The position numbers and the translations under genes were made by a program. A DNA stretch of 64,000 nt from positions 105,473 through 169,472 of the forward strand of contig VBEC01000018.1 in NCBI GenBank assembly GCA_005883615.1, given 5' to 3'. How positions within the stretch are numbered: position 1 is the stretch's first letter; each line of letters starts with the position of its first letter. Below, in pieces: positions 1-64,000 of this stretch. This DNA comes from Chloroflexota bacterium (GTDB taxonomy: Bacteria > Chloroflexota > Limnocylindria > Limnocylindrales > CSP1-4). The notes below the pieces were generated by a model. The model did not search any database. It was given only the letters and a program-made list of their open reading frames with translations, and had not been told where the DNA came from.

Positions 1-352
1 TCAGCATGCCGACGCCAACGCAGAACAACGTCAGGAAGATGACCCACAGGATGTTGTTCCGCAGCGCGGTCAGCGTGACATCGCTGGAGGCGAACTGTTG
101 GTAGTTCGCGAAACCCACGAACGACTCGTCGAGCTTGTCCCGGAAGCTTCGGATGATCGTTCCGATCGTCGGGTAGATCAGGAAGACGAACAGGAACGCG
201 AGCGCCGGGAGGAGCCAGAGCCAGGGCCGAACTTTTGGCTTGAGCCGCTCCGGCAAGGTGCGAAGCAGGAGCTCGGTGCCGTAGATGTAGCCAATGAGCA
301 CGGCCGGCACGCCGACGAGCACGATGAGCGCCGTGCCGATGCGAGGATCCAT
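1..352 (-). CDS. Sugar ABC transporter permease (MalF/UgpA-like), N-terminal part; gene runs off the window edge
   Basis: Minus-strand translation MDPRIGTALIVLVGVPAVLIGYIYGTELLLRTLPERL...PWLWLLPALAFLFVFLIYPTIGTIIRSFRD...NYQQF; typical permease N-terminus; next to a solute-binding protein gene. Confidence 0.85.
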   Translation of the reverse strand, partial: MDPRIGTALIVLVGVPAVLIGYIYGTELLLRTLPERLKPKVRPWLWLLPALAFLFVFLIYPTIGTIIRSFRDKLDESFVGFANYQQFASSDVTLTALRNNILWVIFLTLFCVGVGML

Positions 353-443
353 CGCGTGCCTCCAAGGTGGGGACCGGCGAAGAACGCCGCAGTAAACGGT
401 CCGGACGGTGGCGCACTGCGCGCCACCGACCGGCATCAAGGGG

Positions 444-1811
444 TTACGGAGACGGAGAGGCTGACGCCGACGGCGAGGCAGCGGCTGCCGACGGCGAGGC
501 AGCAGCTGCCGACGCCTGTGGCTGGGACGAGGCTTGGAGCGCGTCGAGGCTGGCCAGGGTCGCATCCAGGGAGGACGGGGTCTTGACGTAGTCGACGATG
601 CCCTTCAGGAACGCATTCTGAAGCTGGTTTGGCATCTGGTCTGACGCGTCGTAGACGAAGATCTTGGCGTTCTGCAGGAGCGCCGCCGAACGCTTGCTGA
701 TGTCGTCCGGATAGCTCGTTGCGTTCTTGTTAGCGGACAGCGCGCCGCCGGCCTTGACCCAGATGTCCTGAGCGGGGGCCGTCACCAGGTACTTGATCAG
801 TGACTTCGCGGCATCGGTGTCATGGAACATACCGAACAGGTCACCGGCACCCTCGATCGCGCTGGCGTACTGCGGGTCGATGTCCGGGAAGGGGAAGAAG
901 TTGTAGTCGGTGCCGGCCTTCTTGGCCTTGAACGCCCCGAGTCCGGTGATGAAGCTCGCCTGATGGAAGAGCTCGCAGCCCGGCGGCGTCTTGAACAGTG
1001 GATCACCGGCAACCTTGAAGTTCGTGGCGTTGACCGTGGTCGAACCGCCAAAGGAGTTCGTCACGATGTCGCCAAACGTGGTGAAGCCCTGCTTGATCTT
1101 CGGATCGCTGAACTTGACTGCGCCCTGCCACCACTTGTTGTACACATCGGGCCCTGATTGGCGCAGAACGATGTCTTCGATCCAGTCGGTGCCCGACCAG
1201 CCTGATGCCGCGCCGTCCTCGATGCCAAGGCACCAGATGGCCTGGGCGCTGCCCTTGTTGGCCGTCGCCTGACTCGTGAGCTCGTCCCAGGTCTTTGGCG
1301 GGCTCGCCGAATAATCGTGGGCAGATGGGCTGTACCAGATCAGGCCTTTGACCGCGCTCTTGATGAACACGCCGCCGATCTTCCCATCGGAAGTCGTGCC
1401 GAGGTCGACCAGGACCTTGGCCGTCTCATTCTTGTAGGTGGCCAGATCGATGACGTTGTCGAGCGGCTTGAGTGCGCCCTTCTGGGCATACTCGTTCATC
1501 TGGCCGGGGCCAGGCAAGCCGGCCAGGTCGGGCAGGACGCCCGACGCGACGCCGGTCGCCAGGATGTTGTTGATGTCTTTCGCGCCGGTGTAGCTGACCT
1601 TGGCGCCGGTCTGCGTCTCCCACGGCTTGACCATGGCCAGGAAGTTCTTCTGCTCGTCGCCGGTCCAGGTCGCGATGATCTTGACCGTGGCCCCCGAGAG
1701 GCCGCCTCCACCGCCGCTGGGCGATGCATTGCTGCTACATGCGGCGAAGAGCAGCGCGAACGCTGCCGGCAGCACGAGCCACGTGCGCCTTGAGCCATCT
1801 CTGTCGTGCAT
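444..1811 (-). CDS. Extracellular sugar-binding lipoprotein of ABC transporter
   Basis: ORF 455 aa; signal peptide with lipobox (LFAAC); ABC sugar SBP pattern; low-complexity Ala/Ser/Pro C-terminal tail. Confidence 0.9.
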   Translation of the reverse strand: MHDRDGSRRTWLVLPAAFALLFAACSSNASPSGGGGGLSGATVKIIATWTGDEQKNFLAMVKPWETQTGAKVSYTGAKDINNILATGVASGVLPDLAGLPGPGQMNEYAQKGALKPLDNVIDLATYKNETAKVLVDLGTTSDGKIGGVFIKSAVKGLIWYSPSAHDYSASPPKTWDELTSQATANKGSAQAIWCLGIEDGAASGWSGTDWIEDIVLRQSGPDVYNKWWQGAVKFSDPKIKQGFTTFGDIVTNSFGGSTTVNATNFKVAGDPLFKTPPGCELFHQASFITGLGAFKAKKAGTDYNFFPFPDIDPQYASAIEGAGDLFGMFHDTDAAKSLIKYLVTAPAQDIWVKAGGALSANKNATSYPDDISKRSAALLQNAKIFVYDASDQMPNQLQNAFLKGIVDYVKTPSSLDATLASLDALQASSQPQASAAAASPSAAAASPSASASPSP

Positions 1812-1890
1812 CGTTCTCCTCCATTGCGGCCCCGAAGCTCGGGACCGTCTTCCGTACCAACGAAACCTACGTGTCGGGTCGATCCTCCGT

Positions 1891-2949
1891 TCAGTGGCCG
1901 TTGAGCGAACCGACGGCCCGGGCCGTTCCGGGCGGAGGCGCCGCCGACGCTCGGACGATGAGTTTCGTCGGCAGCAGCGTCCGCGCTGCGACTGGCCGAC
2001 CGATTACGCGGTCCAGGAGCGCCTCCCCGGCGACCTGGCCTAATTCGAAGGCAGGAATGCGAACCGTCGTTAGTGGCGGATCGAAGTATGCAGCCAGAGG
2101 GATATCGTCGAAAGCGATGATCGAGATGTCAGAGGGTACACGCCGACCGGTAGCACGGAGCGCCCCGATGGCGCCGAATGCGACCACGTCGCTGGCCACG
2201 AATACGGCGCTGCAGTCGGGGACGCGACCGAGCAGCAGTTGCATCGCTCGGTGGCCGCTGGCGGCGTCGAAGACGGCCTCGACGACGCGATCCGGGTCGT
2301 AGTCGAAGCCTGCCGCCTCGAGCGCCTCGCGATAGCCAGTCAGTCGTTCGGCCGCCGCCGTGTAGGCCAGCGGGGCGTTCGTAATGCAGCCGATCCGGCG
2401 ATGGCCCTGGCGCACGAGAAGCTCGACAGCCGCCCGAGCGCCGGCGCGATTGTCGACGTCGACGCTGGGGACGTCGAGCTCTGGCAGCGAGCCCTGGAGG
2501 ATGATCGGGAAGTCGTCGCGCACCAGGTCCGCCAGAGCCCCATCGTCGGCCCGCGGCCCGGACACGATCAGGCCATCAGTGCGTCTCGAACGGACGATCT
2601 CGGCGTACGTGCCATTGCCCGGCGGCAGGGCCTCAACCAGGACGCGGTAACCGGCGGCGCGAGCAGCGGCCGTGACACCGCGCAGTGTTTCGCCGAGCAA
2701 TGCGTCGCCGGCGACCTGCTCGGAAGACTGCCGCAGGACGAGGCCGATCGTCAGGCTCGTTCCAGCAGCCAGCTGCCGCGCCGGACTGTGGGGGTGGTAG
2801 TCGAGGTGCTCCGCGGCGTCGAAGACGCGCTGGCGCGTGGCCGGGCTGATGTGGATGTCCTGGCGCTCGGTCAACACCACTGACACAGTCGTCCGAGAGA
2901 CGCCCGCGAGCCTGGCGACATCCGCACTCGTCGCGCGACCGTGAGTCAA
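1891..2949 (-). CDS. LacI-family transcriptional regulator
   Basis: N-terminal HTH ATSADVARLAGVSRTTVSVVLTER and periplasmic-binding-like effector domain. Confidence 0.95.
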   Translation of the reverse strand: MTHGRATSADVARLAGVSRTTVSVVLTERQDIHISPATRQRVFDAAEHLDYHPHSPARQLAAGTSLTIGLVLRQSSEQVAGDALLGETLRGVTAAARAAGYRVLVEALPPGNGTYAEIVRSRRTDGLIVSGPRADDGALADLVRDDFPIILQGSLPELDVPSVDVDNRAGARAAVELLVRQGHRRIGCITNAPLAYTAAAERLTGYREALEAAGFDYDPDRVVEAVFDAASGHRAMQLLLGRVPDCSAVFVASDVVAFGAIGALRATGRRVPSDISIIAFDDIPLAAYFDPPLTTVRIPAFELGQVAGEALLDRVIGRPVAARTLLPTKLIVRASAAPPPGTARAVGSLNGH

Positions 2950-3041
2950 TGGACGCCTGCCTCCAGAGGGATCTCCCCATCCGGGCGGGGTTGCCGTGAC
3001 CCGCTGTCGGCCCTGGACCGGACGTTCGCGAGGGAGGACAC

Positions 3042-3066
3042 TGACGCGCGTTACTGACGCGCGTTA
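3042..3066. promoter_or_regulatory. Two tandem TGACGCGCGTTA sites upstream of the lacI-type gene (putative operators)
   Basis: TGACGCGCGTTA at 3042-3053 and 3055-3066; near-palindromic with ACGCGCGT core. Confidence 0.5.
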
Positions 3067-3360
3067 GCGAAGCACATAGGAGATTTCGCGTCAAGACTCT
3101 TTCGAACCCGACCGCTTTCGGTTCCTGCACTCTCGCCTCTCCTCGACAGCGCTGGTTACGAGCACGACTTCCTCGCTAGCCGTCGCTCATTGCGTTCTAT
3201 CGATCGGGCGGCGGCAGATTTGAGGGTTCCTCCGCCGCGCGGCTGGTTTGCACCCGGATTGTCTGGCGGCCTGGCTGTCAACACATTCGAAAGTTGCCGT
3301 CCATAGCCTGGCCATCGATGGGCTTCGACCTTCGTCGATAGCCGTCCAGGGTGGAGTTGG

Positions 3361-3434
3361 GGTGGCCTATGGGGGTCGAACCCATAACCTGCGGATCCAC
3401 AATCCGCTGCTCTGCCTGTTGAGCTAAGGCCACC
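3361..3434 (-). tRNA. tRNA-His (GTG anticodon), CCA encoded at 3358-3360
   Basis: Minus strand G-GTGGCCTTAGCTCAACAGGCAGAGCAGCGGATTGTGGATCCGCAGGTTATGGGTTCGACCCCCATAGGCCAC-C-CCA; cloverleaf; G-1:C73 pair typical of tRNA-His. Confidence 0.95.
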
Positions 3435-3722
3435 ACCGGCTGACGCGGCACCTCGACCGGGCAGATGGCCCGGGCAGCCTGTCAGGCGTTGGGGAGTCTA
3501 GCCGAATCCCCCGGCGAGGCGCAGTCGCCGTGGGCGGCCACGGTCAGCCGAACCAAAGCAGCAGCTCCTCGTCGTTCACGCGCGGTGAGCGTGCTGCGTC
3601 ATCCCGCAATTTCGAATTCGACCTCGGATTCAGCCTCCGACCGGGACGGAGGCGGGCCCGCCTGCGACTCGCCAGTGCCGCGGCGCGAGCGGTTCGCCGG
3701 CCGCCCCGAACCGATCCCGACT

Positions 3723-4187
3723 TCACGAGTCGCTCAGTTCGAGCCAGCGCAGCGCATAGGCGACGTGGACGGCGTCGACCGAGACCTGCCGGGCAACGCG
3801 CTCCGGGGCGGCGTCCACGGGCCCTCGGAAGCCCTCCCGGCCGAACGACGCAGCCAGTAGCGGCCGGCTGCGGATGGGCGTCAGGTGACCTCGGACGAGA
3901 CCCAGCTCGCGCTCGAATGCCGGAGCGCCCCAGCGCTGCGGACGGGAGTCTCCGGCCAGGACCCGCAACACCGCCGTCGCGAGGAGGGACAGTTCCTCCT
4001 CGATGATGAGCGGCGGAACCGCGGGCCGAGGCCGGCGGACGGGCGAGACCGGGCCGCCGCTGTCGATGGTCGCTGTCTGGTCCACGACGCCAAGGGTCCG
4101 CCGCCTGGATGAACGGCCCGTGTCCGGGGCGTTAATGTCTCTCGAGGGCCACGTCCTGGTACCTGGGTAGGGGTGAGCCCGGACCAT
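3723..4187 (-). CDS. Hypothetical protein
   Basis: ORF 154 aa, no recognised family; start uncertain; fills the gap between tRNA-His and the CAP gene. Confidence 0.45.
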   Translation of the reverse strand: MVRAHPYPGTRTWPSRDINAPDTGRSSRRRTLGVVDQTATIDSGGPVSPVRRPRPAVPPLIIEEELSLLATAVLRVLAGDSRPQRWGAPAFERELGLVRGHLTPIRSRPLLAASFGREGFRGPVDAAPERVARQVSVDAVHVAYALRWLELSDS

Positions 4188-4245
4188 CTCGCGGGCTGTT
4201 CGGACGAGTCTTTGCCCGTAGGGTGGGGTTTGCGCCGGACAGCCG

Positions 4246-5283
4246 GTGCGCCGTTCTCGGGGACCGCGATCGATGACCCTCCTGCGGGCGCTCCCTCGCC
4301 CGTCGACCAGCCCTCACGACGCCGCGCCGCCGCCTGGTGGAGCGCGGCGCCGCGTATCCCCAGCGCGGCGCTGGCTGTCCCCCGCGCGGCGCTGGCCCCT
4401 CATCGTGTCAGTCGCGTTTGCACTCACGAGCGTCGGGCTGCTGGCCAATCCCGCGCACGTCTTCGCGTGGGACGCCAATTCCTTCAGCCCCGCCGACGAG
4501 CAGGAGCTGATCACGCTGACCAATCAGGCCCGCGCCAACGCCGGGCTGCGAGCCCTCAAGGTCGATTCCGCCCTGACCTCCATCGCCCGTTGGCGGTCGA
4601 AGGACATGATCGTGCGGAATTACTTCGACCACTCGATTCCGAATCCGCCGGGCGGAAACGTCTTCGGCGAGATGGACCGTCGGGGCTACTGCTATACGCT
4701 GGCCGGCGAGAACATCGGCTGGAACAACTACCCGGACAACATCGCGACCGAGGGCATCCAGCAGATGTTCATGAACTCGCCCGGGCATCGAGCGAACATC
4801 ATGGGCTCGCGCTGGGAAGTCATCGGCGTCGGCGCGTACAAAGGCTCGACCAGCAAGAAGATGTGGACGGTCCTGTTCGCCGACAAATGCGGCAGCACGG
4901 CGCCGAAGCCCACGCCGCGGCCGACGCCACGGCCCACCCCACGCCGGACGGCGCAACCGATACCGAGGGTCATCCGGACGCCCGCGCCGGCAACCCCGCC
5001 GGCGGCAAAGCCGGCCGCCCCACCTGCCTCGGCTCCCTCTCCATCTCCGGCCCCATCACTCGCCGCGCCAGCGGTCGATGGTCCGTCCCCCCGCGTCGGC
5101 GTCGGATTCGTGGACGACGGTGCGCCGAACCCGTCGAGCGACTCGGAGCCTCCGGCGGGCTCGCCCGGTGGGGGATCGCAGAATCCACCGGGGCAAACGC
5201 TGCGTGTGATCGACCGGCCATCCTCCAGGGGACTGCTCGAGTCGGTCGTCGGCGGAGTAACGGGCTTCTTCTTCGGCTTGTAG
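4246..5283 (+). CDS. Secreted CAP (SCP/PR-1-like) domain protein with Pro/Ala-rich C-terminus
   Basis: NQARANAGLRALKVDSALTSIARWRSKDMIVRNYFDHSIP...GENIGWNN...MFMNSPGHRANIM; Thr-Pro-Arg repeat linker. Confidence 0.9.
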   Translation: MRRSRGPRSMTLLRALPRPSTSPHDAAPPPGGARRRVSPARRWLSPARRWPLIVSVAFALTSVGLLANPAHVFAWDANSFSPADEQELITLTNQARANAGLRALKVDSALTSIARWRSKDMIVRNYFDHSIPNPPGGNVFGEMDRRGYCYTLAGENIGWNNYPDNIATEGIQQMFMNSPGHRANIMGSRWEVIGVGAYKGSTSKKMWTVLFADKCGSTAPKPTPRPTPRPTPRRTAQPIPRVIRTPAPATPPAAKPAAPPASAPSPSPAPSLAAPAVDGPSPRVGVGFVDDGAPNPSSDSEPPAGSPGGGSQNPPGQTLRVIDRPSSRGLLESVVGGVTGFFFGL

Positions 5284-5393
5284 GGGCGCTCCCCGGTCGT
5301 CGGAGGCGGTGGCGAGCGCCCCGGATCGCTGCTGGATCAATCGGCGACTGATCGCGCCGGTCCGGGCCCTGGCAGCCCGCTACACTCCCCGCG

Positions 5394-6146
5394 ATGCCGC
5401 CGATCCTCGAGGCTCGCGACCTCACCAAGCGCTATCAACTCGGCGGCGAAGTGGTCGAAGCGCTGCGCGGCGTGTCGCTCACCGTTGACGAAGGGGAGTT
5501 CGTCGCGATCATGGGCCCGTCCGGATCGGGCAAGAGCACGCTGCTCCAGTTGTTGGGTGGGCTCGACCGTCCGACCAGCGGAGAAGTGGTCCTCGAGGGC
5601 GAAACGGTCAGCAAGCTGTCGGACGAGCAGGCAACCCGCCTCCGCCGCGATCGGACCGGGTTCGTGTTCCAGTCGTTCAACCTCATTCCGCTGCTCGACG
5701 TAACCGAGAACGTCGCGCTGCCGTTCACGATCGCCGGCCAGGATCCGCGCAACAGCGACCTGGCGGCGCGAGTCCGCGACGCGATCGAGGTGGTCGACCT
5801 GTCGGGCAAGCAGCACCATCGGCCCGATCAGCTCTCCGCGGGGGAGCAGCAACGAGTTGCGATTGCCCGCGCCCTCGTCACCCGCCCGGCCCTGCTGTTC
5901 GCGGACGAGCCCACCGGCAACCTCGACTACACGACGGGCTCCGAGATCCTCGATGCCTTGTGGCGGTCGTGCACGGAGAGGCGGCAAACGATCGTGCTCG
6001 TCACGCACGACTCGAAGGCGGCCGCCTACGCCGACCGAGTCTGCTTCGTTCGCGACGGGCGCGTGCTCGAGGAGATCCCGCTCGGCCGGCGTGCCGACCA
6101 TAGTGCGACGCCGCTCATCAGCCGGCTCGCCCAACTGGGCCTCTGA
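5394..6146 (+). CDS. ABC transporter ATP-binding protein (LolD/MacB type)
   Basis: Walker [10 protein letters not shown], signature [15 protein letters not shown], Walker [13 protein letters not shown]. Confidence 0.95.
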
Positions 6147-6155
6147 CCCCCGAAC

Positions 6156-8672
6156 GTGCGGAGCCTTTCCTCTTTCGCGTGGCGCAGCCTCCGCGCGCGA
6201 CGGGTGCGCAGCCTCCTGACGGTCATCGGGATCGGACTCGGCGTGGGAATCCTGTTCGCTGCGCAGGCGACGAACGCGAGCATCGACCGGTCGGTCGACC
6301 GAACGGTCAAGCAGCTCGTCGGGCGAGCCGACCTGCGTGTGTCGGCGTTCCAGGAGACCGGCCTGAGCGACACGACCCTGGCTGCCATCCGCGGAACGCC
6401 GGGCGTGGCGATCGCGGCGCCCCAGATCGAGCGCCGCGCGTACCTCCAACCGCCGCTCGGCACGCCGCCAAAGCCGCCGGTTACCGTCCTCGCGATCGAT
6501 CCCGGCGTCGACCCGCAGATTCATGACATCGCCGGAGCTGCGGCGCTGACGGCAGCAGGCGCCGACGCGCTCGTTAGTCAGCGGCTTGCTGCAGACGACG
6601 GCCTGGAGGTCGGCAGCCAGCTCGTCATCCAGGCCGCCGGCGAGCCGGTCACGCTCATCGTCAGGGGGATGGTCCCGGATAACGGGCCCGTCCTGGGTGG
6701 GTTCGGCCGCACAGTCGTGGTTGGTCTCGATATCGCGCGAAGGGCGTTCGGCCAGATCGGGCTGACTCGAATAGATTTGGCCGTCAGCCCGGGTGCGAAC
6801 CCAGGGGCTGTTGCCCAGGAGCTGGAGCGGCGGATCAGCGGGGAACACTATGTCCTGTCAACGCCCGCCGACCTCGGCGTATCGCTCCGGGCGTCCACCG
6901 CGGACTTCCAGGCCACGACAGCGTTGATCTCCGCGATCGCCCTCTTCGTCGGTGCCTTCCTGATCTTCAACACCCTGTCGATGACCGTCGCGGAGCGCTT
7001 CCGCGAGGTCGGTCTCCTTCGAGCGGCCGGCACCAGCCGCCGACAGATTCACCAGATCGTCCTCACCCAGGCGCTGATCCTGGGCCTCCTCGGATCTGCG
7101 GTCGGGCTCGCGATCGGGGCCGGCCTTGCTCTCGTGATGGCCGGCTACGTCCGTTCGATCGCCACGATCCCGATCGACGTGCCCGCAACTCCGCCGGAGG
7201 GGATCCTGCTGTCGCTGCTGGTGGGTGTGCTGGTCACCGTGGCTGCCGCGCTCGAACCCGCCTGGCGGGCGGGTCGAATCTCGCCGGTCGAGGCGCTCCG
7301 CGCCAGGCCCGAAGCGGGGAGCGCGGTGCGGGCTCGCCTGCGCTGGCTGGTGCTCGTGTTCGCCGTCGTGGCCGCGGCCGGCCTGCTTCTGTGGCCGAAC
7401 CGAGCGGGCGACCCTGGGCCGCTGCGCGCGCTGGCTGTCTATGGCGTGCTCCTGCTGGTGACCGTGCTGTCGCCGTTCCTGTTACGTCCCCTGGGTCGGA
7501 TCGCCGGGCTGCCGTTCGCCCTCGTCCTGCGTGCCGAGGAGCGTCTCGCCAGGGGTGCCATCACGCGCGACCCGAGCCGAACCGCTCTTACGGTCGGCGC
7601 CCTGACGATCGGCCTGGCAATGATCGTGGCCGTGGGCGGAGTCGCCCAGAACGCGCGCCATGCTGCCACCGCCTGGCTGGGCGACGTGATTCCCGGCGAC
7701 GAGATCCTGACGTCGATCACGCCCGTGCCGCTCGACGACCAGTCACCGGTGACGTCTGACTTGCTGGTTCCGGGCGTCATGCGATTGACGCCGATCGCGA
7801 CGTTCGGGGTCGCCTATCAGGGAATACGGCTGGACGCGGCCGCGGTGGTTGGAGGCGACATGCTGGCGGACGGCCGGCTTCGCTTCGTCGAGGGTGACCG
7901 GACGTCGGCGTTGAACGGCCTCGACAGCGGCGGAACCGTGCTGCTGCCTCGGTCCCTGGCCGATCGCCTCGCCCTCGGCCCGGGCTCGATGATGCGGTTC
8001 TCGGCCATCGGGGCCAAATCGGCGGATCTGCGAGTTTCCGGAATCGTGGAGCGCGGCTTGCCGGGCGCGTCGGGCGAATCGCTCATCGTCGGCTGGTCAG
8101 ACGCGACCTCGCTGTTCGGCGTGGCAGGCGCCGACTTCTTCGCCGCACGCTTTGCGCCGGGCGAGGCGGGGCAAGCCGGCCGGATCGTGCTCGAGTCGAG
8201 GGCTCGCGAGCTTGCCCTCGAGCCGGCTTCTCTCGAGCGGGTAGAGGGCGCCGTCAGCGACGCGCTTGGCCAGGTCTTTGGCCTGTTCGACGCCCTGGCG
8301 GTGATCGCCGTGATCGTGGCCGGATTGGGCATCGTGAACACCCTGACCATGAACGTATTCGAGCGAGTCCGGGAGATCGGCGTCCTGCGGGCCATCGGCA
8401 TGACGCGCCGCCAGGTCTGGCGCATGGTCGTCGTCGAAGCCGGCGTACTCGGCATCGTCGGCGCGATCCTGGGTTGTCTCACCGGCCTCGTCGCCGGCGT
8501 GCTGATGCTCGGCCTGGTAGCGGCCGGAGGGCTGGCGATCCCGCTGGAGCTGCCCTGGTTGACGATGGCCCTCGCGGCCGTCTTCGGGGTCGCCGTGGCG
8601 ATGCTGGCCGCGTTCGAGCCCGCCCGACTGGCCAGCCGAATCTCGATCGTCCGGGCTGTCCAGTTCGAGTAG
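6156..8672 (+). CDS. ABC transporter permease with duplicated FtsX/MacB domains
   Basis: ORF 838 aa following the ATPase; FtsX-like permease segments such as NTLSMTVAERFREVGLLRAAGTSRRQI and NTLTMNVFERVREIGVLRAIGMTRRQV. Confidence 0.93.
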   Translation: MRSLSSFAWRSLRARRVRSLLTVIGIGLGVGILFAAQATNASIDRSVDRTVKQLVGRADLRVSAFQETGLSDTTLAAIRGTPGVAIAAPQIERRAYLQPPLGTPPKPPVTVLAIDPGVDPQIHDIAGAAALTAAGADALVSQRLAADDGLEVGSQLVIQAAGEPVTLIVRGMVPDNGPVLGGFGRTVVVGLDIARRAFGQIGLTRIDLAVSPGANPGAVAQELERRISGEHYVLSTPADLGVSLRASTADFQATTALISAIALFVGAFLIFNTLSMTVAERFREVGLLRAAGTSRRQIHQIVLTQALILGLLGSAVGLAIGAGLALVMAGYVRSIATIPIDVPATPPEGILLSLLVGVLVTVAAALEPAWRAGRISPVEALRARPEAGSAVRARLRWLVLVFAVVAAAGLLLWPNRAGDPGPLRALAVYGVLLLVTVLSPFLLRPLGRIAGLPFALVLRAEERLARGAITRDPSRTALTVGALTIGLAMIVAVGGVAQNARHAATAWLGDVIPGDEILTSITPVPLDDQSPVTSDLLVPGVMRLTPIATFGVAYQGIRLDAAAVVGGDMLADGRLRFVEGDRTSALNGLDSGGTVLLPRSLADRLALGPGSMMRFSAIGAKSADLRVSGIVERGLPGASGESLIVGWSDATSLFGVAGADFFAARFAPGEAGQAGRIVLESRARELALEPASLERVEGAVSDALGQVFGLFDALAVIAVIVAGLGIVNTLTMNVFERVREIGVLRAIGMTRRQVWRMVVVEAGVLGIVGAILGCLTGLVAGVLMLGLVAAGGLAIPLELPWLTMALAAVFGVAVAMLAAFEPARLASRISIVRAVQFE

Positions 8673-8769
8673 ACACCCGCCCGCCGGAACCGCGCGAAGC
8701 GCGAGACGTCCCTTTGCTAGACTCGGCCGACGCCGCCCCCAGGCTTCCCGGCGTACAGAGGATCCGCCG

Positions 8770-9441
8770 ATGACCATCGCGACGCCGCGACTGAACCGCC
8801 TGCCTGCCACCGAGTCAGGCATCACCATCGGTGACTTCCTGGTTCCGATTCGGGTCGGCGAGCGGATGAGCTCGCGGGCGCGTCACGTCGCGATGATCCT
8901 GGCAGGCGCCGCGCTCATCTACCTCACCGCGCAATTCTCGATCGAACTGCCGGACAACCCCGTCCCAGTCACCGGCCAGACACTCGGTGTGCTGCTGGTG
9001 GGCGGAGCACTTGGCTCTCGGCGCGGGTTTCTCGCCACCTTGCTGTACCTGGCGATCGGCGTCATCGGCTACCCCGCATTCGCCCTGCACAAAGGTGGCA
9101 TCGGGGTCATTGCCACAGTGTCGGACGGACACGTCGTGCTCGGGGCGACGGGCGGCTTCCTGATCGGGTTCGTTCTCGCTGCTCTGCTCGTGGGCAAGCT
9201 GGCCGAGCTTGGCTGGGACCGACACGTCGCGGGCGCGCTCGGCGCAATGCTTCTGGGCAACGTCGTCATCTACGTAGTCGGCCTGCCCTGGCTCATGGCG
9301 GCCGCCCATCTGTCGCCGGCCGCCACGATCGCGAAGGGCCTGATGCCTTTCGTGCTGGGCGACGCGATCAAGCTGGCCCTTGCGGCGGGACTCTTCCCGT
9401 TCGCCTGGTGGTTCGTGGGGCGGCGGCCCGGAGAGCGTTAG
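8770..9441 (+). CDS. bioY: Biotin transporter BioY
   Basis: IELPDNPVPVTGQTLGVLLVGGALGSRRGFLATLLYLAIGVIGYPAF is characteristic of BioY. Confidence 0.93.
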   Translation: MTIATPRLNRLPATESGITIGDFLVPIRVGERMSSRARHVAMILAGAALIYLTAQFSIELPDNPVPVTGQTLGVLLVGGALGSRRGFLATLLYLAIGVIGYPAFALHKGGIGVIATVSDGHVVLGATGGFLIGFVLAALLVGKLAELGWDRHVAGALGAMLLGNVVIYVVGLPWLMAAAHLSPAATIAKGLMPFVLGDAIKLALAAGLFPFAWWFVGRRPGER

Positions 9442-9468
9442 CGGACCATCGCGAGCGGCGGCCGGAAC

Positions 9469-10134
9469 TCAGGCCAAGGCCGCCTTGAGACTGCGGTACG
9501 ACTCCCGCAAAAGGCGCGCGACTTCCGGCCAATACGCACGCCCGGCACCGGTCGGACCGTCCGCATCTGCGGCCGCTCCGCGGTCGCGAGTCTCCGCCGC
9601 TTCGCCCCGCAGGCGGCCCGCTTGCGCGACGCTGCCTTCCTGGATCTTGTAGATCGCGGCGTAGGTTCGAGTAATGGCCTGGCCGGCGGCCTGGCCTGCA
9701 GACAGCCCAATCTCGCGGCGCACGACCCACCATCGCAGCTCGCGACGGGCGACCTCCCGGGCATCGACGTCAACTCCGAGTCCCAGCAGCCGGTAGCCGC
9801 GTGCGATGTCGGGCGCAAAGCGGTCGTAGTCGCCCTGGGCGCGCGAGAAGCCCGCGGCGGCTTTGGTCAGCCAGAGCGCCGCCAGCAGGGCTCGCAGCCA
9901 TGACGCGTGCGCCTGTTCGCGAAGACCGAGCACCAGCCAGCCGAACAGCCGGGCGGGCTGACGCCGGTAATACGCCTTCCACATGCGAAGCTCGAGGAGG
10001 GCCAGGCGATCCGGGTCGAAGTTGGCGCCCCAACGGCTGTTCGCGGGGACGCCGTCGGTGGTCTCGGGCGCGTCAGGCGACATCGATCGCCCGGGCTTCG
10101 GGGTGACGGCGGACTTTGTCGAACGCTCAGTCAT
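9469..10134 (-). CDS. Hypothetical protein
   Basis: Long ORF; start chosen at MTERSTKSAV (10134) rather than the 304-aa track start, because the latter would overlap the divergent MpaB-like gene. Confidence 0.65.
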   Translation of the reverse strand: MTERSTKSAVTPKPGRSMSPDAPETTDGVPANSRWGANFDPDRLALLELRMWKAYYRRQPARLFGWLVLGLREQAHASWLRALLAALWLTKAAAGFSRAQGDYDRFAPDIARGYRLLGLGVDVDAREVARRELRWWVVRREIGLSAGQAAGQAITRTYAAIYKIQEGSVAQAGRLRGEAAETRDRGAAADADGPTGAGRAYWPEVARLLRESYRSLKAALA

Positions 10135-10159
10135 CGGTGGCCGGGCTATCGTAGGCGAG

Positions 10160-11050
10160 GTGGTCACATCGATCGGTTCGCACGACAACGCTCCGCAACT
10201 CGGTGAACGCGAGGGCCTGTACGGCCCCGAGAGCGAATCATGGCGGCTCAACCGGGAGGCGATGCTGCTCCTCGGCGCCGGCCCGCGATCGCTGCTGATG
10301 CAGATCGCCCATCCCCTCATCGCCGAGGGCGTTGACCAGCACAGCGACTTCCGGGCGGATCCCTGGCGCCGCCTGCAAGGCACCCTCAGGAGCTATCTCC
10401 GCATCGTGTTCGGGACCACCAGCCAGGCGCGCGGGGAGATTTCCCGCTTGAACGGCATCCACCGCTCGATCAAGGGCCCCGTCCGAGACGCCGTTGCGCT
10501 CTCGACGACGCGCGCAGCCGGCTACTCGGCCCGCGACCCCCGGCTGGCGCTGTGGGTGCACGCCACGCTGGTCGATTCGACCATCGTCGCCTATGACGCA
10601 TGGATCGAGCCCCTGCCCCGGGAGCGGCGGGCGCGCTTCTACAGCGAGACGCGACCGATCGGCCTTGCCTTCGGGATACCGGAGGACCTGCTGCCGCCGG
10701 ATCTCGCGGCCATGGAGGCATATCTGGAGCGGATGCTGGATCCGGCCGGGCCCATTCAAGTGACTCCGACCGCGAGGGAGCTGGCTGGCTATATCCTGCA
10801 TCCGTCGATGGGTCCACTGTTTGCGCCGCTCGGCGTTCTACCCCCGGTCGCCTACGACTGGACGCTGTGGCCCGCGGTTGGGCTCCTGCCAAGCCGGCTT
10901 CGCGTCGAGTTCGGGATCCCGTGGAGCCCGGCGCGGAAGACGGTCGCCACATGGCTCGTGGGCGGCTGGCGTGCCTGGAATCCCCTGATCCCCACCGGCT
11001 TCCGATGGGTCGCCCAGGCTGCGCGCGCGGACGCGCGGCTCGCACGATGA
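10160..11050 (+). CDS. MpaB/DUF2236-family oxygenase-like protein
   Basis: SWRLNREAMLLLGAGPRSLLMQIAHPLIAEGVDQHSDFRADPWRRLQGTL is typical of DUF2236; GTG start inferred. Confidence 0.88.
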   Translation: MVTSIGSHDNAPQLGEREGLYGPESESWRLNREAMLLLGAGPRSLLMQIAHPLIAEGVDQHSDFRADPWRRLQGTLRSYLRIVFGTTSQARGEISRLNGIHRSIKGPVRDAVALSTTRAAGYSARDPRLALWVHATLVDSTIVAYDAWIEPLPRERRARFYSETRPIGLAFGIPEDLLPPDLAAMEAYLERMLDPAGPIQVTPTARELAGYILHPSMGPLFAPLGVLPPVAYDWTLWPAVGLLPSRLRVEFGIPWSPARKTVATWLVGGWRAWNPLIPTGFRWVAQAARADARLAR

Positions 11051-12459
11051 GCTCGGCAATCGCGCCCCCGGTGCGCAACGAAGGACGGGAGCGGGCGTTC
11101 CTCGACGCTATCTCTGCCAACCTTCCGGACGTCCGCCTCCTGCGCGACGAAGTCGACCGGGAGTCGTACCGAGCCGACGAGACTCCCTACCTCCAAACGG
11201 GCCTGCCGCTCGCGGTGGCGCTGCCGACCACCACGGCCCAGGTCGCCGAGCTCGTTCGGCTGGCCGCCGCCCACCTCGTGCCGCTGGTCCCGCGGGGCGC
11301 GGGAACGGGCCTGTCGGGCGGCGCGGCCGGCGTCGAAGGCGCCTTGACCGTGGCATTCACGAGGATGGACCGAATTCTCGAGATCGATCACGAGAACCTG
11401 TGCGTCGTGACTCAGCCGGGGATCATCAATGCGGAGCTGAAGAAGGCGGTCGCGGCGGAAGGCTTCTTCTACGCTCCGGACCCGGCGTCCTACGAGATGT
11501 GCTCGATCGGCGGAAACCTCGGGACGAACGCGGGGGGCCTGTGCTGCGTGAAGTACGGCCAGACCCGTGACGCGGTCCTGGGGCTCGAGGTCGTGCTCGC
11601 GGACGGATCCGTCATCCGGACCGGGGGCAAGAACATCAAGGATGTGGCCGGCTATTCGTTGACCCACTTGATGGTTGGCTCACAGGGCACGCTCGGGCTT
11701 ATCACAGAGGCGACGCTCCGCCTGCGGCCTGCCCCGCCGGCCCGCTCGACGATGCTGGCCTTCTTCCCGACGCTGGAGGCCGCCGGCGACGCCGTCAGCC
11801 GGATCACCGCTGCCGGACTTGGACCCGTCACCCTCGAGCTGATGGATCAGTTCACGATCGCGGCGGTCGACGACTGGCAAGGCCTCGGGCTGGATCGCGA
11901 AGCGGCCGGGATGCTGCTGATCGAGTCCGACTTGCCCGCGGCCGCGGCCGACGCCGAGCTTGCCGCGGCCCAGGAAGCGTGCGAGGCCGCCGGTGCGACG
12001 TCCCTCGTTCGTGCGCGTGACACACAGGAGGCCGATTGGCTGCGCCAGTCACGACGGACGGCATATCGAGCCCTCGAGCGGCTGGGCACCGTGCGGATGG
12101 AAGACGTTGGCGTGCCGCGCAGCCGGATCGCCGAGATGCTGCAGGCCATCGATCGAGTGGGGCAGGCGCACGGCGTGCGGATAGCGACCTTCGGGCATGC
12201 CGGAGATGGCAACCTCCATCCGAACTTCGTGTTCGAGCGCGACGACCCGCGTGCCAGGGAAGTCACTGAGGCCGCCCGGGCGGATCTCTACCGAGAAGCC
12301 CTGCGATTGGGCGGCACGGTTACAGGGGAGCATGGGATCGGCACCGCCCGACGCGACTTCCTGGAGCTGCAGCGCGGGGCCGACGCCGTCCGGGCGATGC
12401 GCGCCATCAAGCACGCGCTCGATCCCCTGGGCATCCTCAACCCGGGGAAGGTCCTCTAG
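11047..12459 (+). CDS. FAD-linked oxidase, glycolate oxidase GlcD-like
   Basis: PRGAGTGLSGGA, YAPDPASYEMCSIGGNLGTNAGGLCCVKYGQT, C-terminal GTVTGEHGIG; start overlaps the preceding stop. Confidence 0.93.
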   Translation: MSSAIAPPVRNEGRERAFLDAISANLPDVRLLRDEVDRESYRADETPYLQTGLPLAVALPTTTAQVAELVRLAAAHLVPLVPRGAGTGLSGGAAGVEGALTVAFTRMDRILEIDHENLCVVTQPGIINAELKKAVAAEGFFYAPDPASYEMCSIGGNLGTNAGGLCCVKYGQTRDAVLGLEVVLADGSVIRTGGKNIKDVAGYSLTHLMVGSQGTLGLITEATLRLRPAPPARSTMLAFFPTLEAAGDAVSRITAAGLGPVTLELMDQFTIAAVDDWQGLGLDREAAGMLLIESDLPAAAADAELAAAQEACEAAGATSLVRARDTQEADWLRQSRRTAYRALERLGTVRMEDVGVPRSRIAEMLQAIDRVGQAHGVRIATFGHAGDGNLHPNFVFERDDPRAREVTEAARADLYREALRLGGTVTGEHGIGTARRDFLELQRGADAVRAMRAIKHALDPLGILNPGKVL

Positions 12460-12528
12460 CCCGAGCCCACGGGCACGACGCCGTGGCCTGGGCGGTTCAC
12501 CGGTTGACACTGCGCTGGGCGTCTCCCG

Positions 12529-14016
12529 ATGATGCGCGGCCATGGACGCACCGAGGCGACGGTGACACTGGAGCCCGCCGTTCTCGCCCTTGACCTGGGG
12601 ACGGGAGAGGCGAAGGCGGGACTGATTGCCGCCGACGGGCGCCTGGCGGGTTTCGGACGGGCCGACTATCCGGTGGATGTGGATGCTGAAACGGGCCGAG
12701 CCGAGCAGGACCCGGATGCCTGGTGGCGAGCCATCTGCGCGGCGGCCATTGACGCCTTTCGCGGACCGAGCGGCGAGTTCGAAGTCGTGGCGATCTGCGC
12801 GGTCGGGCAGGGACCGACGCTCGTCGCCGCCGACGCGACCGGCCGCCCAACGCGGCCGGCGATCGGCTGGCTGGACTCGCGCAGCAGGAGCGAGGCGGCA
12901 GAGCTCGAATCCGTCCTCGGGCTCCGGGGCTGGGCGTTGGGCATCCTCCCGAAAGCGCTCTGGCTCGAGCGACACGAGCCCCGCGCTGCAGGGGACGCAA
13001 GCTGGTACCTCAGCGCCTGGGAATGGCTGGGCCTGCGACTCAGCGGTGCCGCTCGAGCCACCGTGGCCGTCGGGCAGCAGCCGCCCGATCGGCAGGCGCT
13101 CGCCTCCGTCGGGCTGGCGGCGGATCGGCTGCCGCCGGAAATTCGAGCCGGTGTGGTACTCGGGGAGCTGCGGCCTGAGGCCGCGGCGGACCTCGGGCTG
13201 CCACGCGACCTGCCCGTCGTGGCTGGGCTCGCGGATGCACTTTCGAGCTTCCTCGGGGCAGGTCTCATCGATCCCGGCGACGCGATTGACACGGGCGGGA
13301 CGTCCGGCGGCTTCGCGGTGTACTGGTCGGGCGAGGTGGCCCTGCCGGCCGAGTGGCGTTCATTCGTCCCGCTCGAGGGGCGCTTTGCGCTCGGCGGCGC
13401 AATGTCCGCGACAGGCAGGTCGCTCGAATGGTTGCGCGACGACCTCCTTCGCGGTCACGTGGGCACGGAGGCTCTCATCGATGAGGCGGCTGCCACCTCG
13501 CCCGGAGCAGGGGGCCTGATCTTCCTGCCCTATCTCGCGGGCGAACGCGCGCCGATCTGGGACAGCTCGGCTCGTGGGACCTTCGCTGGACTCTCGCTCG
13601 CTCATTCCCGGGGCCACCTCGTCCGCGCAGTCCTGGAGGCAAGCGCCTTCGCGATTCGCCACGTCGCAGAGCCCATCCTGGCGGCCGGCGTGTCGGTGAC
13701 GGAAATGCGCATCTGCGGTGGTCCCGGCCGAAGCGCGACCTGGAACCAGATCAAGGCAGACGTGACGGGCTTCCGCGTCGCGGTTCCTGCCGTACGGGAG
13801 ACAGCAGTCGTAGGCGCAGCGATCCTGGCGGCGGTGGGGATCGGCCTCAAGCCGGACCTTCCGAGCGCCATGCGGACGATGGTTCGCATCGAGAGCCGGC
13901 TGGATCCGCGGCCGGCCACGCGCGAGACCTACGACCCCCTGTTCGCCGCGTACAAGGCGCTCTATTCCGACCTGCGGCCGACCTTTGCGCGTCTCGCCGA
14001 GCTCGCGCATCACTGA
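12529..14016 (+). CDS. FGGY-family carbohydrate kinase (xylulokinase-like)
   Basis: LALDLGTGEAKAGL, FLPYLAGERAPIWDSSARGTFAGLSLAH, ICGGPGRSATWNQIKADV. Confidence 0.92.
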   Translation: MMRGHGRTEATVTLEPAVLALDLGTGEAKAGLIAADGRLAGFGRADYPVDVDAETGRAEQDPDAWWRAICAAAIDAFRGPSGEFEVVAICAVGQGPTLVAADATGRPTRPAIGWLDSRSRSEAAELESVLGLRGWALGILPKALWLERHEPRAAGDASWYLSAWEWLGLRLSGAARATVAVGQQPPDRQALASVGLAADRLPPEIRAGVVLGELRPEAAADLGLPRDLPVVAGLADALSSFLGAGLIDPGDAIDTGGTSGGFAVYWSGEVALPAEWRSFVPLEGRFALGGAMSATGRSLEWLRDDLLRGHVGTEALIDEAAATSPGAGGLIFLPYLAGERAPIWDSSARGTFAGLSLAHSRGHLVRAVLEASAFAIRHVAEPILAAGVSVTEMRICGGPGRSATWNQIKADVTGFRVAVPAVRETAVVGAAILAAVGIGLKPDLPSAMRTMVRIESRLDPRPATRETYDPLFAAYKALYSDLRPTFARLAELAHH

Positions 14017-14075
14017 CCGGCGCCCTGCCGAGACTGCCCTGCCGAGGCCACGACGAGCCCGTGCTAGACTCGCCG

Positions 14076-14243
14076 GACCTTCGGGGCAGGGTGCAATTCC
14101 CGACCGGTGGTAGACCTCGTCGATGACGAGGTGAGCCCACGAGCGGCTTGGTAGCCTCGCTGCCGAGCGTCAGCAGATCCGAAGACGACGCTCGAGTCGC
14201 CCAGCCGGAGCCGACGGTACAGTCCGGATGGAAGAAGGCACGT
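14076..14243 (+). promoter_or_regulatory. FMN riboswitch (RFN element)
   Basis: ACCTTCGGGGCAGGGTGCAATTCCCGACCGGTGGT...GAGCCCACGAGC...GTCAGCAGATCCG...GGAGCCGACGGTACAGTCCGGATGGAAGAAGG matches conserved RFN core segments. Confidence 0.95.
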
Positions 14244-14273
14244 CTGCGCGCAAGCGCGGGCACTCGATCGCGC

Positions 14274-14306
14274 GCCCCGAAGCAACCTGGAATTCGGGGC
14301 AGCATG
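14274..14306 (+). promoter_or_regulatory. Predicted riboswitch expression-platform hairpin (SD sequestor)
   Basis: GCCCCGAA (14274-14281) pairs with TTCGGGGC (14293-14300) just upstream of ATG 14304. Confidence 0.6.
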
Positions 14307-15137
14307 ATCACCAGCTTCACGATTGCGACCGAACGTCATGAGCCCTCGGAGCCGCCCCGGTCCGTTGCCGGCGTAGAGGTCCGCGGGCTCGATTTTTCGT
14401 ATGGGCCCGCCCGAACCGGCGAGGTCCCGCGTCCGGTGCTGGCCGGCGTATCCCTGTCCCTCGAGCCGGGTGAGCTGGTGGCGCTCGTCGGCCCCAACGG
14501 TTGTGGCAAGAGCACGCTCCTGCGGCTCGTCGCGGGACTCCTGAGACCAGCGGCGGGATCGATCGCGATCGGCGACCGTCCAGTCGACGGGCCGGATCCG
14601 CGGGTCGGTCTGGTGTTCCAGGCTCCCCGCCTCCTGCCGTGGCGCTCGGTGCTCGACAACGTCGCCTTTCCGCTCGAGCTCGCCGGCTGGGCGCGGTCCG
14701 CCCGATATGAGCGCGCCCGTGAGCTCCTCTTGCTGGTGGGCATGAACGGCAGCGAGGGGGAGCGGCCGCACCAGCTGTCGGGCGGCATGCGCCAGCGGGC
14801 GGCGATTGCTCGGGCGCTCGTTCTCGAGCCGTCGGTCCTGCTGCTCGACGAGCCCTTCAGTGCCCTCGATGCCTTGACCCGCGACCGTCTGAACCTCGAG
14901 CTCCAGGATCTGTGGCGAGTGACGGGCAGCAGCACCCTGCTGGTGACCCACAGCATTCCCGAGGCCGTATTTCTCGCGGATCGCGTCCTCGTGATGTCGC
15001 CGCGGCCGGGACGGATCGTCGCCGAAGTGCCGATCCGCCTGCCGCGCCCGCGGGCTCTCGACCAGCTTGACGCCGCGATCGTGTCCGAGTCAGCGGCGGC
15101 CGTTCGCATGCACCTAGAGGCCGAGGTGGCGGCATGA
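14304..15137 (+). CDS. ABC transporter ATP-binding protein (NitT/TauT type; predicted flavin uptake)
   Basis: Walker A GPNGCGKST, LSGGMRQRAAIARAL, LLLDEPFSALD; first gene after the FMN riboswitch. Confidence 0.93.
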   Translation: MITSFTIATERHEPSEPPRSVAGVEVRGLDFSYGPARTGEVPRPVLAGVSLSLEPGELVALVGPNGCGKSTLLRLVAGLLRPAAGSIAIGDRPVDGPDPRVGLVFQAPRLLPWRSVLDNVAFPLELAGWARSARYERARELLLLVGMNGSEGERPHQLSGGMRQRAAIARALVLEPSVLLLDEPFSALDALTRDRLNLELQDLWRVTGSSTLLVTHSIPEAVFLADRVLVMSPRPGRIVAEVPIRLPRPRALDQLDAAIVSESAAAVRMHLEAEVAA

Positions 15138-15898
15138 GGTTGCGCTCGGATCGCTTCCAGACCGGCTGGATCGTCGCTGCAGCCGTGCTGTTCGTCCTCC
15201 TTTGGCAGGCGATCGTGATCGTCGGCAACTTCCGGCCGTTCGTGCTGCCGCCCCCTGGCAGTGTCGGCGCCCGCTTCGTTCAGGCGTGGACCGACGGCAC
15301 GATGGAGCGGCATGTTCCGACGACACTGAGCGAGATCGTCCTTGGCTTTGGCGCAGGCGCGGCCCTCGGCGTGATCGTCGGGTATGTCCTCGCGCGTTCT
15401 CGTTTCGCCGAGCGCCTGCTTTCGCCCTACATCGTGGCCGCGCAGGCGACACCGGTCCTGGCGATCGCCCCGCTGCTGGCGCTCTGGTTCGGGACAGGCC
15501 TGCTATCGAAGGTGATCATCTGTAGCCTGATCGTGTTCTTTCCGATCGCCGTCGCCACGATGGTCGGCATCCGGTCGGTCGACGCCGACCTCCTGGAGAT
15601 GTGCCGCGCCTTCCGGGCACGCCCGGCGCAGGTGCTGTCCAAGGTCGAAATCCCGGGAGCCTTGCCGTCGATCCTGGGCGGCTTCAGGGTCGGCGTGACG
15701 CTGGCCGTCATCGGAGCCATCGTGGGGGAGTGGGCCGGCGGCGAGCAGGGCCTCGGCGTTCTCATCAACCTCGCGCGCGGGAGCCTGTTCGATACCCCGT
15801 TGCTGTTCGCCACGCTGGCGACCATCGCACTCATCGGCGTCGCCCTGTACGCGGCCATTGCCCTCCTCGAGCGCCGCCTGGTCGGCGCGCGAGGCTGA
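15134..15898 (+). CDS. ABC transporter permease (SsuC/TauC-like; predicted riboflavin RibX-like)
   Basis: BPD_transp_1 pattern (EMCRAFRARPAQVLSKVEIPGALPSILGGFRVGVTLAVIGAIVGEW); under the FMN riboswitch. Confidence 0.92.
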   Translation: MRLRSDRFQTGWIVAAAVLFVLLWQAIVIVGNFRPFVLPPPGSVGARFVQAWTDGTMERHVPTTLSEIVLGFGAGAALGVIVGYVLARSRFAERLLSPYIVAAQATPVLAIAPLLALWFGTGLLSKVIICSLIVFFPIAVATMVGIRSVDADLLEMCRAFRARPAQVLSKVEIPGALPSILGGFRVGVTLAVIGAIVGEWAGGEQGLGVLINLARGSLFDTPLLFATLATIALIGVALYAAIALLERRLVGARG

Positions 15899-15918
15899 AA
15901 CATGACAGAGGAGCCTCG

Positions 15919-17028
15919 ATGAACACCAACGCTCGCATCCCGTTCCTCGCCACCCTCGCCGTGGCCGTGCTCGTCGTCGCACTCCTGGTCGTCGGGCGGG
16001 GCGGGGGCTCGGGCCCATCGGCGTCGCCATCGCCATCGGCGTCTTCGGCTTCGTCTTCGGCATCCGGCTCAAAATCCCCGGTGGGATCGTCCTCGCCCTC
16101 GGGCTCGGTGGCCTTGACCAAGCTCAGCGTAGGTCTCGGATTCATCCCGAGCGTCCAGTTCGCGCAGTTCTACCTCGCGCAGCGAGCGGGTTACTACCGC
16201 GATGCCGGCCTGAATGTGACCTTCCAGAACAAGATCGACCCAGACCTGATCGCCCTGGTCGGCCAGGGGGCGCTCGACATCGGCATCGCCGATGGCACGA
16301 GCATCATCCCGGCGGTCAGCCAGAACATCCCGGTCCGCTATATCGCCACGGTCTATGCCCAGTTCCCAAACGTCGTCTATGCCAAAGCTTCCAGCGGTAT
16401 CAAAACGGCGGCTGACCTGCGCGGGCGAAAGCTGGGCACCCCCGGCAAATACGGATCGAGCTGGATCATGCTCCAGGCGCTACTCGGATCGGCCGGCCTC
16501 AAGACGTCCGACGTGGACATCCAGCTCTATCCCGACTTCGGGCAGGGTGCCGCGCTGCAGCAGGGCGCGGTCGATGCGGCAACCGGTTTTGTCAACAACG
16601 AGCCCGTCCAGCTGCAGCTGTCGGGGACGACGGCAACGATCCTGCGGGTCGACTCGATCGTGCCGCTGCCGGGTAACGGCCTCATCACGAGCACGGACAG
16701 CCTCGCGGCCAAGCACGACGCGCTCAAGGGCTTCGTGGCCGCTACGTTGCGCGCCGAGAACGACATCATCGCCGACCCGCAAAAGGGCCTCGATGCCGCG
16801 GTTGCTGCGGTGCCGGACCTCGGGAAAGACAAGGCGACGCAGATGGCCATCCTCAATGCCACGATCGAGACCTGGCAGAGCGACTACACGAAGGTCAACG
16901 GGTTGGGCGCCATCGATCGAGACGCCTGGACCAAGTCGATCACGTTCATGTCGGGCCTGCCGGACAAGCCCGTGGCTCGAGCCGTCACCGTCGACGAGCT
17001 CGTCAGTGAGGAGCTGCTGGCGAAGTAG
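15919..17028 (+). CDS. ABC transporter substrate-binding protein, NMT1/THI5-like (predicted riboflavin RibY-like)
   Basis: KLSVGLGFIPSVQFAQFYLAQRAGYYRDAGLNVTF...GQGALDIGIADGTSIIPA; membrane-anchor N-terminus and Ser-rich linker. Confidence 0.92.
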   Translation: MNTNARIPFLATLAVAVLVVALLVVGRGGGSGPSASPSPSASSASSSASGSKSPVGSSSPSGSVALTKLSVGLGFIPSVQFAQFYLAQRAGYYRDAGLNVTFQNKIDPDLIALVGQGALDIGIADGTSIIPAVSQNIPVRYIATVYAQFPNVVYAKASSGIKTAADLRGRKLGTPGKYGSSWIMLQALLGSAGLKTSDVDIQLYPDFGQGAALQQGAVDAATGFVNNEPVQLQLSGTTATILRVDSIVPLPGNGLITSTDSLAAKHDALKGFVAATLRAENDIIADPQKGLDAAVAAVPDLGKDKATQMAILNATIETWQSDYTKVNGLGAIDRDAWTKSITFMSGLPDKPVARAVTVDELVSEELLAK

Positions 17029-17109
17029 CGGCCGTCCGATCCGGCTACGGCCGGCCTCGTACGATCTGCACAGCATGGCCAACGACACCAGGCCCGGGCG
17101 GGCTCCTCC

Positions 17110-18450
17110 GTGAACCTCATGCCGGAGCGCCCACCGTTCGCGATCCGCGCGCGTCTCGTGACCCCGGCCTCGGACGGCGGCGCCCGGCACGAGCTGGACG
17201 GCCTCCTCGAAGTCGACGCAGGCGGACGAATCGGGGCGGTTCGGGCGTTTGCCGAGCTGGAGGGCACGCCCGAGACGCCGGTCGTCGACCTCCGTCCATG
17301 GGTGCTGCTGCCCGGCCTGGTCGACCTCCATGCCCACCTGCCGCAGCTCCCGAACGCGGGGCTCGGTGCCGGACTCGACCTGCTGACCTGGCTCGAGCGG
17401 TACATCTTTCCGCTCGAGCGCGGCTTCGACGAGGCGACCGCCGAGCGGCTGGCACCGGCGGCGTTCCGGGCTCTCGCAGCGGCGGGCACTACCACGGCCG
17501 TGCTGTACGGCGCGGTCTACGAACCGAGCCTGGACGCGTCATTCCGAGCCGCCGAGGCGCATGGCATCCGCGCGGTCATCGGCAAGGTGATGATGGATCG
17601 CGTCACCTATGACGACACCCTGCGGCCCGCGGACATCCTCGACCTTTCGCTGCGCCAGTCCGCCGACCTGTGCGCTCGCTGGCACGGCCGCGATGGCGGG
17701 AGGCTGCGTTACGCGTTCACGCCGCGTTTCGCGGTCAGCTGCACGGCCGATCTGCTGAGGGAGTCTGCCGCGCTGGCCGGCTCGACGGGCGCGTATTGGC
17801 AGACCCATCTATCCGAGGACCTTGGCGAGCTCGCCGAGGTCGCCCGCTTGTTTCCCGAATCGAGCGACTATCTGGACGTCTACGACCGGGCAGAGGGCCT
17901 TGGCAAGCGGTCGATCCTCGCGCACGCCATACACCTCTCTGATCGGGAGATCCTGCGCATGGCCGAGAGCGGCTCGCGCGTGGCCCACTGTCCTGCCTCG
18001 AATCTGTTCCTCGCGAGTGGCGCCATGCGCCTGGCGCGCTATCTTGAAGCCGGTGTGCTGGTCGGTCTCGGCTCCGACGTAGCCGCCGGCCCCGAACTGT
18101 CGATCTTCGGCGCCATGCGCTCCGGCGCATATACGCAGAGCGCGCTGCGGGTGGCGGGCGACAGCCGGCCTGTCCTGGGCCCCCTGGACTGGCTTCGGAT
18201 GGGGACGCTCGAAGGGGCCCGAGCACTCGGCCTGGAGGGCGTGATCGGCTCCCTCGAGGCCGGCAAGGAGGCCGATTTCATCGCGCTCGACCCGTCCTTG
18301 ACGGTGCCGTTGCCGGGGGTGGTTGCCCCCGCCGATGACCCCGCCTCCTCCGACGCCGAGGCCCTCATCAGCCGCCTGATCTTCCGCGCCCACCCGGCAA
18401 TGGTCCGCGGCGCCTGGGTCCGCGGCCGCCGCCTCGCAGGACCCGTTTGA
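17110..18450 (+). CDS. Guanine deaminase (amidohydrolase family)
   Basis: PGLVDLHAHLPQLPNAG, TWLERYIFPLE, VIGKVMMDR, YAFTPRFAVSCTADL, QTHLSED, AHCPASNLFLASG resemble the guanine deaminase signature order. Confidence 0.88.
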   Translation: MNLMPERPPFAIRARLVTPASDGGARHELDGLLEVDAGGRIGAVRAFAELEGTPETPVVDLRPWVLLPGLVDLHAHLPQLPNAGLGAGLDLLTWLERYIFPLERGFDEATAERLAPAAFRALAAAGTTTAVLYGAVYEPSLDASFRAAEAHGIRAVIGKVMMDRVTYDDTLRPADILDLSLRQSADLCARWHGRDGGRLRYAFTPRFAVSCTADLLRESAALAGSTGAYWQTHLSEDLGELAEVARLFPESSDYLDVYDRAEGLGKRSILAHAIHLSDREILRMAESGSRVAHCPASNLFLASGAMRLARYLEAGVLVGLGSDVAAGPELSIFGAMRSGAYTQSALRVAGDSRPVLGPLDWLRMGTLEGARALGLEGVIGSLEAGKEADFIALDPSLTVPLPGVVAPADDPASSDAEALISRLIFRAHPAMVRGAWVRGRRLAGPV

Positions 18451-18461
18451 TGTGGGCCTTG

Positions 18462-19112
18462 CTACAGCACGACGATGCCGCTGGCCCGTGGCTGCTGGCC
18501 GGCCGCGAGCGACGCCAGAATCTCGCCGGTGTCGAGGGGAAAATCCAGCCTCAGGCCCTCCCTGCACGCGGACAGGGCCCGGCGGTTGCCGATGGTCCCG
18601 GCGATCAGGAGTACGACCCGATCAACACGACCGTCACGCTTCTTCAGACTGACCTTTCGGGCGATAGCTTGCGCGTCCGTCAATCGTGTTTCCGCCTCGA
18701 TCGCGGTCCGGCCAGCTCCCACGACGAGAGCATCCCATGCCCGTCGATCACCTTCGATCGGAAGCGGAACCTCGAGTCGCCAGCCCAGCGATGGGTGAAG
18801 GCGCCCGCGAAGGCGCTCCAGGAGCGCTGCGTGGGCCGCGTCTCTCAGCGGGTCGCTTCCCGGATAGAAGCGTACCGAGATCTCCATCCCGAGGACTGCC
18901 GAGAGGCGGCACAACTGGTCAACACTGACACCGGATATACGCGCGCGTTCGATCCGCCCAACCTGGGCGTGCGACATGCCCGCGGCGCGGCCTACTGCTG
19001 CCTGACTGAGTCCGGAGCCAACTCGCGCGTCCCTCAGCTCATTGCCGACAACGGACACGATGCGTCTGCCCGAACGTTGCGCCCTGTCTATGAATCGTTC
19101 GCGAGTGGCCAT
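18462..19112 (-). CDS. XRE-type HTH protein with C-terminal PD-(D/E)xK-nuclease-like region
   Basis: HTH LSQAAVGRAAGMSHAQVGRIER; C-terminal AWDALVVGAGRTAIEAETRLTDAQAIARKVSLKKRDGRVDRVVLLIAGT. Confidence 0.75.
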   Translation of the reverse strand: MATRERFIDRAQRSGRRIVSVVGNELRDARVGSGLSQAAVGRAAGMSHAQVGRIERARISGVSVDQLCRLSAVLGMEISVRFYPGSDPLRDAAHAALLERLRGRLHPSLGWRLEVPLPIEGDRRAWDALVVGAGRTAIEAETRLTDAQAIARKVSLKKRDGRVDRVVLLIAGTIGNRRALSACREGLRLDFPLDTGEILASLAAGQQPRASGIVVL

Positions 19113-19172
19113 CGATGGCGATCGTCCCAGACGCCGCTCTACTCACGCTTATCGATTGCCTGCTCGCCGGCC

Positions 19173-19342
19173 GTTCAAACAAGCGATCGAGAGGCGCACT
19201 CAGGGCGCGTTTGGGTCATCCCCGCTCGCCGAGCGTTCAAAGAAGACGCAATCTGGCCGGCATCGGCGCATTTCGAACGCAGGGCGTTCAGGTTCGTTGG
19301 CGGTCGGCTGGGCGACCGTCCGTTTGAACGCCATGCGTTCAA
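19173..19342. repeat. Intergenic cluster of GAACGC/GCGTTC palindromes
   Basis: GAACGC-AGG-GCGTTC (19275-19289), TTGAACGC-CAT-GCGTTCAA (19324-19342), plus single GTTCAAA half-sites at about 19173 and 19233. Confidence 0.6.
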
Positions 19343-19360
19343 CTGGCCGAGTTGCGGAAC

Positions 19361-20959
19361 GTGAGCCGGCCGGCGGACCTGCTGATCAGCGGCGGGAAGA
19401 TCGTGGACGGGACCGGAGCGGCAGGGTATGCGGGGAGCGTGGCTGTCGAAGGCGAGAGGCTGCGCATGGTCGGGCCGGGCGAGGCGCCGCCCGAGGCGGG
19501 GCGAGTGATCGATGCGACCGGGATGGTGGTGTCCCCTGGCTTCATCGACCTCCACAGCCACAGCGGCCTGATGATGCTAGCCGAGCCGCTCCACGAGCCG
19601 AAGGTCAGGCAGGGCGTGACGACGGAGGTCATCGGTGTCGACGGCAACTCCTATGCCCCGTTTCCGACCCAGCAAGACCTCGCCTCATTCGTCCATCTCA
19701 ATAGCGGCCTCGATGGCCGGCCGGCTCTGGCCTACGACTGGGACACGGTCGCGAGCTATCTGACGCGCTTCGATCGGCAGGTCAGCGTCAACGTCGCGTT
19801 CATGGTCGGCAACTCGGCGCTCCGGATCGCGGCAGTCGGATGGGACGATGTGCCGGCCGACGAGAGGGCGATGGATCGCCAACGGGCGCTGCTACGCGAG
19901 GGGATGCAGGAGGGCGCGTTCGGCCTGAGCTCTGGCCTCGACTATCCGCCCGGCAGCTATGCCACCACCGGGGAGCTAGCGGAGCTCGCGCGCGAAGCCG
20001 GCAGGTACGGAGGCTTCTACCACACCCACGTGCGCTACACGCTGGGCGACCGCTACCTGGACCCCTTTCGCGAGGCGATCGAGATCGGCCGGCGGGGCGA
20101 GGCGGCCGCCCACATCACGCACTTCTACCACCGCCTGACATTCCCCGGCGGACCCGATCCGATGCTCCAGCTGATCGACGACGCGCGGGCGGAGGGCCTC
20201 GACGTGACGTTCGATGCCTACCCCTACGAGTGGGCCAGCACGCGACTGCTGATCCTGATCCCGATGTGGGCGCAATCCGGGGGCCCGATGAAGACCAGGG
20301 AGCGTCTCGCCGATCCAGCGGTCCGCGGGCGTATTCGCACGGAACTGAAGGAACGCGGGCAGCTCTTTGCCGGCCAAGGCGGCCTGCGGGACGTCCGGCT
20401 CGGCGCGTTCAGCAGGCCCGAGAACCTGCGCTGGGAGGCGCGGATGCTGGGCGAGGTGATCGACGAACGCGGTGCGGATCCGGTGGATGTCCTGTGCGAG
20501 CTGCTTCTGGAGGAGGATCTTGGCGTCAACGAGGTGACACCGGGACCCCACACCGACGGCATCCGCCGGTTCCTCGCCCATCCGATCGGCATGGTCGGAA
20601 CCGATTCGACGTTCGTCGGAGCAAAGCCAAGCCCCCGAACGTATGGCAGCTATCCCCGGATCCTCGGCCAGTTCGTGCGCGACGAGGGGCTCCTCAGCCT
20701 CGAGGAGGCGGTCAGGCGGATGACCTCGGCGCCGGCTGCGCGCCTCGGGCTTAGGGGACGCGGTCGCCTGGTCGACGGCCTTGCTGCCGACATCGTGGTT
20801 TTCGATCCGAAGCGAATTCGGGCACGGGCGACCTACGACGAACCCCGGGCATTCCCCGAGGGCATCGAATGGGTGATCGTGAACGGCACCATCGTGGTCG
20901 AGGCGGGCAGGCACACTGGCGCGAGGACCGGCCGCTCACTGCACAGCGGACGCGACTGA
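19361..20959 (+). CDS. N-acyl-D-amino-acid deacylase / D-aminoacylase family amidohydrolase
   Basis: ADLLISGGKIVDGTGAAGYAGSVAV, VSPGFIDLHSHSG, VRQGVTTEVIGVDG, C-terminal GRLVDGLAADIVVFDP. Confidence 0.9.
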   Translation: MSRPADLLISGGKIVDGTGAAGYAGSVAVEGERLRMVGPGEAPPEAGRVIDATGMVVSPGFIDLHSHSGLMMLAEPLHEPKVRQGVTTEVIGVDGNSYAPFPTQQDLASFVHLNSGLDGRPALAYDWDTVASYLTRFDRQVSVNVAFMVGNSALRIAAVGWDDVPADERAMDRQRALLREGMQEGAFGLSSGLDYPPGSYATTGELAELAREAGRYGGFYHTHVRYTLGDRYLDPFREAIEIGRRGEAAAHITHFYHRLTFPGGPDPMLQLIDDARAEGLDVTFDAYPYEWASTRLLILIPMWAQSGGPMKTRERLADPAVRGRIRTELKERGQLFAGQGGLRDVRLGAFSRPENLRWEARMLGEVIDERGADPVDVLCELLLEEDLGVNEVTPGPHTDGIRRFLAHPIGMVGTDSTFVGAKPSPRTYGSYPRILGQFVRDEGLLSLEEAVRRMTSAPAARLGLRGRGRLVDGLAADIVVFDPKRIRARATYDEPRAFPEGIEWVIVNGTIVVEAGRHTGARTGRSLHSGRD

Positions 20960-20982
20960 GGGTCCCCCGGTGAGCCGACCTG

Positions 20983-21978
20983 TTAGCTCGCGGGTCGCTC
21001 GCTGGATCGGACCGGTCGGGCAGCCGGTGCGCTCCGCATCACGCGGCGATCGCCGTTGAGGCGGTTTTCGGCGACGTGCAGCGCGACCTCGAGGCTCTGA
21101 TCGGCTCCGACGTTGGCCCAGCCAATTGCCAGCCGCACGGCCACGGCGCCGGCCTCGAGCCAGAGGTCGGTCGCGGCCCGAACCCGCTCGACGAAGTTGA
21201 TCGCCTGGACCTCGTCCGTCTCCGGCAGCAGCACCCCGAACTCGCCGGGGCCGAGCCGTGCGACACGATCGGCGGACCGGGTGTCGCGGCGTATCGCCGC
21301 GGCGACGGCCAGCACCAGGCGATCGGCCGCATCCTGCCCGAAGCGGTCGACGAGCCGCTCGAGCCCGTCCAGCTCGGCCAGCACGACCGTGGCGGGCCGG
21401 CCGTAGCGAACGGTCCGCGCGGACTCCGCGTGGATCGCGTGTGACCAGAAGAGCGGTGAGTCGAGGCCGGTCGGTGGATCGACGAGAGGATTGCCGACCA
21501 CGTCGGGCGCGTCGTCGGGCTCGGTCTCGGGCGCCTGATGCCCCAGATCGGGCGCTGAATCGGTCGGTCCCATGCTTCCCAGGGTCCCCGCAGGCGGCTG
21601 CGGCGATGACGCCTCGGAGCGGTTCCGGACGTCGAAATGCATCCCGTCGTCGCCGGCCACGCGTGCCCCCGCCACCCGTGCCGTTGGTCCGCCCTGGGCC
21701 AAACCCACGTACGGCCGGCCAGATCCACCAGCCATGGCGAGCGTGCCAGGCCCGGCCAGGCCGCGCCCGCGCGATCGTCGAAGGCGGGGAACGATGAGCA
21801 CCGCGGCCATCAACGTGATGTTCGCCGCGATGGCGACGATGAGCAGGGTCAGGATTGCTTCCTGGGTGGGCACGCTAGCTCGGCTCCAGACGGAGAGATG
21901 AGTGCTCGATGCGAAGACGACAATCGAATCGCCACGAGGAGAGACGACGGCGCGACTATAGGCATTCGATGGGCGCAT
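20983..21978 (-). CDS. Membrane-anchored GGDEF-like domain protein with degenerate signature (GPGEF)
   Basis: TM segment ILTLLIVAIAANITLMAAVLIV; VRYGRPATVVLAELDGLERLVDRFGQDAADRLVLAVAAAIRRDTRSADRVARLGPGEFGVLLPET; start could be 21873 (GTG). Confidence 0.75.
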   Translation of the reverse strand: MRPSNAYSRAVVSPRGDSIVVFASSTHLSVWSRASVPTQEAILTLLIVAIAANITLMAAVLIVPRLRRSRGRGLAGPGTLAMAGGSGRPYVGLAQGGPTARVAGARVAGDDGMHFDVRNRSEASSPQPPAGTLGSMGPTDSAPDLGHQAPETEPDDAPDVVGNPLVDPPTGLDSPLFWSHAIHAESARTVRYGRPATVVLAELDGLERLVDRFGQDAADRLVLAVAAAIRRDTRSADRVARLGPGEFGVLLPETDEVQAINFVERVRAATDLWLEAGAVAVRLAIGWANVGADQSLEVALHVAENRLNGDRRVMRSAPAARPVRSSERPAS

Positions 21979-22141
21979 GACGATAAGCTGATGGTCACCC
22001 GGACCGATTCGCGGTGCCGGGCGACACCGACGAGGGTGGTCACGTGAGGAGCAGGGCGGTTCGGTCATCGCCGGCCGTGTGCTTGACAGCACCGCGATCC
22101 ACCGGCCATCGTCCCTCGCCAAGGAGGCCGCTCTCGCGTCG

Positions 22142-24598
22142 ATGACCATCCGCACGCCGACCCCCCGCGGGCCCGTTCGGTCTGCTCCCGCCCGCTCGGC
22201 GCCCGACGCACTCGTGGTCCCGCCCGGCGAGATCACCACGGGCCATGCGCGCGGCGCGCCGCTCCGCCGGGAGGGCCCCGCCAAGCTGACCGGAGTGGCG
22301 AAATACGCCGACGACCTGGTCTTTCCGGGTGCGTGGTACGGCGGGACGGTGCGCTCCACGGAGGCCCACGCCCGCCTCGACGCCATCGAGCTCGATCCCG
22401 GCTTCGATTGGTCCGGGGTCGTGGTCGTCTCGGCCGCGGACATCCCCGGGGACAACGTCGTTTCGCTCATCAGCGACGACCAGCCCGTTCTCGTCCCCGT
22501 CGGCGGGGAGATCCGCCACCACGCCGAGCCGGTCGCGCTGCTCGCGGCACCCGACCGCGGGATGCTTCGCGAGGCACGCCAGCGGCTCACGCTTCGTACG
22601 ACGCCCTTGCCGGCCGTCTTCGACCCCCTCCAATCGGGCGAGGTATTTGCTCATTTCGACATCAGGAGGGGGGACGTCGAGGCGGCCCTGGCGGGTGCCG
22701 AGCTGGTCGTCGAGGGAATCTACCGGGTGGGGCACCAGGAGCAGCTCTACATCGAGAACCAGGCCATGATCGCGGTGCCTCGGGACGACGGCGGCGTGGC
22801 GGTCCACGGGTCGCTGCAATGCCCGTACTACATCCACAAGGCGCTCAAGCGCGCGCTCCTGCTGGACGACAGACGCGCACGGGTGGTCCAGACCGAGACC
22901 GGCGGCGGATTCGGCGGCAAGGAGGAGTACCCGTCGATGATCGCCCTGCACGCCGCACTGCTGGCGCTGAAGTGCAAGCGACCCGTGCGCATGATCTACG
23001 AGCGGCACGAGGACATTGCCGCCACCACCAAGCGCCATCCCGCGATCGTCACTTACCGCAGCGGCGTCGACCGCGAGGGCCACCTGATCGCGCAGGACAT
23101 CGAAGTGGTCATGGACGGCGGCGCCTACACCACGCTGACGCCCGTCGTGCTTTCTCGCGGAACGCTTCACGCCGGCGGCCCCTACGCGTGTGAGAACGTT
23201 CGGATCCGCTCGCGCGCCGTGGCGACGAACACGCCACCGAACGGGGCGTTTCGAGGCTTCGGAGCGCCGCAGGTGGAGTTCGCCGCCGAGATGCAGGTCA
23301 ACCGCATCGCCGAAGTCCTCAAGGTGTCGCCGCTCGAGTTGCGCCGTCGATGGGTCTACCAGCGCGGCGACGTCACCCCGACCGGACAGGTACTCCGCGA
23401 GAGCGTGGCCGGCGAGGAGGTGCTCCTGCGCGCGACCGAGGCCGCCGAGTACGAGCGAGTCCGGGAACGGACGGCGGGCGCGCGCGCACGGCGCGGCGCC
23501 GATGGATCCGGGCGCGAGGGAGGAGACCGGACAGCGTCGGGGATCGGCCTGGCACTGGGCTGGCATGGCGCGGGATTTACGGGCTCCGGCGAGGTCCACC
23601 TGGCCAGCATCGCTTCGGTCGAGCTGACCGCCGACGGACGGATCGCCGTCCTCACGGCGTCGACCGAGATGGGGCAGGGGACGAAGACGATCTTCCCGCA
23701 GCTGGCGGCGGCGGAGCTCGGCGTCCCAGTCGAGGACGTCGACATCGCCCCGCAGGACACCGGGATCGTCCCGGATTCCGGCCCGACCGTAGCATCCCGC
23801 ACAGCCATGGTCGTCGGTGGCCTGGTGATCAAGGCGTGTCGCCGTCTGCGTGAGGAGGTGGAGGCGAGGACCGGCCGGCCGTTCGCGGAGGCCTATCGCG
23901 ACGACGCCCGGGACCATGGCCCGACGCGCGTCGATCAGCAGTTCGAGCCTTATCCGGGGGTGCAGTTCGACGATGCGACGTACAGCGGTGACGCGTACCC
24001 GGCGTTCGGCTGGGCGGCTTGCGTGGCCGAGGTCGACGTGGACCTGGACACGGGCGAGGTGGCGGTGCGAAACGTGGTCGCCGCCGACGACGTCGGGCGG
24101 GTCATCCACCCGGTCCTTGCCGAGGGCCAGGTCGAGGGCGGCACCCTGCAGGCGATCGGCTACGCCACGATCGAGGAGATCAAGCTCGAGGACGGCCGCT
24201 ACCTCAACGACCGCCTGGCGACCTATCTCATTCCGACGGCGCTTGATGCGCCGCGCATCACGTCGATCCTGGTAGAAGCGCCGTTCAGCGGCGCGCCGCA
24301 CGGCGCGAAGGGCGTTGGCGAGCTGCCGATGGACGTGGGGGCACCGGCCGTTGTGGACGCAATTCACGACGCGACAGGCGTCTGGATCCACGACCTGCCG
24401 GCCAGCCCGGAACGCATCCTCGCTGCGCTGGGAGCGACGGGCCCGACCTCGAGCTCGAGCGCCGGGCGATCCAGGAGCGACAAGGATGTCGAAGGCGCCG
24501 TCGACGCGGCGATGGACGCTCCGATCGAAGTGGGGACGGATCCACTGCCCACCGAGCGAACCGACGCCCAGCCGTTTCGAGCACCAACCGACCGGTGA
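22142..24598 (+). CDS. Xanthine dehydrogenase family, molybdopterin-binding subunit
   Basis: RREGPAKLTGVAKYADDL, QTETGGGFGGKEEYPSM, GAFRGFGAPQVEFAAE, ASTEMGQGTKTIFPQ; start approximate. Confidence 0.93.
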   Translation: MTIRTPTPRGPVRSAPARSAPDALVVPPGEITTGHARGAPLRREGPAKLTGVAKYADDLVFPGAWYGGTVRSTEAHARLDAIELDPGFDWSGVVVVSAADIPGDNVVSLISDDQPVLVPVGGEIRHHAEPVALLAAPDRGMLREARQRLTLRTTPLPAVFDPLQSGEVFAHFDIRRGDVEAALAGAELVVEGIYRVGHQEQLYIENQAMIAVPRDDGGVAVHGSLQCPYYIHKALKRALLLDDRRARVVQTETGGGFGGKEEYPSMIALHAALLALKCKRPVRMIYERHEDIAATTKRHPAIVTYRSGVDREGHLIAQDIEVVMDGGAYTTLTPVVLSRGTLHAGGPYACENVRIRSRAVATNTPPNGAFRGFGAPQVEFAAEMQVNRIAEVLKVSPLELRRRWVYQRGDVTPTGQVLRESVAGEEVLLRATEAAEYERVRERTAGARARRGADGSGREGGDRTASGIGLALGWHGAGFTGSGEVHLASIASVELTADGRIAVLTASTEMGQGTKTIFPQLAAAELGVPVEDVDIAPQDTGIVPDSGPTVASRTAMVVGGLVIKACRRLREEVEARTGRPFAEAYRDDARDHGPTRVDQQFEPYPGVQFDDATYSGDAYPAFGWAACVAEVDVDLDTGEVAVRNVVAADDVGRVIHPVLAEGQVEGGTLQAIGYATIEEIKLEDGRYLNDRLATYLIPTALDAPRITSILVEAPFSGAPHGAKGVGELPMDVGAPAVVDAIHDATGVWIHDLPASPERILAALGATGPTSSSSAGRSRSDKDVEGAVDAAMDAPIEVGTDPLPTERTDAQPFRAPTDR

Positions 24599-25098
24599 CT
24601 GCGTATCGAATGCTGGTCAACGGGGACGCCGTGGAGGTCGACGTTCCAGGGATGCGCCGCCTCCTTGACGTCCTTCGCGAGGATCTCGGACTCAGCGGCA
24701 CGAAGGAGGGCTGCGGCGAGGGGGAGTGCGGCGCGTGCTCCGTGCTGCTCGACGGCGAATTGGTCGACGCCTGTCTCGTGCCGATTTGTCAGGTTGACGG
24801 CCACGTGGTCCGAACGGTCGAGGGCCTGGCCGGCCGGGCGGTCGACGGGCAGCCGGATCTCTCACAGCTCGACGTCGTGCAGTCAGCGTTTCTCGAGACC
24901 GGCGGCGCGCAATGCGGTATCTGCACTCCGGGCATGCTGATGGCGGCCCATGCGTTCCTGGCGTCGGGCGCCGATCCAACGGATGAGGCCATCCGCGAAG
25001 CCATCGCCGGGAACCTGTGCCGCTGCACGGGTTACACCAAGATCGTCGACGCGATCGTATTGGCGGCCCATTCCGCCAGCCAGCCGCCGGTCGAATGA
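24595..25098 (+). CDS. Xanthine dehydrogenase family, (2Fe-2S) subunit
   Basis: GTKEGCGEGECGACSVLLDG, GGAQCGICTPGMLMAAHAFL, GNLCRCTGYTKIVDAI. Confidence 0.95.
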   Translation: MTAYRMLVNGDAVEVDVPGMRRLLDVLREDLGLSGTKEGCGEGECGACSVLLDGELVDACLVPICQVDGHVVRTVEGLAGRAVDGQPDLSQLDVVQSAFLETGGAQCGICTPGMLMAAHAFLASGADPTDEAIREAIAGNLCRCTGYTKIVDAIVLAAHSASQPPVE

Positions 25099-25117
25099 GC
25101 GCCGGCGAGCGCTGACC

Positions 25118-25975
25118 GTGCCGATCCAGCCACCCGTCGAATCGCCACGCGACCTCGGCGAAGCCTATGCGCTCCTCGCGGCGACCCACCATCGGCCCAT
25201 CGCGGGCGGCACCGACGTGATGGTCCAGATCACTGGCGAGATCGGCCAGCTACCCGACCGCCTCCTCGACGTCTGGCACCTCGAGGGGTTGCGAGGCATC
25301 ACGGTTTCCGAGGGGGCGCTGACGATCGGAGCACTGACGACGTACACGGCCATGCGGCACTCCGCGCCCTGCCGGGAACATGCCCCTGCACTCGTCGAGG
25401 CCGCAGCGACGATCGGCGCAGCGCAGATCCAGAATCGGGGCACGATCGGGGGCAACATCGCGAACGCATCGCCGGCTGGTGACACCCTGCCCGTCTTGCT
25501 TGCAATGGACGCGGAGATCGTGGCGGGCTCGCTGCGCGGCGAGCGAATCGTGGCGGCGGCCGACTTCTGGACCGGCTACCGCCGAACGGCCCTCGCTCCC
25601 GACGAGCTGGTCCTGCGCGTCCGGCTGCCGATCGCCCCGGATCGCGAGGTCCGCTTCCGCAAGATCGGGACACGCCGGGCGCAGGCAATCAGCAAGGTCG
25701 TGATGGCTCTGTCCTGGCATCTACGTGATGGCCGGCCGGAGTGGCGGGACGTCCGCGTGGCTCTTGGGTCAGTCGCGGAACGACCAATTCGGGTGGTGGC
25801 CACCGAGGCACTCCTCGAGGGCGCAGCGCCGACCGCCGAGACCGCCGCACGAGCAGCGGAGGCCGTTGCGGGCGAGATCAAGCCCATCGACGACGTTCGT
25901 TCCACAGCCGACTACCGCCGGGCGGTGACCGCCCGCGTGCTGCAGCGCATGATCCGCGAAGCCGGCGGCTGGTGA
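25118..25975 (+). CDS. Xanthine dehydrogenase family, FAD-binding subunit
   Basis: [50 protein letters not shown] start inferred. Confidence 0.92.
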
Positions 25976-27636
25976 TGGAAGATCAGGACCGGTCCACGGG
26001 CTTGCCGGCCGATTTGGAGGAGACAGCCGAATACCCGCTCCCCCCACCATCGGGCGTGGCGGTTGTTGGTCCGACCCTGCCCGGCACGGAGCGAATCCTG
26101 ACGCCCGAAGCTCTTGACTTCGTGGCCGGCATCCACCGCCGGTTCGACCTCCATCGCCAGGCGTTGCTCGGCCGGCGGATCGACCGCCAGATCGAGCTCG
26201 ACCGGGGCGTAGAGCCGGGTTTCCTCGAGGAGACAGCAAGCGTCAGGGGGGCGGCCTGGGTCGTCGTCGGAGCCCCCGCCGACCTGCTCGATCGGCGGGT
26301 GGAGATCACCGGTCCGGTCGAGCGGAAGATGATGATCAACGCGCTCAATTCGGGAGCCCGCGTGTTCATGGCCGACTTCGAGGACGCCCTCAGCCCGACG
26401 TGGGCGAACGTGATCGAAGGCCAGCTGAACCTCCAGGACGCGGTGCGGCGCAGCCTGGCTTTCACGACTCCCGAGGGCCGCGACTACGCGTTGAATGACA
26501 AGACCGCGACCCTGGTGGTGCGACCGCGGGGCTGGCACCTCTCGGAGGCCAACGTTCTCGTCGACGGGGAGCCGATCTCGGCCAGCCTGTTCGACTTCGG
26601 ACTCTATTTCTTCCACAACGCCGAGGAGCTGATCCGGCGTGGCTCGGGCCCGTACTTCTACCTGCCAAAGCTCGAGAGCCACCTGGAGGCGCGCCTCTGG
26701 AATGACGTCTTTGTCGAGGCACAGCTCGCACGCGGGATCGAGATCGGGACGATCCGCGCGACCGTGCTGATCGAGACGATCCTGGCCGCCTTCGAGATGG
26801 ACGAGATCCTGTACGAGCTGCGCGATCACGCCGCGGGCTTGAACGCCGGGCGGTGGGACTACCTGTTCAGCATCATCAAGCGCTTCCGCTCCTCGTCTGC
26901 GCTGGAATTGCCGGATCGCGGCCAGGTAACGATGACTGTGCCGTTCATGCGTGCGTACGCACAGCTCCTGGTGCGGACCTGCCACCGCCGGGGGGCACAC
27001 GCGATCGGCGGCATGGCCGCCTTCATCCCGTCACGGCGAGACAAGGAAGTGAACAAGCGGGCACTCGAGAAGGTGGCCGACGACAAGGAGCGCGAGTCCG
27101 GGGATGGCTTCGATGGAACGTGGGTTGCCCATCCCGATCTCGTCCCCGTTGCGACCGCGATCTTCGACAGCGTGCTGGGGACGGAACCGCACCAGAAGCT
27201 GCGCCCGTTCGAAGAGCTGGAGGTCTCGCCCGAACAGCTGCTCGACTTCACGGTCCCAGGCGGGACGGTCAGCGAGGCCGGCATCCGCACGAACATCTCC
27301 GTCGCCCTGGCCTACCTCGACAGCTGGCTGCGCGGGAACGGCGCGGCGGCCATCAACAACCTCATGGAGGATGCCGCGACGGCCGAGATCAGCCGCTCTC
27401 AACTGTGGCTGTGGCGGACCCGGGGGGTCCGGCTGGAGGACGGCCGCACGTTCGGCGCGAAGCTGTACGAGACGATCCGCGACGAGGAGCTCGAAGCGCT
27501 GGGCGGCCGTGGTTCGGGCAGGCTGGGCGAGGCCGCGGACTTGATGGATGATCTCGTTCTCGGAGAGGACTTCCCGGAATTCCTGACGCTGCTGGCCTAC
27601 CCGCTGCTCGACGCTCCCGAGTCCCTGAATCGGTGA
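25975..27636 (+). CDS. aceB: Malate synthase (AceB type)
   Basis: [96 protein letters not shown]; start overlaps the preceding stop. Confidence 0.95.
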
Positions 27637-27664
27637 GCTGTCCCTGGCCCAGCCGCAGCGGTCC

Positions 27665-29065
27665 TCAGCCGAACGGGGGCAGGCGCTCCTGGAACTGCCC
27701 GAATCCGCGGCGTCCGACGAACGCGCCGTCGCGGATCACGGCACGGCCGCGGACGAACACGGACCGAACGGCGCCCGATACCGCCATGCCCTCATACGGC
27801 GTGTAGTCGCTCGTGTGGTGGAGGTCGGCCGCGCGCAGGACCCGGCTTGCTTTGGGATCGAACAGCACGAGGTCGGCATCCTTGCCGACTTGGATGGCGC
27901 CCTTGGAGGGAAGCCCGAACAAGCGGGCGGGGGTCGTCGAGAGAAGGTCGACCATCCGCTCGAACGTGATCCGGCCGCGGACGACGCCCTCGGAGTAGAG
28001 GATCCCGAGCAGTGTCTCGATCCCGGGCGCACCGTTGCTGATGCGATCGAACGGCACGCCGCGAGCCGCGTCGGCCTTTTCCACGGCCAGGCGGTCGGGA
28101 ACGTGGTCCGTGGCCACCACGTCCAGCGTCCCATCGACGAGGCCTTCCCAGAGTGCGTCTCGATCCGCGGGTGCGCGCAGCGGCGGAGCGATCACGTAGC
28201 GTGAGGACTCCTCGACGGGCCCCGAATAGCGCTCTTCGGTCAGGGTCAGGTAATGCGGGCACGTCTCGGCGTACGCCCGGATCCCGGCCGCCTTCGCCCG
28301 CCGAACCTCGTCGAGCGCCGACCGCGACGAGAGATGCACGACATACGCCGGCGCATCGGCCGCCTGCGCGAACGCCATCGCGCGATGCGTGGCGACGGCC
28401 TCTACGTACGCCGGCCGGGATCGTGCGTGGCCGTCCGGCCCCGTCCGACCGGCGGCCAGCTCGGCGCGAACGCCCGCGTCGAGCAACACCGGGTCCTCAC
28501 AGTGGACCTGGAGCATGCCGCCGCGTTGTCCCATGGCGCGAACGGCCTGGAAGAGCTCCCGCCCTCCCAGCCGGAAGTCGAAGACCATGAACGCCTTGGC
28601 CGTCGGAACACCGGCGCCGACCATTGCGGGCAGATCGCCGATCGGCTCCTCCATTCCGCCCGAGATCGCAACGCTCAATCCGTAGTCGATCGCGGCATCC
28701 TCCTCGGTTCGGTGGCGCCACTCGCCCAGACCCGCCAGGAGGGAGCGCGACGCCGTTTCGGGCGAGCCGGTCCCGGGGTTGTTGAATGACAGGAACGTCG
28801 TCGTCCCACCGAAGGCAGCCGCCACGGAGTCCTGGAAGAAGCGGTCCGGTTCCGCGGCGCTCGCGAGGCGCGTGTGCGTGTGGACGTCGACGACCCCAGG
28901 CAGGACGAGCAGCCCGGCGGCATCGACGACCTCGCCCGCGTCCGCGGATCGGCCCCCGGGATCCTCCTCGATCGAGGTGATGCGACCCGACTCGACCGCC
29001 ACATCCGCGACGCGCGAGCCCGTGGCCGTCACCACGGTCCCTCCGCGGAGGAGCAGGTCGATCAT
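27665..29065 (-). CDS. Cyclic amidohydrolase (dihydropyrimidinase / allantoinase-like)
   Basis: LLLRGGTVVTATG, PGVVDVHTHTRL, KAFMVFDF (candidate carboxylated Lys), LQVHCEDPVLLD, YAETCPHYLTLTEE, VVATDHVPD. Confidence 0.88.
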   Translation of the reverse strand: MIDLLLRGGTVVTATGSRVADVAVESGRITSIEEDPGGRSADAGEVVDAAGLLVLPGVVDVHTHTRLASAAEPDRFFQDSVAAAFGGTTTFLSFNNPGTGSPETASRSLLAGLGEWRHRTEEDAAIDYGLSVAISGGMEEPIGDLPAMVGAGVPTAKAFMVFDFRLGGRELFQAVRAMGQRGGMLQVHCEDPVLLDAGVRAELAAGRTGPDGHARSRPAYVEAVATHRAMAFAQAADAPAYVVHLSSRSALDEVRRAKAAGIRAYAETCPHYLTLTEERYSGPVEESSRYVIAPPLRAPADRDALWEGLVDGTLDVVATDHVPDRLAVEKADAARGVPFDRISNGAPGIETLLGILYSEGVVRGRITFERMVDLLSTTPARLFGLPSKGAIQVGKDADLVLFDPKASRVLRAADLHHTSDYTPYEGMAVSGAVRSVFVRGRAVIRDGAFVGRRGFGQFQERLPPFG

Positions 29066-29081
29066 CCGCGCCTCGGCAAAC

Positions 29082-29525
29082 CTAGTCGCTCTCGGTGATC
29101 TCGACGTCCTGAGCGCCCTCCCACAGGCAGCGCCGTCCGACCTCGCGAAGCCGATCGATCCAGCCCTCGTCGGGCTGGACCGTCGCGAAATGATTGCCGG
29201 CGAGCTGGCCGACCTTCGAGGAGAAGCTGCAGGCGCCGTACGGGAACAGGATCTCGCACTCCGAGACGCCGCCGGGGTAGATCAGCAGTTGGCCCGGGGC
29301 TGGGTGCGAGGTGTGATTCTCGAACTCGAGGTCCGGCCGCAGGTCGCCGAACGGGATCCAGGTCGACTCGCCGCTCCAACGGCAGTGGATCAACTGCGCC
29401 CGGATAGGCAGTAATCCCCGGATCACCGCGATCGTCCTTGGCGCCTCGGTCTCCCAGCGCGCGCTAAAGTTGAGGTTGCCGGCCCGGATCGCCAGCCGAC
29501 CGGTCGCTTGCGGCTCGCTGCCCAT
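29082..29525 (-). CDS. DUF3830-like protein (cyclophilin-like fold expected)
   Basis: APRTIAVIRGLLPIRAQLIHCRWSGESTWIPFGD...ENHTSHPAPGQLLIYPGGVSECEILFPYGACSFSSKVGQLAGNHFATV; start approximate. Confidence 0.75.
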   Translation of the reverse strand: MGSEPQATGRLAIRAGNLNFSARWETEAPRTIAVIRGLLPIRAQLIHCRWSGESTWIPFGDLRPDLEFENHTSHPAPGQLLIYPGGVSECEILFPYGACSFSSKVGQLAGNHFATVQPDEGWIDRLREVGRRCLWEGAQDVEITESD

Positions 29526-29540
29526 GCCCGGGAGGATATC

Positions 29541-29888
29541 GTGGCCGACGCCGCCAAAAGTCCGCGGCCGACGATTTCGACTCATGTGCTCGACACGGAA
29601 CGGGGCATGCCGGCGCAGGGCGTGCGGGTCGCTCTGTATCGCCTCGACGTCGCGGAGAAGCCGGTGCGCATGACCCAGGCCCTGACCGACGCCGACGGCC
29701 GCATCGCAGACCTTCTCGAGCGACCGCTCGCGGCCGGCGACTACCGCCTCGAATTCGACGTCGCCCACGAGGAGGGTACGTTCTTCACACGCATGTCCGT
29801 GGAGCTGCGCGTGCGTGACGTCACCCGCAGCTACCACGTGCCGCTGCTCCTCTCGACCTATTCGCTGACGACCTATCGAGGCAGCTGA
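29541..29888 (+). CDS. 5-hydroxyisourate hydrolase (transthyretin-like)
   Basis: ISTHVLDTERGMPAQGVRVALYRL...ALTDADGRI...C-terminal YHVPLLLSTYSLTTYRGS. Confidence 0.95.
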   Translation: MADAAKSPRPTISTHVLDTERGMPAQGVRVALYRLDVAEKPVRMTQALTDADGRIADLLERPLAAGDYRLEFDVAHEEGTFFTRMSVELRVRDVTRSYHVPLLLSTYSLTTYRGS

Positions 29889-30433
29889 TGTCCGCCAGCG
29901 CGCAGGGAGTCGAGATGCCGCCGGTCGAAGAGCTCGATCGACTGGAAGCGGATCAGTGCGCCGGGGCCCTCGCGCCGCTCTTCGAAGGCGTACCGCGGTT
30001 CGTCGCCCGACTCGTGGCGGCGCGGCCATTCGGCTCATCGGAGGGCCTCTTCGCGCAGGCGCGCGAGATCGCGCGCTGGATGCCCGAAGACGAGCAGATC
30101 GAGCTGGTCGACGCACACCCGAGGCTGGGCGCACCGCCGGGCTCGGTGTCTGCGTTTTCGTACCGCGAGCAGGGCTTCGACCGCGACGCGGCAGACGTCG
30201 CCGCTGAAGACGAACGTCGTCAGATCGGATCGGAGCTCACCCGGCTGAACGCGGTGTACGAGGGGCGCTTCGGGTTCCGCTTCTGCATCTTCGTGGCGGG
30301 GCGCTCCCGCGCGGACCTGCTGCAAGTCCTGCGCGAGGCGCTGAAGGCGGAACGAGGATCCGAGTTGGTGCGAGCCGTGGCGGCTGCCGTCGATATCGCG
30401 GAGGATCGCTACCTGGGTTCGCGCGGTCGGTGA
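29888..30433 (+). CDS. OHCU decarboxylase
   Basis: IELVDAHPRLGAPPGSVSAFSYREQGFDR...LTRLNAVYEGRFGFRFCIFVAGRSR. Confidence 0.93.
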   Translation: MSASAQGVEMPPVEELDRLEADQCAGALAPLFEGVPRFVARLVAARPFGSSEGLFAQAREIARWMPEDEQIELVDAHPRLGAPPGSVSAFSYREQGFDRDAADVAAEDERRQIGSELTRLNAVYEGRFGFRFCIFVAGRSRADLLQVLREALKAERGSELVRAVAAAVDIAEDRYLGSRGR

Positions 30434-31284
30434 TCGAGCTCGGCGAAAACCGCTACGGCAAGTCGGCCATCCGGCTCGTCAGGGTCGTGCGCGGGGCCGG
30501 GGGCCAGCGTGTCCGTGACCTGACCGTCGCCGTCTCGCTCGAGGGCGCGTTCGAGACGGCTCATACCGAGGGCGACAACTCGGGCGTAATCGCGACCGAC
30601 ACGATGAAGAACACGACCTATGCCTTCGCAAAGGACCACCTCGAAGGCTCGATCGAGAACTTCGGCCGAAGGCTTGCGGAGCATTTCAGGGAGCAACCGC
30701 AGGTGGCGCGTGCGACGGTCACGGTTCGGGAGCATGCCTGGCGTCCAATTCCCACGCGGGGCGGCGTCGCCGTCTCGCCCGATGCCTTCATACGCGACGC
30801 GTCATCTACCCGCCTCGCTATCGTGACCGCCGGCGACGGCGGTACGCGGTTCACGTCCGGGATCGAAGAGCTGGCGATGATGAAGACCGCGAAGTCGGCA
30901 TTCGTCGGGTTCCCGCGGGATCGCTTCACGACCCTCCGAGAAGCCACCGACCGATTGATGGCCACGCAGGTAAGCGCGCGCTGGCAATACGGGCGGAGCT
31001 CCGATGAGTCCGACTTCGACCGCTGCTTCGAAGCCGTCACGGAGACGCTGCTCGAGGCATTTGCCGAGCACTCCAGCCCGTCGGTACAGGCCTCTATCTG
31101 GATTATCGGCCGCGCGATCCTGGAGGCGCACGCTGAAGTTACCGAGGTCAGCCTGAGCATGCCGAACCTGCATCACTGGCTGGTCGACCTGGAGCCGTTC
31201 GGACTCGCCAACGAGGGCGAAATCTTCATGCCGACTCGCGAGCCCCACGGGCTGATCGAGGCCACGATTCGCCGTCGCGGGTGA
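30430..31284 (+). CDS. Urate oxidase (uricase)
   Basis: ENRYGKSAIRLVRVVR, HTEGDNSGVIATDTMKNTTYAFAKDH, QASIWIIGRAILEAHAEVTEVSLSMPNLHHWLVDLEPFGLANEGEIFMPTREPHGLIEATI. Confidence 0.96.
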   Translation: MIELGENRYGKSAIRLVRVVRGAGGQRVRDLTVAVSLEGAFETAHTEGDNSGVIATDTMKNTTYAFAKDHLEGSIENFGRRLAEHFREQPQVARATVTVREHAWRPIPTRGGVAVSPDAFIRDASSTRLAIVTAGDGGTRFTSGIEELAMMKTAKSAFVGFPRDRFTTLREATDRLMATQVSARWQYGRSSDESDFDRCFEAVTETLLEAFAEHSSPSVQASIWIIGRAILEAHAEVTEVSLSMPNLHHWLVDLEPFGLANEGEIFMPTREPHGLIEATIRRRG

Positions 31285-31368
31285 TAGGGCCCGCGACCGG
31301 GATGCGGCCGAAGACATCGCCGAGGCGTGACACGCTAGCTGGCACGCGCCGCCGATAAGGTGCGGCTC

Positions 31369-32649
31369 ATGGAAGCGAGTCGCATCGTCCCGTTCCCGGC
31401 TCCCGAAGGGCTCTCGATCCGAGTCGATCGTGATCGCATCGTCCTGGAGCGTTTGGTCGTGCACGATCCCGGATTGGCCGCGTTCGTCGCGGAGCGCCCC
31501 GAGGCGGAGCGGCCCGGCCTGCTCGACCGCGCCATCAAGATCGGGCTCGTCGCTCTCCAGGATGCCGGCGTCACCATCAACGTCGACGCCGTGCGCCGCG
31601 AGTTCGACGGCTTGCTGCGCCAGACGGAGGCTGCCAACGAGAAGGCCGCGACGGCTCTCGAGCAGACTCTGCGCGCGAATTTCGCAGACGGTGACGGCCG
31701 CTTGCCGCGAACCCTCGAGAAGTTCCTGGGCGACCGCGGGGCGCTGCGCTCGTTCGTCAACGAGCTGTTCGACGAGACCAAGCGAGACAGCGCCATCGGT
31801 CGAATCGGCGCCCTGCTGGGGACCTACTTCGATGGCGACGCCAGCAGGCTCGCCCAGCTGCTGGATCCGACACGCCTCAACTCGCCGATGCACCAGTTCC
31901 GGCGTGAGATCACGGAAGGATTCGAGAAGCTCAACGACCGCTTGACCGCGATCGAGGCGGCAGCCGCGGCGCGAGCCACCGAGCGTTCCCATTCCGCGGC
32001 AAAGGGAGCCGACTTCGAGGAGCTCCTGGAGGACCTGCTCGGCGAGACCGCGCGTGGCGCAGGCGACACGCTCGATCGGACATCGGACGAGATCGGCGAC
32101 GTGATTCGGTCGAAGAAGGGCGACTTCGTCCTCACCCTCGATCCAAGCCTGACGCGGGGGATCGAGGTCCGCGTCGTGGTGGAGGCCAAGGACCGGTACA
32201 TGTCGGGCCGCGAAATGCGGGATGAGCTGCGCGAAGCGAAGGCCAATCGCGGTGCCTGCGTCGGCCTGGTCGTCTTCACCCCGGCCCACGCCCCTGCCGG
32301 GATCTCACCATTCGACATCCGTGGTGGGGACGTGTACTGCGTCCTCGACCCCGCTGCTCCCGACATCGTTTCCTTCGCGGCAGCCGTCAGGCTCGCCCGA
32401 CTGACGGCGCTCGCGACGCTGCGCGAGGCAGTCGTGGAGGTCGATACGGAGGCGCTGTCGCGGACCATGGTCGGCATCCGCCAGCAGCTCGAATCCATCA
32501 AGGGCCTGAAGGCCACTTTGACCTCGATGGGCAAGAGCGCCGGAGACGTTTCGATCGGGTTGGATCGCATGCGCGACGCGATCGTCGGGCGGGTCCTGGA
32601 GGCCGAGTCCGAGCTGCGTGCCGACGCGAGGACCCCCACGACCAGGTAG
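31369..32649 (+). CDS. Uncharacterised coiled-coil protein with PD-(D/E)xK-like nuclease region
   Basis: AAKGADFEELLEDLLGE...KKGDFVLTLDPSLTRGIEVRVVVEAKDRYMSGREMRDELREAKANRGACVGLVVFTP; coiled-coil N-terminal half. Confidence 0.75.
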   Translation: MEASRIVPFPAPEGLSIRVDRDRIVLERLVVHDPGLAAFVAERPEAERPGLLDRAIKIGLVALQDAGVTINVDAVRREFDGLLRQTEAANEKAATALEQTLRANFADGDGRLPRTLEKFLGDRGALRSFVNELFDETKRDSAIGRIGALLGTYFDGDASRLAQLLDPTRLNSPMHQFRREITEGFEKLNDRLTAIEAAAAARATERSHSAAKGADFEELLEDLLGETARGAGDTLDRTSDEIGDVIRSKKGDFVLTLDPSLTRGIEVRVVVEAKDRYMSGREMRDELREAKANRGACVGLVVFTPAHAPAGISPFDIRGGDVYCVLDPAAPDIVSFAAAVRLARLTALATLREAVVEVDTEALSRTMVGIRQQLESIKGLKATLTSMGKSAGDVSIGLDRMRDAIVGRVLEAESELRADARTPTTR

Positions 32650-32797
32650 AACCTGCTCCGACAATCGGAACGCCGCGGGCTCGTTGCCTCCCTGCAACGG
32701 CGGACCTCCTGCACGCGACATCCGCGGTGGCATTGCGGGCGCACGGTATAGTCACGCCGCGGTCAGGCACGACCGTGCTCGCAGAACGAGGAATCCC

Positions 32798-33784
32798 ATG
32801 GCGCGCTCGATGTGGCGGGGGGCTATCCAGTTCGGGCTGGTGACCATCCCGGTCAAGCTCTACGTGGCGACCGAGTCCAAGGCCGGGATCAGCTTCAACA
32901 TGCTGCACGCCAAGGACCAGTCGCGCATCCAGATGAAGATCTACTGCCCCGCAGACGACCAGATCATTCCGCGCACTGAGACGGTCAAGGGCTACGAGTG
33001 GCAGCCCGGCGAATACGTTGTGATCACGGACGAGGATCTCGAGAAGGTGCCGCTCAAAACCGTACGCTCGATCGAGATCGAGCAATTCGTGGAGCGCGAC
33101 GAGTCCGGCGACGGCATCGCCAAGTTCGTCAAGGGGGCCTACTACATCGAGCCGGACAAGATCGGCCGCAAGGCGTTCTACCTGCTCCGCTCCGTGCTCG
33201 AGGATCGCGGGCTGACGGCAATCGCGAAGGTCGTCATCAAGGACCGCGAGGCGCTCGCCGCAATCGATCCGTACGACGAGACCATGCTCCTCACGACGCT
33301 CCACTGGCCGGAGGAAATACGCGACGTCAAGGAGCTCGATCTACCCGACGAGAGCTTCGAGTTCAAGCCCGCCGAGAAGGCCATGGCGGAACAGCTCGTG
33401 TCGGCCATGACCGGCGAGTTCAATCCGGCCGCCTACAAAGACGACTACACCGACGCCCTCAGGAAGCTGATCGAGGCCAAGGTCGAAGGCCGCGAGGTCG
33501 CCGCCCCGGCGCCCGAGCCCGCCAGCAACCTGGTAGACCTCATGGCCGCGCTCGAGGCGAGCGTGAATGCCGCCAAGGCTGCCCGGTCCAGGGAGAAGCC
33601 GGTATCAGTCCAGGAGGCGCGGGCAGCCAAGTCCGCCGGCGGGTCGAAGGGCGCCGGCCAGGCAGCGCGCGGTCGCGACGAGGGCACAGCTAAGGAGCCG
33701 GCGCGGCGCGTAGCATCGGGCCGCTCGAAGGGCGTCGGCGAGGAACGCGAGGAGAAGCCGGCTCGGCGCCGCAAGAGCGCCTGA
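32798..33784 (+). CDS. ku: Ku protein (NHEJ)
   Basis: MARSMWRGAIQFGLVTIPVKLYVATESKAGISFNMLHAKDQSRIQMKIYCPADDQIIPRTETVKGYEW; Lys/Arg-rich C-terminal tail. Confidence 0.97.
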   Translation: MARSMWRGAIQFGLVTIPVKLYVATESKAGISFNMLHAKDQSRIQMKIYCPADDQIIPRTETVKGYEWQPGEYVVITDEDLEKVPLKTVRSIEIEQFVERDESGDGIAKFVKGAYYIEPDKIGRKAFYLLRSVLEDRGLTAIAKVVIKDREALAAIDPYDETMLLTTLHWPEEIRDVKELDLPDESFEFKPAEKAMAEQLVSAMTGEFNPAAYKDDYTDALRKLIEAKVEGREVAAPAPEPASNLVDLMAALEASVNAAKAARSREKPVSVQEARAAKSAGGSKGAGQAARGRDEGTAKEPARRVASGRSKGVGEEREEKPARRRKSA

Positions 33785-33869
33785 TCGCGTCTGGCAGCGT
33801 GCCCGTTCGGAGCGACGCACCGAGCCCGGGCGGGTGCGCAACCGGCCCTGACGTCCGGGCGTAGCCGCG

Positions 33870-36701
33870 ATGCCGCTTGGGCAGTACCAGCGCAAGCGCG
33901 ACTTCGGCAAGACGCCCGAGCCGAAAGGCGGCACGGCCGGCGGATCGGGCGGACGCTTCGTCGTCCAGCGCCATCGCGCCACCCGATTGCACTACGACTT
34001 CCGACTCGAGATCGACGGCGTCCTCGTCAGCTGGGCCGTGCCCAAAGGCCCGACGCTCGACCCAAGGCAGCGGCGGTTGGCCATGAAGGTCGAAGACCAC
34101 CCGATCGAGTACCTGGATTTCGAGGGCGTCATTCCGAGGGGCCAGTACGGGGCGGGCGACGTGATCGTCTGGGACTGGGGTACGTGGGAGCCGGACCCCG
34201 AAACCCCCGACCCCGGCAGGGCCATCACGGACGGCGAGCTCAAGTTTCGCCTTGACGGCCAGAAGCTCAAGGGTCGTTTCACGATCGTGCGCACGCGCCC
34301 GCGGGATGGCGAGGACGGCGAGCCGTGGCTGCTCATCAAGAAACGCGACGAAGCCGCCGTGGACGCGTGGGACGCGGAGGGCTTCCCACAGTCGGTCAAG
34401 ACCGGCCGGACCAACGACGAGGTCAAGGCGAATCGCGACGCCCTCTGGCAGAGCGGAGCGCCGGCAGCTCAGGCGGAGATCGACCTCTCGAAGGCGGCGC
34501 CGGCGCCGCTTCCAGAGTTCATCGAACCGATGGCAGCGACGCTGGCAAGCACCGCGTTCGACAGCCCCGACTGGATCTTCGAGATCAAGTGGGACGGCTA
34601 TCGGGTCGAAGCGATCGTCGACGGCGACAAGGTGCGGCTGCGGACGCGCCATGGCAACGACGCCGAAACCTACTTTCCGCGCCTGCTCACGCCGCCCAGC
34701 TGGATCAACGCGGCGCAGGCGATCGTCGACGGCGAGGTCGTCGCCCTCGACGACCAGGGCTTGCCGGACTTCGGGCTCCTCCAGCTTCGGATCAGCGAGT
34801 CCGTCGGCAGCCGGGCCCCTGGCCGGTTGAAAGGAATGGCCCGGCCGGCGACCGAGGCCGAGGCCGACGAGGCTCGCCGGGCTCCTCTCGTGTACCAGGC
34901 GTTCGACCTCCTGTATGCCGACGGCAAGTCGCTCGTCAACGTGCCCCTCGAACATCGCAAGCGACTGCTCCGAAGCCTGCTCAGGGAGCACCCGCGGGTG
35001 CGCTACGCGGCGCACGTGGAGCGCGATGGCGTCGCCTTCTTCAAGGCCGCACAGGAGAAGGGTCTCGAGGGGATCATCGCCAAACGGCGCGACAGCCGCT
35101 ACGAGCCAGGCCGGCGCGTGACGACCTGGCTCAAGCTCAAGGTCCGCCCCGAGCAAGAGCTGGTCGTTGGGGGCTACACGCCGGGGGAGGGTAATGCCCG
35201 TGATCTCGGCGCTCTCATCCTCGGGGTCTACGAAGACGGCAAGCTGCGCTACGCCGGCAAGGTCGGCAGTGGCTTCAACGCCCGGACGCGCAGGGAGCTG
35301 AGGGAGCGCCTCGACGCGCTGGCCACGGATGAACCTCCGTTCGAGCCGCCACCTCCCCGGACGGGAGAGCTCAGGGGCGCACACTGGGCTCGACCCGAGC
35401 TCGTCATCCGGGCTGAGTTAGGCGGGTGGTCGAGGGACGGTCTCGTCCGTCAGAGCGCATTCAAGGGGATCGAGCTGGACAAGGACCCGCGTGAGGTCAC
35501 CCGCGAACGGGCGATCGACTCATCGGCCACGGGTGCGGCTAAGTCCGCGTCATCGGCGAGGTCGAAGCCATCGCCGGACGCCAGGCCGTCGGCAGAGTCC
35601 GAGCCACCGGCGAAGGCCCAAACTTCCCCCGCCTCTGAGGGCGCCCCGAAGATGAAGCCCACGTCGGCGCCAGAACGGAAGCCCCCAACCGAGCCTGCGG
35701 TCTCGCCCGAACATCCCTGGACGGCGACCGAGGAAGAGCTCGAGGCTCTCCATAGACTCGGCTCCGAGGGCCTCTGGAGCGCCGGCGGTCACGAGCTCAA
35801 GCTCACGAACCTCGACAAGGTCCTGTTCCCGCCGCCCGTTGGGCCGGATGGCTCCGAGACGAGCGAGCCCCCAGTCACGAAGCGCGAGCTGATCGAGTAT
35901 TTCGCCCGGATCGCCCCCGCCATGCTGCCGCACCTGGCCGACCGTCCGCTCAACCTGCACCGCTACCCGAACGGTGCAGGGGCGTCCGGTTTCTGGCAGA
36001 AGGACATCCCGTCGACGGCGCCGAAGTGGCTGCGGATCTGGCACGAGACCGGCGTCGAGGGGCGCGAGGACCGCGAGGCCAACGACCACCTGATCGCCGA
36101 CCGAGTGGCAACGCTGTGCTGGCTCGGCAATCAGGCCGCCTTCGAAATCCACGCCTGGACCTCGACGATCCACGATCCATGGATACCGACGTTCGCGCTG
36201 ATCGACATCGATCCCGGCGAGAAGACGACCTGGGAGGAGACCCTCACGCTGGCCCGCCTCTTTCGGGCTGCACTAGGCCACCTCGGCGTGCGCGGCTATC
36301 CGAAGGTGACCGGGCGGCGTGGCATCCAGATCTGGATACCGGTCATCCGCGGGAGGTACACGTACGAGGACACGAGCCGCTGGGTCGAACAGGTGTCGCG
36401 GGCGGTCGGAGCGATGGTCCCCGACCTGGTTTCATGGGAGTGGAGCAAGTCCCAACGAGGCGGCAAGGCGCGCCTCGATTACACCCAGAATCAGCCGATC
36501 AAGACGCTCGTCGCTCCCTACGCGGTCCGTCCAGCGGCGGGCGCTCCCGTGTCAGCCCCGATCACCTGGGAGGAGCTCGACGATCCCGAGCTGCGCCCGA
36601 ACCGCTGGACCATACGAACGATCGTCCCTCGCGTCGCCGAACGCGGCGATCTGTTCGCCGCGGCGCAGACGGATCACCAGGAACTGCCGCCGCTGGCGTG
36701 A
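33870..36701 (+). CDS. ligD: Multidomain DNA ligase D (3'-phosphoesterase, ligase and polymerase domains)
   Basis: PE: FVVQRHRATRLHYDFRLEIDGVLVSWAVPKG; ligase: FEIKWDGYRVEAIVDGDKVRLRTRHGND; Pol: TKRELIEYFARIAPAMLPHLADRPLNLHRYPNG, FALIDIDPG. Confidence 0.97.
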   Translation: MPLGQYQRKRDFGKTPEPKGGTAGGSGGRFVVQRHRATRLHYDFRLEIDGVLVSWAVPKGPTLDPRQRRLAMKVEDHPIEYLDFEGVIPRGQYGAGDVIVWDWGTWEPDPETPDPGRAITDGELKFRLDGQKLKGRFTIVRTRPRDGEDGEPWLLIKKRDEAAVDAWDAEGFPQSVKTGRTNDEVKANRDALWQSGAPAAQAEIDLSKAAPAPLPEFIEPMAATLASTAFDSPDWIFEIKWDGYRVEAIVDGDKVRLRTRHGNDAETYFPRLLTPPSWINAAQAIVDGEVVALDDQGLPDFGLLQLRISESVGSRAPGRLKGMARPATEAEADEARRAPLVYQAFDLLYADGKSLVNVPLEHRKRLLRSLLREHPRVRYAAHVERDGVAFFKAAQEKGLEGIIAKRRDSRYEPGRRVTTWLKLKVRPEQELVVGGYTPGEGNARDLGALILGVYEDGKLRYAGKVGSGFNARTRRELRERLDALATDEPPFEPPPPRTGELRGAHWARPELVIRAELGGWSRDGLVRQSAFKGIELDKDPREVTRERAIDSSATGAAKSASSARSKPSPDARPSAESEPPAKAQTSPASEGAPKMKPTSAPERKPPTEPAVSPEHPWTATEEELEALHRLGSEGLWSAGGHELKLTNLDKVLFPPPVGPDGSETSEPPVTKRELIEYFARIAPAMLPHLADRPLNLHRYPNGAGASGFWQKDIPSTAPKWLRIWHETGVEGREDREANDHLIADRVATLCWLGNQAAFEIHAWTSTIHDPWIPTFALIDIDPGEKTTWEETLTLARLFRAALGHLGVRGYPKVTGRRGIQIWIPVIRGRYTYEDTSRWVEQVSRAVGAMVPDLVSWEWSKSQRGGKARLDYTQNQPIKTLVAPYAVRPAAGAPVSAPITWEELDDPELRPNRWTIRTIVPRVAERGDLFAAAQTDHQELPPLA

Positions 36702-36707
36702 ATCCCG

Positions 36708-37421
36708 CTACGGCGACAGGCTCTGCCGCCAGGGCACCGGGTCCCTTGGCGAATAGGGCGCCCAAAAGAAGCAGACCAGTGGCTCGCCGCTGGAGTACTC
36801 CACATGGGCGGTGGTCGCCGACTCGTCGAGTGTCAGGCGGATCTCGATCGTATCGTCGTCGGGATGGTTCGGATCGTAGATCGCGAGCACCAGGCGACCC
36901 GAATCCACAGCGTACCCGTAACACACCACCTGGTGGTTCTCGCCCAGTCGGCGCGGGTCCCGCGAGGTGATCCGTACGAGGCCGACCATCGACAGACGGC
37001 CCGCGTCGATATCCGCCCGAATCCTGGGCCACTCGTCACGCACCATCACCCCAGCGTGGCCGCGCCGTCCCAGGAGACGGCTCCACCAGGTGGGGCCGGG
37101 GGGCCGCAGGGCCATCAGGTCGTAGAAGCGCAGCGGCACACGCCCGAAGTCGAAGCTGTCGATCTGGCGGTCGACCAGATACTGGAATCGGGGCGTGCCA
37201 GCCACCGGCACGTCGCGCTCCGGAGGTGGCTCGACGCCAGCTTCGAAGAGGTCCCCGGTGGTGAACGCCATCCCGCCGCACAGCCCGTCCGCCGCGTCCC
37301 CGAAGTTGACCTCGAGCAGTCCCGCGAGTTGGAGCCGAACGGTCTGCTGGTGTGGAAATGCGTTGGCGAAGTGAAGGCCTCTCGTGCTGGGCAGGAAGTT
37401 CGGGACCCGAGCGACCGCCAC
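36708..37421 (-). CDS. Hypothetical protein, possible papain/C39-like fold
   Basis: NFGDAADGLCGGMAFTTGDLFE, GENHQVVCYGYAVDSGRLVLAIYDPNHPDDDT (Cys/His/Asp-Asn arrangement). Confidence 0.65.
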   Translation of the reverse strand: MAVARVPNFLPSTRGLHFANAFPHQQTVRLQLAGLLEVNFGDAADGLCGGMAFTTGDLFEAGVEPPPERDVPVAGTPRFQYLVDRQIDSFDFGRVPLRFYDLMALRPPGPTWWSRLLGRRGHAGVMVRDEWPRIRADIDAGRLSMVGLVRITSRDPRRLGENHQVVCYGYAVDSGRLVLAIYDPNHPDDDTIEIRLTLDESATTAHVEYSSGEPLVCFFWAPYSPRDPVPWRQSLSP

Positions 37422-37427
37422 CGGCGG

Positions 37428-38318
37428 TCAGCGAACGCCGACTCTGTGGCGCGCTACGATCTCCCGATCGAAGCGCTCCGCTGCCGACGCGACGCGGTCC
37501 GGGTCCGTCTCGCCGAAAGCGACGGCGAGGTGCTCTACCCCCAGCTCGGCGAAGCGGTCGACCTCCGCAGCGATCTCGTCAGGCGATCCGGACATTGCAT
37601 AGAAACCGGCCTTGAAGTCGCCGAACCTCACATTCACCCGTGCTGACAGCGTCGGCATCGGCCGGCCCGTGGCCACGGCGGCGTCGCGGATGATCGGGAT
37701 CCAGGACGCGAAGGCGTCCGGGCCGCTGGCACTCGATTGGTACCAGTCGGCCAGCCGGCCGGCCCGCCGGAGAGCGGGCTCGGAGCGCCCGCCGAGCAGG
37801 ATCGGCAGGGCGGCCCCCTGCGCCGGCAACGGGCCGAAGACGAAGTCGCTGAAGGAGTGGAAACGGCCCTCGAACGGCTCCTCCGATCCCGACCACAGGT
37901 GGCGCCACAGACGTACGGTTTCGTCCGTGTAAGCACCCCGAACATGGAATCGCTCAGCCTCCCCGAGGTTGGCAAACTCCACTTCGTTCCAGCCCAGCCC
38001 GACACCGGCGATGACACGACCGCGCGTCAGCGCGTCCAGGCTCGCCAGCTCCTTCGCCAGGACGACCGCGTTCCGCTGTGGCACCACGATAACCGAGGTC
38101 CCCAGGCGCAACCGGGCATGACGGCCGCCGACGTGGGCAAGGCTCACGATGGCCTCGTAGATGACGCCGTACTCGCGCTCGGCCGAGTGGGGCACCAGCA
38201 CATGGTCGGTCGACCAGACGGCCGACCACCCCAGGCGCTCGGCTGCCTCGGCGGCAGCCTCGATACCCTCGGGGCTGGCACCCTTTGGCATGGTCGGTAG
38301 GACGAGGCCGAAATCCAT
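37428..38318 (-). CDS. LLM-class (F420-dependent-type) oxidoreductase
   Basis: LGWSAVWSTDHVLVPHSA, LGTSVIVVPQRNAVVLAKELASLDALTRGRVIAGVGLGWNEVEF. Confidence 0.93.
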   Translation of the reverse strand: MDFGLVLPTMPKGASPEGIEAAAEAAERLGWSAVWSTDHVLVPHSAEREYGVIYEAIVSLAHVGGRHARLRLGTSVIVVPQRNAVVLAKELASLDALTRGRVIAGVGLGWNEVEFANLGEAERFHVRGAYTDETVRLWRHLWSGSEEPFEGRFHSFSDFVFGPLPAQGAALPILLGGRSEPALRRAGRLADWYQSSASGPDAFASWIPIIRDAAVATGRPMPTLSARVNVRFGDFKAGFYAMSGSPDEIAAEVDRFAELGVEHLAVAFGETDPDRVASAAERFDREIVARHRVGVR

Positions 38319-38398
38319 TGGCGCGATGGTAGACCGGGCGCTTCGGCAGCGCCTCGGGGGTGCCGAGATGCTCCCGCCCTTCGGAACCGCCTCCGGCC

Positions 38399-39496
38399 CT
38401 ACGCCTTGACGGGCGGCCCGAACCAGACGCTCGCAGCGATGATCAGGTACAGGCCCACGAGCGCCAGGCCCTCGAGCCAGTTGGATTCACCGTCGAACAC
38501 GATCACGGCCGCGAGCACGGCCGACAGGGCCACCGCAGCCACCAGGAGCGGCGATAGCACGAGCGTCAACGGGGCGGGTGCGAGGAGGCTGACGATCACC
38601 AGCACCGGGATCAGCGCCAGCGCCACCTGGAGGCTGCCGTTGAGGACGACGCTGATCGCCAGGTCGGCCCGGTTCCGATAGGCCATCTGAATGCCGACCA
38701 CGTGCTCCACGGCGTTGCCGGCGATCGCCACGATCACCAGGCCGACGAACGCCTCCGACAGCCCGAGGGACGCCATCGCGGGCCGCAATGCTTCGACGAA
38801 CCAGTCCGACACGAGTGCGGCGGCACCCGCAGAGACCGCCAGGAGGCCGATCGACAGCGAGAGCGGCCAAACGTCCGAGGCCTCCAGATCGTCGGCGGGC
38901 TCCGCTGCATCTTCGCCCCCGATCGAGAACGGGATGGATCCGGCGAACACAACCAGCAGCACGATCGAAGTGAAGACCGACAGATCCGTGGCATGGCCCT
39001 GGTCCGGCGCACCGGGAGCCGTCGCGAGCGTTGGGATCGCGAGTGCTGCAACCGCCAGCAGGAGCAGCGTGGCAATCAGCCGCGGGCGCTCCCGGGTGAA
39101 CCGCTGGACCCCGTTTCGAAGCCCGCCCGCGATGAATGCCAGCCCGAGCACGAGCAGCGTGTTCGCGAGAATGGAGCCGATCAGCGCCGTTTGGACGACG
39201 ACCACGAGTCCGGCTTGCAGCGCGAAGATCGAGATGAAGAGTTCCGGAAGGTTCCCGAGAGCGGACTGCAGCACGCCCGTCGCTCCCGCCCCGAACCGAT
39301 GCCCGAGCTGCTCGGTGCCCTCGCCGACCAGTGCCGCCAGCGCCGCCAGGGCGACGGCCGATGCGACGAACACGACGACGTGATCTGCACCGGTGACCTG
39401 GAGCGCGAACGTCGCCACCGTCGCAGCGAGGGCGAGGAGCACGAGCATCGATACCCCGCGCCCAAGGGCCGCCGTCAATCGGCCCGCGATTGCCAT
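38399..39496 (-). CDS. Calcium/proton exchanger (CaCA/CAX)
   Basis: LVGEGTEQLGHRFGAGATGVLQSALGNLPELFISIFALQAG and second repeat VGLVIVAIAGNAVEHVVGIQMAYRNRADLAISVVLNGSLQVAL. Confidence 0.93.
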   Translation of the reverse strand: MAIAGRLTAALGRGVSMLVLLALAATVATFALQVTGADHVVVFVASAVALAALAALVGEGTEQLGHRFGAGATGVLQSALGNLPELFISIFALQAGLVVVVQTALIGSILANTLLVLGLAFIAGGLRNGVQRFTRERPRLIATLLLLAVAALAIPTLATAPGAPDQGHATDLSVFTSIVLLVVFAGSIPFSIGGEDAAEPADDLEASDVWPLSLSIGLLAVSAGAAALVSDWFVEALRPAMASLGLSEAFVGLVIVAIAGNAVEHVVGIQMAYRNRADLAISVVLNGSLQVALALIPVLVIVSLLAPAPLTLVLSPLLVAAVALSAVLAAVIVFDGESNWLEGLALVGLYLIIAASVWFGPPVKA

Positions 39497-39533
39497 TCGC
39501 GCAGGATAGGAGGTGGGTCACTACCATCGACCC

Positions 39534-41618
39534 ATGTCCCGCGCACCGACCGCGCCACGCTTCACGAACCGCCTGGCGAGAGAAACGAGCCCGTACCTCC
39601 TCCAGCACGCTCACAACCCGGTGGACTGGTATCCCTGGGGACCGGAGGCGCTGGCCAAGGCACGGGCCGAGGACAAGCCGATCTTCCTGTCGATCGGGTA
39701 CGCGGCCTGCCACTGGTGCCACGTGATGGAGCGCGAGTCGTTCGAGGACGAGGCAACCGCGGCCGACCTGCGGGAGGGTTTCGTGGCGATCAAGGTGGAT
39801 CGGGAGGAGCGCCCCGATCTCGACCACGTCTACATGACCGCCGTACAAGCGATGACCGGCTCCGGCGGCTGGCCGATGAGCGTGTTCCTGACCCCGGAGG
39901 GAAAGCCCTTCTACGGTGGGACCTATTTTCCGAACGAGCCGCGCCACGGCATGCCCTCGTTTCGGGATGTCCTTGCGGGCGTCCGCAGGGCATGGCGAGA
40001 AGAGCGCACAGAGGTGGAGGCTTCGGGCACCAGGCTCGTCGAGGCCTTGGTCGGCCAGCGCTCCGCGGCCGAAGGCGGCTCAATCGACCGCAGCGTCCTG
40101 GAGCAGGCCGTGGCCTCCCTCGAGGCGACCTTCGATGCCCGACGAGGTGGCTGGGGCGGAGCGCCCAGGTTCCCCCAGCCAATGACCATCGAGTTCCTCC
40201 TGCGGCGGTCGGCTGGGCGCGATGGACGCCCTGGCGGAGACGGCCGCGCCCTGTCCATGGCGCGCCGGACCCTGGACGCAATGGCCGACGGCGGCGTCCA
40301 CGACCAGCTGGGCGGCGGCTTCCACCGCTATGCGACTGACGCCGAATGGCTCGTGCCGCATTTCGAGCAGATGCTGTACGACAACGCGCAGCTCGCGCGG
40401 GTGTACGTCCATGCCTGGCAGCTCACACGGGACGATCGCTATCGCGAAGTCGCCGAGGGGACGCTCGACTACATGTCGCGCGAGCTGCTGACCTCGGACG
40501 GCGCGTTCGCGGCGAGCCAGGACGCCGACACCCAGGGCAAAGAGGGCGCCACATTCGTGTGGACGGCCTCGGAGGTTCGCGACGCCCTGGGCGATACGGC
40601 CGCCCTGTTCTCGACCGCTTACGGGGTTACGGCGGCCGGCAACTGGGAGGGCACCACGATCCTGTCGCGCCTCCGTCAGGATCCGCAGCTGTCCATCGAA
40701 TTCGGGATCCCGGAGCACGAAGTCCGGAGCCGGCTCTCCGATGCGCGCGCGGTTCTGCTTCGACGCCGCAACGAGCGAGCCCAGCCGGCTCGCGACGACA
40801 AGGCCCTCGCGGCGTGGAACGGCCTTGCCATCGCAGCCTTCGCCGACGCATCCGCGTTGCCGGGCGGTGAGCGGTATCGGGACCTCGCGCTCCGCGCGGC
40901 CGGCGCAATCATGGCCGGCCTCCAGAGCCCGGATGGTCGGCTGAAGCGATCGTGGAAGGACGGCCGTGCCGCCGGCGAGGGCGTCCTGGAGGACTACACG
41001 CACCTGGCCGACGGCTTGCTGGCCTTGTACGAGGCGACCTTCGACGAGCGGTGGTTCGCGGCGGCCCGGGATCTGATGGACCTCGTGCTGCTGCACTTCG
41101 CGGATCCGTCGGGCGGCTTCTTCGACACGGCCGACGACCACGAGCAGCTTGTGACGCGGCCGAAGGACGTGCAGGACAACGCCCTGCCGTCGGGCAACGC
41201 GATGGCGACGAGCGTCCTGCTGCGCCTCGCGGCGCTCACCGGCGAAGGTGCCTATCGGTCGGCCGCCGAGCGTGCCCTGGCGCAGGTCACCTCGTTCGCG
41301 GGCCGCTATCCGAACGGGTTTGGACAGTGGCTCGGCGCGCTCGACTTCGCCCTGGCGTCGGTCGTGGAGATCGCACTCGTCGGCGATCCGGACGCATCCG
41401 AGACTGCGGCACTGGTCGCGACTGTCCGCGCCGGCTTCCGCCCCAACCAGGTGGTCGCCCTCTCGGATCGAGGGTCCGTCCCGGCGAGCGCCATTGCGCT
41501 CCTTCACGACCGGCCCGCTCTCGATGGACGAGCCACGGCCTACGTCTGCCGTGGCTTCGCCTGCCGCCGGCCGGTCACCCACCCGGACGAGTTGGCGGCC
41601 CAGCTCCTCGAGGCGTGA
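39534..41618 (+). CDS. Thioredoxin-domain protein, YyaL/SSP411 family (DUF255)
   Basis: [61 protein letters not shown]. Confidence 0.96.
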
Positions 41619-42133
41619 GCCGGACCAGGGGTGGCATCGAGGTCAGGGAGGCCCATCCCGACGAATACGAGGAAATCGGCACGCTGACCGCCGCTGCGTA
41701 CCAAGGGTATCCGGAGGCCGGCGAGGACCCGGACTACATGGCCCAGCTGCGCGATGTGGCAGCGCGAGCCGCCGTTCGCCCGGTCCTGGTGGCCGTCGAC
41801 GACGAGGGACGCGTGATGGGATCGGTCGTGTATGTCGGTGGCCCGGGCCCGTTCGCCGAGACGCAGGGCGAGAACGAGGCCAGCTTCCGAATGCTCGCGG
41901 TCGCCGACTGGGCTCGCGGTCGTGGAGCTGGCGAGGCGTTGACACGGGCTTGCATCGATCGGGCCCGCGCGGGAGGCCGCAGTGCACTCGTGCTGCTGAC
42001 GTTGCCGGCGATGACCGCCGCCCATCGGCTCTACGAGAAGCTCGGCTTCCGTCGCGCACCGGAGCGCGATTGGGAGTTCGAGCCTGGGCGCCAGCTGCTC
42101 GGCTATGAGCACGACCTGAGCCCTCGGAGCTAA
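41615..42133 (+). CDS. GNAT-family N-acetyltransferase
   Basis: [52 protein letters not shown]. Confidence 0.9.
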
Positions 42134-42738
42134 TCCCTGATCGCAGCAGCCAGGTTCCGCAGGAAATTCAAGCCCGCAGCGACATCTTCCGTGCTGGCGT
42201 AGGGGCCAGGCATCAGGAAGCACGGTCGCCCGCTCAAGGCGACGCCCTGCAGCTGACCCCAGCGCGCCGGGAGACTGCGGCCCGCGGCAGACTCGGCCGC
42301 CCTCTTGTAGACGAACACGACGGCAGCCGGCCGCCACAGTGCAACCTTCTGCCAGAGCGGGCCGACACCGGCTCGCAGCTCGGCGTCGCTGGCGGTGTCC
42401 CGGGCACTCGGGCGCTTCAACAGGTCCGTGATGCCGTGACCCGCCGCGACCAGGGTGTCGTCGGCCGCCTCGGGCGAGGTGCCGGGCGGCAGGATGCTGG
42501 CCTTGACGAGGCGTGCCCAGAACATGCGTCCCAGACGGCCCTGGTGGTAGTGACCCGCCTCGACGCTGACCGGCGACGGATTCAGGCCGACGAACAGGAG
42601 ACCGCCGCGGTCCGGCGGAAGGTCGGCGAGCGTTGCAGTCGTCTGCCCGTCGATGTCGAGAACCGTTCGATGCGAGCCCGGCCCGGGCCGTCGGATCAGT
42701 TCGGCGAGATCGACGGTCTGGTCAACCCGATCCGGCAT
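42130..42738 (-). CDS. mug: Mismatch-specific uracil/thymine-DNA glycosylase (MUG/TDG-like)
   Basis: LLFVGLNPSPVSVEAGHYHQGRLGRMFWARLVKASIL, GHGITDLLKRPS. Confidence 0.88.
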   Translation of the reverse strand: MPDRVDQTVDLAELIRRPGPGSHRTVLDIDGQTTATLADLPPDRGGLLFVGLNPSPVSVEAGHYHQGRLGRMFWARLVKASILPPGTSPEAADDTLVAAGHGITDLLKRPSARDTASDAELRAGVGPLWQKVALWRPAAVVFVYKRAAESAAGRSLPARWGQLQGVALSGRPCFLMPGPYASTEDVAAGLNFLRNLAAAIRD

Positions 42739-42760
42739 GGTTCAGCCCCGGAATTCGCCG

Positions 42761-42940
42761 TCAGGCGCGGCGGTCGTCGGTTGGCGGTTGGTCCCGATCG
42801 TCCCGACTGCTCGAGACCTCCCTGCGAGCGTTCTTGAAGGCGGAGCCGAGCGATCGTCCGATCTGGGGCAGCGTCTTCGGGCCTCGCCAGATCAGCACCA
42901 GTGCCAGGATTACGATGAGCAGCAGTCCGACATCGGGCAC
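42761..42940 (-). CDS. tatA: Twin-arginine translocase subunit TatA/TatE-like (59 aa, below ORF-track cutoff)
   Basis: Minus strand GTG start: (M)PDVGLLLIVILALVLIWRGPKTLPQIGRSLGSAFKNARREVSSSRDDRDQPPTDDRRA*. Confidence 0.85.
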   Translation of the reverse strand: MPDVGLLLIVILALVLIWRGPKTLPQIGRSLGSAFKNARREVSSSRDDRDQPPTDDRRA

Positions 42941-42983
42941 CGGCGCATGGTACGCCCGTCGGTCTCCCCAACGAGCGGCCGGC

Positions 42984-43409
42984 TCACCGTGGCCGATCGG
43001 CCCTTGGGATGACCAGCCGGAGCGCGGTATGGGTGTCGGAGAACGACACGACCTTGTTGTCGACCAGCCCGGCCGACTTTGCCGCGGCCATCACGTCCAC
43101 GTCCCGGATGGTTGCGGCTTTGCCCTTCCGCGATACGACCCAGATGGCGCCGTTCGGAACGATCCGCGAGCGCAACTCGCGCAACGCGAACAAGTGCTCG
43201 ACGGTGCCGGCCGCCAGGAAGATCAGGTCGGCATCGCCCGACGGTGAGCCCATGATCACGTCCGACGTCCGGGTTCCCAGGAGGTCGTGGAAGACCCGAT
43301 CCTCGACACCAATGATCCCCACGCGAGCCCCGGGCCGAACTCCGAGCTTGTCCAGGAGGGGTGTCGAGTAGGTTCGCTCCACGGCGCTATCGTGCCATGG
43401 CATGAGCAA
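42984..43409 (-). CDS. DUF3052-like protein
   Basis: YSTPLLDKLGVRPGARVGIIGVED...ADLIFLAAGTVEHLFALRELRSRIVPNGAIWVVSRKGK...DVMAAAKSAGLVDNKVVSFSDTHTALRLVIP. Confidence 0.82.
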   Translation of the reverse strand: MLMPWHDSAVERTYSTPLLDKLGVRPGARVGIIGVEDRVFHDLLGTRTSDVIMGSPSGDADLIFLAAGTVEHLFALRELRSRIVPNGAIWVVSRKGKAATIRDVDVMAAAKSAGLVDNKVVSFSDTHTALRLVIPRADRPR

Positions 43410-45153
43410 GCCGTCCGGTCCGCTCCTCGTCTACGGGCCACTCTCAGCCACCTACGACTTCGGACCGGCTCATCCGCTGACACCGCGCAGATTCGGGCCC
43501 GGCATCGATCTCCTGCGAGCGGTCGGGGCCGAACCCGGCATGGCGCCCGAACCTGCCCCGGACGAGGAGCTCCGCTGGGTCCACGTAGCCGGATATGTGG
43601 AAACCGTACGGCGGCTGTCGGCCGACCCGTTCGGCCCGGCGGGCGCGGGCATCGGGCCCGGCGATGACCCGGCCTTTCCGGGTATGCACGAGGCGGCCGC
43701 CGCGGTAGCCGGCGGGTCACTTCAGGCGATGGAAGCGATCCTGCGCGGAGAGGCGGAGCATGCCTTCCACGCGGGCGGTGGCCTTCACCATGCAATGCCC
43801 GACCGGGCGTCGGGCTTCTGTATCTACAACGATCCGGCACTGGCGATCGCGCGAGCTCGACGGGCCGGCCTGCGGGTCCTCTACGTCGACCTCGATGTCC
43901 ACCACGGCGACGGGGTGCAGGCGATTCACGCCTCTGACCCTGGTGTCCTCACGATCTCCTTCCATGAATCGGGCAGGTATCTGTTTCCGGGCACCGGCTT
44001 CGTCGATGAGGTGGGAGCCGGGACCGCGGCGGGGACGATCGCGAACGTTCCGTTCGAGCCATTCACTGGTGAAGACGCCTGGTGGGCTGCGGTCAACTCG
44101 ATCATTCCACCCGTCGCGGCAGCATTCGGGCCGGACCTCCTCGTCACGCAGCACGGCGCGGACTCGCATGCCTGGGATCCCCTCGCGCACCTGGCGGTGA
44201 CGACCAGCGCGATGGGCCGCGCAGCTCGACTCCTGGACGAGGTGGCTCATCGGTTCGCGGGCGGTCGATGGCTCGCGACAGGAGGTGGCGGCTACGACGT
44301 CTACCGGGTCGTGCCACGAGCCTGGGCACTGACATGGCTGGCGGGTGCCCACCGGGAACCGCCCGCCCGAATTCCTTCCGCGTGGCGCGCGCGGTGGGGG
44401 ACGGAGGCCGGACGGTATCGCCAGTCGCCCATTCCCGGACGCTTCGATGACGAGCCGAACGCGGGCCGGCCGATAGACCTTCGTCAGCGCTCTGCGGAAG
44501 CCCAGTCGATAGCCACCGCCCGGCAGGTCCGCGAGATTCACGTTCCGGCGCTGCTCAAGGCGGCCCAGGAACGTGGTTGGTGGGAACCGCTGACCGCCTA
44601 TCCGGATATGGGGCAAGGCCATGGTCATGCCGGCGAAGGCCAGGACCATGCCGGCGCGAATCCATCCCCGACCGTTCTTGGCCATCTCTCGGCGGAGGGG
44701 CTGGAACGTCTGAATCTGGCGGAACGGGTCATCGCGCCCCTGGACGAGTCTGCCGGCATGCGCATCCTGGTGGCGGCCGCAAAGGGGGGCGCGGCGGTGA
44801 GCGTGGCCGCGAATGGCGGGACGATCGTCGCCGCGGCCGTGACGGCCCGCTCCCCGTCCTCCGCGCCACAGGAGCACGAGCTCCTGGCCCTGGGCGTCGC
44901 TCCGGGAATGCGGAGGCAAGGGCTGGGCAAGGCGCTCCTCGTGGCGCATCTCGCCGACCTCGAAGGCCCGGTCGTCGCGACAGTGACGCTGGCCGAACGC
45001 GATCCGCTGGCGCCCGAAGCGGTGGAGACGCGGCGCCGGATCGCACGCAGCCTGTTGCTGGGAGCAGGTTTCGAACTGATGGCTCCTCCGCCCCTGATCG
45101 CGACAGCCGACCCGGGCGTCGTCACCGCCAGACGGGCGCGGGGGCAGAAATAG
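43402..45153 (+). CDS. Histone deacetylase-like (AcuC type) domain fused to C-terminal GNAT acetyltransferase domain
   Basis: HDAC: HAGGGLHHAMPDRASGFCIYND, LYVDLDVHHGDGVQ, VTQHGADSHAWDPL, ATGGGGYDVYR; GNAT: LLALGVAPGMRRQGLGKALLVAHLADLEG. Confidence 0.93.
   Translation: MSKPSGPLLVYGPLSATYDFGPAHPLTPRRFGPGIDLLRAVGAEPGMAPEPAPDEELRWVHVAGYVETVRRLSADPFGPAGAGIGPGDDPAFPGMHEAAAAVAGGSLQAMEAILRGEAEHAFHAGGGLHHAMPDRASGFCIYNDPALAIARARRAGLRVLYVDLDVHHGDGVQAIHASDPGVLTISFHESGRYLFPGTGFVDEVGAGTAAGTIANVPFEPFTGEDAWWAAVNSIIPPVAAAFGPDLLVTQHGADSHAWDPLAHLAVTTSAMGRAARLLDEVAHRFAGGRWLATGGGGYDVYRVVPRAWALTWLAGAHREPPARIPSAWRARWGTEAGRYRQSPIPGRFDDEPNAGRPIDLRQRSAEAQSIATARQVREIHVPALLKAAQERGWWEPLTAYPDMGQGHGHAGEGQDHAGANPSPTVLGHLSAEGLERLNLAERVIAPLDESAGMRILVAAAKGGAAVSVAANGGTIVAAAVTARSPSSAPQEHELLALGVAPGMRRQGLGKALLVAHLADLEGPVVATVTLAERDPLAPEAVETRRRIARSLLLGAGFELMAPPPLIATADPGVVTARRARGQK
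44621..44690. repeat. Dispersed-repeat-like segment inside the HDAC-GNAT linker
   Basis: CATGGTCATGCCGGCGAAGGCCAGGACCATG hairpin (44630-44636 with 44644-44650) followed by GCGAATCCATCCCC; resembles the bacterial GTCATTCCCGCGAAAGCGGGAATCCA repeat class. Confidence 0.4.
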
Positions 45154-45155
45154 AA

Positions 45156-45182
45156 CGACGGCGGGCTCTTCGCCCGCCGTCG
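45156..45182 (+). terminator. Strong intrinsic-terminator-like hairpin without obvious U-tract
   Basis: CGACGGCGGGC-TCTTC-GCCCGCCGTCG, 11-bp perfect stem just after the HDAC-GNAT stop. Confidence 0.5.
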
Positions 45183-45241
45183 CCGACGTTGCAGCCGAGC
45201 GGCCCAGACCGCCGGCCGAGGTATTTCGAGTTGGTTGCCGG

Positions 45242-45445
45242 TCAGTGCGGCAAGGCGCCCGTTGCCGTGAGCAGAGCCGCCGCCGAGGTAGCGGCTGCGA
45301 TCACTTCCACGACCTGGCGGATACGTGTTTCGCGCGCCGCTGGTCGGTGGGCCTGCCGGCTCCGGCGAGCGAGCCGTACGCGCTCGGCGTCGGCCAGCAT
45401 CTCGGCCTGCCGGATGTGAGCCAGTTCGTGCAGATGAGCGTTCAT
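45242..45445 (-). CDS. Small hypothetical protein
   Basis: MNAHLHELAHIRQAEMLADAERVRLARRSRQAHRPAARETRIRQVVEVIAAATSAAALLTATGALPH; internal start chosen. Confidence 0.45.
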   Translation of the reverse strand: MNAHLHELAHIRQAEMLADAERVRLARRSRQAHRPAARETRIRQVVEVIAAATSAAALLTATGALPH

Positions 45446-45684
45446 CCTCGTTCCTCCAATCCCAGCCGAAGCGTTTGGGACGGCAGGATGATCCCCCGTG
45501 ACAGCGCGCACTCGCGATCATCTCGGTGACCTGAGATGGGTCGTCGAGGCCGCTCCCCAGGCGTCGGCGCCGGTCCGGATGGGAAGTCATCGGTCGGTCA
45601 TGTCCGGTGTCGGCTGGGTGACACACCATGAAGGAACCGAACATATGATCGAAACTGCTTCGAAGACCTATACTCCGAGGTCCG

Positions 45685-48600
45685 GTGGTTGCCCCGCCAA
45701 GTCGCCCAGCCGTAACTGACCCACTCGCCCCGTTCAGCGCACCTGTTCGGGCCTGGTTCGAGTCAACCTTCGCGGCGCCGACAGCGGCCCAGTCGGAGGG
45801 TTGGGCGGCCATTTCGGCGGGCCATCACACACTGATCCACGCTCCCACCGGCAGCGGCAAGACCCTGGCGGCGTTCCTGTGGTGCCTGGACCGCCTGTCG
45901 CGCGAACCGCGACCGGCGGCGACCAGGGAAGCGCCCGCGACGGTGCGCGTCCTGTACGTCTCGCCACTCAAGGCACTGACCTACGACATCGAGCGGAACC
46001 TCAGGGCGCCCTTGGCCGGCATCGAGCTCGCCTCGGCCCGCCTGGGCCTGGCACCGCCCGTAATCACTGTTGCCAGCCGGACGGGTGACACGTCCCAGGA
46101 AGAGCGCCGTCAGCTGGCGCGCAAGCCGCCGGACATCCTGATCACCACGCCCGAATCCCTGTATCTGCTGCTCACCAGCTCCGCGAGGGAGATGCTGCGC
46201 GGCGTCGAACACGTCATCGTCGACGAGGTGCACGCGATCGCCGGGAGCAAGCGCGGCGCGCATCTCGCGCTGAGCCTCGAACGACTGGAGCACCTCGCCA
46301 AGGAACCGCCTCAGCGCATCGGATTGTCGGCAACACAGCGCCCCCTGGAGACCATTGCCCGCTTCCTGGGAGGCATCGGGCCGGGCCGGGAGGTGACCGT
46401 CGTCGACTCCGGCACCCGCAAGTCCCTCGAGCTGCAGGTGGTCGTTCCGGTCGAGGACATGAGCAGCCTCGGCGAGCCATTGCCACTCGAGGAACAGCCC
46501 GGCGGCCCAGCCGCCGGACCCGAGGCACGCACTTCCATCTGGCCCGCGATCCACCCGCGGATCCTCGATCTGATCCGGCAGCACCGGTCGACGATCGTGT
46601 TCACGAACAGCCGCCGACTGGCGGAGCGCCTCGCCCAGCGACTCAACGAGCTGGCGGGCGAGGACATCGTGCGCGCACACCATGGGTCGATCGCCCGCGA
46701 ACAGCGGGTGCAGATCGAGGAGGATCTCAAGGCTGGTCGCCTCCCGGCCATCGTTGCCACCTCGAGTCTCGAGCTGGGGATCGACATGGGTGCGGTCGAC
46801 CTCGTGATCCAGGTCGAGTCGCCCACGTCCGTGGCCAGTGGCCTCCAGAGGGTTGGTCGCGCGGGGCATCAGATAGACACGCCGTCCAGAGGCGTGTTCT
46901 TCCCCAAGTACCGCGGGGACCTGCTCGAATGCGCGGTCGTCACCGAGCGGATGCACGACGGAGCAATCGAATCGACGACGCTGCCGCGCAACCCGCTGGA
47001 CGTGCTCGCTCAGCAGATCGTCGCGATGGCCGTGATGGACCGCTGGACGGTCGACGAGATCGAGGCGACGGTCAATCGGGCGGCGCCGTACGAGACGCTG
47101 ACACGGGAGGCCCTCGAGGGCGTGCTCGCGATGCTGGCCGGCGCCTACCCATCGGACGAGTTCGCGGAGCTGAAGCCGCGACTCCTGTGGGACCGCCAGA
47201 CGGGCACCATCGACGGGCGTCGGGACGCCCGGGTTGTGGCGGTCACCAGCGGCGGGACGATTCCAGACCGCGGGCTGTTCGGCGTGTTCATGGTCGGCGA
47301 GGCGGGCACGCCGGGGCGGCGTGTCGGCGAGCTCGACGAGGAGATGGTCTACGAGGCGCGGCCCGGCGAAGTGATCACGCTCGGCGCCTCCAGCTGGCGC
47401 ATCGAGGACATCGGCCACGACCGGGTGACCGTATCGCCGGCGCCGGGCGTCCCGGGCAAGCTGCCGTTCTGGCACGGCGACGCAGTCGGACGGCCAATCG
47501 AGCTCGGGCGTGCCCTGGGAGGCTTCGTCCGCGAGATCGAGGGCGACCTGGCCCGTGGAGATCGGGGGCGACGGGCGGCGCTCGCGCGGCTCGAGGAGCG
47601 CCACGATCTCGACGGGCTGGCGGCCGAGAACCTTCTCGCCTACCTCGGCGATGAACAGGACATTGCCGGTGCGCTGCCGACCGACCGGCGGATCGTCGTC
47701 GAGCGCTTCCGCGACGAGCTCGGCGACTGGCGACTGGTGATGCTGACTCCGTTCGGTGGGCGGGTCCATGCGCCCTGGTCGATTGCGCTCGAAGCACGTC
47801 TCGCGGAACGCCTCGGCTCCGAGGTGCGAACGATCTGGTCAGACGACGGGATCGCGATCAGGCTGCCGGAGGGCGACCTGGAAGGACTCGACGACCTGCT
47901 CTTCCCGGATCCCGAGGAGATCGAGGACATGGTCGTCGGCGGAGTGGCGTCATCGGCGCTCTTTGCCGCGCGCTTCCGCGAGAATGCCGCTCGCGCTCTC
48001 CTCCTTCCCCGACGACGGCCCGGCACGCGGACTCCCCTGTGGCAGCAGCGCCAGCGGGCCGCCGACCTGCTGGCCGTCGCATCGCGCTACGGCAGCTTCC
48101 CGATCCTGGTCGAGACCTATCGCGAGTGCCTGTCGGACGTGTTCGATCTTCCCGCCCTCCGCGAGGTGCTTGCGGGCGTCGCCCGACGGGAGATCGGCGT
48201 GCACCGCGTGGAAACCCTGCGTCCGTCGCCATTCGCATCTTCGCTCCTGTTCGACTATGTCGCGGCCTACATGTACGACGGTGACGCCCCCCTCGCGGAG
48301 CGGCGCGCCCAGGCACTCACGCTTGACCGCGACCTGCTGCGCGAGCTCCTCGGACAGGAGGAGCTGCGGGAGCTGCTGGATCCGGCCGCCCTGGCGGACC
48401 TCGAGCTCGCCCTTCAGTCCCTCGCCGAGGACCGGCAGGCCACCAGCGCTGACGGGCTGCACGACCTGCTTCGGCGGCTCGGCGACCTGTCGGCCATGGA
48501 AGTGGAGGCGCGTGCCTCCGGCGGCGCCGCGAACGCCGAAGCGTGGCTGGCAGCCCTCGTCGGATCGCGCCGGGCCGTCGCCGTTCGGATCGTCGGGGAA

Positions 48601-50253
48601 GAACGTTGGATCGCCATGGAAGACGTGGCCCGTTACCGCGACGCACTGGGTGTACAGCCGCCGGCTGGCGTCCCCGAGGCGTTCCTTGCCCGAACCGGCG
48701 GTGCGCTCGATGGCCTGCTTGCCCGCTGGGCTCGCACGCATGGCCCGTTCCTGACGCCCGAGCCGGTGCGGCGATGGGGCTTGCCGACCGGGCTCGTCGA
48801 GGACGCCCTCGAGCGATTGCTGGCCGCGGGCACCATCCTGCGGGGTGAGTTCCGACCGGGCGGCGTGCAGCGCGAGTGGTGCGATCCCGATGTCCTGAGG
48901 CAGCTTCGGAGGCGGTCGCTCGCGAAGCTTCGGCACGAAGTCGAGCCGGTCGAGCCGGCCGCCCTGGCCCGCTTCCTCCCCGAATGGCACGGAGTTCTGC
49001 CGGCCGTCGCGACGGGTGCACCCGGGCACCCGGGGCTCCGGGGCCAGGCCGCGCTCGAGCGCCTCGCCGAGGTGGTCGACCAGCTCTCCGGAATGCCCAT
49101 CCCGGCCTCGGTGCTCGAGCGGGACGTTCTGCCGGCTCGTATCCCGGGGTATCAACCGCGCCTGCTCGACGAGCTCGGCGCGCTGGGGGAGGTTGCCTGG
49201 ATCGGGCGTGGGGCCCTCGGCCGTGACGACGGGAGGATTGCCCTGTTCCGCCCGGGCCGGGAAGCGCTGCGGGCAGCCTCGGCCGACGCCTTCGCGGCGG
49301 ACGCGGCGCCTCCGCCGGCTGGACCGCGGCATAACGCGATCCGGGAGCACCTGGCTCACCGCGGGGCCTCGTTCTATCGCGATCTGCACGTGGCGGCCGG
49401 CGGTGGATCGGACCGCGAAGTCCTCGACGCGCTGTGGGACCTCGTGTGGGCGGGCGAGGTCAGCAACGACACCTTCGCGCCCCTGCGCGCCCTGCGCTGG
49501 AAGCGTCCGGGCAGGGACCCGCGACGCCGAGCCGGCCGGCTCACATCGCTCGGCCCGCCGGAGGCCGCCGGGCGTTGGTCACTGGTCACGGTCGACAGCG
49601 AGGGAACGCCGGTCCGAAGCACCGAACGGGCTCATGCCCTCGCGCTGGCGCTCCTCGAACGACACGGCGTGCTGACCCGAGAGGCTGTCGCGGCCGAAGG
49701 GATCGCGGGAGGGTTTTCCGCGGTGTACCCCGTTCTCCGTGCCCTGGAAGAGGCCGGTCGGGCCCGTCGCGGCTACTTCGTCGCCGGGCTGGGGGCCGCG
49801 CAATTCGCCCTGCCTGGAGCATTGGACCGGCTGCGCGCGGTTCGCGATCCTCTGGCCCAACCCTCAGTGCAGCTTCTGGCGGCGGCCGATCCGGCCAACC
49901 CGTTCGGTGCGGCGCTTGCATGGCCACGTCGAGGTGAGGACGATCGACGACCGCTCCAGCGAGCCGCGGGCGCCTACGTCGTCCTCGTCGACGGCCTCCC
50001 GGTCTGCTACCTGGAGCGCGGCGGAACCTCACTTCAGATGCTCCCCGCAGCGGACGACCCGGCCCGAGCTGACTCCGCCTACCGGGCGCTCGCGGCGCTG
50101 GTCTCCGATGGCCGCGTTCGCGAGCTGCTGATCGCGCGGGTCGACGGCGAGCCGGCGGCGAGCTCGACCTGGCGCGCGGCCATCGTCGACGCGGGCTTCG
50201 TTCAGGGTTACCGCGGCCTCGTCCAGCGTGCTGCGCCCGGGTCGCGACGCTGA
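45685..50253 (+). CDS. lhr: Large ATP-dependent helicase Lhr
   Basis: [80 protein letters not shown]; 1522 aa. Confidence 0.95.
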   Translation: [1522 protein letters not shown]

Positions 50254-51020
50254 TGCCCGAAGGCGACACCCTCTTCCGTACCGCAGTCGGCCTGCGGCCG
50301 CATCTCGTCGGCAAGACCATCACGAGCGCTCGGGCCCGCCAGCCCGGCCCACAGGCCGAACGGCTCGTCGGCAGCACCGTCCAGTCGGTCGAAGCCGTCG
50401 GAAAGAACCTGCTCGTTCGCTTCGACAACGGCCTCGAGGTTCGCACCCATCTGCGGATGAACGGTTCGTGGCACCGCTATCGACCGGGTGAGCGCTGGCG
50501 CCGCCCGGCCTCCCGAGCCCGACTGGTCCTGGAAGTCCCAGGCACCGTGGCCGTCTGCTTCGACGCGCCGGTCGTCGAGCTATTCGAATCGCGAGCGGAA
50601 GAGATCCATCCAGCCTTGAGGGGGCTCGGGCCGGACCTCCTGTCGCCCGAGTTCGACCCGGCCGAGGCGACCCGTCGGTTGCGCGCCCCCGATCGGGCCA
50701 CGCACCCGATAGCGGAGGCGCTGGTGGACCAGCGCGCGCTCGCCGGCATCGGCAACATCTGGAAGAGCGAGACGCTGTTTGCCGAGCGCATCTGGCCCTT
50801 CACGCCGGTGGGCGACCTGCCTGAGGAGGCGCTCGAGGGTCTTGTCCGCACGGCGGGGCGGAAGCTGGTCGCGAGCGCCGGGAGCCACGCCGAGCGCGCC
50901 GAGGTCTACGGACGAGCGGGCCGCCCGTGCCGTCGCTGCGGCGCGACGGTCGTCTCGAGGCAGCACGGCGATTTGCGGCGAACGACCTATTGGTGCCCGT
51001 CCTGCCAGCCAGCACCGTGA
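50253..51020 (+). CDS. nei: Endonuclease VIII-like (Nei/Fpg family) DNA glycosylase
   Basis: N-terminal MPEGDTLFRTA; ALAGIGNIWKSETLF; C-terminal zinc-finger-like CRRCGATVVSRQHGDLRRTTYWCPSC. Confidence 0.94.
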   Translation: MPEGDTLFRTAVGLRPHLVGKTITSARARQPGPQAERLVGSTVQSVEAVGKNLLVRFDNGLEVRTHLRMNGSWHRYRPGERWRRPASRARLVLEVPGTVAVCFDAPVVELFESRAEEIHPALRGLGPDLLSPEFDPAEATRRLRAPDRATHPIAEALVDQRALAGIGNIWKSETLFAERIWPFTPVGDLPEEALEGLVRTAGRKLVASAGSHAERAEVYGRAGRPCRRCGATVVSRQHGDLRRTTYWCPSCQPAP

Positions 51021-51298
51021 GTGAGATCGACGTGACGTGCGCCTCGGATGCCGGGGGCTGGACGTGCGACGTCGCTATGCACGGTCGGAGCGTGGAGACG
51101 CATCACCAGGTGACCGTGTCTCGGGCAGACCTCGAACGGTTGGAACCCGGCGCGACCGATCCCGCCGAGGTGGTCCGACGATCGTTTGAGTTCCTGCTCG
51201 AGCGTGAGCCGCCGGAGTCGATCCTGCGCTCGTTCGACCTTACTGTGATCGGGCGCTACTTCCCCGACTACGAGCGCGTGATCCACCGCGATGTGTGA
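51017..51298 (+). CDS. Small hypothetical protein
   Basis: VSEIDVTCASDAGGWTCDVAMHGRSVETHHQVTVSRADLERLEPGATDPAEVVRRSFEFLLEREPPESILRSFDLTVIGRYFPDYERVIHRDV; translationally coupled to nei. Confidence 0.75.
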   Translation: MSEIDVTCASDAGGWTCDVAMHGRSVETHHQVTVSRADLERLEPGATDPAEVVRRSFEFLLEREPPESILRSFDLTVIGRYFPDYERVIHRDV

Positions 51299-52007
51299 GC
51301 AGTTCGTGGCCTGCTCGGACCGGCCGTTCAGGCTCGACGAGTTGTGGCCGTTCACCGAGCGGCTGGAGCGATTCGGCATCGCCGGTTTCGGTTGGGGCGC
51401 GGCCTGGTGGTGCGGCGATGGGGCGCTCCAGTCGTATCGGGATCTGCGCGCCTTCCGCGACGATCCCGGCCGCGAGGCCGTGGGTCGGACCGAGGCGCGG
51501 GCTGCCCTGGTCCACCTGCGTCGCCCCTCGAAGCTTTCGACCATGACGCCAGCCGACACCCAGCCCTTCCATGACCCACACGGCCGCTTCGCCTTCAGTC
51601 ACAACGGCGACTTTCGCAGACACCGGGGGTCCCGCGACGGGTACCGCGCAGCAGGCCGCATCCAGGGCCGGGCCGATTCAGAGGTCGGCCAGCGGTGGCT
51701 CGAGGATCATTGGGCCCCAGCGCCGACGGCCGCGCCCGGCGAGGCGAACGCCGGCTTGCTCGAACGCCTCCATGAAGCCTTCGGGGGGCAGGCAAACCTG
51801 GCGACCATCGCCGCAGATGGTTCGGTCCGGCATTACGCGGGCAATACCGAAAATCCGGTGTTCACATTTCGGCTCGGCGAGATCCAGCTGGCCTCCACGG
51901 CCATCTACTCGATCGATCGCTCGCTCTTCCGGTTCGTTGCTCCGGACGCCCGAAGCCGGGGTGTGATCGCTCAGGGTGCCTCCTTTACCGCGTTCGGACG
52001 GGTGTAA
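51291..52007 (+). CDS. Class II glutamine amidotransferase-like protein
   Basis: N-terminal MCEQF (nucleophile Cys2), LVHLRRPS, DTQPFHDPHGRFAFSHNGDF. Confidence 0.85.
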   Translation: MCEQFVACSDRPFRLDELWPFTERLERFGIAGFGWGAAWWCGDGALQSYRDLRAFRDDPGREAVGRTEARAALVHLRRPSKLSTMTPADTQPFHDPHGRFAFSHNGDFRRHRGSRDGYRAAGRIQGRADSEVGQRWLEDHWAPAPTAAPGEANAGLLERLHEAFGGQANLATIAADGSVRHYAGNTENPVFTFRLGEIQLASTAIYSIDRSLFRFVAPDARSRGVIAQGASFTAFGRV

Positions 52008-52051
52008 CCTTCGGGCCGCCTCGGCGTCGTAGAGGCAATTCGATTGCCCCG

Positions 52052-53446
52052 GTGCGCGTACGACCCGAGCGAGAGAGGCATACCGTGAGCGAGATGCCAG
52101 GTCCGAGCCCCGCGCAGGATGAGGCGGGTCGGCCGACGCGAGCCCTGCCATTCCCCCAGCTGCTACGGATCTCCCTGTACTGGCTTGGACTGTCGTCGAT
52201 CTTCGCCGGGCTCCACCAGCTGATCAACGGCCGGATCCTGTTCCAGGGTCTCGGCCCACGAGGCAGCGAGGGCACCACCCTCTTCCTGCTTACGGTCGGC
52301 GGCGCCGTTGTGGCGATGCTCGTCCAGCCCACGGTGGGCTCGATCAGCGACTACACGATCAGTCGCTGGGGTCGTCGCAAGCCGTACATCTTCATCGGCT
52401 CGTGCCTGGACATCGTGTTCCTGTATGCCATCGCGACCTCGGACGCTCTGGTGGCCATCGCGGCGTTCACGATGCTCCTCCAGTTCAGCTCGAACTTCGC
52501 TCAAGGTCCATTCCAGGGCTACGTTCCCGATCTGGTACCCGCCAAGCAGGTCGGCCTCGCGAGCGCGCTGGTCGGACTGATGCAGGTCCTGGGCAACGTG
52601 GTCGGTTTCGGGATCGCCGCGATCGCCATCAAGTACAACCAGTTCGTCCTCGGCACGATTGCTCTCGGCGTGCTCGAGTTCGTGACCATGCTCAGCGTCG
52701 TCCTGCGCGTCAACGAGGGTCGTGCGCCCAAGTCGCGCGAGGGACGATCCTGGTTCCACGTCGCACGCGAGGCGTGGGGGACCGACGTGCTTCGGGAGCG
52801 CAGCTTCGTGTGGCTCGTGGGGTCGCGCTTCTTCGCCCTGATGGGCGGCGGGATCCTCGTCCAGCTGGCCCAGAACTACCTCCACCAGAGCCATGGGCTG
52901 GACCAGGATCAGACGGGTACCACCTTCATCGTGGTGCTCGCGATCGTCACCGTGGCGAACCTCGTGTCGGTGGTGCCGGCTGCCAGGGTGTCGGACCGCA
53001 TCGGCCGAAAGAAGGTCATCTACGCGAGCTGTGCATTCGGAGGGTTGGGCCTGGCCATCGTCGCCCTTGCGCCATCGATCTCGATCGCCTACATCGGCAT
53101 GGCGCTGTTCGGCCTGTCCTCCGGCATCTTCCTTGCGGTCGACTGGGCCCTCATGACGGACATCATTCCAAAGGCCTCGTCCGGACGCTACATGGGCATC
53201 AGCAACGTGGCGACCGCCTCCTCGGGGGTGGTTGCGATCGCATTCGGCGGGCAGCTCACGGACCTGGTGAACCGGCTGGCCGGGTACGGTGCGGGACCGC
53301 GGGCGGCCGATTTGCTGGGGGTCGCCTGCTTCGCCCTTGCCGCGCTTCTCCTTCGGCCGGTCGACGAGCGGCGTCGGGAAGACGTCCCGGTCGGTCCCGA
53401 GGTGAGCGCCCCGGTGGGCGCGGCGGAGGCCGTCGCGACTGGCTGA
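52052..53446 (+). CDS. MFS transporter (GPH/SLC45-like)
   Basis: Multi-TM; GSISDYTISRWGRRKPYIFIGSCLDIVFL; SDRIGRKKVIYASCAFGGLG; start approximate. Confidence 0.9.
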   Translation: MRVRPERERHTVSEMPGPSPAQDEAGRPTRALPFPQLLRISLYWLGLSSIFAGLHQLINGRILFQGLGPRGSEGTTLFLLTVGGAVVAMLVQPTVGSISDYTISRWGRRKPYIFIGSCLDIVFLYAIATSDALVAIAAFTMLLQFSSNFAQGPFQGYVPDLVPAKQVGLASALVGLMQVLGNVVGFGIAAIAIKYNQFVLGTIALGVLEFVTMLSVVLRVNEGRAPKSREGRSWFHVAREAWGTDVLRERSFVWLVGSRFFALMGGGILVQLAQNYLHQSHGLDQDQTGTTFIVVLAIVTVANLVSVVPAARVSDRIGRKKVIYASCAFGGLGLAIVALAPSISIAYIGMALFGLSSGIFLAVDWALMTDIIPKASSGRYMGISNVATASSGVVAIAFGGQLTDLVNRLAGYGAGPRAADLLGVACFALAALLLRPVDERRREDVPVGPEVSAPVGAAEAVATG

Positions 53447-53680
53447 CGGGACGTGGCCTGGGAGCTTGGAGCGTGGCGCGACCGGTTGACCTCGGCCATG
53501 CCCGGGAGCTCGAGTCTTTGGTGCTGAACGTCTGGCGTTCAAACGAACGATTGGAGCGTGACGACCGGGCGGGCGCGAGCAAATGTGAACCCCGCGCGAT
53601 CAAACTTGCGCGCCAACGGGCGCCGGATCTCCGTTGTTGCTCGCTGGGAGAGCAAATTCGACACGATCAGGAGGGCGCCC

Positions 53681-53774
53681 GGTCCGTTCGATCGCTGGGC
53701 GTTCAGTCTCCCGGTTCGATCGCTGCGCGTCGTGTCTGCCGGTCCGTTCGATCGCTGTGCGTTCAGTCTCCCGG
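53681..53774. repeat. Three-unit tandem repeat, about 28-32 nt per unit
   Basis: GGTCCGTTCGATCGCTGGGCGTTCAGTCTCCCGG / GGTTCGATCGCTGCGCGTCGTGTCTGCC / GGTCCGTTCGATCGCTGTGCGTTCAGTCTCCCGG; outer copies exactly 60 nt apart. Confidence 0.85.
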
Positions 53775-53807
53775 GCTCGGCCCGCCTGCGGCTTGATCGC
53801 CCCGTGC

Positions 53808-54845
53808 TCAGGCGCGGCCGGTCCCCAACCCGAGGAACGCCCTGACCCGCTGGCGGACGGCCTCACGCGCCGACTGCGCGGCGAGATCGGGATCCGTTCG
53901 GAAGCGCCGTGCCCATGAAGCGGTGCCGGCCCTGAGGCTCGCGGCGACCCGCGGCCACTCTCGCGGGCTGAGCCACCAGAGCGGGTGGGGGTGTATCCAC
54001 AGCCAGGGGACCGCAGCCCACAGGAGCACCAGGTAGTCGAGGCGGATCGGCCGGCTTCCGAAGCCGAAGAGAGCCTGCAGCTGCACGATCGTCAGCGGCA
54101 GCGTGGCCAGGCTGAGCAGGGCCGACACGCCCAGCCAGACGACCCCCCACGCTCGGGCCCGTGGCGCCAGGATCACCCACAGCACCGCGGGCGCCCATTT
54201 CATCCAGGTCGCGAGGCCCCACAGCAAGCCGGCCAGGCGCGGGCCGGTGAACTGTGCGCCCCACAGGGCGAACGTCAGGAAGAGGGTGATATTGCCGGTA
54301 TCGAGGTTGGCGGCCATCGGGAAGGCGAGCACGAGGACGATCAGCGCGGTCGGCAGGGGCCGTCGCTGATAGGCCCAATGGATGGTCCACAACAACAGCA
54401 GGATGGCCGCCCCACGCCAGACGAACCAGGCCACATCCCAGGGCAGAAGCGCCCAAGGCGCGAACAGGGGGAGCATCCAGGGCGCGTAGACATAGGGCAG
54501 GAATGGCCCGGTCGGGTGGTAGGGATCGCCACCGCTGAGCCACAGGCGAACTCCCGCCCAATAGGCTCGCGCGTCGGCGCCGGCCGCCTCGCCGCGGGCG
54601 ATCAGCCCGGCGGCGAAGATTCCCCCGACCAGGATCAGGATCGCCATCGCTGCGATCCGCCGAGGGTCGTGCAGCCTCGAAATCTCGCGCCGGATGGCCC
54701 GCCGGAAGACGCCTGCGCGACGCCTCGTCGGCCGGTCGATCAGCCCCGCCAGCTCGGAGGGCCGCCGCGGAATGGCGCGCTGCCGGCGCGCGCGGGCTGG
54801 GGCGGGTCGCGCCTCTTGAGACGAATCGCCGTCTCGATGGGCCAT
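53808..54845 (-). CDS. GT87/DUF2029-like integral membrane protein
   Basis: DARAYWAGVRLWLSGGDPYHPTGPFLPYVYAPWMLPLFAPWALLPWDVAWFVWR; NLDTGNITLFLTFALWGA; multi-TM. Confidence 0.82.
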   Translation of the reverse strand: MAHRDGDSSQEARPAPARARRQRAIPRRPSELAGLIDRPTRRRAGVFRRAIRREISRLHDPRRIAAMAILILVGGIFAAGLIARGEAAGADARAYWAGVRLWLSGGDPYHPTGPFLPYVYAPWMLPLFAPWALLPWDVAWFVWRGAAILLLLWTIHWAYQRRPLPTALIVLVLAFPMAANLDTGNITLFLTFALWGAQFTGPRLAGLLWGLATWMKWAPAVLWVILAPRARAWGVVWLGVSALLSLATLPLTIVQLQALFGFGSRPIRLDYLVLLWAAVPWLWIHPHPLWWLSPREWPRVAASLRAGTASWARRFRTDPDLAAQSAREAVRQRVRAFLGLGTGRA

Positions 54846-54925
54846 GGTTGCCGCATTGTGCCACCCGCTCGACCGCCGGCGTCCTCAGGTTATTCTCTAG
54901 AGACGCTATTGGAGGCTTCGGCTCG

Positions 54926-55786
54926 GTGAGCGAGGGCACCGTCATCATCATCGGTGGGGCGGAGGACAAGGTCCGGGATCGGGTCATCCTCAACCGCTTC
55001 GTGTCGCTGGCCGGCGGCACGGACGCCCGAATCATGGTGATCAGCACCGCGTCGTCCCTTGGCGCGGAGGCCGGCGAGCGGTATCGCGCGATCTTCACGG
55101 AGCTGGGCGTCACCTCCATCCGCACGCTCCACGCTGTCACCCGCGCCCAGGCCAACGAAGAGAAGACGGCGCTGATCGCCCGAGATGCAACTGGCATCTT
55201 CCTGACCGGCGGCAACCAGCTCAGGCTGAGCTCGACCATCGGCGGGACGCGCCTGGCCGACGCGATCCTCGACCGCTTCCGGCATGGCGCGGTCGTCGCC
55301 GGGACGAGTGCAGGGGCGAGCGCAATGAGCAGCCATATGATCGCGTTCGGCGCCTCCGGCGCGACGCCCAAGCAGCGCATGGCGCAGATCGCCGCGGGCC
55401 TCGGCGTGCTGCCGGGGGTCATCGTCGACCAGCACTTCCAGCAGCGAAACCGGCTGGGGCGATTGCTGAGCCTGATCGCCCAGAACCCGAGCCTGCTCGG
55501 CCTCGGCGTCGACGAGGACACAGCCGGCGTGGTTGGCCCGGATCACGTACTCGAAGTGATCGGGCGTGGGTCGATCACCATCGTGGACGGCACCACCTCC
55601 GAGACCGACGCCTGGGAGGTCCGCGGCCATAGGCCGCTCATGATCAGCAACGTCGTCCTTCATTCCCTGTCGAGCGGCTACAAGTTCGACCTTCGGCGGC
55701 GGGAGCGGATCGCGAGCCCTCCCCTCCGCGCCCTGCCACGCCGGGCGCTTCCGGGCGGCGTGCCCGGAGAGGCTGCCTCGAGCTGA
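54926..55786 (+). CDS. cphB: Cyanophycinase
   Basis: VIIIGGAEDK, IFLTGGNQLRLSSTIGGT, VVAGTSAGASAMSSHMIAFG, VDQHFQQRNRLGRLLSLI, GLGVDEDTA. Confidence 0.95.
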   Translation: MSEGTVIIIGGAEDKVRDRVILNRFVSLAGGTDARIMVISTASSLGAEAGERYRAIFTELGVTSIRTLHAVTRAQANEEKTALIARDATGIFLTGGNQLRLSSTIGGTRLADAILDRFRHGAVVAGTSAGASAMSSHMIAFGASGATPKQRMAQIAAGLGVLPGVIVDQHFQQRNRLGRLLSLIAQNPSLLGLGVDEDTAGVVGPDHVLEVIGRGSITIVDGTTSETDAWEVRGHRPLMISNVVLHSLSSGYKFDLRRRERIASPPLRALPRRALPGGVPGEAASS

Positions 55787-55846
55787 CCTCGCGGGGGCGG
55801 GCCAGGGTCGGACCGGCTTGCCCGACATTCGTCCAAAGGAGACCTC

Positions 55847-58777
55847 GTGGCCCAGACCGCACCACCGCCCCGGACCGGCAACCGGCAGCCCGGACGAGTG
55901 CGAGCGACTCAATCAGGGGCCGGCCGAATCGGTGGCAACGGCGCGCTCCAACCACAGCCCAGCCTGCGGATCCTGGAGACACGCGTCCTGCGCGGCGCCA
56001 ACTACTGGGCTCGCGAGCCCGTCATCCGCATGCTGGTCGATCTGGGTGTCCTCGAGGACTTCCCCTCCAACAGGATCCCGGGCTTCAGCGACGCCCTGGT
56101 CGAGCTTCTGCCTTCCCTCGATGACCACGCCTGCTCGCTCGGCCGGCGCGGCGGTTTCATCAGCCGGCTGCGCGAGGGGACATGGGCCGGCCATATCGCG
56201 GAGCACATTGCCCTGGAATTGCAGAACCTCGCGGGGACGGACGTCAGGCACGGCAAGACACGAGGCGCCGGTCCGCCCGGCCAGTACAACGTCATCTACG
56301 AGTATCGCGAGGAGCAGGTTGGCATCCAGGCCGGCAAGATCGCCGTCGATCTCGTCAATCACCTGATCGACCCGTCGGCCTCGCCCGCTTTCGACCTCAT
56401 GGCCGAGCTGGAGCGCCTGATTCGGCTCGCCGAACGGCTCGCGTTCGGGCCTTCAACACAGGCGATCATCGACGAGGCCGTTAGTCGCGACATCCCGTAC
56501 CTGCGTCTCGATCGCCACAGCCTGGTCCAGCTCGGGCAGGGCAAGTACCAGCAGCGCATCCGCGCGACGATGACGTCACGGACGTCCGGCATTGCTGTCG
56601 ACATCGCGTCGGACAAGAGCCTGACCAACCGGCTGCTCGATTCGGCCGGCCTGCCTGTGCCACGCGCAGACGTTGTCGACACCGCCGAGGCGGCCGTCGC
56701 GACGGCCCGAAGGCTCGGCTTCCCGTGCGTCGTCAAGCCGCTCGATGGTAACCACGGGCGGGGCGTCCACCTCGATCTGCGATCGGACGAGGCGGTCGCG
56801 GCGGCCTTCGAGGGCGCAATCCGGGAAAGCCGTGCCGGCGAGGTCGTGGTCGAGACGTACGTCGCCGGGAACGACTACCGGTGCCTGGTGATCGGTGGCA
56901 AGGTCGCAGCCATTGCCGAGCGAGTCCCGGCATCCGTCGTCGGCGACGGCCAGCACACCGTTCGCGAGCTGGTCGAGACCACCAATCAGGACCCGCGCCG
57001 GGGAATCGGCCACGAGAAGGTCCTCACGCGGATCGTGGTTGACACTGCCGCCGAGGAGCTGGTGCGCGCCCAGGGCTTCGAGCTCGGCGGGATCCCGCCC
57101 GAGGGCACCCGCGTGAAGCTCGCCCTGACCGGAAACATGTCCACGGGCGGGACCTCGATCGATCGGACGATCGAGGCCCATCCCGATAACGTGGAGATCG
57201 CCGAAACGGCTGCCCAGGTCGTTGGCCTCGACGTCGCCGGAATCGACTTTATCTGTCCCGACATCGCCACGCCCGTTCGCGAAACGGGGGGCGCCATCGT
57301 CGAGGTCAATGCGGCCCCGGGCTTCCGGATGCACACCCATCCGACGGAAGGCGAGCCGCAGTACGTGGCGCGGCCCGTGATCGACCTGCTCTTTCCGCCC
57401 GGAACGACAGCTCGCATCCCGATCGTCGCGGTGACCGGCACGAACGGGAAGACGACCACCGTCCGCATGATCAGCCACATCCTCAAGCTGATGGGCCGGC
57501 GCGTCGGCATGACTTCGACCGATGGCATCGTGATCGACGGGCGGCTCATCAAGAAGGGCGACATGTCGGGCCCGAAGTCGGCGCAGATGGTGCTCCAGAA
57601 CCCGACGGTGGACACCGCGGTGTTCGAGGTGGCGCGGGGCGGGATTCTGCGCGAGGGCCTGGGCTATGACCGTAACGAGGTTGCGGTCGTGACCAACGTC
57701 ACGGGCGACCATCTTGGCCTCGGTGGGATCAGCTCGCTGGGACAGCTGGCCAACGTGAAGGCCGTCGTCGTCGAGGCGGTTCCCCGCTCAGGCAAGGCTG
57801 TCCTGAACGCGGACGAGCCCCTGGTGGCCCGCATGGGTCGTCATTGCGCGGGCGAGGTGGTCCTGTTCTCGATGGCGACGCGCAAGGGCGAGGACGGCTT
57901 CGACCGGGTCGACGGCCACACGGGGCGTGGCCACGCCGCCTTCTGCCTGGAGGAGAAGCCCGAGGGCGAGCTGATGGTCCTGCGGCTCGCCTCGCGAACG
58001 ATGCCGGTCGTGTACACACATCTCATCCCGGCGACCTTCGGCGGCCGGGCACGAATGAACGTCGCGAATGCGCTGGCGGCCGCTGCCGCAGCATGGGCCG
58101 CGGGTGCCCACCTGCACGACATCCGACAGGGCCTGCGGACGTTCACGACGTCCTTCTTCCAGGCGCCGGGACGACTCAACCTGGTGGACGTGGCAGGTGT
58201 CCGGGTCATCATCGATTACTGCCACAACGTGGACGGCATGCGCCAGCTCGCGGACTTCGTGAACCGGCTGATGGTGGACGAAGGAAACGGGGCGTCGCGC
58301 GGCGGCCACGAGCGGCGCAGGACAGGCGCCGCCGCCGGAGCTGGGAGAGCGGGTTGGGCACCGGAAACCGACCGCAGGGGCCGATCCGGGCGGGCGATCG
58401 GTGTCATCGGGGTGCCGGGTGATCGGCGCGACGACGATCAGCGAGAGTACGGGGCCCTCGCCGCGACGGCGTTCGACGAGATCATCGTCCGCGAGGACCG
58501 CAACCTGCGTGGCCGCCAGCCCGGTGAATCGGCGTCCAACGTGATCGAGGGAATCCAGGCAGCACGCGCCGGCGGCAAGGCCCGCACCGGTCGCGCCGAC
58601 AAGATGCCGATCGAGCTTGCGGCGGCACGAGCGGCCCTGCGCCGGGCGGCCCCGGGGGATCTCGTCGTGATGTGCGTCGACGACGCCGTCGCGGTCTATC
58701 GGCAGGCGATCGCCTCGTCAGGGGCCGGCGACGCGGCCTTCACGCACCCGGGCGAGCTCGAGGTGCCCGAGGGCTAG
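55847..58777 (+). CDS. cphA: Cyanophycin synthetase (ATP-grasp plus Mur ligase)
   Basis: LRILETRVLRGANYWAREPVIRMLVDLG, GFPCVVKPLDGNHGRGVHLDLRSDE, VTGTNGKTTTVRMISHILKLMGRRVGMTSTDGIVIDG, EVARGGILREGLGYDRNEVAVVTNVTGDHLG. Confidence 0.97.
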   Translation: MAQTAPPPRTGNRQPGRVRATQSGAGRIGGNGALQPQPSLRILETRVLRGANYWAREPVIRMLVDLGVLEDFPSNRIPGFSDALVELLPSLDDHACSLGRRGGFISRLREGTWAGHIAEHIALELQNLAGTDVRHGKTRGAGPPGQYNVIYEYREEQVGIQAGKIAVDLVNHLIDPSASPAFDLMAELERLIRLAERLAFGPSTQAIIDEAVSRDIPYLRLDRHSLVQLGQGKYQQRIRATMTSRTSGIAVDIASDKSLTNRLLDSAGLPVPRADVVDTAEAAVATARRLGFPCVVKPLDGNHGRGVHLDLRSDEAVAAAFEGAIRESRAGEVVVETYVAGNDYRCLVIGGKVAAIAERVPASVVGDGQHTVRELVETTNQDPRRGIGHEKVLTRIVVDTAAEELVRAQGFELGGIPPEGTRVKLALTGNMSTGGTSIDRTIEAHPDNVEIAETAAQVVGLDVAGIDFICPDIATPVRETGGAIVEVNAAPGFRMHTHPTEGEPQYVARPVIDLLFPPGTTARIPIVAVTGTNGKTTTVRMISHILKLMGRRVGMTSTDGIVIDGRLIKKGDMSGPKSAQMVLQNPTVDTAVFEVARGGILREGLGYDRNEVAVVTNVTGDHLGLGGISSLGQLANVKAVVVEAVPRSGKAVLNADEPLVARMGRHCAGEVVLFSMATRKGEDGFDRVDGHTGRGHAAFCLEEKPEGELMVLRLASRTMPVVYTHLIPATFGGRARMNVANALAAAAAAWAAGAHLHDIRQGLRTFTTSFFQAPGRLNLVDVAGVRVIIDYCHNVDGMRQLADFVNRLMVDEGNGASRGGHERRRTGAAAGAGRAGWAPETDRRGRSGRAIGVIGVPGDRRDDDQREYGALAATAFDEIIVREDRNLRGRQPGESASNVIEGIQAARAGGKARTGRADKMPIELAAARAALRRAAPGDLVVMCVDDAVAVYRQAIASSGAGDAAFTHPGELEVPEG

Positions 58778-58797
58778 GACGGAGCGTCAGGCCGCCG

Positions 58798-58890
58798 TCA
58801 GGCCGGTTGGTTCGCCGACACCACACGAATGATCCCGACGATCAAGGCTGCCGCGATGACCGCAAGGGCGATCCCGACGATTGTCTCCAT
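58798..58890 (-). CDS. 30-aa single-TM microprotein
   Basis: METIVGIALAVIAAALIVGIIRVVSANQPA* preceded by GGAGGGCAAC (strong SD) on the minus strand. Confidence 0.6.
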   Translation of the reverse strand: METIVGIALAVIAAALIVGIIRVVSANQPA

Positions 58891-58991
58891 GTTGCCCTCC
58901 TGCGCGGCGGCTCGTGAACGGTCGCCGACTGGCGCGATGATGGCGTCCCCTCCGCGGCGCGGCAAGCCAGTCTCGTACCTTCCGACCGGAA

Positions 58992-60746
58992 TTAGCTCTC
59001 GGGGCGTTCCTGCAGCCTCGGGATGAGCTCCGCCAGGTCGGTCGCGACGTCAACCGGTCGAGCGCCCAGCTTGCCGAGCAGGTCGAACACCTCATCGCGC
59101 TCCTGGTGGCACATGAGCACGATGATTCGAGGTGAATTGGCCAGGCCATCTCGCCCGCCCGCCGAGCCGGTGAGCTCCATTCGCAACGCCTCGGTTTCGG
59201 ACTCGTACACCGGGACCTCCGCGGTTGGCTTGCCGCCTTCCCGAACGCCTGCCAGTAACTCGCCTACGATCGAAGCGCGGGATCTACCCCGGAGGTAGTC
59301 CAGCGTTTCCTTGATCGCCACCCGCTGGGCCCGGCGCGCGGCGATACGGCCGATGCCGCGCAGCGTGTCGTCGGGCCGATCGCCTGCCGTCCCGATGATC
59401 AGGGTGATCGGGGCCGCGCGGCCGGCGGCGCCTCCAGCTATCCCTTCGGCCACGTCGAGCACGGCACTCGTCCCCGCCTCGTTGTGGGCGAAATCGATGA
59501 TCACCACGCGCGATCCGAGGCGGTAGATGTTCAGCCGACCTGGCGAGCGATCCGAGGTCGGCCGGAAATCCCGCAGCCCGTGCGCGACCTGCTCGAGGGT
59601 CGCTCCGAGCCCACGCGCCGCGCCAGAGGCGGCGAGGGCATTCGCGACGTTGTGCCTGGCCAGGCCAGCGATCGTGAGCGGCACGTCGCGCAGACGAGCT
59701 ATCTCCGAGCGCCGTTCGCCCTCGACCTCCACGAGCCGGTCGCGGTCCAGGATGTAGGCGCGCCCGCCGGCGGCGATGTGCCGCCGCGCGATCGGGGAAC
59801 CGCCCTTCGCAATCGAGAAGATCGCGACCGGTGCCCGCACGCGCGCGGCGATTGCGGCGACGTACCGGTCGTCGCCGTTGAGGACGACCCAGCCTTCGGG
59901 CTTCGTGATGCGGCAGATCGTTGCCTTGACCTCCGCCAGCTCGGGCAGGGTGTGGATGCCCTGGAGATCGAGGTGGTCGGAGGTGACATTGGTGAGCACG
60001 CTGGCGTCGTTCGACTCGTAGCCCACGCCGCGCAGGACGATCCCTCCGCGGGCGGTCTCCAGGACGGCGACGTCGATGTCGGATCGACCGAGGATCTGGC
60101 TCGCACCGCCCGGTCCGGTCCAGTCGCCGGGGTCGACCATGCGCTCGTCGATCAGGACGCCGTCGGAGGTTGTCGTGCCGACATGGCGCCCGGCAAGCAG
60201 CAGGATGTGCGTGATCAGGCGCGTCGTGGTGCTCTTGCCGTTGGTGCCGCTTATCGAAACGATGGGGATGCGTCGATCGGCGTCGCGCAGCCAGGTTGGC
60301 GGCGGGCCGCCGGCAGCCTCGATTCGCTCATTCCAGCGAGCGACCAGCCGCGACCGGCGGCCGGTCTGGCGATCCGATCGCGCAGGGGAGATGTCACGCT
60401 CGGCGAGGTGGAAGGCTGCCTCGGCGATCTCCCGGCCGCGGTCCGAACGGCTCCACGGGTAGGTCAGGATCCAATGGCCGGGGTCCGATGAGAGGTGGAC
60501 CGCCGTGCCGTCTCGGCCCTCGTCGTGGTCCGCCCGCAGTCGGCGGATCCAGGCGGCGAGCACGGCCACCTGATGAGGCCGCTGTCGAGGCGGCACGCGC
60601 GCGCCCAGGCGAACCACGGCATGACGACCCGGCTCGCGCTGTCCGTACCAGGTCCGTCGCCGGCCGATTGCCACTTCCAGCTTGACGGCCGGGTCGAGCC
60701 GATAGACGTTCGGGCCGTCGAGCAGCCGGATTTCGATCAGACGCAC
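58992..60746 (-). CDS. CphA-like Mur-ligase-domain protein lacking the ATP-grasp domain
   Basis: LRDADRRIPIVSISGTNGKSTTTRLITHILLLAGRHVGTTTSDGVLIDERMVDPGDWTGPGGASQIL...VLETARGGIVLRGVGYESNDASVLTNVTSDHLDLQG; no ATP-grasp motifs in the N-terminal ~160 aa. Confidence 0.88.
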   Translation of the reverse strand: MRLIEIRLLDGPNVYRLDPAVKLEVAIGRRRTWYGQREPGRHAVVRLGARVPPRQRPHQVAVLAAWIRRLRADHDEGRDGTAVHLSSDPGHWILTYPWSRSDRGREIAEAAFHLAERDISPARSDRQTGRRSRLVARWNERIEAAGGPPPTWLRDADRRIPIVSISGTNGKSTTTRLITHILLLAGRHVGTTTSDGVLIDERMVDPGDWTGPGGASQILGRSDIDVAVLETARGGIVLRGVGYESNDASVLTNVTSDHLDLQGIHTLPELAEVKATICRITKPEGWVVLNGDDRYVAAIAARVRAPVAIFSIAKGGSPIARRHIAAGGRAYILDRDRLVEVEGERRSEIARLRDVPLTIAGLARHNVANALAASGAARGLGATLEQVAHGLRDFRPTSDRSPGRLNIYRLGSRVVIIDFAHNEAGTSAVLDVAEGIAGGAAGRAAPITLIIGTAGDRPDDTLRGIGRIAARRAQRVAIKETLDYLRGRSRASIVGELLAGVREGGKPTAEVPVYESETEALRMELTGSAGGRDGLANSPRIIVLMCHQERDEVFDLLGKLGARPVDVATDLAELIPRLQERPES

Positions 60747-60794
60747 GGTGGGCGGCAGGATACCAATGGCATTCCAAGGCGGAGGGACGGGTCG

Positions 60795-61080
60795 CCCCTA
60801 CATCACCTGGCGGGCTGGCGGCGGCCCTCCCTTCGGTCGGAGCGACGCCCTGCCGCCAGGTGTCTCGGGGCGCCACCCTTCCGCTTTGCCACGCACCCTC
60901 GCCGGCTGGGGTAGAGCGACGCCCTGCCGGCACGGACCTGTAGCCCGCAGATCCCGCTGGCGGGCTGGCGTCGGCCCTCCCTTCGGTCGGAGCGACGCCC
61001 TGCCGCCAGGCATCTGCGGGCTCCTTTCTCCGCCGCGCTTCGGTCGGAGCGACGGCCTGCCGCCAGGTATCTGGGGGCTC
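60795..61080. repeat. Intergenic cluster of hairpin-forming repeats (two full and two partial copies)
   Basis: 60811-60860 and 60961-61010 identical at 49/50 positions, exactly 150 nt apart; third partial copy 61037-61067; fragment about 60914-60929; flanking inverted repeats. Confidence 0.9.
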
Positions 61081-61122
61081 CTCACTCCGCCTCCGCAACA
61101 GCGTCGCCGGTAGACTGGGTTG

Positions 61123-62373
61123 ATGGATGCCCTTCGAATCGACGCGGCCGGAGCTGGCGTGCGAGACGAGGAGCTGGCTGCGTTGAGGGACGGGGTTGAG
61201 GCGCGACTCCCCTCCTTCCTGGAGGACCTGGCTCGGCTGGTCAACATCGACTGCGGGAGCTACACCAAGGCCGGAGTCGACGAAGTCGGCCGGTGGACTG
61301 CGGCGCGGCTTCGCAAGCTTGGAGCCGAGGTCACCGTCCATCCCAACAAGCAGCTCGGAGACACCGTGGTCGGCGTTTTCGACGGGGCAAGGACCGGCGG
61401 CCCGCGCCTGCTCCTGATCGGACACATGGACACGGTCTTCGAACCCGGCACCGCCGCCGAGCGCCCCTTCAGAATCGAGAATGGACGCGCCTACGGACCC
61501 GGCGTCACGGACATGAAGAGCGGCCTGCTGGCAGGCCTGTACGCCATCGATGCCCTCGAGGCGCTGCTGGCGGGAGGCGAGGAGCCGCTTCCGTTCAAGC
61601 GCCTGACGTTCGTGGCCAATCCCGATGAAGAGATCGGCTCGCCCGCGTCTACACCGGTCATCCGCGAGCTCGCCCGTGATGCCGACGCGAGCTTCGTCCT
61701 GGAGTGCGCTCGTGCGAACGGCGACATCGTCTCGTCGCGCAAGGGGATCGTCGACCTGCGCGTCACGGTCCATGGCCGTGCAGCGCACGCCGGCGTGGAG
61801 CCGGAGAAGGGCCGAAACGCGATTCTCGAGGCGGCTCGGCTGGTCGAGGCGATCCAGGCCCTGAATGGGCGGTGGCCGGGCGTCACCGCGAATGTTGGCG
61901 TGATCCGGGGCGGCACGCGCCCAAACGTCGTCCCGTCCGAGGCCGAGCTCGAGGTCGACCTCCGCGCGATGGCCCGCGACGACCAGGTGGCTGCCGAGAC
62001 CGCCGTCCGGGAGCTGGCGCGCAACCCATCCGTGTCGGGTACGACGATCGATGTGACGGAGGTCGCCGGCCACTGGCCGATGGAGAAGCTGGTACGTTCC
62101 GGGCGTCTGGTGGAGCACGCGAGAGCACTCGCCGTCCGGCTCGGTTTTCCGCTCAACGACGCCGCCACCGGCGGCGCCTCGGATGCCAATACGACGGCCG
62201 GGATGGGAGTCCCGAGCCTTGACGGCCTTGGACCAATCGGTGGCAACGACCATGCTCCCGAGGAGTACCTCGAAGTCGACTCGATCGTTCCGCGGACGAC
62301 CCTGCTGGCCGGCCTGCTCCTGGCCACCGCGCGCGATCCCGTGATCGCTGGATGGCGCGACGACCGTCCGTGA
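61123..62373 (+). CDS. M20-family metallopeptidase (glutamate carboxypeptidase-like)
   Basis: LLLIGHMDTVFEPGTAAERPFRIENGRAYGPGVTDMKSGLLAGLYAI, NPDEEIGSPAS, VHGRAAHAGVEPEKGRNAI. Confidence 0.93.
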   Translation: MDALRIDAAGAGVRDEELAALRDGVEARLPSFLEDLARLVNIDCGSYTKAGVDEVGRWTAARLRKLGAEVTVHPNKQLGDTVVGVFDGARTGGPRLLLIGHMDTVFEPGTAAERPFRIENGRAYGPGVTDMKSGLLAGLYAIDALEALLAGGEEPLPFKRLTFVANPDEEIGSPASTPVIRELARDADASFVLECARANGDIVSSRKGIVDLRVTVHGRAAHAGVEPEKGRNAILEAARLVEAIQALNGRWPGVTANVGVIRGGTRPNVVPSEAELEVDLRAMARDDQVAAETAVRELARNPSVSGTTIDVTEVAGHWPMEKLVRSGRLVEHARALAVRLGFPLNDAATGGASDANTTAGMGVPSLDGLGPIGGNDHAPEEYLEVDSIVPRTTLLAGLLLATARDPVIAGWRDDRP

Positions 62374-62753
62374 ACCGACGGTCGATCTCGTCCGGCGGGC
62401 CCTGGGAATCGATCGGCGGCTACAGCCGGGCGGTCGTCGTCGGCGACTCGTGCTGGGTGGCGGGCACGACGGACGCAGGACCCGATGGCACGTCCAGGCA
62501 TCCCGGGGACATCGGCGCCCAGGCGCGCGCCGTCTTCGAGATCGTCGGACGAGCCCTGGCCGAGGGTGGCTTCTCGATGTCGGATGTGGTACGCACCCGC
62601 ATGTTCCTGACCGACATCGCCCGCGCGCCTGAGGTGATCGAGGTCCATGGCGAGATATTCGGTTCGATCCGGCCGGCGGCGGCGATGGTGCAGGTGACTG
62701 CTCTTATCGATCCGAGTCTGTTGATCGAGATCGAGGTGGACGCGCACCGCTGA
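62370..62753 (+). CDS. RidA-family protein
   Basis: SRAVVVGDSCWVAGTTDAG, QARAVFEIVGRALAEGGFSMSDVVRTRMFLTDIARAPEVIEVHGEIFGSIRPAAAMVQVTALIDPSLLIEIEVDAHR. Confidence 0.92.
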   Translation: MNRRSISSGGPWESIGGYSRAVVVGDSCWVAGTTDAGPDGTSRHPGDIGAQARAVFEIVGRALAEGGFSMSDVVRTRMFLTDIARAPEVIEVHGEIFGSIRPAAAMVQVTALIDPSLLIEIEVDAHR

Positions 62754-62783
62754 ACCGGCGGCGTCGCTGGCGGAGCGCGGGCG

Positions 62784-63113
62784 TCAGGCGAGTCCGATAG
62801 CGCGGGCGCCGGCCACGAGGAGCACCGCGGCGAGGAGGCCCACGAAGAGGTTGCGCCGCCAGACAACGAGGACGACACACAGTGGGACCGCCACCCACTC
62901 GATTCCTACGTGGAGCGATCCAGGGCCCTGCGCATCGGTCACGAAGGTGCTCTTGGCGGCCAATGCCGCAAGGACGGCCGGCGCCACGAGGCGGAGATAC
63001 TCCAGCACGCGCGGGGACAGCTGCTCGAAATGTCCCGAAAGCAGGGGCAGTGCCCGCGACGGGTAGGTGGCAAGGAACATGGCAGCGGCGAGCCCGACGA
63101 GGTCGAGCTTCAT
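62784..63113 (-). CDS. azlD: AzlD-domain branched-chain amino acid transport protein
   Basis: MFLATYPSRALPLL, LEYLRLVAPAVLAALAAKSTF; overlaps the azlC stop. Confidence 0.88.
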   Translation of the reverse strand: MKLDLVGLAAAMFLATYPSRALPLLSGHFEQLSPRVLEYLRLVAPAVLAALAAKSTFVTDAQGPGSLHVGIEWVAVPLCVVLVVWRRNLFVGLLAAVLLVAGARAIGLA

Positions 63114-63946
63114 GACCCGATCTCATTCGACCCACCGCCCGCCGCACGCGTCCTCTCGGCCAGCGCCCGGCCGGCCGCGCTCCGGCCCATCGGCATCGGG
63201 TTGTCGGGCTGCTCTCCGAGGATGACCCCGGGCAGCGCCAGCCCCACGAACGGGCCGATGAGGCCTCCGGCGAGCACCGCAACCCGGGTGTCGATGAGGA
63301 GCCCGACCACCACCGCTACGACGCACCCAGCCACCACAGCCACGATTTCGCGGCGGCCGGTCACGAGGGCTACCACCAGGCCGGACATTGCCGCGGGAAA
63401 CACGACGTCAAGACCAAGTCGCGCCGGGTCAGGGATCGCGCTCGCGCCGATCACGCCGATCAGGGTGGCCACGTTCCATGGGATGAAGGTGGCCCCGATT
63501 GCGGCCAGCCAGTAGCCCCTGAGGTCCGCGAAGCCGAGTCTCTGGAAGTGCGCAACGCTGAGGGCAAACCCCTCGTCGGTGAGGAAATGGGCCATCACGG
63601 CCCTCTTCAGCGCTGGAACCTCCACGAGCCAGGGCCGCAGCGCGGCCGAGTAAAGGAGGTGGCGAGCGTTCAGCAGCGCAGTCAGCAGGAAGATCGCCGG
63701 CCAGGGCATGCCTGCACGGACGAAGCCGACCGCGGCGAATTGGGCGGCGCCTGCAAACACCACTACGCTCATCACGGAGGCTTCGATCACCGAGAAGCCG
63801 GCCTGGCGGGCCGCCAGCCCGAAGACGACCCCGAATCCCCCGGCCGACGCCATGATCCCGAGGGAATCGAGGACGAGCTGGCGTCGGCCGGAGCGCAGGG
63901 CGGCGCGCCGAGCCTCCCGCTCCGATGGAGTTCGCGGGCTCACCAT
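63110..63946 (-). CDS. azlC: AzlC-family amino acid permease
   Basis: GFGVVFGLAARQAGFSVIEASVMSVVVFAGAAQFAAVGFVRAGMPWPAIFLLTALLNARHLLYSAALRPWL, HFLTDEGFALS. Confidence 0.94.
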   Translation of the reverse strand: MVSPRTPSEREARRAALRSGRRQLVLDSLGIMASAGGFGVVFGLAARQAGFSVIEASVMSVVVFAGAAQFAAVGFVRAGMPWPAIFLLTALLNARHLLYSAALRPWLVEVPALKRAVMAHFLTDEGFALSVAHFQRLGFADLRGYWLAAIGATFIPWNVATLIGVIGASAIPDPARLGLDVVFPAAMSGLVVALVTGRREIVAVVAGCVVAVVVGLLIDTRVAVLAGGLIGPFVGLALPGVILGEQPDNPMPMGRSAAGRALAERTRAAGGGSNEIGS

Positions 63947-64000
63947 TCCAGCCGTTGCCTGCGCTCCAAGCGCCGGCTCAGGCCCGGACGGCGACCTCGT

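Follow-up and report, generated by a model that had tools for sequence, protein, structure and literature searches.

Cyanophycin is regarded as the product of a single enzyme, CphA, whose biochemistry rests largely on the cyanobacterial and Acinetobacter enzymes. In CphA1, the ATP-grasp G domain adds aspartate to the backbone. A second CphA-like gene, CphA', lies beside cphA in some Proteobacteria. MurE (UDP-MurNAc-tripeptide synthetase) has a fold and ATP chemistry in common with the CphA-type Mur ligases; its DNPR motif contacts the incoming amino acid, and by analogy with MurE the RGR motif is the donor carboxylate site. The N domain of CphA1 bears a zinc-peptidase motif, Cx19HxxEH, which generates primers and is found in 83% of CphA1s (PMC9262961). 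CphA2 (PDB 8FXI) is a CphA-derived paralogue, described as cyanobacterial, with an N domain that also lacks the peptidase motif (PMC9262961) and with one active site, which polymerises dipeptides (PMC10206079).

We analyzed a window of 64,000 nucleotides from a Chloroflexota genome (3.06 Mb, 94% complete), in which a gene for a CphA-type Mur ligase without a G domain, here called a solo, stands beside cphB and cphA. The features of the locus are as follows.

54848..55786, plus strand: cyanophycinase gene (cphB), ahead of cphA; TIGR02069 at 270 bits against a cut-off of 126.6.
55847..58777, plus strand: cphA, a complete CphA1 (N domain with C-x19-HxxEH, ATP-grasp G domain, Mur M domain), convergent with the ligase gene.
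58992..60746, minus strand: N'-M ligase gene (solo CphA-type Mur ligase), 584 aa, GTG start, frame intact.
60312..60746, minus strand: N' domain (aa 1-145), a degenerate CphA N domain in which the zinc-peptidase motif Cx19HxxEH is missing, from hhalign, AlphaFold/PDB matches and motif count.
59562..60278, minus strand: M core (aa 157-395), the Mur ligase ATPase core (Pfam Mur_ligase_M), including E230, D257, H258 and K274; catalytic residues invariant.
60228..60248, minus strand: P-loop GTNGKST (aa 167-173), with K invariant in 70/70 solos.
59910..59912, minus strand: R279, the equivalent of SuCphA1 E607, charge reversed in solos (alignment; PMC9262961).
59067..59561, minus strand: M lid (aa 396-560), Pfam Mur_ligase_C, including the conserved residues R404, H421, D456 and R457.
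59283..59312, minus strand: donor-site loop KETLDYLRGR (aa 479-488), which lines up with DNPR of MurE; compared with CphA, it has one extra residue and lacks the CphA Asp.

The sequence-only reading had described the 584-aa product as a CphA-type M ligase lacking ATP-grasp, next to a complete cphA, and both descriptions held. The open reading frame contains the M-domain motifs quoted in that reading, and its only Pfam matches were Mur_ligase_M (165-377) and Mur_ligase_C (403-532), both over the gathering scores (PF08245, 74.4 against 24 bits; PF02875, 29.7 against 28.4 bits). No ATP-grasp model of Pfam matched the protein even at E 0.1, and no G domain was found by Pfam, NCBIfam or Foldseek in the whole protein or in N' alone. 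The CphA model TIGR02068 matched the solo at 372.3 bits over its C-terminal half only (model positions 474-837), below the cut-off of 850; the neighboring CphA reached 1119.7 bits, with the Pfam Cyanophycin_syn N, ATP-grasp and Mur domains. By BLASTP the two proteins were 38% identical over 390 aa of the M domain (E 6e-56). The curated cut-offs of the other Mur families were missed (MurE, 112.6 against 373 bits; FolC, 41 against 163; MurT, 33 against 800). Thus, the solo falls outside the definitions of CphA1 and CphA2, since its G domain is absent, and below the MurE, FolC and MurT cut-offs; it is a member of the Mur ligase superfamily and a CphA-derived variant. In cultured carriers RefSeq names it merely "Mur ligase family protein". 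We found no published description of the solo in the open-access papers searched; one may exist elsewhere.

The predicted structure agreed with this placement. The AlphaFold model of the whole solo had a pLDDT of 91.5 and a pTM of 0.91, and its top PDB matches were CphA1 structures (7lgj, E 1.6e-37, TM 0.76, 892 alignment columns), with MurE structures at E 1e-20 in Foldseek; the 892-column match to 7LGJ is consistent with what is expected of a modeled N plus M protein in which the G domain appears as a gap. The first ~160 residues had been described earlier only as devoid of ATP-grasp motifs, which was borne out by profile and by structure, including the search for an ATP-grasp fold that had been named as a possible refutation; these residues do, however, have a recognizable origin. 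A weak pairwise BLASTP match linked the solo N-terminus to CphA residues 40-179, and in one hhalign comparison 20 Chloroflexota N' regions matched 60 CphA N domains with 95.7% probability (E 9.4e-9). The N' regions from outside the Chloroflexota matched CphA N at 5.5%, which is not significant, and Chloroflexota N' at 95.8%. The AlphaFold model of N' alone had a pLDDT of 88.2, and its 12 best PDB matches were all CphA1 or CphA2 (best E 1e-4, TM 0.48-0.62). A sequence-profile search of N' against the PDB placed CphA at a nonsignificant E of 0.83, so that the significance of the assignment comes from hhalign and Foldseek and not from that search. The HxxEH motif was present in 0/55 solos, and Cx19HxxEH in 62/62 CphAs examined. 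Thus, the first ~150 residues of the solo form a CphA N domain that has degenerated and no longer carries the zinc-peptidase motif, and the N' fold matches together with the whole-model match to CphA1 indicate that the architecture is N'-M, that is, CphA minus the G domain. An ATP-grasp remnant in the N-terminus was rejected by Pfam, profile and N' fold searches, and we also rejected the solo as a replacement for the primer-making activity of the N domain, because CphA keeps the motif and all solos have lost it.

The solo resembles CphA1 (TIGR02068; PDB 7LG5, 7LGJ, 7WAE) in its Mur core and lid, its catalytic residues and the N scaffold ahead of M, and differs from it in lacking the G domain and the zinc-peptidase motif. 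CphA2 is likewise CphA-derived and is among the N' fold matches; its likely homologues, however, match G and part of M, whereas the solo keeps M without G. The adjacent second CphA-type gene to which we apply the name CphA' was seen in four gammaproteobacterial genomes, where it extends from the N domain across G and into M (three span model positions 2-716 or 2-625, and the fourth is broken), whereas the solos cover 475-860 only.

Several other features of the window were recorded. An M20-family peptidase gene (61120-62373, plus strand), with PRK06133 (glutamate carboxypeptidase) as its best NCBIfam match just under the cut-off, lies beside the cyanophycin genes and could be a candidate local dipeptidase for beta-Asp-Arg. 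Three near-identical 29-bp copies of CTGGCGGCAGGSCGTCGCTCCGACCGAAG (60831-60859, 60981-61009 and 61038-61066, minus strand) sit where repeats are dense, between the ligase and M20 peptidase genes; no further copy occurs elsewhere in the window, and zero are expected by chance. The ligase had no PADLOC match and was rejected as a defense-system gene, and promoter and terminator scans found nothing.

We addressed the distribution of the solo among related genomes and, for other groups, by a family search in which solos covered model positions ~475-860 and CphA covered 1-861. These searches scored only a few candidates per genome, so that absences are less certain than presences; the solo of the alphaproteobacterial genome G790 was first missed and then found. 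Solo orthologues at 42-81% identity were present in 23 related genomes, each also with a full-length CphA-type match; among the 61 relatives, the 24 solo genomes (including that of the window) all had a CphA-type match, and the rest had neither at E 1e-30. In Chloroflexota, the two genes converge in families f1, f4, f19 and f76, lie in tandem in f46 and are not linked in f25, and families f16 and f53 had CphA alone. Outside this phylum, solos were found in 18 of 26 planctomycetotal CphA genomes, in tandem and directly downstream of cphA (in 2 of the other 8, cphA stood at a contig end), in 6/13 CphA genomes of Gammaproteobacteria, in 4/5 alphaproteobacterial genomes over the cut-off (G435, G790, G865 and G933) and in 14/16 of Actinomycetota, mostly convergent with cphA, with one more broken. 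At nine other alphaproteobacterial-type cphA loci no solo lay within the examined flanks, which weighs against a dedicated partnership with CphA. One Lysobacterales genome (G436) had, besides its cphA-solo pair and apart from it, another two matches of CphA M type (C117:9265-10644 and C67:19091-20299, in reading frames of 768 and 660 aa, spanning model positions 400-852).

Clustering of neighboring genes was blurred by reverse-frame ORFs in high-GC DNA, which left the clusters of cphB and iadA as the usable ones. The order iadA-cphB-cphA-solo was observed in Planctomycetota and some Proteobacteria. Two cultured bacteria, Ruegeria sp. THAF33 (solo WP_152460471.1) and Shinella zoogloeoides ATCC 19623 (solo WP_160788060.1), have cphB-cphA-solo. 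Operons that join the solo to cyanophycinase and isoaspartyl dipeptidase genes raise the alternative of a salvage or capping ligase, which would take as substrates the beta-Asp-Arg dipeptides or short oligomers that cyanophycinase releases, or cap chain ends, and would thereby tune turnover and not side-chain composition. The cyanobacteria fit this alternative as well: solos were found in 0/62 CphA-bearing Cyanobacteriota genomes, and the second matches there span G and some of M, the pattern to be expected from the dipeptide-polymerizing CphA2. The active site, considered below, bears on it in both directions.

Adjacency to cphA and 38% identity to its M domain could also suggest that the gene is a recent truncated duplicate of the adjoining cphA with no special function. 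In the M-domain tree, which covered CphA, solo and MurE sequences with MurE as the outgroup, MurE separated from CphA plus solo with a support of 100. The solos thus stood next to the CphA M domains and not with MurE, and with the FolC and MurT scores well under their cut-offs, the affinity to folate/MurT-like ligases that the sequence-only reading had named as a refutation was not found. The CphAs formed one group (SH-aLRT 98) with the solos outside it, and solos and CphAs were still apart when Actinomycetota, two plasmid loci and one Legionella protein were added. Constraining all solos to one clade cost 0.19 log-likelihood units and was not rejected (p-AU 0.50). These groupings, together with conservation over several phyla with intact frames, make a truncated duplicate scarcely credible; intact frames, tree and conserved residues likewise ruled out a recent truncation or pseudogene. 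As solos and CphAs separate in the trees, the solo is, judged from sequence, an ancient paralogue of CphA and not a local truncation. Solo divergence also tracked that of the N and G domains of the partner CphA (39 pairs, r = 0.87, with 0/2000 permutations as high), which indicates that the pair was largely inherited together. Thus, beyond what had been noted from the window, the gene is an ancient CphA partner in several phyla and not a one-off.

Two lineages departed from the common pattern. In Chloroflexota family f25, the 542-aa solo M ligases at L278:5536-7161 and L280:6081-7706 have the solo-type loop length, are not near cphA and branch separately on a long stem; they are possibly a third subgroup with its own role. 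In Legionella adelaidensis (L286:5299-7188; NZ_LR134428.1, 54195-56063), a 630-aa "Mur ligase family protein" beside cyanophycinase and isoaspartyl peptidase lacks the G domain and retains the N-domain HxxEH, and in the tree its M domain falls among the CphAs, L252 being the nearest, and apart from the solos. This protein may, from its sequence, be a CphA that lost the G domain, an independent N-M arrangement.

We compared the active sites of 70 solos and 83 CphAs in SuCphA1 numbering. K499, E558, R561, D585, H586, K602, N696, R731, D745, H748, D776, R777 and R805 were invariant in 70/70 solos, and the T500 and T522 positions held T or S. Among them, K499, the Mg ligands and, in the lid, R731/H748 as ATP contacts have been described in TeCphA1 (PMC9427784), and D585A/H586A inactivates the SuCphA1 M domain (PMC9262961). 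A noncatalytic partner, a structural or regulatory CphA subunit acting through N'-M contacts after loss of ligation, might be suspected from the faster evolution of the solo (mean identity 0.46-0.51, against 0.62-0.63 for the CphA M domain); yet invariance of all tested catalytic residues in 70/70 solos is unexpected of a pseudoenzyme, and we consider such a partner highly improbable.

Two regions of the active site were systematically changed. The loop before RGR was 8 residues long in 70/70 solos and 6-7 in 83/83 CphAs; the Asp of the DNPR-equivalent loop was present in 71/83 CphAs and 2/70 solos, and YL stood ahead of RGR in 51/70 solos and 0/83 CphAs. The RGR motif itself was conserved in solos, which thus have KExxxYLRGR where MurE has DNPR. 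The second change affects position 607, which was R/K/H in 64/70 solos and E/D in 76/83 CphAs (R in 3/83); E607 of the SuCphA1 M domain contacts cyanophycin in the cryo-EM structure (PMC9262961). The two changes together likely point to altered specificity, each with a qualification. The loop Asp is also missing in 12/83 CphAs, so that this residue alone is no proof of a donor change; E607R may simply reflect the loss of the N-domain peptidase site in solos, since the role of E607 is known only with the chain lying on that site.

These residues also weigh on the alternatives that keep the solo active. As an auxiliary arginine adder, it would, just like the CphA M domain, place Arg on terminal Asp, and would only raise the rate or repair bare-Asp ends, which would suit its linkage to cphA and the conservation of all catalytic residues and of RGR. 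However, the CphA M domains are catalytically complete in solo-bearing genomes, and almost every solo of the five groups is altered in the donor loop and at E607, a long-standing divergence that would be needless in a redundant enzyme; we therefore regard this alternative as unlikely. The salvage or capping ligase introduced above gains from the loss of the polymer-binding N-domain site and the reversal of E607, which suit a small or differently held acceptor, and loses from the acceptor side, where R561, D585 and H586 are the same as in CphA M; on balance we judge it similarly doubtful.

Homology, domain content, invariant catalytic residues and linkage to cphA/cphB in five bacterial groups formed the computed basis for reading the solo as a partner ligase. 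Its assignment as a ligase and to the cyanophycin pathway is made with high confidence. Somewhat better than evenly supported is the fuller proposal, drawn from sequence comparison, that the solo is an active ATP-dependent amide ligase and a dedicated CphA partner with changed donor or chain-end recognition. In this proposal, the solo would phosphorylate a carboxylate of cyanophycin or a fragment of it to give an acyl phosphate; as for the CphA M domain, the target would most likely be the side chain of a terminal Asp that is still unmodified, given that the acceptor-side residues match those of CphA; an amine would then be joined to the activated carboxylate, with the solo working in trans on the CphA product. 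Because the DNPR-equivalent loop and E607 are both systematically changed, the solo may take another amino acid as donor than CphA does, or a chain end presented in another way; we give this step of altered specificity even odds. A point against the proposal is that the partner CphA, with its M domain complete and its N-domain peptidase motif present, should already make cyanophycin alone. The solo would accordingly bring a function of its own and not restore a lost one: that it complements a dead CphA M domain was rejected, the M catalytic residues being intact in the CphAs of solo-bearing genomes. The sequence-only reading had suggested a different side chain, a modification of the polymer or a related dipeptide as the product, and the changes in the loop and polymer contact would fit altered recognition while naming no substrate.

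Taken together, the presence of one more conserved synthetic gene, the third, in the cyanophycin operons of Actinomycetota, Chloroflexota, Planctomycetota and Proteobacteria points to an unrecognized step in the making, finishing or recycling of the polymer. We tentatively proposed, as a conjecture more doubtful than the partner role itself, that the storage polymer of most noncyanobacterial producers in these lineages might not be plain multi-arginyl-poly-aspartate, with N'-M attaching either a second type of amino acid or one more residue to the side chains of Asp or the ends of the chains, a widespread variant that would have passed unnoticed because the model cyanobacteria lack the gene. 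Many bacteria may make or edit a polymer other than the one assumed, and if the donor is not Arg, the solo would be a tool for altered polymers.
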